Positions 1 through 20,418 of a DNA stretch of 20,418 nucleotides are shown here, one piece after another. Position numbers and translations under genes: made by a program. Where the stretch lies: positions 1 through 20,418 of the IMG/VR virus record IMGVR_UViG_3300046464_000588; one strand, given 5' to 3'. This DNA comes from a virus. Below the pieces are notes generated by a model, which saw only the letters and a program-made list of their open reading frames with translations, was not told where the DNA came from and did not search any database. Numbering within the stretch: the stretch's first letter is position 1; every line of letters starts with the position of its first letter.

Positions 1-590
1 TGGCATACGTTGCTCGTGTGTCAAATCCCAACAATCAAGAGAATCCAAATTATGCAAAATTGTTAGGATACTGCATCAAGCATAATCATTGGTCAGTGTT
101 TGAGCAATCATTTATGACTCTTGAATTAGAAACTACTAGAGGTGTGGCAGCTCAAGTGCTCCGCCATAGATCTTTCACATATCAAGAATTTTCTCAACGG
201 TATGCTGATAGTTCTATGCTTGCGGATACAATTCCTCTTCCAGAACTTCGCAGACAAGATACCAAGAATCGTCAAAATTCCATTGATGATATTGATCCGT
301 TTAAAAGACAAGAATTTCAAATCAAAATGAAGAATCATTTTGAAGAAGGAATGAAACTCTACAAAGAGATGCTTGATGCATCAATTGCAAAGGAGTGTGC
401 TCGTTTTGTGCTTCCTTTGGCGTGTCCCACCAAAATCTATATGTCGGGCTCATGTAGGTCGTGGATCCATTACATAAATCTGAGAACTGCTAACGGTACT
501 CAGAAAGAGCATATGGATCTTGCAGAAGGTTGTAAAAAGATCTTTATTGAACAATTTCCCACCTGTGCAGAAGCACTTGAGTGGATCTAA
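1..590 (+). CDS. thyX: Flavin-dependent thymidylate synthase ThyX, 5'-truncated by the window edge
   Basis: ThyX makes dTMP from dUMP using FAD, NADPH and methylenetetrahydrofolate, supplying thymidylate for phage DNA synthesis. The frame is already open at base 3 and reads AYVARVSNPNNQ, the usual ThyX N-terminal region, so the GTG at 18 is internal and the true start lies upstream. About 195 residues are visible, against roughly 210-250 for the family. The signature RHRSFTYQEFSQRY (visible residues 54-67) matches the ThyX motif RHRxxSxxExSxRY that binds FAD and dUMP. The C-terminal part has LPLACPTKIYMSGSCRSW and RTANGTQKEH, matching the family's R-x-AQ-E region. The stop codon is followed after 24 bp by the next gene. 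Family assignment is firm; only the N-terminus is missing. Confidence 0.96.
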   Translation, partial: AYVARVSNPNNQENPNYAKLLGYCIKHNHWSVFEQSFMTLELETTRGVAAQVLRHRSFTYQEFSQRYADSSMLADTIPLPELRRQDTKNRQNSIDDIDPFKRQEFQIKMKNHFEEGMKLYKEMLDASIAKECARFVLPLACPTKIYMSGSCRSWIHYINLRTANGTQKEHMDLAEGCKKIFIEQFPTCAEALEWI

Positions 591-593
591 ATA
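587..593 (+). promoter_or_regulatory. Candidate late promoter CTAAATA before the small Trp-rich gene
   Basis: CTAAATA overlaps the thyX stop codon and lies 21 nt before the ATG at 615. It resembles the T4 late -10 element TATAAATA, and the same 7-mer occurs at other gene boundaries here (7829-7835 and, on the other strand, 7857-7863 and 7016-7022). A start about 6-7 nt downstream would leave a leader of about 15 nt containing GGA. The motif is short and AT-rich, so chance occurrence is possible. Confidence 0.35.
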
Positions 594-614
594 AAACACC
601 TTGGAATTAATACT

Positions 615-857
615 ATGCCATCATATCCTGTAAAGAACAGCAAAACTGGGGAAGAAAAAGAATTGAATATGAACATTGCAAACTATGAGCAATGGCGCAA
701 GGACAATCCTGATTGGGATAAAGATTGGAGCAAAGGATGTGCTTCTTCCCAGGAAGTAGGTGATTGGCAAAATAAACTAATCTCTAGGAATCCTGGATGG
801 AATGATGTCCTCACAAAAGCATCGAAAGCACCTGGTTCAAGAGTAAAGAAGATTTAG
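615..857 (+). CDS. Small Trp-rich conserved phage protein of unknown function (80 aa)
   Basis: I cannot assign a function. The protein has 80 residues and five tryptophans (W27, W34, W38, W51, W62), with the pattern NPDWDKDW and NPGWNDVL and a basic C-terminus (APGSRVKKI). The start MPSYPVKNSKTGEEKE resembles the beginning of FmdB-like small proteins of T4-like phages (MPxY...TGEE), but the zinc-ribbon cysteines of FmdB are absent; only one Cys (C42) is present. Similar small ORFs often sit beside phoH in cyanophages, from memory. ATG at 615 has a weak GGA at 603-605. phoH starts 1 nt after the stop codon, so the two are probably co-translated. A real gene is likely because of packing and composition. 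Confidence 0.75.
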   Translation: MPSYPVKNSKTGEEKELNMNIANYEQWRKDNPDWDKDWSKGCASSQEVGDWQNKLISRNPGWNDVLTKASKAPGSRVKKI

Positions 858-858
858 T

Positions 859-1617
859 ATGGCTAGAAGAAAGAGAGCATCTGCAGAACAACCCATTGGA
901 GTTGGTCTTACAACCAAGCAGATGAAGCGGAAAAAACCGCTCAGTCAGGAATATTTGGTTGATATTGAACCTCTTACTGAGAATCAAAAACGTTTATTTG
1001 ATTCTTATCAAGAAGGAAAACACATTGTTGCTTATGGTGCAGCTGGCACAGGAAAGACGTTTATAACGCTCTTCAATGCACTTAAAGATGTGTTGAATGA
1101 AAATACCCCTTACGAGCGTATCTACCTTGTACGTTCTCTTGTAGCAACTAGAGAGATTGGTTTTCTGCCAGGAGACCATGATGACAAAGCAGACATCTAC
1201 CAGATTCCATATAAGAATATGGTTAAGTATATGTTCCAGATGCCTAGTGATGCAGACTTTGAAATGTTGTATGGAAACCTGAAGTCTCAGGAATCTATTA
1301 AGTTCTGGTCTACTTCATTCTTACGTGGAACTACACTTGATAATGCTATTATAATTGTTGATGAATTCCAAAACCTTAACTTTCACGAACTAGATTCTAT
1401 TATCACTCGTGTTGGTGAAAATACTAGAATTTGTTTCTGTGGTGATGCACGTCAATCTGATCTAACAAAATCAAACGAAAAGAATGGTATTGTAGATTTT
1501 CTGGGCATCTTGCGTAAAATGGAATCTTTTGATATAATTGAGTTTGGTGTAGATGACATTGTCCGATCTGGACTTGTTAAAGAATACATTGTTGCAAAAA
1601 TGGAATCTGGTTTTTGA
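859..1617 (+). CDS. phoH: PhoH-like P-loop ATPase
   Basis: A 252-aa PhoH-family NTPase. Walker A is GAAGTGKT at residues 60-67. Walker B is IIIVDEFQNL at about 163-172, where the acidic pair DE and the following QN are typical of PhoH. The sensor-like segment CFCGDARQSD is near residue 197. The N-terminal ~35 residues are basic (MARRKRASAE, QMKRKKP). PhoH in bacteria belongs to the phosphate-starvation regulon. In marine phages it is common, but its biochemical role is unsettled; RNA- or nucleotide-related helicase or ATPase activity has been suggested. It lies between a small ORF (1-nt gap) and an exonuclease whose ATG overlaps its TGA stop (TGATG), so it is part of a coupled operon. No Pho box is visible close upstream. 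Confidence 0.96.
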   Translation: MARRKRASAEQPIGVGLTTKQMKRKKPLSQEYLVDIEPLTENQKRLFDSYQEGKHIVAYGAAGTGKTFITLFNALKDVLNENTPYERIYLVRSLVATREIGFLPGDHDDKADIYQIPYKNMVKYMFQMPSDADFEMLYGNLKSQESIKFWSTSFLRGTTLDNAIIIVDEFQNLNFHELDSIITRVGENTRICFCGDARQSDLTKSNEKNGIVDFLGILRKMESFDIIEFGVDDIVRSGLVKEYIVAKMESGF

Positions 1618-2294
1618 TGTTTAATTATGTTGATGTAGATCTACCTAAACTTGATAGAGAAACTATTGATGGTGTTAGATTCTATAAAGTTCCCGATGAG
1701 GAAGAACTCCTTCGATTAGTCTCTATCACTTCGGTGACTAGTCATTATAATAAGGACATCTTTGTAAAGTGGAGAAAGCGAGTTGGTAATGAAGAAGCGG
1801 ATCGTATCACTAAACGTGCTACAGGACGTGGAACTGATATGCACACGCTTGTAGAGTATTTTCTAAAAAATGAAAAACTTCCCACAGTACGTCCTATCTC
1901 TAATTTTCTTTTTAAGATTTCTAAATCAAAATTGAATCTTATAAATAATATTTACGCTCTCGAAGGGTCCCTGTATAGCAAACAACTTGGAATTGCAGGG
2001 ACAGTAGACTGTATCGCTGAATACGACGGCGAGTTAGCAATAATAGATTTCAAAACATCAGCAAAACCGAAACCACGAGAGTGGATCGATCATTATTTTG
2101 TGCAATGTATGGCATATGCTTGTATGTTGTATGAATTGACTGGTATTTCAGTCAAAAAACTTGTAATCATTATGGCTTGTGAAAACGGAGAGTGTGTAGT
2201 CTATGAAGAACGAAACAAATCAAAGTACATTAAACTCCTTACCGAGTACATTAGAAAGTTTGTTGGAGATAAACTTGAACTCTATGGAACCTAA
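1617..2294 (+). CDS. PD-(D/E)XK exonuclease, RecB/MGME1-like
   Basis: A 225-aa nuclease. Counting from the ATG at 1617, the catalytic signature is E116 (ALEGSLYS), D131 (GTVDCIAEYDG), D144 and K146 (IIDFKTS), and Q163 followed by AYA (FVQCMAYA). An upstream GTDMHTLVE segment with H76 is also typical of RecB-like nucleases. This is the usual order for the family that includes human mitochondrial exonuclease MGME1, under which cyanophage homologues are often annotated. It probably trims single-stranded DNA during replication or recombination, or degrades host DNA. I prefer ATG 1617, which overlaps the phoH stop as TGATG; a TTG at 1614 would add only one residue. The 3' end overlaps the gp33 reading frame. 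Confidence 0.88.
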   Translation: MFNYVDVDLPKLDRETIDGVRFYKVPDEEELLRLVSITSVTSHYNKDIFVKWRKRVGNEEADRITKRATGRGTDMHTLVEYFLKNEKLPTVRPISNFLFKISKSKLNLINNIYALEGSLYSKQLGIAGTVDCIAEYDGELAIIDFKTSAKPKPREWIDHYFVQCMAYACMLYELTGISVKKLVIIMACENGECVVYEERNKSKYIKLLTEYIRKFVGDKLELYGT

Positions 2295-2544
2295 CAAAGA
2301 ATTAGAAAAGGCAATCGAGAGTAAATTCTTGACACCTTCAAAATTTGCAATCGAAATAGAATCGATTGTAGCATCAGAAAATCTCAATTATATTGACGCA
2401 ATAGTTCACTATTGTGAAATTAATGAACTTGAGGTAGACTCTATAACAAAGCTTGTTTCAAAACCATTGAAAGAGCGTTTAAAGTGGGATGCAATTCGTC
2501 TCAACTTTATGAAGAAAACATCGAGAGCAAAATTGCCCTTATGA
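2284..2544 (+). CDS. gp33: Late transcription coactivator, gp33-like
   Basis: An 86-aa protein resembling T4 gp33, which bridges host RNA polymerase and the gp45 sliding clamp so that late promoters fire on replicating DNA. The comparison is to T4 gp33 recalled from memory: both share a central pattern with F-x-IE near its start, then NYIDAIVHYCEINEL, KLVSKPLKERLKWDAI and NFM-K. The C-terminus ends in short hydrophobic residues (KLPL), where T4 gp33 has its clamp-binding tail. ATG 2284 overlaps the exonuclease by 11 nt. A longer in-frame start at 2203 would overlap by 92 nt and add 27 low-complexity residues, so I judge it less likely. The stop overlaps the gp59 start as ATGA. The assignment is by pattern and context, not by search. 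Confidence 0.78.
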   Translation: MEPNKELEKAIESKFLTPSKFAIEIESIVASENLNYIDAIVHYCEINELEVDSITKLVSKPLKERLKWDAIRLNFMKKTSRAKLPL

Positions 2545-3137
2545 TCGTGACACCCTTTGAAACTTACCAACATTATTTGTCACTAAAAAATCATTTTACA
2601 AATCCAAAATACGATTTCTTCAAATACGGAGCAAAGACCCGTGCTAGTGTATCCTCTTTTAATAAGAGAAAAGATAAGTACTGGTTTGAGAAAACTTCAC
2701 GAAAGTATTCTGATGATGAAATTGTAAATTTTTTAGTATCTAATTTTTCAAACGCCGATAACCCACAAAATCTATGGATTGGAGAAATTATCAATTCTGG
2801 CGAAAGAGTATACGCAGAGTGGATGAAAAAAAATCAGAGTTTGACATACTTGTTCAAAGAACAAAGCAACGAATTGTTCTTGGAGAACAACTTAGAAACT
2901 CTCTTCGACTGCTCCAAGGGTCATCCAAAGATTTTGAAAGAGTTTCTAAGCGGGAGATTGTCCTTAGAAAATTTCGTAATATACAACAAAATATTCCATT
3001 TCTCAAAAAATTTCGATAAGAAACTACCTGATCCTGTCTGGGAAACTGTTAGTTTAAAAGTAAAGAAGTATGATCCCTTCATAAATATTAACGTATTCAA
3101 ATACAAAACAATTCTAAGAAATCTAGTCAATGAGTGA
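2541..3137 (+). CDS. gp59: Loader of DNA helicase, gp59-like
   Basis: A 198-aa protein matching T4 gp59, which loads the gp41 replicative helicase onto gp32-coated single-stranded DNA at forks and recombination intermediates. Recognisable segments are YQHYLSLKNHF, NPKYDFFKYGAKTRAS, FNKRKDKYWFEKTSRKY and LWIGEI, corresponding to T4 segments KYDVIKYN, YQKRRDKYFFQKLSEKY and AWIGDI. The rest is helical and basic. The length is near the T4 protein's 217 aa. I chose ATG 2541 because it forms an ATGA overlap with the gp33 stop and places the family N-terminus (MIVTPFETYQ) correctly. The in-frame ATG at 2484 would add 19 residues that merely read gp33 in another frame. The next gene starts 8 nt before this stop. 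Confidence 0.93.
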   Translation: MIVTPFETYQHYLSLKNHFTNPKYDFFKYGAKTRASVSSFNKRKDKYWFEKTSRKYSDDEIVNFLVSNFSNADNPQNLWIGEIINSGERVYAEWMKKNQSLTYLFKEQSNELFLENNLETLFDCSKGHPKILKEFLSGRLSLENFVIYNKIFHFSKNFDKKLPDPVWETVSLKVKKYDPFININVFKYKTILRNLVNE

Positions 3138-3462
3138 TTTTTTTGACTCCGAAATTATTCAGGAGGAACTAAACGAAATTAATAGACTTCAAGAGAAAAT
3201 CTATGGTTCTCTCTTTGATTTTGGTATGATGTCTAGAGAGAATCGTCTTGAGCATGTCGAAATCCTAACAGACTTGCTAGAAAAGCAAAAAGTGATGTAT
3301 ACTAGGTTATCCCTTTCAGAAGACCCTAAAGCGGTTGAGATGAAAGAGAATCTTCGCAAATCGGTTGCTATGATGGGTTTTCCACCAGAAACCGATATGA
3401 CGATGTTGTTTAATAGTATGAAAGCGACCATCGACGCTTTGAAGCAATACATTGACTCTTGA
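3130..3462 (+). CDS. DUF1825 family protein
   Basis: A 110-aa, mostly alpha-helical, charged protein. Its start SDFFDSEIIQEELNEI, the central helix RLEHVEILTDLLEKQKVMY and the segment LSLSEDPKAVEMKENL match DUF1825 (PF08855 as I recall), a family known mainly from cyanobacteria and their phages; its function is unknown. This is one of the better host clues in the window. The start overlaps gp59 by 8 nt, indicating coupled translation. Position between the helicase loader and the ssDNA-binding protein suggests a replication-associated role, but that is guilt by association only. The promoter for gp32 (3452-3480) begins inside its last codons. Confidence 0.83.
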   Translation: MSDFFDSEIIQEELNEINRLQEKIYGSLFDFGMMSRENRLEHVEILTDLLEKQKVMYTRLSLSEDPKAVEMKENLRKSVAMMGFPPETDMTMLFNSMKATIDALKQYIDS

Positions 3463-3480
3463 TGGAATCCTTGTTATACT
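3452..3480 (+). promoter_or_regulatory. Strong sigma70-type promoter for gp32 with extended -10
   Basis: The -35 element TTGACT (3452-3457) is separated by exactly 17 bp from the -10 element TATACT (3475-3480), which is preceded by TGT, an extended -10. This near-consensus promoter would start transcription near 3487 and give gp32 a private early or middle transcript with a leader of about 37 nt. The -35 lies in the end of the DUF1825 gene. The arms CTTGT (3470-3474) and ACAAG (3483-3487) form an inverted repeat around the -10. Confidence 0.8.
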
Positions 3481-3487
3481 ATACAAG

Positions 3488-3513
3488 CAAATCCCCCAAA
3501 TCCAAATTAATCC
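3488..3513 (+). promoter_or_regulatory. G-free A/C-rich gp32 leader, candidate translational operator
   Basis: The 26 nt between the predicted transcription start and the Shine-Dalgarno GAGG contain no G, so they can form few base pairs. T4 gp32 represses its own translation by binding an unstructured leader next to the ribosome site. This segment is suitably placed for the same role. No pseudoknot was identified upstream, so the suggestion rests on composition and precedent. Confidence 0.35.
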
Positions 3514-3524
3514 GAGGTATCTAA

Positions 3525-4445
3525 ATGTCTTTCGCAGACCTTAAAAAGCAATCTAAGCTTGGCTCCCTAACTCAAAAACTTGTTAAGGAAGTTGAGAAAA
3601 TGAATAATAATGGCGGTTCATCAGGTGATGATCGTCTATGGAAACTAGAATGTGATAAGAGCGGCAATGGTTATGCCGTCATTCGTTTCCTTCCTGCTCC
3701 CAACGGTGAAGATCTTCCGTTCGTTAAACTGTACTCTCACGCCTTCCAAGGTCCTGGTGGTTGGTACATTGAAAATTCTCTCACCACTTTGGGGCAAAAA
3801 GATCCTGTTTCTGAATATAATTCTTTGTTGTGGAACAACGGCACTGATGCTGGTAAAGATGCTGCACGTAAGCAAAAGCGTAAACTGACCTACGTTGCTA
3901 ACATCTATGTTGTAAAAGATCCTGCCAATCCTTCCAATGAAGGTAGAGCAATGCTTTATAAGTTCGGCAAGAAGATCTTTGACAAACTCACTGCTGCTAT
4001 GCAACCTGAGTTTGAAGATGAGGAAGCAATCGATCCGTTCGACTTCTGGCAAGGTGCTAACTTCAAACTGAAGGCAAAGAACGTTGCTGGTTACCGCAAC
4101 TATGATTCATCCGAATTTGCTGCACAGAGTGCATTGTTGGATGACGATGATGCTATGGAAGCAATCTGGAAAAAGCAATATTCCTTGCAAGAGTTTGTTG
4201 GTGCTGACCAGTTCAAAGGTTATGATGTTCTGAAGAAGCGTCTTGATTCCGTTCTTGGCAACAAGAACACTCCTCGTTACCAAGAAGAAGATCTTGAAAA
4301 TGAGAGTGAAGGACGCGGTGTTGCTCCTGCAGTAACTTCTACTCCTGGTGACTTCAATGCAGAAGACATCACTCAAACTAAATCTTCTACTGAAGACACT
4401 GATGATGATGCACTTGCATACTTTGCACGACTTGCTGAGGAGTGA
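3525..4445 (+). CDS. gp32: Single-stranded DNA-binding protein gp32
   Basis: A 306-aa gp32, the ssDNA-binding protein that coats template DNA and organises the T4-type replisome. The core is clear: WKLECDKSGNGYAVIRFLP (39-57), LYSHAFQGPGGWYIE (69-83), YVANIYVVKDPANPSNEG (123-140), KFGKKIFDKL (146-155) and DFWQGANFKLK (173-183). The N-terminus has a basic, Ser-containing cooperativity-type segment (DLKKQSKLGSL). The C-terminus is acidic (SSTEDTDDDALAYF), as needed for contacts with partner proteins. The T4 zinc site is not conserved: H72 remains, but the three Cys positions are replaced (ENSLTT and KDPVSEY), and C43 is the only Cys. ATG 3525 has a good ribosome site, GAGG at 3514-3517. Confidence 0.96.
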   Translation: MSFADLKKQSKLGSLTQKLVKEVEKMNNNGGSSGDDRLWKLECDKSGNGYAVIRFLPAPNGEDLPFVKLYSHAFQGPGGWYIENSLTTLGQKDPVSEYNSLLWNNGTDAGKDAARKQKRKLTYVANIYVVKDPANPSNEGRAMLYKFGKKIFDKLTAAMQPEFEDEEAIDPFDFWQGANFKLKAKNVAGYRNYDSSEFAAQSALLDDDDAMEAIWKKQYSLQEFVGADQFKGYDVLKKRLDSVLGNKNTPRYQEEDLENESEGRGVAPAVTSTPGDFNAEDITQTKSSTEDTDDDALAYFARLAEE

Positions 4446-4491
4446 AGTATAACCAAATCTGCCTCACCCTTTTGGTTGTGGCAGCATACTT
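4445..4491 (+). terminator. Hairpin immediately after gp32, possible terminator or mRNA 3' structure
   Basis: AAGTAT (4445-4450) pairs with ATACTT (4486-4491), and AACCAAA (4451-4457) pairs with TTTGGTT (4471-4477), leaving a 13-nt loop and an 8-nt bulge on the 3' side. The structure starts at the last base of the gp32 stop codon. There is no clean U-run after it (TAATCTATTG), so it may be a weak terminator, an attenuator or a stabilising 3' element. Confidence 0.4.
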
Positions 4492-4506
4492 TAATCTATT
4501 GTTTAA

Positions 4507-5124
4507 GTGAAATCTGATTACCACATTGATCGTGTAACCAAATCCGATGCCGCAGATTTACTTCTGCGGTTTCATTATTTGAAGGATATATCCAAAACCT
4601 TTAAGTCTGGATATAATTATGGTCTATATAAAAATAATGAATTTTGTCCTCTAAATATCGGAGGCATCCAGGGAGTCTGTATTTTTACAGGTCTCCCTGT
4701 TCCTGAAATAGCAAAAGGCGCTTTCGGATTAGAAAGAAATGAGCAGCAAGGACTCTTTGAACTCTCAAGACTCTGCATCCACCCCAACACTCAGCAAGAA
4801 GAGTACAACATTACTTCTTGGTTTGTTTCTAGAGCGATTAAGCGTCTTAGAAATGAAACAGAGGTCAGAGCAATTATTTCGTATGCTGATAGTGATCATC
4901 ATGGTGGCACAATTTATCGTGCTTGCAATTTTAGGTACTGCGGTTTATCAGATCCAAAAAAAGACTTTTACTTCAACGATGGTTCCAAACATTCGAGGGG
5001 TAAAATTAGAGACGCCGAAGGTGAATGGAGAGATCGTTCTCGCAAACATCGTTATGTAATGACTTTTGATAAAAGTTTAAATCTTTTATGGACCGATAAG
5101 TCTAGTGTTTTCTGTGGTGATTAG
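4507..5124 (+). CDS. Mom-like GNAT-fold protein, candidate DNA-modification enzyme
   Basis: A 205-aa protein resembling phage Mu Mom, a GNAT-fold enzyme that converts adenines in DNA to a glycinamide-type modified base and protects phage DNA from restriction. The family pattern is visible: FELSRLCIHP (84-93), then an amphipathic helix, then IISYADSDHHGGTIYRACNF (123-142) and a late KHRYVM (180-185). In Mu Mom the Arg of the ELSR region and the Asp and Tyr of the YAD...IY region are, from memory, needed for activity; R88, D128 and Y137 are the candidates here. The start is GTG 4507, just after an in-frame TAA at 4504, with no good ribosome site. It follows the gp32 hairpin and overlaps gp53 tail to tail by 39 bp. 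A generic acetyltransferase role remains possible. Confidence 0.7.
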   Translation: MKSDYHIDRVTKSDAADLLLRFHYLKDISKTFKSGYNYGLYKNNEFCPLNIGGIQGVCIFTGLPVPEIAKGAFGLERNEQQGLFELSRLCIHPNTQQEEYNITSWFVSRAIKRLRNETEVRAIISYADSDHHGGTIYRACNFRYCGLSDPKKDFYFNDGSKHSRGKIRDAEGEWRDRSRKHRYVMTFDKSLNLLWTDKSSVFCGD

Positions 5125-5787
5125 TTTATTATTGATAAACATAGAACTTTCATCATAAGTCATTATCTCTCTAATTTCTCTTAAATATTGTTGGAGATAT
5201 ATTGGTTTTAAAAGATTAATACTTCTCTTTTCTTCATTCAATCTTGTTTCATATACTAAATTACTAATACCAACTGTAATATTAGTAAGATCACCGCTTC
5301 CAGTATAAGTGACATTCTCATATGCACCTATGATATTGTAGGTTATAGAACTATCATATGATGCAGGTATTGTAAAATTACTATCAACTTTTTGACCTGC
5401 TGGTAGAATTAATCTATTTTTAGAGTCTCTTACTTCTAGAGTTTCATCGTGATGATTTGCATTTAACTCTGTACCATATTTTTCAGAAGCATATCGACTA
5501 AGGTCGTAATTACTTAATGGCCATTCATCTTTAATATTTGTGATTCCTGAAGTTAATACTACAACCCAATCGAGATCTGATTGTCCATAAAATTCCTCAG
5601 CAATAGTATCGGGTCTTTGACCTTCGAGGATTACATATTTTTTGTAAAAATTTGCAGTATCATTTACATCATCTCTTATTTTAATTCTGCGAAAAATATT
5701 TTTAATCGCAACATATTCTCTAGATGAAACCTTATGAAGAAGGTTTGATTGGTATAATATATTTGGTAGTTCTCTGAAATAAGACAT
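5086..5787 (-). CDS. gp53: Baseplate wedge subunit gp53
   Basis: A 233-aa protein of the gp53 family, which joins the baseplate wedges around the hub during T4-type tail assembly. The recognisable part is an N-terminal LysM-like segment, FYKKYVILEGQRPDTIAEEF followed by YGQSDLDWVVVLTSGI (about 47-82), corresponding to T4 gp53 YYIKGSPRPEELANAIYGN...YWVLLM. A middle beta-rich stretch and a C-terminal helix with REIREIM (T4: DLIRIME) follow. It is slightly longer than T4 gp53 (196 aa). Its ATG overlaps the gp48 stop by 1 nt, so translation is coupled. The 3' end overlaps the Mom-like gene in convergent orientation. Confidence 0.9.
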   Translation of the reverse strand: MSYFRELPNILYQSNLLHKVSSREYVAIKNIFRRIKIRDDVNDTANFYKKYVILEGQRPDTIAEEFYGQSDLDWVVVLTSGITNIKDEWPLSNYDLSRYASEKYGTELNANHHDETLEVRDSKNRLILPAGQKVDSNFTIPASYDSSITYNIIGAYENVTYTGSGDLTNITVGISNLVYETRLNEEKRSINLLKPIYLQQYLREIREIMTYDESSMFINNKLITTENTRLIGP

Positions 5788-6995
5788 TAGTAACCTACTC
5801 CTGGCATTTCGTTTCCTTTTCCTTCGTAATCTTCCTTATAAACTGGATTAATCTCAGAAAATTGAAGTGTCATTCTCATATGTACGGGTGATTTTAAATC
5901 TCCTGAATAAGTTGCATAAGTTCCTGATGCAGTATAATCTACTTTCATATCAGTTAAAACACCAACTTTAAATGAATTTAAAAATGGGTGTTTATTCTTT
6001 CCAGACATATACTCGAATGTAAATAGATCTGGAGCTTTAAGTAAAATACCACCACTACCACCTTGGGTAGATGCACCATTTGATGGTGACATTGCATATT
6101 TAATTGTTCTTATAATTGCTTTGACTTCACCAGCTTCTAGTTCATCTCTAGGAGTAAAATCAAAAACAAATGGGAATGATCTAAGTGTTACACTACTGAA
6201 TAATAACTCAAGATTTGATTGTAAAATTTGACCAGATGCTCTTGATATCAATGCATCAGCAGAAACGTTTCTACCAACAGAATTTACTATTTGTGCAGCC
6301 AGTCCAGTTTTTAATGCGGTCATCTCACTGTTATCAGGTCCAACAAAACTGACACTACCAGGTTTTGTTACCAGATTATTTAACATATCCATAATATTTT
6401 TTGTACCCTTTCCATCACCCGACACCATATCAGCTGCAGCTGAAACACCAGCAGCATTAATAGGACTTAAAGTCTCTTTGCTATATCCTACAGAAAGACT
6501 ATCACTAATCCTTTGTGGTATCGGTAAAAATATATGTCTGGCATTTTTTTTAAGTTTACCTTTGGTTTCACCACCTAGTTTATTAAAACTATCTGAAAAT
6601 GAAGGTACATTGAGTTGAGTAAAATCTACATTATACTTATCGTAGTATGGTCGATCGTTTGTTGCAGCTATCTGTTCACCTTTGGTGATAGCACTGCTAG
6701 CAAAACCTTCTAAACTGAGACCATTATTTGGTTCATACTCAAAGATACTAATTTTCAACATATCTTGACCAGGTTGAAACTTGGTATATGGATATCTGTA
6801 AACCTCTCCGTTTTGCTCTTGACCAGGTTGTTTTTTTCCTGGAGTATTATTTGGACCAGATCCACTGTTTTGTGTATTTTGTGTTGATTCAGCAGCAGAT
6901 TGTGATTGCTTTGCAGATGGAGGTGTTGGATCCTTAAGACCAAAACTACCATCATCACCACCAAGATTTAAAGTACTGGTATTACTCGCAGCCAT
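5787..6995 (-). CDS. gp48: Baseplate tail-tube cap protein gp48
   Basis: A 402-aa homologue of T4 gp48, which caps the baseplate hub and starts the tail tube together with gp54. Typical segments are LQSNLELLFSSVTLRSFPF (about 258-276), FTPRDELEAGEVKAIIRTIK (about 280-299), LKAPDLFTFEYM and the C-terminal SFKVGVLTDMKVDYTASGTY, then LQFSEINPV. The N-terminal 65 residues are low-complexity and rich in Gln, Ser, Pro and Gly, likely disordered. The middle (about 185-250) is Ala/Gly-rich. The ATG is preceded by a CTAAATA motif 21 nt upstream, inside the end of the upstream gene. It overlaps gp53 by 1 nt. Confidence 0.9.
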   Translation of the reverse strand: MAASNTSTLNLGGDDGSFGLKDPTPPSAKQSQSAAESTQNTQNSGSGPNNTPGKKQPGQEQNGEVYRYPYTKFQPGQDMLKISIFEYEPNNGLSLEGFASSAITKGEQIAATNDRPYYDKYNVDFTQLNVPSFSDSFNKLGGETKGKLKKNARHIFLPIPQRISDSLSVGYSKETLSPINAAGVSAAADMVSGDGKGTKNIMDMLNNLVTKPGSVSFVGPDNSEMTALKTGLAAQIVNSVGRNVSADALISRASGQILQSNLELLFSSVTLRSFPFVFDFTPRDELEAGEVKAIIRTIKYAMSPSNGASTQGGSGGILLKAPDLFTFEYMSGKNKHPFLNSFKVGVLTDMKVDYTASGTYATYSGDLKSPVHMRMTLQFSEINPVYKEDYEGKGNEMPGVGY

Positions 6996-7010
6996 CTATA
7001 AAGACACTTT

Positions 7011-7391
7011 TCAAGTATTTAGCTTAATATTTGCAAAAGGAATCATTTGTAAATCTTTTACCTCTGATGGATACACTTCATATAATCCACCAGCAACTTC
7101 ATTCCAAGTATATTGTCGTGTTTCATTCCAATGAAAATTATATCCACGAAATCCCCACGCCATAACATCAGTTACCGCAACAAATGGATTCTGGTCGTAT
7201 TGTATATTGGGTGTCTTAGCATTATAAACAAAAACATATATTTTTCCTGCCTCAGGAACTTTAGATCCCTCAGTTAAAACTTCAAGAATATTAATCATAA
7301 CATCATCAGGATTTTTTATCCCAATGATTTCATCAGCAACACCACGTACTCTATTAACATTAATATCTGTATCTGTGGGTCTTATTGCCAT
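7011..7391 (-). CDS. Conserved virion-operon protein of unknown function (126 aa)
   Basis: I do not recognise a T4 counterpart. The protein has 126 residues, no cysteine and no membrane segment. The C-terminal half is aromatic and looks beta-rich: KIYVFVYNAKTPNIQYDQNP, VTDVMAWGFRGYNFHWNE, YTWNEVAGGLYEVY. It ends IPFANIKLNT. The N-terminus contains NRVRGVADEIIG and a predicted helix. It lies between gp4 and gp48, overlapping the gp4 stop by 1 nt (TAATG), so it is translated with head-completion and baseplate genes and may be a virion or assembly protein. From memory, similar proteins exist at this place in other T4-like marine phages. The function is not inferable from sequence alone. Confidence 0.8.
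   Translation of the reverse strand: MAIRPTDTDINVNRVRGVADEIIGIKNPDDVMINILEVLTEGSKVPEAGKIYVFVYNAKTPNIQYDQNPFVAVTDVMAWGFRGYNFHWNETRQYTWNEVAGGLYEVYPSEVKDLQMIPFANIKLNT
7016..7022 (-). promoter_or_regulatory. Candidate late promoter CTAAATA for gp48-gp53
   Basis: On the minus strand CTAAATA lies 20 nt before the gp48 ATG and encodes the Leu-Asn-Thr at the end of the 126-aa gene just upstream. Placement matches the other CTAAATA motifs at structural gene starts. Chance occurrence in AT-rich DNA cannot be excluded. Confidence 0.45.
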
Positions 7392-7828
7392 TACTTGATA
7401 CCTAATTCTTTCTCAGTCATAACTTTAAATTCCCATCTACGATCTTCGCAATAGTCTTTTGCAGCCTCCCACTTAGCTCTATTTTTTGCATATTCATATG
7501 CTTCATTGAGATATTTTTTAGTTTGTCTTTTTGGTTTGGGTGGAGGAGAACATTGACGTAATGGTTTTACTTCTATCAATGATGATTTAACTCTACCATT
7601 TATATCTTTATACTTTATGTAAAAATCTGGAAAATATCTATGAATTTTATTATCAATGGGTGATCGATATGGAATAAAAAATTCTTCTGATTGCCACTCT
7701 ATAATATTTTCATTGTTATCACAGTAGACCATAAATTTACGTTCCCATAAAGAACGGTATATAATATTGGTTGGATCACCCTTATATTTTTTTGGATGGG
7801 ATGGTTGATATTTTCCCTTATATGACAT
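7391..7828 (-). CDS. gp4: Head completion protein gp4, TnsA-like nuclease fold
   Basis: A 145-aa homologue of T4 gp4 (also called gp50/gp65), required to finish DNA-filled heads so that tails can join. The sequence is strongly conserved: MSYKGKYQPSHPKKYKGDP, IIYRSLWERKFMVYCD, PYRSPIDNKIHRYFPDFYI and SLIEVKPLRQ. A TnsA-like PD-(D/E)XK arrangement is visible: E29 (WER), D68 (FPDF), and E86-V-K88. This suggests that nuclease chemistry is retained, perhaps for trimming packaged DNA ends; that activity is an inference. The C-terminal half is basic and helical, ending ELGIK. It is the first gene of the minus-strand operon, reading from a 36-bp divergent intergenic region. Confidence 0.93.
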   Translation of the reverse strand: MSYKGKYQPSHPKKYKGDPTNIIYRSLWERKFMVYCDNNENIIEWQSEEFFIPYRSPIDNKIHRYFPDFYIKYKDINGRVKSSLIEVKPLRQCSPPPKPKRQTKKYLNEAYEYAKNRAKWEAAKDYCEDRRWEFKVMTEKELGIK

Positions 7829-7835
7829 CTAAATA
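7829..7835 (+). promoter_or_regulatory. Candidate late promoter CTAAATA for the gp54 operon
   Basis: CTAAATA begins one base after the gp4 start codon and lies 29 nt before the GTG of the gp54-like gene. It points rightward and faces the minus-strand copy at 7857-7863. A start about 6-7 nt downstream would give a leader of about 22 nt. Confidence 0.5.
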
Positions 7836-7856
7836 ACTAAACAATCACTTATAAGA

Positions 7857-7863
7857 TATTTAG
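7857..7863 (-). promoter_or_regulatory. Candidate late promoter CTAAATA for the gp4-gp48-gp53 operon
   Basis: On the minus strand CTAAATA begins just before the GTG of the gp54-like gene and lies 28 nt upstream of the gp4 ATG. Spacing to its gene mirrors the plus-strand copy, so the two motifs form a symmetric facing pair in 36 bp. Confidence 0.5.
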
Positions 7864-7864
7864 A

Positions 7865-8719
7865 GTGGCTAGACCGTTTCCTAAAAAGATATCCCAAATT
7901 AAACCCACACTTAGTAATGTTGCACAAACATCTCATTTTGCAGTAACATTCGGTGGTTTTCATCCCAATCTAAGCACTCATTTAAAAAGAAAGGGAATTG
8001 ATAATAGATATGCACAAGAAAAATTATCACTTTTATGTTGTAGAGCGTCTTTACCTGGAAGTGGTTATGCAACCGCAGATGTAATTGGAAATTATACTGG
8101 TGTCGCAGAAAAATTTGCACACACAAGAACATTTGTACAAATGTCAATGGATTTTTATGTTGATGACGATTATAAGTCAATGAAGTTTTTGGAACATTGG
8201 TTAGAATTTATGTCCAATGGTTCATCTTTTGATAATGCAGATCCATTAAAAGATGGATATTACTATAGAATGAGGTATCCAAATCAATATAAGTGTGATG
8301 AAACTAGAATTGTAAAATTTGAACGAGATTATAAAAATTATCTTGAGTATAGATTTATTGGAATGTTTCCAATTTCTTTGGATGCATCTACAGTATCATA
8401 TGAGGGATCTAGAGTCTTAAAAGCAACTGCAACGTTTAATTATGATAGACATATTGCAGGAAGATCACGATCAGTCGATAAACTTCTTAAACGAGATAAC
8501 AATGATGAACCATCATTTGCTGAACAGGTCAGAGCAAAAAATCTTGATAGACTTGATGACATCAATGGGTTTGCTCAGAGACCATTCAATGCGGATCTTG
8601 ATGGTGTTCAAAGGTTGATTGCTGATGGTAGATTTTTAAATAGTGGATCGGGTGGATCAACTATTATTTCTGAAGGTATTTCTGCTGCATCGGGTGGAGG
8701 TGGGTCCAGAACTGCCTAA
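7865..8719 (+). CDS. gp54: Baseplate tail-tube initiator, gp54-like
   Basis: A 284-aa tube-fold protein. It resembles T4 gp54, which with gp48 forms the first rings from which tail-tube polymerisation starts. Supporting segments are CRASLPGSGYATADVIGN and SMDFYVDDDYKSMKFLEHWL, then GMFPISLDASTVSYEGSRVL and ATFNYDRH; T4 gp54 has a comparable IPISVSAPELSYDG...VTFAYRV end. The last 30 residues are a Gly/Ser tail. The start is GTG 7865 (next in-frame Met is far inside the conserved core), with only a weak ribosome site. A role as a tail-tube protein (gp19-like fold) is an alternative, since gp54, gp48 and gp19 share this fold. It opens the plus-strand structural operon. Confidence 0.72.
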   Translation: MARPFPKKISQIKPTLSNVAQTSHFAVTFGGFHPNLSTHLKRKGIDNRYAQEKLSLLCCRASLPGSGYATADVIGNYTGVAEKFAHTRTFVQMSMDFYVDDDYKSMKFLEHWLEFMSNGSSFDNADPLKDGYYYRMRYPNQYKCDETRIVKFERDYKNYLEYRFIGMFPISLDASTVSYEGSRVLKATATFNYDRHIAGRSRSVDKLLKRDNNDEPSFAEQVRAKNLDRLDDINGFAQRPFNADLDGVQRLIADGRFLNSGSGGSTIISEGISAASGGGGSRTA

Positions 8720-8725
8720 TAAATA
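8718..8725 (+). promoter_or_regulatory. Candidate late promoter AATAAATA before gp26
   Basis: AATAAATA, one mismatch from the T4 late element TATAAATA, overlaps the gp54 stop codon and lies 25 nt before the gp26 ATG at 8751. An AGGA ribosome site follows at 8743-8746. The same sequence in the same context (CTAATAAATA against ACTAATAAATA) precedes the spike gene at 16542. Confidence 0.5.
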
Positions 8726-8750
8726 ATTTTAATGAATTGCTTAGGATATT

Positions 8751-9467
8751 ATGCCTTTACCAAAAATTTCAACTCCAACCTATGAGTTGACAATCCCTTC
8801 AACTGGAAAGAAGATTAAGTATAGACCTTTCCTTGTTAAAGAAGAAAAAGTTCTTATCATTGCTATGGAAAGCGAAGATATGAATACTATTGCCAGTGCT
8901 GTCAACGATGTTATTAAAAGTTGTATAATTACTCGCGGTATAAAAGTAGAAGATCTTTCAACATTTGATATTGAATATTTGTTTTTAAATATTAGAGGAA
9001 AATCTGTAGGAGAAGAAGTAGAAGTACTTATTACTTGTCCTGATGATAACACAACTAAAGTACCTACAATAATTGCACTTGATGAAATTCAAGTTATATT
9101 TGATGAGAAACATAGCAAAGATATTAAACTTGATGATACCTTAACGATGAGATTAAAGTATCCATCAATGGAAGAGTTTATCAAGAGTAATTTTGCATTA
9201 AGCGATATTAGTGTTGATGATACTTTTGAAATTGTAATGTCTTGTATTGAACAAATTTACAATGAAGAAGAATCATGGTCAATCAAAGATTGTACTAAAA
9301 AAGAACTTAAAGAATTTGTCGAGCAATTAAGTTCTAAGCAGTTCAAACAAATTGAAAATTTCTTTGAAACAATGCCAAAACTTTCCCATACAATAACTGT
9401 AACAAATCCAAATACTGGAGTAGAAAATGATGTTGTACTTGAGGGATTAGCAAGTTTTTTCGTATAA
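8751..9467 (+). CDS. gp26: Baseplate hub assembly protein gp26 (tail-chaperone-like)
   Basis: A 238-aa member of the T4 gp26 family (T4_baseplate, PF12322 as I recall), needed for assembling the central baseplate hub. Typical segments are KYRPFLVKEEKVLIIAMESE (24-43), STFDIEYLFLNIRGKSVGEE (70-89), CPDDNTTKVPTI and LKYPSMEEFI. The C-terminus is helical (ELKEFVEQLSSKQFKQIENF). It lies just after a tube protein and before long tape-measure-like genes, the place where other tailed phages encode tail-assembly chaperones. Its last codons contain the slippery heptamer TTTTTTC at 9455-9461, so a share of ribosomes may shift to -1 and fuse the 60-aa ORF after residue 237. ATG 8751 has AGGA 4 nt upstream. 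Confidence 0.9.
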   Translation: MPLPKISTPTYELTIPSTGKKIKYRPFLVKEEKVLIIAMESEDMNTIASAVNDVIKSCIITRGIKVEDLSTFDIEYLFLNIRGKSVGEEVEVLITCPDDNTTKVPTIIALDEIQVIFDEKHSKDIKLDDTLTMRLKYPSMEEFIKSNFALSDISVDDTFEIVMSCIEQIYNEEESWSIKDCTKKELKEFVEQLSSKQFKQIENFFETMPKLSHTITVTNPNTGVENDVVLEGLASFFV

Positions 9468-9481
9468 GTATGGCTCATACT
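9441..9481 (+). promoter_or_regulatory. Predicted -1 ribosomal frameshift signal joining gp26 to the 60-aa ORF
   Basis: Three elements of a bacterial -1 frameshift site occur in order. GAGGGA (9441-9446), SD-like, lies 8 nt before the slippery site. The slippery heptamer T TTT TTC (9455-9461) is in the correct register for gp26 codons TTT TTC. After a 5-nt spacer there is a hairpin, AGTATG (9467-9472) with CATACT (9476-9481) and loop GCT. The zero-frame stop TAA is at 9465-9467. After the shift the ribosome reads CGT ATA AGT ATG and enters the 60-aa ORF in frame, giving a 300-aa product. The hairpin also covers the downstream ATG, which has no ribosome site at normal distance. Confidence 0.75.
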
Positions 9482-9652
9482 GATCTTGAGTCATACTTTA
9501 GAATTAATTTTGCACTGATGCAACACCATAAATATAGCTTGACAGAACTTGAAAATATGCTTCCGTGGGAGAAAGAAATATATCTTTCTCTATTACAACA
9601 GCACGTTGAGGAAGAAAATTTAAAAGCACAACACCAACAGATGAATGGTTGA
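9470..9652 (+). CDS. Small helical gp51-like ORF, probably the frameshift extension of gp26
   Basis: Sixty residues, mostly helical: MAHTDLESYFRINFALMQHH, then KYSLTELENMLPWEKEIYLS and LLQQHVEEENLKAQHQQMNG. The pattern LPWEKEIYLSLL recalls the xPWE+xIY motif of small tail-assembly proteins (T4 gp51 and lambda gpT type); this is recalled, not searched. It starts 2 nt after the gp26 stop and is in the -1 frame relative to gp26, with no in-frame stop between the slippery site and its ATG. The ATG lies inside a hairpin stem and lacks a Shine-Dalgarno at normal spacing, so frameshift expression as a gp26 fusion looks more likely than independent initiation. It overlaps the next gene by 8 nt. Confidence 0.8.
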   Translation: MAHTDLESYFRINFALMQHHKYSLTELENMLPWEKEIYLSLLQQHVEEENLKAQHQQMNG

Positions 9653-11189
9653 AATTTCACCACTAATAGCAAGAAGATCTAGAATTTCTGCTAGTGCATT
9701 TACTGGCAGATCAGATCCTACTGTTACTGAGATTGATCCACAATCAAAAGCATTATTAAACAGTAATTCAATTCAACTTGGATTGGTGTCAAGACAAGTC
9801 GAAAATTTGTCTGCAAGAGTAAATCAATTATCAAATTCTTTACAAGCGGTAAGAAATAATTTAGCAACTTCTCAAGCATTAGAGAGACAAAAAGAAAATC
9901 AAGAACAAATATTAGCGACAAAACTTGCTCAACAAAAATTAAGGGAAGGAAAAGAAAGTGCAATTGAGAAGAAGATAACAGTAGCAGCATTTAAACCTAT
10001 TAATAAATTAGGTAGAACGGCACAGTCTTCTTTGTCCGGTTTGAGTGATATTTTTAAACGTCTTTTTGGTGCCTTCTTAGCATTTAAGGGAGTGGAAACA
10101 ATAAAGGCACTTGCAGAAGGTAATACTGAAAAATTAGAAGAAATTAAGAATCAAGTATTACTAACAGTTGGTGGTTTTGTAGGTCTAAGTCTTGCAGTTA
10201 AAGTTGCAACTGGAGGTTTAAGTTTAGGTTTCCTTAAACTTTCAGGGCTCCTTGTAGTTTTGGGAGGATTAGCATTTTTTAAAGATGATATTAAGAATCT
10301 TGTTAAGGATTTTTGGGGTCAATCATTTAGAAGAGTTAGAGATAGAAGACGAAATAGTGAAAATAATGGTCAAGGTGGACCAGAGAATCCCGATCCAGTA
10401 ATTGATTACCAAAATCAAGATCCCGACATAGAACCCCAAAAATCTCCAACAAGTGAAGTAAAACCTTCATCAGAACCTGAAGCACCAAATATTGGTTATG
10501 AATGGTGGAGAAATATTATTACTGATAGTACACCAACATCGATGAAGAGAAGAAGAGAAGAAGAAAAAATACAACCACCATCAAAACAGAAAGAAAATGA
10601 AGAAAATAAAACTGATATCCAACCAAATCCCACTAAACCTGAAATAGAAGGAAGCAATAATACTGATGAGAGTAATTTAAACGACAAAGGTGACAATATT
10701 GAACCTCAACCAAAGGGTCCTATTCCACTTGATGTCATACCGTTTAAAGATCCTCAATCTGAACCAAAATCGCAGTCAAAACCACAAAGTTCTTTACTAC
10801 CTACAAGTAGAGAGCAAGAATTTAGGAAGAAAACTGCTGAAAGAGAATCACGTCCTGAAAACCAGGTTGGTGCGAAGGTAACAGATCCTGAAATCCTCAA
10901 AATGATTGAAGAGGAAAAAGAAATTGGTAGAACAGGAAAAATGCCTACCAATATTGTACCAATTTATAAAGATAAAGGAGATATTATTAAAAATGTGTCT
11001 CAATCAACTGATAATCAATCTATAAATGTTGTACCTATGCCAATACCAATGGATTCTGGAGGTGGTCAACAGCAGGTGAATGTAAGTTCTGGAAGTATTG
11101 GGGAAGGTCCTGGAGTTTCAATTTCTTCGTCAAATCCTGACAATCCATATATTCTTGGTGCATTAGCACAATATAACGTACTAGCATAA
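9645..11189 (+). CDS. Tail structural protein with coiled coil and hydrophobic core, tape-measure-like
   Basis: A 514-aa protein with no family I can name firmly. Residues 40-112 form a likely coiled coil (LVSRQVENLSARVNQLSNSL and on, Gln/Lys/Glu-rich). Residues 133-212 are hydrophobic and Gly-rich, with two membrane-compatible stretches near 171-187 and 190-211 (GLLVVLGGLAFF). Residues 230-450 are a disordered Pro/Glu/Lys/Asn linker. The C-terminus has INVVPMPIPM followed by a Gly/Ser-rich end and NPYILGALAQYNVLA. Its place after gp26 and the gp51-like ORF is where tape-measure genes sit in other phages, and a hydrophobic helix in an extended protein fits that role; T4 gp29 (590 aa) would be the counterpart. 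The start ATG 9645 overlaps the 60-aa ORF. Confidence 0.78.
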   Translation: MVEISPLIARRSRISASAFTGRSDPTVTEIDPQSKALLNSNSIQLGLVSRQVENLSARVNQLSNSLQAVRNNLATSQALERQKENQEQILATKLAQQKLREGKESAIEKKITVAAFKPINKLGRTAQSSLSGLSDIFKRLFGAFLAFKGVETIKALAEGNTEKLEEIKNQVLLTVGGFVGLSLAVKVATGGLSLGFLKLSGLLVVLGGLAFFKDDIKNLVKDFWGQSFRRVRDRRRNSENNGQGGPENPDPVIDYQNQDPDIEPQKSPTSEVKPSSEPEAPNIGYEWWRNIITDSTPTSMKRRREEEKIQPPSKQKENEENKTDIQPNPTKPEIEGSNNTDESNLNDKGDNIEPQPKGPIPLDVIPFKDPQSEPKSQSKPQSSLLPTSREQEFRKKTAERESRPENQVGAKVTDPEILKMIEEEKEIGRTGKMPTNIVPIYKDKGDIIKNVSQSTDNQSINVVPMPIPMDSGGGQQQVNVSSGSIGEGPGVSISSSNPDNPYILGALAQYNVLA

Positions 11190-11190
11190 A

Positions 11191-12672
11191 ATGAAATCAC
11201 TAAAGAAAAATAGAGACAGTATAGAAGGAATTAGAAAATCTTTACTTTCATTTGGTAAGGGTATTACTTCTGCTACCTCAATATCTTTTGGTATTAGTAA
11301 AGACCTTGTACGTGGAAATACAGCAAAGAAAAGTGCTATTTTCTCAAAATCAAGACTATTCAATAAGAGAAGACAGTCTGTCTTAAGAAGGGAAAAGGAA
11401 GGTATAATTGAAGCGAATCAAATAGGTAATATCAATAATGCTTCTCCTACTAAAAGGATATCATCAAGCACAAAAGGATTGTTAGGACGAATAATGGATG
11501 CACTTGGTGCAATTTTGATTGGTTGGGGAATTGTCAATCTTCCTAGAATAATTGAAGGTGTAAATAATCTAATAAAAAAGATACAAGATATTATAGAAGT
11601 AACTAGAACTTGGTATGAAAATACTATTAATTGGTTTACTTCACTCACGAGTGATCTTGATGATAAATTAAATCAATTGAGAAATATATCTTTTGACTTT
11701 GATGGTGATACCGAAAATATAGAAAAAAGTGCTGCCGAAAATAAAAATATATTTGCTGATATAATAAAAAGACTTGAGGAAACTATTGATTTTTGGAGGA
11801 ATGGTCCTCCTCCGATGGAAGGACCAGAAGCACCCAGTCAAAATAATAACACTGTAAACCCATCATCATTCAGTGGAAGAAATATGGGTGGAAGTCCTAA
11901 GGGTTTACTAAAATTTATTAGTAGTGCAGAAGGTGGATATGGATCCACATATTCTGGGCATTTGAGTGATTTCTCTAGAGCAGGTGAAGATATCACACAA
12001 ATGACTATTACTCAATTAGTACAATATCAGAAAGATTACCTTGCACATCAAAGAAAAAAGGGTGTTCCAGCAGATTCTAGAAGTGCAGCAGTTGGTGCTT
12101 ATCAAATGTTGTATCCTGATAAGTTTGTCAAAGAAGCAGGTCTTACAATGGGGGATAAGTTTACTCCAGAGAATCAAGATAAATTGATAGTAGCATATAT
12201 GACAGATAGGGGACTGACAGCAGAAAAGGCAGCAAAAGATCCTGTAGGATTTGCTAAAGGATTATCACAAGCATTTGCTGGTGTTCCTGTTGTTGAAGGA
12301 ATGCAAGGTGATGCCCAATATGTAGAACGAGGTCAAAGTTACTATAGGGGGCGGGGAAGTAATGCAGCAACAACCTCTCCAGAAAAGGTTGAAGAGGCAA
12401 TCAAACAGTTTGGTGAGTCATATAAACCAAATACAAATCAATCCAATAATACTGTAAATCCTAATTTGAACGCCAACATACCAACCAATAAATCTACTAA
12501 TTTAGCGTCAAATAATACACCAAAAACAATCCAAGTACCAATTCCAATTAGTACCTCAACATCTCCACCACCAGCACCAAGAACAGGATCAAATCAGGGT
12601 GGTGGTACAAAGATTGTTAGTGGTGGAACTTCGTTAAATAGTTTTATATTCACAGAGTTACAATACACATAA
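11191..12672 (+). CDS. Tail structural protein carrying a muramidase domain
   Basis: A 493-aa two-part protein. Residues 1-205 are basic and then helical, with a hydrophobic segment GLLGRIMDALGAILIGWGIV (96-115), similar in style to the protein before it. Residues 237-385 look like a lysozyme or transglycosylase: KFISSAEGGYGSTY with candidate catalytic E247, MTITQLVQYQ, SAAVGAYQMLYPDKF (298-312), FTPENQDKLIVAYMTDRG. This order resembles the lambda R (GH104) group and other phage muramidases. The peptide NNTVNP flanks the domain at 219-224 and 419-424. The C-terminus has TIQVPIPIST and a Gly-rich end. It is probably a virion enzyme that opens peptidoglycan during infection, the task of the T4 gp5 lysozyme. 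It begins 1 nt after the preceding stop. Confidence 0.8.
   Translation: MKSLKKNRDSIEGIRKSLLSFGKGITSATSISFGISKDLVRGNTAKKSAIFSKSRLFNKRRQSVLRREKEGIIEANQIGNINNASPTKRISSSTKGLLGRIMDALGAILIGWGIVNLPRIIEGVNNLIKKIQDIIEVTRTWYENTINWFTSLTSDLDDKLNQLRNISFDFDGDTENIEKSAAENKNIFADIIKRLEETIDFWRNGPPPMEGPEAPSQNNNTVNPSSFSGRNMGGSPKGLLKFISSAEGGYGSTYSGHLSDFSRAGEDITQMTITQLVQYQKDYLAHQRKKGVPADSRSAAVGAYQMLYPDKFVKEAGLTMGDKFTPENQDKLIVAYMTDRGLTAEKAAKDPVGFAKGLSQAFAGVPVVEGMQGDAQYVERGQSYYRGRGSNAATTSPEKVEEAIKQFGESYKPNTNQSNNTVNPNLNANIPTNKSTNLASNNTPKTIQVPIPISTSTSPPPAPRTGSNQGGGTKIVSGGTSLNSFIFTELQYT
11845..12462 (+). repeat. Direct repeat (NNTVNP) flanking the muramidase domain
   Basis: An 18-bp sequence coding Asn-Asn-Thr-Val-Asn-Pro occurs at 11845-11862 and again at 12445-12462, exactly 600 bp apart. 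The copies differ at three third-codon positions. They sit at the two edges of the muramidase domain. Confidence 0.7.
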
Positions 12673-13991
12673 TGCCAGCATCAGATCCTTCAACATACGA
12701 AGAGATTCTAATTGAATCTGGAGACGGTTCTAAGTCTGTGGATCTTAGAAGTGGTGTATCTTCAATTGATTATTATGAAGATATTTTTTCACCAACTGTT
12801 ACCGCTAAAATAAATGTAACTTCTTCTGGTCCTGTTATAGATGGAAAATCACTATATCAAGGGTTAAAACTTAGAGGAGCAGAGAGAGTTTCTTTAAGGG
12901 TGAAAGGAAATTCTACCACAATGCCTAAGTTAGATTTTTCTGAAAAACCAGAAGATTATCTTTTTGTTTCAGGAATATCGAATGTTATTTCAGATAATAA
13001 TCAAGAGTCTTTGACGTTAAATCTTTGTTCTAGAATTGCTATTACAAACGAAACAACTAGAGTTACAAAAAAATATCCTACTTCACAAAATATAACTGCA
13101 TCAGTTGAATCTATTGTCAATGAGTACTTGGGTAAGGGTTTATTTGCTTCCACACCAGATCAAACTCAAAATAAGTATGGATTTATTGGTAATATGCGAA
13201 AACCATTTACAGTTTTGAGGTGGTTATCATCAAAAAGTGTTCCAGATTTGAAGGGTGATGGTGTTGCAGGATTTGTATTTTATCAAACAAAAGAAGGACT
13301 TCACTTCAAATCAATTGACAATTTAATTACTCAAAAACCATATTCACAAAAATATATTGAAACAAGTGTTGCTGACGGAGAAAATCAAAATCAAAGTGAA
13401 GATTTTAAAATTACATCATATGTTGTAAGTAGAAATCAAAATCTCATGGAGAATTTGAGATTAGGTTCATATTCGTCGATGAGATACTATTTTGATATGC
13501 AGAGATTTGAATTTACTTCAGAACAGAAAGGTCTTTTCAAAATATCAGATCATTTAAATTCGACAAAGAATCTTGGATCTGAAAGACCTGTATTACCAAA
13601 ACTTAGCGAAACATCTGATAAGACATTAAGTGAAGTTCCCACCAGAATGATGACTGGATTTATTGATAGGGGAACTTTAGAACAGAATGTAGATACTACA
13701 GAAAATGCAGATCCTTTTAAGTATCAATCTCAGGCAATATATCGATATAGCAGTCTTTTTGTTCAAAAAGTTCAAATGACTGTACCTCTTAACACACAGT
13801 TAAAAGCAGGTGACGTGATAGAATGTGAATTTAGACAAGTATCTACTGGAAAAGAAGATCCAGATCCTTCAGAAAGTGGTCTATATATGATTAAGGAACT
13901 ATGTCATCATTTTGATAGTGAAGGATCTTACACTGCAATGATGTTAGTGAGGGATACTTTTGGGCAGATCAAACCAAATAATAAAGTCTAA
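12672..13991 (+). CDS. gp27: Baseplate hub protein, gp27-like
   Basis: A 439-aa protein that I assign to the gp27/gpD hub family, whose trimer links the tail tube to the central spike. The start has a beta-rich domain, SGVSSIDYYEDIFSPTVTAK and INVTSSG, typical of hub proteins in T4-like marine phages. The middle has DYLFVSGISNVISDNNQESL and SIVNEYLG. The C-terminus has LKAGDVIECEFRQVSTGK and LYMIKELCHHFDSEG-YTAMMLVRDTFG, resembling the second barrel domain of gp27-type hubs. The length compares with 391 aa for T4 gp27. It overlaps both neighbours by 1 nt (TAATG) and directly precedes the gp5-type hub gene, as expected for proteins that form one complex. Confidence 0.82.
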   Translation: MPASDPSTYEEILIESGDGSKSVDLRSGVSSIDYYEDIFSPTVTAKINVTSSGPVIDGKSLYQGLKLRGAERVSLRVKGNSTTMPKLDFSEKPEDYLFVSGISNVISDNNQESLTLNLCSRIAITNETTRVTKKYPTSQNITASVESIVNEYLGKGLFASTPDQTQNKYGFIGNMRKPFTVLRWLSSKSVPDLKGDGVAGFVFYQTKEGLHFKSIDNLITQKPYSQKYIETSVADGENQNQSEDFKITSYVVSRNQNLMENLRLGSYSSMRYYFDMQRFEFTSEQKGLFKISDHLNSTKNLGSERPVLPKLSETSDKTLSEVPTRMMTGFIDRGTLEQNVDTTENADPFKYQSQAIYRYSSLFVQKVQMTVPLNTQLKAGDVIECEFRQVSTGKEDPDPSESGLYMIKELCHHFDSEGSYTAMMLVRDTFGQIKPNNKV

Positions 13992-16543
13992 TGTTAGAAG
14001 AATCTTTATTTAAAACTAATTTTGTAGGAAGAGACGGATTTCGTTGGTGGATCGGTCAAATTGCACCTGTAGAATCTTGGCAAGATCAGGCTGATGGTGG
14101 AGGATGGGGAAATAGAGTTAAAGTTCGTATTATGGGATATCACCCATACTCTGAAACAGAACTTCCTAATGAGGATTTACCCTGGGCGCAAGTTCTTCTT
14201 GGAGTAACTGATGGATCTGGTGCTTGTAATAGAGCAAAAACTCCAAAACTTGAACAAGCAGATACAGTATTTGGTTTCTTTTTAGATGGAGATAATGCAC
14301 AACTACCTTGTATATTAGGTGTATTTGGAAGAACAAAGGCAGTATCTTACTCTGGACCATATTCAGCACCATTTCAACCCTTTACTGGATATGCAGGTCC
14401 TATAAAGAAATCTAGTGCTATTGTTGGTAATGAATCCAATGAACAAAATTCAGATTCTCAAAAATCACCAAGAACAGTTTCCAATAAAATTGCTGATAAA
14501 CTAAATGGGCAGGGTGGTGGTCCAGATGAAGATCCTACAACCAAAGAAATTTCAGCATTTGGTGCTATTGGGCAGAAAGTTACGATGGCAACTGCCAAAG
14601 TTAGTTCTGAAATCGATGACATAAAAACTGATATTGAAAATTTTGTCAATTCTGTACAAGAAATCACAAAGGGAATTACCGATGGTATTGGTAATATTAC
14701 ACAACAAATTAATGAGAGAATTGATGCAATAACAAAAAGCATACAATCTGGTGCTACTGGAATGATTCATAATATGACCGCAGCATTGTCTGAGTCTATG
14801 GGTGAGAATATGAATAAAGGTCTTGATGTTCTTTATAAAGGTGTGTATGCCACGGTTCTTGCTGCAACTGGTAGTAGTAAAGCAGCAGATATTGCAGGTA
14901 TTGCCGCACAAGCATCTTTTATCAGTCCAGTAAAAGCAATATCAGATGCCCTACCTTGTATTGCTAACTCCGTGATTGGTGGTATCGGCGGAATGATCAA
15001 AGGTCTCTTACAAAATGTTGCCGATAATGTAACAAACTTTGTTAGTTGTATTGCTGATCAAGGTGTTGGTGCAATAATGAACACGATCATTGGTGGAATC
15101 ACAAAAGCTTTACAACCACTTTTAGGAGGTGTTGGAAAAATTCTTGGTGGTTTTAGTCCGTTTGGTTTCTTAACAAGTGCAGTTGATGCTTTCCAAAATG
15201 TTGTGAGCGCACTTGATTGTAATGAAGCACCAGCAGATTATGCCCTGGCATCAAATGAGTGGACTATTGGTGTTGGTAGTAAAGAAGGATCAGGAACACC
15301 AGTAAGTCAGATTTTAGAAACTGCAAACAAAGCAAGAGAATTTGCAGAAAGAGGATTTGGTGTTATTGACGCTGTTCAAGATATTGCAGGACTTACAGGT
15401 TCTCTTGGTATATTTGATTTTGCAAATCCAAGTGTATCTGTTCCTGGATTTGAAAGTGTTCTTGGTAATTGTTATGCTGGACCACCAGAACTTGGTGGAT
15501 GTGGTGGAACTAAAATTAAAATCTTTGGTGGAAAAGGTATTGGTGGAGTTGCAAATGCAATTATCAATCTTGCAAATGCAGACCGTGGTGTAACTGGTAG
15601 TCTTCTTGGTGTAGACCTTGTAAATGGTGGTGGTGGATATACGACTCCACCATTTGTTGAGATTGTTGATGAGTGTGATCAAGGATTTGGTGGAGTAGCA
15701 AGAGCTATTATAGATAGAGATCCAAATTCAACATCTTATCAGCAAATAACCGATATTGTTTTAGTATCTACTGGAGAAAATTACACACCATCTGTTGATA
15801 ATCCGACAGATGTTATTATTGATCCTCAAAAACCAACTACAATTTATAGTCCTGGTAATAATTATTCTTCAGATGATATAGCATCTGATAATTTAGGAAA
15901 TACATATACAATTGCAGTAGATGATAATGGTAGTATTACTAATATTATCCCTGCGGGTAATACAGATGATAATGTAAGTACATCAGATCGTATATTCCCA
16001 TCTGTAGATAGAGAAGTTGAGATACAAATTTCAACATTATCTGGTTTTGGTGCTATTATTAAACCTAGATTTACTAGAAGACCTGAGGAACCACAAGGCG
16101 AGGTCAAACAAGTTATTGATTGTATTTCTAATGATGACGGTCTTATAGGTTATGTTAATGGTAAACCATATTACGGTCCATTCCACGTACATCCATCAAA
16201 TGGTAGAAAAATGGTTGGATCTGTTCACGTAAACAGACCTCACCAATATATCTACGATACTAGAGAAGAAAGTGTTGTTTCTGCATCCACATCAGTAGGA
16301 ACAGTTACACAGGTGACTCAACAAATTTCAGAAACTGTCACTACTACAAGTAGCAGTAGCGCCACACCATCAACAACTACATCATCAACACCACCACCAT
16401 CGTCTACACCTCCACCAACTACATCAGGTGGAGGTGGTGGAACATCAACAACACCTACGCCAACACCTACGCCAACACCGACTCCTTCACCCCCAACACC
16501 TCCAAGTGGTGGTGGCGGTAGTGGTGGATATGGTGGATACTAA
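13991..16543 (+). CDS. gp5: Baseplate hub protein with gp5-type OB fold, no lysozyme domain, Thr/Pro-rich tail
   Basis: An 850-aa mosaic. Residues 17-114 match the OB-fold of T4 gp5: RWWIGQIAPVES, WGNRVKVRIMGYHPYSE, LPWAQVLLGVTDG, DTVFGFFLDGD, LPCILGVFGR. No lysozyme follows. Residues 190-420 are helical and Ala/Gly-rich with hydrophobic stretches (VIGGIGGMIKGLL). Residues 505-615 contain two Gly/Tyr units (VDLVNGGGGYTTPPFVEI and IVLVSTGENYTPS). Residues 718-758 carry a His-rich motif, GPFHVHPSNGRKMVG, VHVNRPHQYIYD. The last ~65 residues are Ser/Thr, then Pro-Thr repeats and Gly. It probably forms the central hub trimer with the gp27-like protein. Start ATG overlaps the gp27 stop as TAATG. 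Symbol given by domain; it is not a full-length gp5. Confidence 0.85.
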   Translation: MLEESLFKTNFVGRDGFRWWIGQIAPVESWQDQADGGGWGNRVKVRIMGYHPYSETELPNEDLPWAQVLLGVTDGSGACNRAKTPKLEQADTVFGFFLDGDNAQLPCILGVFGRTKAVSYSGPYSAPFQPFTGYAGPIKKSSAIVGNESNEQNSDSQKSPRTVSNKIADKLNGQGGGPDEDPTTKEISAFGAIGQKVTMATAKVSSEIDDIKTDIENFVNSVQEITKGITDGIGNITQQINERIDAITKSIQSGATGMIHNMTAALSESMGENMNKGLDVLYKGVYATVLAATGSSKAADIAGIAAQASFISPVKAISDALPCIANSVIGGIGGMIKGLLQNVADNVTNFVSCIADQGVGAIMNTIIGGITKALQPLLGGVGKILGGFSPFGFLTSAVDAFQNVVSALDCNEAPADYALASNEWTIGVGSKEGSGTPVSQILETANKAREFAERGFGVIDAVQDIAGLTGSLGIFDFANPSVSVPGFESVLGNCYAGPPELGGCGGTKIKIFGGKGIGGVANAIINLANADRGVTGSLLGVDLVNGGGGYTTPPFVEIVDECDQGFGGVARAIIDRDPNSTSYQQITDIVLVSTGENYTPSVDNPTDVIIDPQKPTTIYSPGNNYSSDDIASDNLGNTYTIAVDDNGSITNIIPAGNTDDNVSTSDRIFPSVDREVEIQISTLSGFGAIIKPRFTRRPEEPQGEVKQVIDCISNDDGLIGYVNGKPYYGPFHVHPSNGRKMVGSVHVNRPHQYIYDTREESVVSASTSVGTVTQVTQQISETVTTTSSSSATPSTTTSSTPPPSSTPPPTTSGGGGGTSTTPTPTPTPTPTPSPPTPPSGGGGSGGYGGY
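16451..16486 (+). repeat. 12-bp tandem repeat coding Thr-Pro-Thr-Pro
   Basis: The unit ACACCTACGCCA occurs twice perfectly (16451-16462, 16463-16474), followed by a degenerate third copy. It encodes the Pro-Thr repeat near the C-terminus of the gp5-type hub and could change copy number by slippage. Confidence 0.75.
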
Positions 16544-16549
16544 TAAATA
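16542..16549 (+). promoter_or_regulatory. Candidate late promoter AATAAATA before the spike gene
   Basis: AATAAATA overlaps the hub stop codons (TAATAA) and lies 19 nt before the ATG at 16569. GAAAGGG at 16552-16558 is the ribosome site. It is one mismatch from the T4 late element and matches the motif before gp26. The resulting leader would be short, about 13 nt. Confidence 0.45.
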
Positions 16550-16568
16550 TTGAAAGGGTAGATATTTT

Positions 16569-17579
16569 ATGGCACAAGAAGAACCGAAAACAAAATTCCA
16601 TAAGAGGTCACTAGAGAGTTTTAGTCCAAATGTAAGATTGGATACTGGAAACCCTCAGATGGGTCAGAATGGTTCTGATGTTTATAATTTGTATGCAAAT
16701 ACCGAAACTGGTGATAAATCAGTTATTGGAATGACAGAAGGTGGTATCACTCACGTTTATGGTGATAGAACTATTGAAGTTGTAGGTGGACATAAAAATC
16801 CAGAAGGAAGTGTTGATATTTTTATAACAGGATTGCATGGAAGTATTGTTATTAATGCTTTAGAGAATGGTGATGTCTGTATAAAAGGCAGAAACATCCA
16901 TATGGAGGCAAAAGAAGATATTACAATTAAAGCAGGAAACAATATTAAGATCCAAGCAAAAAATATTTTAGAACTTGGACCAGGTAAAAAAGGATATTGT
17001 AAATTCACTGAAACAACCAAGAGACCTAATTGGCACGCTATATGTGGATATCAAGAGAATTTAATTGGCAGATCTGGATTAGGTCTTCGTGCAGAAAGTT
17101 TATTTAATACTGCAGCAGGACTTGCTGCTGTTACCGGTGGTCCTCTTGGTGGTATTGCAGCTGCAGCAGCAAATGTTGCTACTGATATGGGAGCAAGTGC
17201 AGTAACAGATCTTGCAAGTGGTGGTTTAGCATCTGCTGCAACTAATGCATTAGGTGCTGTCTCTGGAGGAAGTGGAATTATTGGTGCTGCAACTGGTGCA
17301 GCAAATATATTAAGTGGTGGTCTTCAACCTGGAGCAATCTTATCAAATGTTGCTGGGCAAGTTGTTAGTGGAGGCGTAATACCAGGATCATTAGTCGGTA
17401 CGGCAGGTGAAGTATTAGGTAATCCTGTTGGTGCTGCTTCAGATCTACTTGGTATTGCTGATCCAGGATCCAATTTAAGTCAAGCAGCTCAGGCAGCATT
17501 TGGCGATTCTGTTGATGAAGTATTACAAGATGCTTTAGATAATGTACCAATCAACCCATCAGACGTAATAGATTTCTAA
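16569..17579 (+). CDS. Baseplate spike protein with beta-helix needle region
   Basis: A 336-aa protein. Residues 58-140 show short alternating repeats typical of triple-stranded beta-helix spikes: GGITHVYGDRTIEVVGG, GSIVINALENGDVCIKGRNI, HMEAKEDITIKAGNNIKIQA, KNILEL. This is the pattern of the needle part of T4 gp5 and of gpV/VgrG spikes. Residues 180-336 are very rich in Ala and Gly with recurring hydrophobic helices (AAGLAAVTGGPLGGIAAAAA, GAATGAANILSGG) and end in VIDF; their role is unclear, perhaps packing inside the tail tube or a membrane-active segment. It directly follows the OB-fold hub gene, consistent with a needle that docks onto it. A separate promoter-like motif precedes it. Confidence 0.78.
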   Translation: MAQEEPKTKFHKRSLESFSPNVRLDTGNPQMGQNGSDVYNLYANTETGDKSVIGMTEGGITHVYGDRTIEVVGGHKNPEGSVDIFITGLHGSIVINALENGDVCIKGRNIHMEAKEDITIKAGNNIKIQAKNILELGPGKKGYCKFTETTKRPNWHAICGYQENLIGRSGLGLRAESLFNTAAGLAAVTGGPLGGIAAAAANVATDMGASAVTDLASGGLASAATNALGAVSGGSGIIGAATGAANILSGGLQPGAILSNVAGQVVSGGVIPGSLVGTAGEVLGNPVGAASDLLGIADPGSNLSQAAQAAFGDSVDEVLQDALDNVPINPSDVIDF

Positions 17580-17580
17580 A

Positions 17581-18078
17581 ATGGCAGACACATATTACGA
17601 CGGAGAACAAACATTTGGATCAAAAGCATTCTTTTACGAGAATGCTAATTTTGAAGGTGGTTTGAATTTAGAATCATCTGCAAATGTAAAAGAGATTTAT
17701 GAAAAAATATGTGTTTATGATGGTGCAGCCTACGAAGATATAATCATTGATGTAAATAAAGGATCTCTTCATAATTACACTAAAAATTCGACTGGTAATT
17801 TTGCATTTAATATAAAAAACTTAAAAGGTATACCCACACAAAGAAGTATAGTTGTAACCATACTTATCCCAATGGGTTCCAGTGCATATGTTATGTCAAA
17901 CCCAACTACAACTGGATTTAAAATTGATGATAAACAAGTTGAGGTTAAATGGATAAACTCAACTTCACCATCTTCTGGATTTACAAACGCAGTAAACGTA
18001 TATACATTTGCAATTATTAAAAATAACGCTTCAAATTATACAGTTTTAGGAACTTTGAGTAATTTTGGTGCTGGATAA
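17581..18078 (+). CDS. Small beta-rich tail-fibre-type structural protein (165 aa)
   Basis: Probably a virion surface or fibre-network protein, but I cannot name a T4 homologue. It has 165 residues, one Cys, and alternating beta-type segments: DIIIDVNKGSLHNYTKNSTG, NFAFNIKNLKGIPTQRSIVV, TILIPMGSSAYVM, FKIDDKQVEVKW, and YTFAIIKNNASNYTVLGTL. From memory, this arrangement (a Y-T-x-N-x-T-G-N-F strand, an x-V-x-W strand, then Y-T-F-x-I-I-K and V-L-G-x-L) recurs in fibre and neck proteins of cyanophages. It starts 1 nt after the spike gene's stop codon and its stop overlaps the start of the adhesin gene (TAATG), so it may be an attachment or chaperone partner of that adhesin. Confidence 0.75.
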   Translation: MADTYYDGEQTFGSKAFFYENANFEGGLNLESSANVKEIYEKICVYDGAAYEDIIIDVNKGSLHNYTKNSTGNFAFNIKNLKGIPTQRSIVVTILIPMGSSAYVMSNPTTTGFKIDDKQVEVKWINSTSPSSGFTNAVNVYTFAIIKNNASNYTVLGTLSNFGAG

Positions 18079-20418
18079 TGCCGGTATTTGGAACAAATTC
18101 ATCAATTAACGCTGTTGGATATGGTTTTCTTGGATCAAAACAGAGAACTGTAGAGACCACTATTGCCCCCAGAAATCTAACTGAAGGTAATGTAATTACT
18201 GTCACTGTTACGACCGATGGTTTTGAAAATGGGACAGTTCTTTATTACACTATTAGAGGAAATCTTGGTACAATAACAGCGTCGGATTTTGTAGATAATT
18301 CCTTAACAGGAACATTTACTATCAATAATGATAGTGGTTCTTTCACTAAAGCAATTGCTGCGGATGGTGTTGTTGAAGAAGGTGAAGGATTCGTTATTGA
18401 TATTAGAGAGACTTCACATACATCGAATGTAATTGAAACAACACAGTCAGTTTATATTCAAGGTTCAACTTCAACTGGAGTTGGTGGAGTAGATGATGGG
18501 CAAGGTGGTTCTACATTCCACGATTTTGGTAGTGATGGAAATCTGATATTTGATGCAAATACATCAACATCATACACATATACTGCTGCTACAGACGTAA
18601 AGTTAAAGGCATATCTATGGGGTCAAGGCGGCAGATGTGCAACTAATGGATCTTTAGGTGGACATAGCTATGGAACTTTTAATTTAACTCAAGGTGATCA
18701 ACTTCATATACGTTTGAACTACGGCACTAGTAATGCTGGTAGTGGATCGGGTTCTGGAACAAATGCTGCTTGTGGTGGTGGTGGATTAGCAGGCATTTTT
18801 TCATCATCAACAATCAATCAATCTACTGCCAGACTGATTGCTGGTGGAGGTGGTGGTGGAGTAGGATCAATTGGTGGAAGTTCATCAACAAATGGTGGTG
18901 ATGGTGGAGGAAATACAGGTGTTAATGGCGGCATTGCGAATCAGAGTCAGATAAACTCACAAGGTGGTGGTGGAGGAACACAAAGTGGTGCTGGTGGTGC
19001 TGGAACTGCTGATAGTAGTTTTACTAAGACTACCACATCATATAATTCAAGTTCACGAACAGAGGCAGGTTTGCTTCATGAAAGAAGTGGTGGTGTGAAT
19101 ACTACTTTTGATATTAGTTCAGGTAGTCAAGCTAGTTGTGTTCATCAGAATACCTTTGAATATATTTGGACCGTGAATGAGTCTTATGCTAACAACTCTT
19201 ATTCAGTGTCTGCTAGTAATATGAGTATGGATTTAAACTATCAATCAAATGGAACATATCAACCTCAAGGATTTTATGCTGTAGTTGATAATAAGAGTAA
19301 TAATAGTTTCAGAGTCAGGTGGTATAGAAATGATAATAATACACAGGTCAACGTTAAATACCACACCATTGTTTGTACTGGTGGAAGAAATGAAACCACC
19401 TCTCAGACTGTATCAGTAAGTGCCAATGGTTCTGGTGGCGCAGCATTACAAGGTGGCAATGGTGGTAATGCAGCAACAGGTTTTGGTGGCAATAACGCTG
19501 CTGGGGGTGGTGGAGGCGGTGCTGGATACTATGGCGGTGGTGGTGGAGCAGGTGGTAATGATTTTGGTGATGCTACCCGTGCTGGTAGCGGCGGCGGTGG
19601 TGGTTCAGGTTATGTTCATTCTTCCGTATCTAATGGATTTACTGGTGCATTTTCTTCAGGTTCTTCACATCCAGATAGGGAAGATGCTGGTGATCCTGGA
19701 GAAGATGCAAAGGTAGTATTTGAAGGTATTACTTCTTCTGCGTATGTGAGCACGGGTGGTGATAATGAAACTTATTCAGTTAATGTACCAGCAAATGCTA
19801 CAACAATGACTGCAAAGTTATGGGGTGCTGGTGGAGCAGGAGTTGGTGAATGTCCGTCTAATAGTTTTAGTGGCGGTAGTGGTGGTCACATTGAAGGTAC
19901 AATACCAGTATCAGGTGGAACTGTAGATGTATATGTTGGTGGATCTTCATCTGGTTCTCCATCTGGGTCCGCAGGATATGGTGCAGGCGCTGGTGGAGGA
20001 TTATCCGCTATTAAGTATTCTGGAAATATATTAATTGCTGGCGGTGGTGGTGGTGCTGGTCAAAACGGTCAAGGTGGTGCCGGAGGTGGCAACGGTAATG
20101 GTAGTTCTGGAACTGGACCAAATAATGCTAGTGGTGGAACTAGTAGTGGAGGAGGCAGCGGAGCGCAAAGTGGATCAAGTTGGAATAATGGTTCTAATGT
20201 GAGAAATGGTGGTCGTGGTGATGGTTCTGGATCTGGTCAAGGAAACCGTGGCGGTGGTGGTGGCGCTGGATATTATGGCGGCGGCGGTGCCGGTGGTGAT
20301 GGAAACGGTAACTGTACTGGTGGAGCAGGAGGTGGTGGATCAGGTACCATCTCTGGTTCATGGGTGAATACTGTAAGTCAATCAGGAGAAACGGGAACTG
20401 GAGGAGGTAGGACTGCTA
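18078..20418 (+). CDS. Giant glycine-rich tail-fibre adhesin, 3'-truncated by the window edge
   Basis: The frame from ATG 18078 is open to the right edge, giving at least 780 residues. Residues 1-23 (MPVFGTNSSINAVGYGFLGS) are a likely attachment segment. Residues 25-135 resemble a Calx-beta domain (NLTEGNVITVTVTTDGFENG, VVEEGEGFVIDI). Two homologous glycine-rich modules follow: module 1 from about 155 to 553 and module 2 from about 554 to beyond 780. Each has a Tyr-rich strand, an LWG-GG turn, LIAGGGGG, and GGGAGYYGGGG. Module 1 holds a non-glycine-rich insert at about 312-448. Polyglycine-helix adhesins of this kind form receptor-binding tips in T4-like phages. The ATG overlaps the preceding stop (TAATG). 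Confidence 0.9.
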   Translation, partial: MPVFGTNSSINAVGYGFLGSKQRTVETTIAPRNLTEGNVITVTVTTDGFENGTVLYYTIRGNLGTITASDFVDNSLTGTFTINNDSGSFTKAIAADGVVEEGEGFVIDIRETSHTSNVIETTQSVYIQGSTSTGVGGVDDGQGGSTFHDFGSDGNLIFDANTSTSYTYTAATDVKLKAYLWGQGGRCATNGSLGGHSYGTFNLTQGDQLHIRLNYGTSNAGSGSGSGTNAACGGGGLAGIFSSSTINQSTARLIAGGGGGGVGSIGGSSSTNGGDGGGNTGVNGGIANQSQINSQGGGGGTQSGAGGAGTADSSFTKTTTSYNSSSRTEAGLLHERSGGVNTTFDISSGSQASCVHQNTFEYIWTVNESYANNSYSVSASNMSMDLNYQSNGTYQPQGFYAVVDNKSNNSFRVRWYRNDNNTQVNVKYHTIVCTGGRNETTSQTVSVSANGSGGAALQGGNGGNAATGFGGNNAAGGGGGGAGYYGGGGGAGGNDFGDATRAGSGGGGGSGYVHSSVSNGFTGAFSSGSSHPDREDAGDPGEDAKVVFEGITSSAYVSTGGDNETYSVNVPANATTMTAKLWGAGGAGVGECPSNSFSGGSGGHIEGTIPVSGGTVDVYVGGSSSGSPSGSAGYGAGAGGGLSAIKYSGNILIAGGGGGAGQNGQGGAGGGNGNGSSGTGPNNASGGTSSGGGSGAQSGSSWNNGSNVRNGGRGDGSGSGQGNRGGGGGAGYYGGGGAGGDGNGNCTGGAGGGGSGTISGSWVNTVSQSGETGTGGGRTA
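18540..20418 (+). repeat. Two homologous glycine-rich modules in the adhesin gene
   Basis: The modules start near 18540 and 19740 and align by order of motifs. A near-identical DNA segment coding GAGYYG occurs at 19518-19535 and 20263-20280, with a similar glycine run after each; LIAGGGGG occurs in both. Module 1 has an extra ~137-residue insert at about 19011-19421. Module 2 runs past the window. Confidence 0.7.

Follow-up and report, generated by a model that had tools for sequence, protein, structure and literature searches.

In their review, Atkins and colleagues describe frameshifting of the G-T type as a conserved trait that is widespread among long-tailed phages "except T4" (PMC5009743). 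The tail-chaperone identity of gp26 and gp51 is already published (Vladimirov, Gautam & Davidson, Virology 2022;566:9-15). According to a later paper that draws on that study, T4-like phages include some with both a short gene and a longer, fused one (PMC10885494), and another paper cites it for polyT slip signals in T4-like TAC-N genes (PMC12846349). The notion that gp26 and gp51 belong with the classic tail chaperones, which a sequence-only reading of the present locus had put forward, is supported by the data below but is not new, since papers citing Vladimirov et al. report it. A full-text literature search returned no paper joining the term "baseplate hub assembly catalyst" with frameshifting. 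Similarly, no description of a covarying stem, an internal Shine-Dalgarno (SD) element or start-less relatives was found in the literature, where the 2022 study is represented through the papers that cite it. The locus described here is an additional, well-supported instance of the kind described in 2022, to which it adds sequence and RNA-structure evidence.

The locus lies in a record of a T4-like marine phage from IMG/VR (IMGVR_UViG_3300046464_000588), a metagenomic fragment only, whose 20,418 nucleotides are here called the window. The 20-kb record holds one PF12322 gene, a gp26-family gene that matches this family over residues 9-237 (E = 8.7e-73) and phrog_150 (E = 7e-81) in profile searches, followed by a short ORF of 60 codons, ORF60 (Table 1). 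In our reading, to which we assign a probability of about 0.93, gp26 and ORF60 are probably a single tail-assembly-chaperone (TAC) gene that is decoded in two ways via a −1 frameshift. The evidence read from the sequences comprises the cassette, its conservation, a stem that covaries within the group of relatives with a window-type stem, the missing starts of ORF60, the homology of gp26 and gp51, and the pattern of copy number. Such a gene would imply slippage itself, at some rate, together with a chaperone role for its products and contacts of these with the tape measure and the tail tube.

Table 1. Features of the gp26/ORF60 locus and its neighbours (window coordinates)
Feature	Position	Strand	Remark
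Tail tube-family protein, directly 5' of gp26	7865..8719	+	PF23849, E 1.6e-16; phrog_45, E 1.1e-36
gp26-family gene, putative short form TAC-N	8751..9467	+	PF12322 T4_baseplate; phrog_150
GAGGGA, SD-like, 5' of slip site	9441..9446	+	GAG codon bias
Slippery heptamer T_TTT_TTC in gp26 frame	9455..9461	+	TTTTTTC in 214/220 distinct junctions
gp26 zero-frame stop TAA	9465..9467	+	one codon past slip site
Putative stimulatory stem, 5' arm AAGTATGGCTCA	9466..9477	+	12 bp, −14.6 kcal/mol
ORF60, gp51-type C-terminal domain, putative TAC-C of long form	9470..9652	+	−1 frame; phrog_634
Stem loop, 9 nt	9478..9486	+	folding
Stem 3' arm TGAGTCATACTT	9487..9498	+	covariation at 10th pair
ORF514, directly 3', candidate tape-measure-type protein	9645..11189	+	role inferred from position

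The gene order thus has a tail tube family 5' of gp26 and, on the 3' side, an ORF that is unrecognised as a tape measure in the window. ORF514 had no family match in profile searches, and its identity as a tape measure is not established; its positional counterpart in Vibrio phage ValKK3 weakly matches a tape measure family (phrog_58, E = 1.6e-6), which, together with its position, faintly suggests that ORF514 may be a tape-measure-type protein. A similar-looking hydrophobic stretch occurs in ORF514 and in the consecutive ORF at 11191-12672, which matches "endolysin" families, whereas ORF514 matches nothing. The possibility that the two are one split tape-measure gene was dropped because two genes are found there in relatives too; the relatives' two genes are much larger, and one carries a VanY peptidase domain (L268). 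At the window's end, 18078-20418 contains long frames rich in Val and Gly, of the kind usual in repetitive, glycine-rich structural genes, with no obvious complete gene call.

The 3' end of gp26 reads GAG GGA TTA GCA AGT TTT TTC GTA TAA. It contains, as the sequence-only reading had claimed, a slippery heptamer in the gp26 register with the zero-frame stop right after the slip, and a −1 slip produces FF-R-I-S-MAH, the junction SFFRISMAH that had been predicted. Heptamers of the generic X_XXY_YYZ type are common in this AT-rich window, with about 40 in frame, and the heptamer alone is therefore weak evidence. It is its conservation, both of the heptamer and of its codons, that places it beyond chance. 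The sample consisted of IMG/VR loci and GenBank phages, yielding 220 distinct junctions, 199 of them complete; as these are best matches, near relatives are over-represented, and scans of viral contigs using Vibrio, Klebsiella and Stenotrophomonas relatives added only two, seven and two loci, respectively. Across these relatives the slip site, its register and the −1 relation are kept, bearing out a further expectation of the sequence-only reading, and the slip site stands exactly one codon before the stop in 212/220 distinct junctions. One junction, from a Rhizobium phage, has TTTTTTG, and five lack the heptamer: T4 (L161), with its different gene arrangement, Cygsa01, GR28A, D508 and a copy with an indel (L267).

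TTTTTTC is found in cyanophages and related marine phages as well as in Vibrio, Pseudomonas, Stenotrophomonas, Acidovorax and Pelagibacter phages. Its presence in five distant phages (Vibrio ValKK3, Pseudomonas Milchi, Acidovorax ACP17, Stenotrophomonas Mendera and Pelagibacter Mosig) makes the evidence of conservation independent of the bias toward near relatives. The Phe-Phe pair is written TTT-TTC in all 199 complete junctions, where Phe codon usage would predict about 20%, and the codon preceding it always ends in T, though it encodes S, A, N, D or G. The indel copy L267, a Stenotrophomonas phage contig, is near-identical to Mendera (L175); it has no in-frame heptamer at the junction and reads through into another frame, as expected of an indel in the T run, the cause being either an error in sequencing or natural variation at the slip site. 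A divergent metagenomic relative found with a gp51 query (L265:1-540), 36% identical to the window gp26, keeps both TTTTTTC and a −1 ORF, suggesting that the frameshift signal predates the cyanophage group.

In T4 gp51, residues 1-201 match PF12322 (E = 3.9e-52), and the end of the protein matches phrog_634. The latter family, "baseplate hub assembly catalyst", is also the family of ORF60 (E = 3.9e-27), which in addition matches phrog_150 at positions 239-280 (E = 1.2e-5). On the strength of the PF12322 and phrog_634 matches, gp51 is a paralogue of gp26 to which the ORF60 domain is joined in frame; gp26 and gp51 are thus related, as the sequence-only reading would lead one to expect. In the window, the combination of PF12322 and phrog_634 that marks gp51 is found only in the predicted gp26-ORF60 fusion, ORF60 alone being just the C-terminal segment of gp51. 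Two full-length genes as in T4 were not found; the 20-kb fragment and the complete relatives have one each.

Four of four T4-type records carry two PF12322 genes that are adjoining and divergent, whereas each of 14 other phages checked has one, with the ORF60 part in the −1 frame. The heptamer of these one-copy phages is TTTTTTC in ten and TTTTTTG in one, and is absent from three (Cygsa01, GR28A and D508). In Tevenvirinae, gp26 ends in ...EFF..., with FF written TTC TTT, and has no slip site. Having two PF12322 copies and no slip site, T4 makes both proteins from two genes, and one-copy phages most likely make both by slippage. This difference in copy number indicates that gp26 and gp26-ORF60 are probably a TAC-N/TAC-NC pair. 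The sequence data hence support the earlier equation of gp26 and the gp51-like ORF with G and GT, but with the qualification that in T4 these are two genes and there is no frameshift. The abstract of the 2022 paper by Vladimirov, Gautam and Davidson reportedly names T4 genes 26 and 51.

The layout of the cassette is of the dnaX type, with an SD-like element at 9441-9446, a heptamer at 9455-9461 and a stem from 9466, 4 nt past the heptamer. The SD-like GAGGGA had been noted before, and comparison strengthens the case for it: the upstream Glu codon is GAG rather than GAA by 168:27, as against 1635:3311 elsewhere in gp26 (Fisher p = 4e-51), a bias that fits selection for an internal Shine-Dalgarno-like GAGG.

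ORF60 had been described as open in exactly the −1 frame and as lacking its own ribosome site, and both statements hold among the relatives. No stop interrupts the −1 frame across the slip in any of the 199 relatives, and an SD-like motif suitably placed for an ORF60 start was found in 0/199 relatives and not in the window either. The start position (9470-9472 in the window) is ATG in 157/199 and encodes Leu, Ile, Val or Phe in 42/199, thus behaving as an internal hydrophobic residue; 11 loci are without any ATG, GTG or TTG within the first dozen codons. The residues encoded in the −1 frame between the slip and the ATG are conserved, being R/Q, then I/V/L, then mainly S/A/G. GenBank leaves the ORF60 part unannotated in S-CAM1, S-H9-1, ACG-2014j, ACG-2014d and ACP17.

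The best-surviving alternative is termination-reinitiation, in which translation ends at TAA 9465-9467 and begins afresh at ATG 9470, so that ORF60 yields a free 60-aa protein and no fusion arises. The window's ATG, 2 nt past the stop, and its retention in most relatives are consistent with this notion, as are Cygsa01 (L167), GR28A (L177) and D508 (L178), one-copy phages in which the two ORFs overlap as TAATG without a heptamer, and in which ORF60 may for that reason be separately started. Reinitiation is nevertheless unlikely as the general explanation, because it accounts neither for the invariant T_TTT_TTC nor for the conserved −1 residues ahead of the ATG, and likewise leaves unexplained the 42 relatives that have no ATG and the burial of the window's ATG within the 5' arm of the downstream stem. 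Furthermore, T4 gp51 is the same fusion written in one frame. A free 60-aa protein could still arise by coupled reinitiation alongside the frameshift product, given how often the ATG is kept.

As to the downstream stem, the sequence-only reading had named a 6-bp hairpin with a 3-nt loop (9467-9481). This hairpin can form, but at −2.9 kcal/mol it is weak, and it is intact in only 34/199 relatives; it was rejected as the stimulator and replaced by the 12-bp stem 9466-9477/9487-9498, on which selection acts. When the 50 nt past the heptamer were folded against a null in which the ORF60 protein was kept and synonymous codons were redrawn, the mean z was −3.4 across all loci; for the 135 that have a window-type stem it was −4.1. 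Among these 135 loci the 10th pair is T-A in 88, G-C in 19 and A-T in 18, and eight double compensatory changes at this pair were mapped on the gp26 tree. One arm contributes a third codon position to this pair and the opposite arm a second codon position, so that the protein changes with it (E, A, V), and pairing is therefore kept at the protein's cost. Sliding one arm lowers pairing from 76% to at most 43%. The window stem is missing in about a third of junctions, some of which have another stem and some none, indicating that the stem is a variable helper and that the heptamer and the SD are the fixed elements.

The same evidence bears on the idea that the conserved motif reflects nothing but a protein constraint on F-F at the gp26 C-terminus combined with local RNA folding, with no frameshifting. 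The shared ...EFF... ending of Tevenvirinae gp26 does indicate that the dipeptide is under protein selection. This idea is nonetheless highly improbable, as Tevenvirinae use TTC TTT but the 199 relatives with a −1 ORF all use TTT TTC, and the pairing of the stem exceeds the synonymous-codon null. Hardly more credible is transcriptional slippage at the conserved six-T run, giving mixed mRNAs that encode the fusion: six T are short for slippage by RNA polymerase, and such a mechanism needs no register, seventh-base C, upstream SD-like element or downstream stem.

The predicted fold was compared with known structures as well. The AlphaFold model of the window gp26 (pLDDT 87) has as its three most probable PDB matches 2OB9_B (0.66), 2OB9_A (0.51) and 3FGX (0.44), all non-significant (E 1.9-3.9), with an rmsd of 1.9-3.0 Å over 52-62 columns. 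2OB9 is the HK97 tail assembly chaperone, and 3FGX has been grouped with TACs (PMC9603447). In a library of viral models, the gp26 model matches gp26 relatives and one gp51 (ZZ1). A gp26 profile search against PDB sequences gave no match, and the gp51 model (pLDDT 73) had no meaningful PDB match, 2OB9 falling outside its top 50. The modelled fold of the window gp26 is consistent with a TAC and is not proof of one.

Taken as a frameshifted chaperone gene, the locus would work as follows. Most ribosomes would read gp26 to its stop, yielding the short form TAC-N of 238 aa. A minority would pause at T_TTT_TTC, held there by the 12-bp stem in front and by base pairing between the upstream GAGGGA and 16S rRNA, and would slip back one base to yield TAC-NC of ~300 aa (237 gp26 residues, RIS and 60 aa). 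If lambda G/GT is a guide, coating of the tape-measure protein may fall to the short form and recruitment of tail-tube subunits to the long one. T4 obtains the same two products from its duplicated pair, 26 (short) and 51 (long). More tentatively, and with rather less than even confidence, the stem may have a dual role, both stimulating slippage and hiding the AUG of ORF60, so that ORF60 is translated only within the fusion. Other clades would have lost this stem or exchanged it for different ones and kept the heptamer and internal SD unchanged, and the element in its entirety would have been discarded after the gene was duplicated in the ancestor of T4. No description of such a dual-role stem was found in the literature searched.

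The small "baseplate hub assembly catalyst" ORF beside gp26, annotated or missed in hundreds of cyanophage genomes, would thereby be explained: in all likelihood it encodes the C-terminal portion of a protein made by frameshifting, and gp26 and ORF60 should be annotated as a joined CDS. Frameshifting on the one hand and gene duplication on the other would make a clear case of alternative routes to the same two proteins.

Among described systems, the TAC genes of the Vandenendeviridae and Andersonviridae, as treated for phage Adele in passages of PMC12846349, share a polyT slip (GTTTTT) at the 3' end of TAC-N and a −1 part annotated as a hypothetical protein or as intergenic. They belong to other phage families, and those passages mention no stem (PMC12846349). 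E. coli dnaX has the same three elements, namely an upstream SD, a slippery heptamer and a downstream stem, but its A_AAA_AAG leads to a shorter product, whereas U_UUU_UUC would here lead to an extended one. With lambda G/GT, the locus shares a short and a −1-extended product (here predicted), a slip site at the 3' end of the first ORF and a tail tube gene upstream. The slip heptamer of lambda G/GT differs from TTTTTTC, and the present locus has a conserved SD-like element and a stem. With T4 genes 26 and 51 the likeness is one of homologous proteins, gp26 corresponding to PF12322 and gp51 to PF12322 plus an ORF60-like tail; the difference is that T4 has two divergent genes and no slip, whereas the window and its relatives have one gene and a −1 ORF.

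Follow-up and report, generated by a model that had tools for sequence, protein, structure and literature searches.

In VgrG and in the spikes of extracellular injection systems, the gp27-like, OB and spike parts are joined in one chain. The device of phage T4 combines a gp5-family OB domain, next to gp27, with a beta needle and a T4L-type lysozyme, all three supplied by the single gene for gp5, and in the virion the needle is a separate chain released by cleavage of gp5 at Ser351 (PMC3004832). The gp5 of Sinorhizobium phage phiM12, a member of the T4 superfamily, is also one protein, of 537 aa, with OB, spike-like and lambda-type lysozyme modules in that order. In the Anabaena myophage A-1(L), the lysozyme is inserted in the hub ring protein gp15 (8kea), which also bears a wall peptidase domain, and the OB domain and beta strands form one spike protein without lysozyme (PMC10966104). 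The spike and the lysozyme (gp181) of phiKZ are separate proteins as well (PMC5380687), within an unrelated gene layout. A-1(L), phiKZ and T4's own gp5 cleavage are known precedents for split or relocated tail lysozymes. A cassette carrier is not known from phiKZ.

The window analysed here is a stretch of 20,418 nucleotides (positions 1 to 20,418 of IMG/VR virus record IMGVR_UViG_3300046464_000588) from a marine cyanobacterial virus in which the needle, the collar and the wall-cutting enzyme of the puncturing device are three separate proteins, as against one in T4 (Table 1). The lysozyme is of the lambda type and lies on an upstream protein, and the OB protein has long helical and gp18-like domains that are additions relative to T4. 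The virus is probably a T4-like cyanomyovirus whose central puncturing device is encoded by this block as individual parts: an OB hub, a spike and an enzyme carrier. The domain assignments, their separation, the conservation of the gene order and the exchange of cassettes were all computed in the present work.

Table 1. Features of the locus, with window coordinates, strand and the basis of each assignment
Feature	Position	Strand	Basis
514-aa protein (P-SSM2 cluster T4-GC 13), carrier paralogue	9645..11189	+	hhalign, P-SSM2 cross-matches
493-aa lysozyme carrier (T4-GC 14): ends conserved (N-terminal module, C-terminal peptide), enzyme middle exchangeable	11191..12672	+	
Carrier N-terminal module, residues 1-165, common to 514-aa protein	11191..11685	+	hhalign, alignment
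Lambda-type lysozyme/transglycosylase domain, residues 233-408, Glu247	11887..12414	+	profile, PHROG
Conserved carrier C-terminal peptide LNSFI..., residues 482-493	12634..12669	+	alignment
gp27-like hub protein, 439 aa (T4-GC 15)	12672..13991	+	PHROG, phiM12 profile match, synteny
850-aa gp5-like OB hub, no lysozyme (T4-GC 16)	13991..16543	+	Pfam, PHROG, profiles
OB domain, residues 15-117	14033..14341	+	VIA-align, gp5 profile
Long predicted helices, residues 207-378, at T4's lysozyme position	14609..15124	+	model
Beta domain resembling T4 tail sheath gp18 domain, residues 611-695	15821..16075	+	VIA-align
Accessory gp5 C-terminus: His-rich YYGPFHVHP...H...H motif, then Pro/Thr/Gly-rich tail	16151..16540	+	
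336-aa separate spike protein (T4-GC 17)	16569..17579	+	PHROG, Pfam of homologues, profile
Beta spike domain, residues 10-145	16596..17003	+	model, Foldseek
Gly/Ala-rich C-terminal extension, residues 146-336	17004..17576	+	lengths, pLDDT

Separation of the modules and conservation of the gene order

The first-pass annotation had proposed that the functions of T4 gp5 are spread over three genes. All three open reading frames lie where it had placed them, and the proposal is borne out by a cross-search in which the lysozyme, spike and gp5 profiles matched their own families only, with no overlap of module profiles between families. Of the carriers collected from 97 loci, 52 were aligned after selection against near-duplicates; 46 gp5s, 46 spikes, 43 members of the 514-aa family and 23 gp27s were aligned likewise. 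The lysozyme profile matched none of the 46 gp5s, none of the 46 spikes and 31 of the 52 carriers, from part of which it had been built, while the spike profile matched 0/46 gp5s and all 46 spikes, which are its own training set. The case for a three-way split is strengthened by phiM12, whose single gp5 is matched by all three profiles: OB at residues 26-89 (46.6 bits), lysozyme at 403-507 (45.5 bits) and, weakly, spike at 216-258 and 290-345 (14.7 bits). In a set of 1,110 sequences that included decoys, the only match of the lysozyme profile was the gp5 of phiM12, and those of the spike profile were confined to the gp5s of phiM12 and Cr30. Single-sequence searches of the PDB with each of the three proteins returned nothing relevant, and it was the profiles alone that gave matches.

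Adjacency was counted in 87 distinct contigs; the count leaves out P-SSM2 (L001), the record of the window itself (L002), a neighbour record 100% identical to it (L003) and 7 duplicate loci. The carrier adjoins gp27 in 87/87 contigs, gp27 adjoins gp5 in 83/84 (the lone exception, L055, has a gp5 by profile), and gp5 adjoins the spike in 68/68. The 514-aa family adjoins the carrier in 84 of the 87, with no match to the family in L089, L096 and L097. The earlier description of the locus as an alternative design is right, but these counts make it the standing layout of the whole phage group, not a peculiarity of this virus. The layout may plausibly be an adaptation to a different cell wall or receptor, as had been suggested. 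An exchangeable enzyme cassette fits this idea, but no evidence on a receptor was found, and a gp5 that lacks the T4 order turns up among the phages of other bacteria used for comparison, and so outside the cyanobacteria too. No description of the three-way split was found in the open-access literature that was searched.

Synteny favours the gp27 label, as do PHROG 350 'tail protein' (2.5e-96) and a profile match (2.6e-29) to the phiM12 protein that HHpred identifies as gp27; no PDB match was obtained for this protein, and its similarity to T4 gp27 (probability 2, E 0.025) is too weak to count. A search for inverted repeats in 9467-17600 gave a single weak pair, to which no meaning is attached.

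The OB hub and the separate spike

Both parts of the claim that the 850-aa protein contains an OB-fold and no lysozyme are supported. The Pfam family Gp5_OB matches the window's own copy at E 0.0032, below the family's curated cut-off, and is found in 39/46 aligned homologues (best 6e-10); the profile of the 46 gp5s matches the T4-type gp5 structures 9f4a (5.5e-6) and 1pdl, T4 gp5 itself (0.003), and the first 180 aa match the gp5 of an E. coli phage (8e-6, tblastn). No lysozyme family occurs in any of the 46, in line with the cross-search. The structure model is poor overall (mean pLDDT 55.5) and in Foldseek yields helix noise alone, with 0 matches at E<=0.001. Its OB domain superposes on T4 gp5 (2z6b; Z 6.6, rmsd 3.8, 89 aligned) and on P1 9vzk (Z 6.8) in VIA-align, and such Z-scores, like those of the spike model below, fall in a range that unrelated folds also reach. 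The helices at the position of T4's lysozyme (pLDDT mostly 57-78) have no fold match above helix noise. Residues 611-695 resemble 3fo8 (Z 7.6, rmsd 2.3, 72 aligned, 28% identity), a domain not recovered by sequence search, where the best matches were beta-propellers at E 0.026. The C-terminal accessory region is disordered in the model, and its His-rich motif, with GPFHVH at residue 729, is present in 22/46 gp5s.

The beta-helix attributed to the 336-aa protein stands for about residues 10-145, which form a spike of the VgrG/gp5 type; the remaining ~190 residues are a Gly/Ala-rich extension that had gone unremarked. Structure prediction, which had been proposed as a check, gave a model whose top five Foldseek PDB matches are all spikes of contractile injection systems, the best being 7b5h (E 0.012, prob 1.00). 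The beta spike fold is shared with VgrG and with extracellular injection-system spikes (8gra, 7b5h, 7aef), and the best phage match is the phiKZ spike 6orj (Z 8.5, rmsd 7.7, 124 aligned). The spike-family profile matches VgrG 8gra at 0.007, and DUF2345, which we take to be the tail of VgrG, was detected by Pfam in 24/46 homologues at E<=0.1; no Pfam family matched the window's own copy. The model is poor overall (mean pLDDT 53.7), and the extension is low-confidence helix with pLDDT under 50. It is short or missing in most relatives: 41/46 spikes are 179-246 aa long and 5/46 are 323-349 aa. Among the S-CREM2 proteins tried, none matched the spike profile. A PAAR tip was not found at E<=0.01 in P-SSM2 or a 231-kb relative; results of this search lay above the cut-off in S-CREM2 and S-CRM01 and below it in Syn9.

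It might be argued that the 336-aa protein is some other trimeric beta part of the baseplate, such as a fibre base, and that the role of needle falls to the C-terminal half of the 850-aa protein, which is rich in beta structure. The model of the 850-aa protein does have much beta structure at 505-700, the 336-aa model is matched no less well by single-layer beta proteins (OspA, for instance) than by spikes, and a 190-aa extension past the needle tip is odd for a spike. We consider this unlikely, however: the 505-700 stretch resembles the gp18 domain, not a beta helix, the spike profile is absent from the gp5s, and the 336-aa family itself finds its best matches, by Foldseek as well as by sequence, among injection-system spikes. 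Neither Gp5_C nor DUF2345 was found in the 46 gp5s, and the 850-aa protein may contain a diverged beta-helix of another kind.

With the 336-aa protein as the needle, the device would work as follows. The 850-aa OB hub would sit under the gp27-like ring, and the VgrG-like spike, presumably a trimer, would dock below the hub and pierce the outer membrane upon sheath contraction. The 493-aa protein, as a tail protein of the virion, would bring the wall enzyme, with its conserved N- and C-terminal ends possibly anchored within the tube or the hub; the lysozyme cassette, if active, would open the peptidoglycan after the spike is driven through.

The lysozyme carrier and its exchangeable cassette

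A muramidase domain had been assigned to the protein upstream of gp27, and it is indeed there, as a lambda-type lysozyme, presumably of family GH104. The lysozyme profile matches the A-1(L) hub protein 8kea (1.9e-9) and lambda lysozyme 1am7 (6.7e-7), and Glu247, which we take to correspond to the catalytic Glu of lambda lysozyme, is invariant in 28/28; no Pfam family labels the window's own copy a lysozyme. The protein is a cassette carrier, with conserved ends (L482 and N483 are invariant in 52/52) around exchangeable wall enzymes. In most relatives examined the carrier has a different or an extra wall-cutting enzyme, and the Pfam enzymes in the 52 carriers are M23 (36), SLT (12), SLT_3 (11), Phage_lysozyme2 (4), glucosaminidase (2), GH19 (1) and VanY (1). 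In pairs such as L053/L054 the N-terminal modules are 90% identical and the middle aligns over only 13%. Pfam finds no enzyme in the P-SSM2 carrier (516 aa), nor was one found in 3 of the 10 carriers scanned singly (L053, L056, L067).

The 493-aa protein matches PHROG 90 'endolysin' (9.7e-25), and its homologues in S-CREM2 are labelled endolysin, so that it could be read as mainly an endolysin for lysis at the end of infection, placed in the tail operon by chance. This is very improbable, since the gene is translationally packed between hub genes in all 87 contigs, the conserved ends are not enzymatic, and the S-CREM2 counterparts are abundant in virions. Published mass spectrometry found the counterparts of carrier, gp27 and gp5 in the S-CREM2 virion: ORF209 (71 unique peptides), which contains the lysozyme domain (E 1.1e-15), directly precedes gp27 (25 peptides) and gp5 (40 peptides). 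ORF208 and ORF209 gave no match to the N-terminal profile of either of the two carrier proteins in the window, so only their position and the lysozyme domain link them to these.

Records name the OB protein 'tail lysozyme', for example in P-SSM2 and phiM12 alike, as does PHROG 1922, which the 850-aa protein matches, yet in this group the enzyme sits on the neighbour. The correction gives functions to four core clusters (T4-GC 13, 14, 16 and 17) in viruses that are very common in the ocean, and makes the carrier the protein to read for how a phage passes a given cyanobacterial wall.

The 514-aa paralogue and a possible tape-measure role

The 514-aa protein has an N-terminal coil and hydrophobic segment, a variable disordered middle and a conserved C-terminal peptide, and no enzyme was found in the window's copy. 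Its N-terminal paralogy to the 493-aa carrier is supported by hhalign (probability 97.7, E 1.5e-12, 162 columns) and by cross-matches in P-SSM2.

It is possible, though doubtful, that the two proteins are the halves of a tape measure, equivalents of T4 gp29 that fill the tube, set the length of the tail and leave it together with the DNA, with the carrier also cutting the wall. Both genes lie at the position of T4 gp28/gp29 and of the tape-measure-like gene of phiM12, beside gp26-gp51, both proteins have the N-terminal coil and hydrophobic segment, and weak PHROG tape-measure matches occur in S-CRM01 (1e-4) and the P-SSM2 carrier (0.0021). The T5 tape measure pb2 is reportedly muralytic, a precedent for a wall-cutting tape measure. 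No other tape-measure candidate is reported for these phages in the available part of PMC7029224. In S-CREM2, with its 418-nm tail, the two proteins reach 1565 and 1456 aa (3021 aa in sum), but this extra length comes from enzyme domains and low-complexity repeats and not from helix. Over four phages with published tails, length does not appear to scale: in the other three, the tail measures 138 nm for 1655 aa (933+722), 129 nm for 1671 aa (936+735), and 140-170 nm where there is just one protein, of 864 aa. Nor does hhalign give any profile link to T4 gp29 or phiM12 gp122. A relation of carrier length to tail length looked strong on S-CREM2 alone but failed on S-N03, S-H34 and S-CRM01.

A still more tentative proposal is that the tube of T4-like cyanomyoviruses is filled by two paralogous proteins acting as a tape-measure/pilot pair, with an exchangeable set of wall enzymes (glycosidase and peptidase) on them, that tail length and wall specificity both evolve on these proteins, and that the lysozyme moved between gp5, hub and tape measure in related phages. 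The same lysozyme domain is found on three different carriers, in phiM12, in A-1(L) and in this group, and module transfer in the puncturing device is therefore a testable story. The Methylophilales phage Melnitz-3 has another layout.

Three modules on three genes

The first-pass annotation had described the functions of T4 gp5 as split over three genes, and this observation is confirmed. Run across 210 proteins (46, 46, 52, 43 and 23), every profile matched its own family only. When module profiles built from homologues of the window's proteins were evaluated on 1,110 sequences, including shuffled and reversed decoys, the sole match of the lysozyme profile was the gp5 of phiM12 (45.5 bits), a T4-type phage of other bacteria, and the spike profile matched just this protein (14.7 bits) and the gp5 of the phage Cr30 (12.4 bits). 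The phiM12 gp5 (537 aa), whose own record carries the note 'Muramidase (phage lambda lysozyme)', contains an OB domain (residues 26-89), spike-like repeats (216-345) and a lambda-type lysozyme (403-507). Because this single chain holds all three modules, whereas the window distributes them over separate genes, the window's three genes correspond to three parts of one T4-superfamily phage protein.

The window is a virus fragment of 20,418 bases, best matched at the DNA level by marine cyanomyoviruses, P-SSM2 among them. Its genes (gp53, tail tube cap, gp4, tube protein, gp26, 514 aa, 493 aa, gp27-like, 850 aa, 336 aa) match the order of gene clusters T4-GC 6 to 17 of the Prochlorococcus phage P-SSM2. 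The 493-aa protein, here called the carrier, adjoins gp27 in all 87 distinct contigs, gp27 adjoins gp5 in 83/84 (in the exception, contig L055, the profile finds gp5 in that place), and gp5 adjoins the spike in 68/68 contigs of sufficient length. The accompanying interpretation, an alternative design of the puncturing device, is partly supported: the departure from the T4-type device is group-wide, precedents exist for each single departure, and no precedent for their combination was found in the literature searched.

Coordinates of the genes and associated features (window positions, unless a relative's locus is named)
Feature	Position	Observation
514-aa protein (T4-GC 13)	9645-11189	
493-aa carrier (T4-GC 14)	11191-12672	
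gp27-like protein (T4-GC 15)	12672-13991	
850-aa OB hub, gp5 (T4-GC 16)	13991-16543	
Sheath-type domain within hub protein	15821-16075	gp18 likeness
Accessory gp5 C-terminus	16151-16540	His-rich motif YYGPFHVHP...H...H; Pro/Thr/Gly-rich tail
336-aa spike (T4-GC 17)	16569-17579	
Extension behind spike	17004-17576	about 190 aa, Gly/Ala-rich; in 5/46 relatives
Open-ended ORF	18078-20417	780 aa, Gly-rich, fibre-like; no match in Pfam or PHROG
S-PM2 counterpart of 514-aa protein	L103:1156-4659	PF01129 ADP-ribosyltransferase family (1.3e-5, over cut-off, residues 66-218); additional Phage_lysozyme2 domain
S-CRM01 protein	L101:8410-11004	single 864-aa protein in place of relatives' two; GH24-type lysozyme, M15-like peptidase motif (latter by eye)
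S-CREM2 ORF209	L098:11185-15555	short repeat of the FQQSMGSVAP type, dozens of copies; phage tail 418 nm

The OB hub and the separate spike

The PHROGs name for the 850-aa protein is 'baseplate hub subunit and tail lysozyme' (8e-128), of which just the first part holds up. The Pfam family Gp5_OB falls below its curated cut-off with the window's copy (E 0.0032) and matches 39 of 46 homologues (best 6e-10). Residues 42-138 of a profile of 46 gp5s match structures of T4-type gp5 (9f4a, 5.5e-6; T4 gp5, 0.003), and a tblastn search with residues 1-180 finds an E. coli phage gp5 (8e-6). Neither the Pfam lysozyme families nor the lysozyme profile matched any of the 46 homologues, so that the proposed OB-fold protein without lysozyme stands. 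AlphaFold models the protein with low confidence overall (mean pLDDT 55.5). VIA-align superposes residues 15-117 of this model on T4 gp5 (Z 6.6, 6.5, 6.2) and on 9vzk from the P1 baseplate (Z 6.8), scores that are not convincing taken alone. Long predicted helices (207-378) occupy the place of T4's lysozyme and are followed by a beta-rich region, in which residues 611-695 align with residues 99-188 of the T4 sheath protein gp18 (VIA-align Z 7.6, rmsd 2.3; 28% identity over 72 aligned residues). The accessory C-terminus occurs in 22/46 gp5s and is lacking in shorter ones.

Residues 8-132 of the 336-aa protein, to which the beta-helix had been assigned, match PHROG 3363, a family of unknown function. 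The protein's model forms a ladder of short strands at residues 10-145 (pLDDT mostly 57-88) and beyond them a helix at low confidence. All five top Foldseek matches in the PDB are contractile injection system spikes, and the family profile reaches VgrG 8gra (0.007) and other injection-system spikes; DUF2345 is found in 24/46 homologues and does not match the window's own copy. In VIA-align the phiKZ spike ranks second (Z 8.5), and comparable Z scores go to OspA and other single-layer beta proteins that are not related, so the assignment, which the evidence upholds, leans on Foldseek and sequence jointly. The C-terminal extension is unusual: five of the 46 spikes have 323-349 aa and the other 41 have 179-246 aa. 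It is possibly membrane-active or a replacement for the tip. A PAAR tip protein is over the cut-off in S-CREM2 and S-CRM01, and the complete P-SSM2 genome and a 231-kb relative (G001) gave none at E<=0.01.

The lysozyme carrier

A muramidase had been placed on the protein upstream of gp27, and a lambda-type lysozyme is indeed found there: a profile from 28 copies of the carrier domain (residues 233-408), in which Glu247 is invariant, reaches the hub of the Anabaena myophage A-1(L) (1.9e-9) and lambda lysozyme (6.7e-7). In an alignment of 52 carriers the N-terminus and last residues are conserved and the middle is variable, with Pfam matches to M23 peptidase (36), SLT (12), SLT_3 (11), Phage_lysozyme2 (4), glucosaminidase (2), GH19 (1) and VanY (1). 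There are 82 carrier pairs whose N-terminal modules reach 60% identity or more, and in 18 of them the alignment covers under 60% of the shorter of the two middles; the L053 and L054 carriers share 90% identity in that module with 13% of the middle aligned. No recognised enzyme was found in the P-SSM2 carrier, or in three of ten carriers scanned singly (L053, L056, L067).

The most likely course of events, by analogy with T4 (PMC3004832) and A-1(L) (PMC10966104), is that contraction would push the OB hub together with the spike across the outer membrane, after which the spike would detach and the carrier's predicted enzyme would open the peptidoglycan. In T4 the needle holds the lysozyme at about 10% activity until it dissociates (PMC3004832). 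An enzyme on a different protein would presumably do without T4's cleavage step.

The paralogous pair as a possible tape measure

The N-termini of the carrier and the 514-aa protein are paralogous (probability 97.7, E 1.5e-12, 11% identity), with cross-hits of 1.8e-6 and 2.3e-8 in P-SSM2; in S-H9-2 the lysozyme domain sits on the other paralogue (1.5e-20). Two large proteins in purified S-CREM2 virions, with 73 and 71 unique peptides (PMC10665884), occupy the positions of this pair, and the second has the carrier's lysozyme domain (1.1e-15). The link to the window's proteins is one of position and domain, since the N-terminal profiles of the two paralogues do not match the S-CREM2 proteins. 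The gp5 and T4-GC 15 proteins are reported from S-SM1 virions (PMC3037559).

The hypothesis that the two paralogues are the tape measure draws on their place, which is that of T4 gp28/gp29, and on their threefold length in S-CREM2, whose tail measures 418 nm. The added length there, however, consists of enzymes and low-complexity repeats, the paralogues' profiles show no link to T4 gp29 or phiM12 gp122, and length and tail do not fall on a line (S-N03, 1655 aa and 138 nm; S-H34, 1671 aa and 129 nm; S-CRM01, 864 aa and 140-170 nm). In S-PM2, the ADP-ribosyltransferase match in the protein corresponding to the 514-aa one marks a possible injected effector carried on a tail protein.
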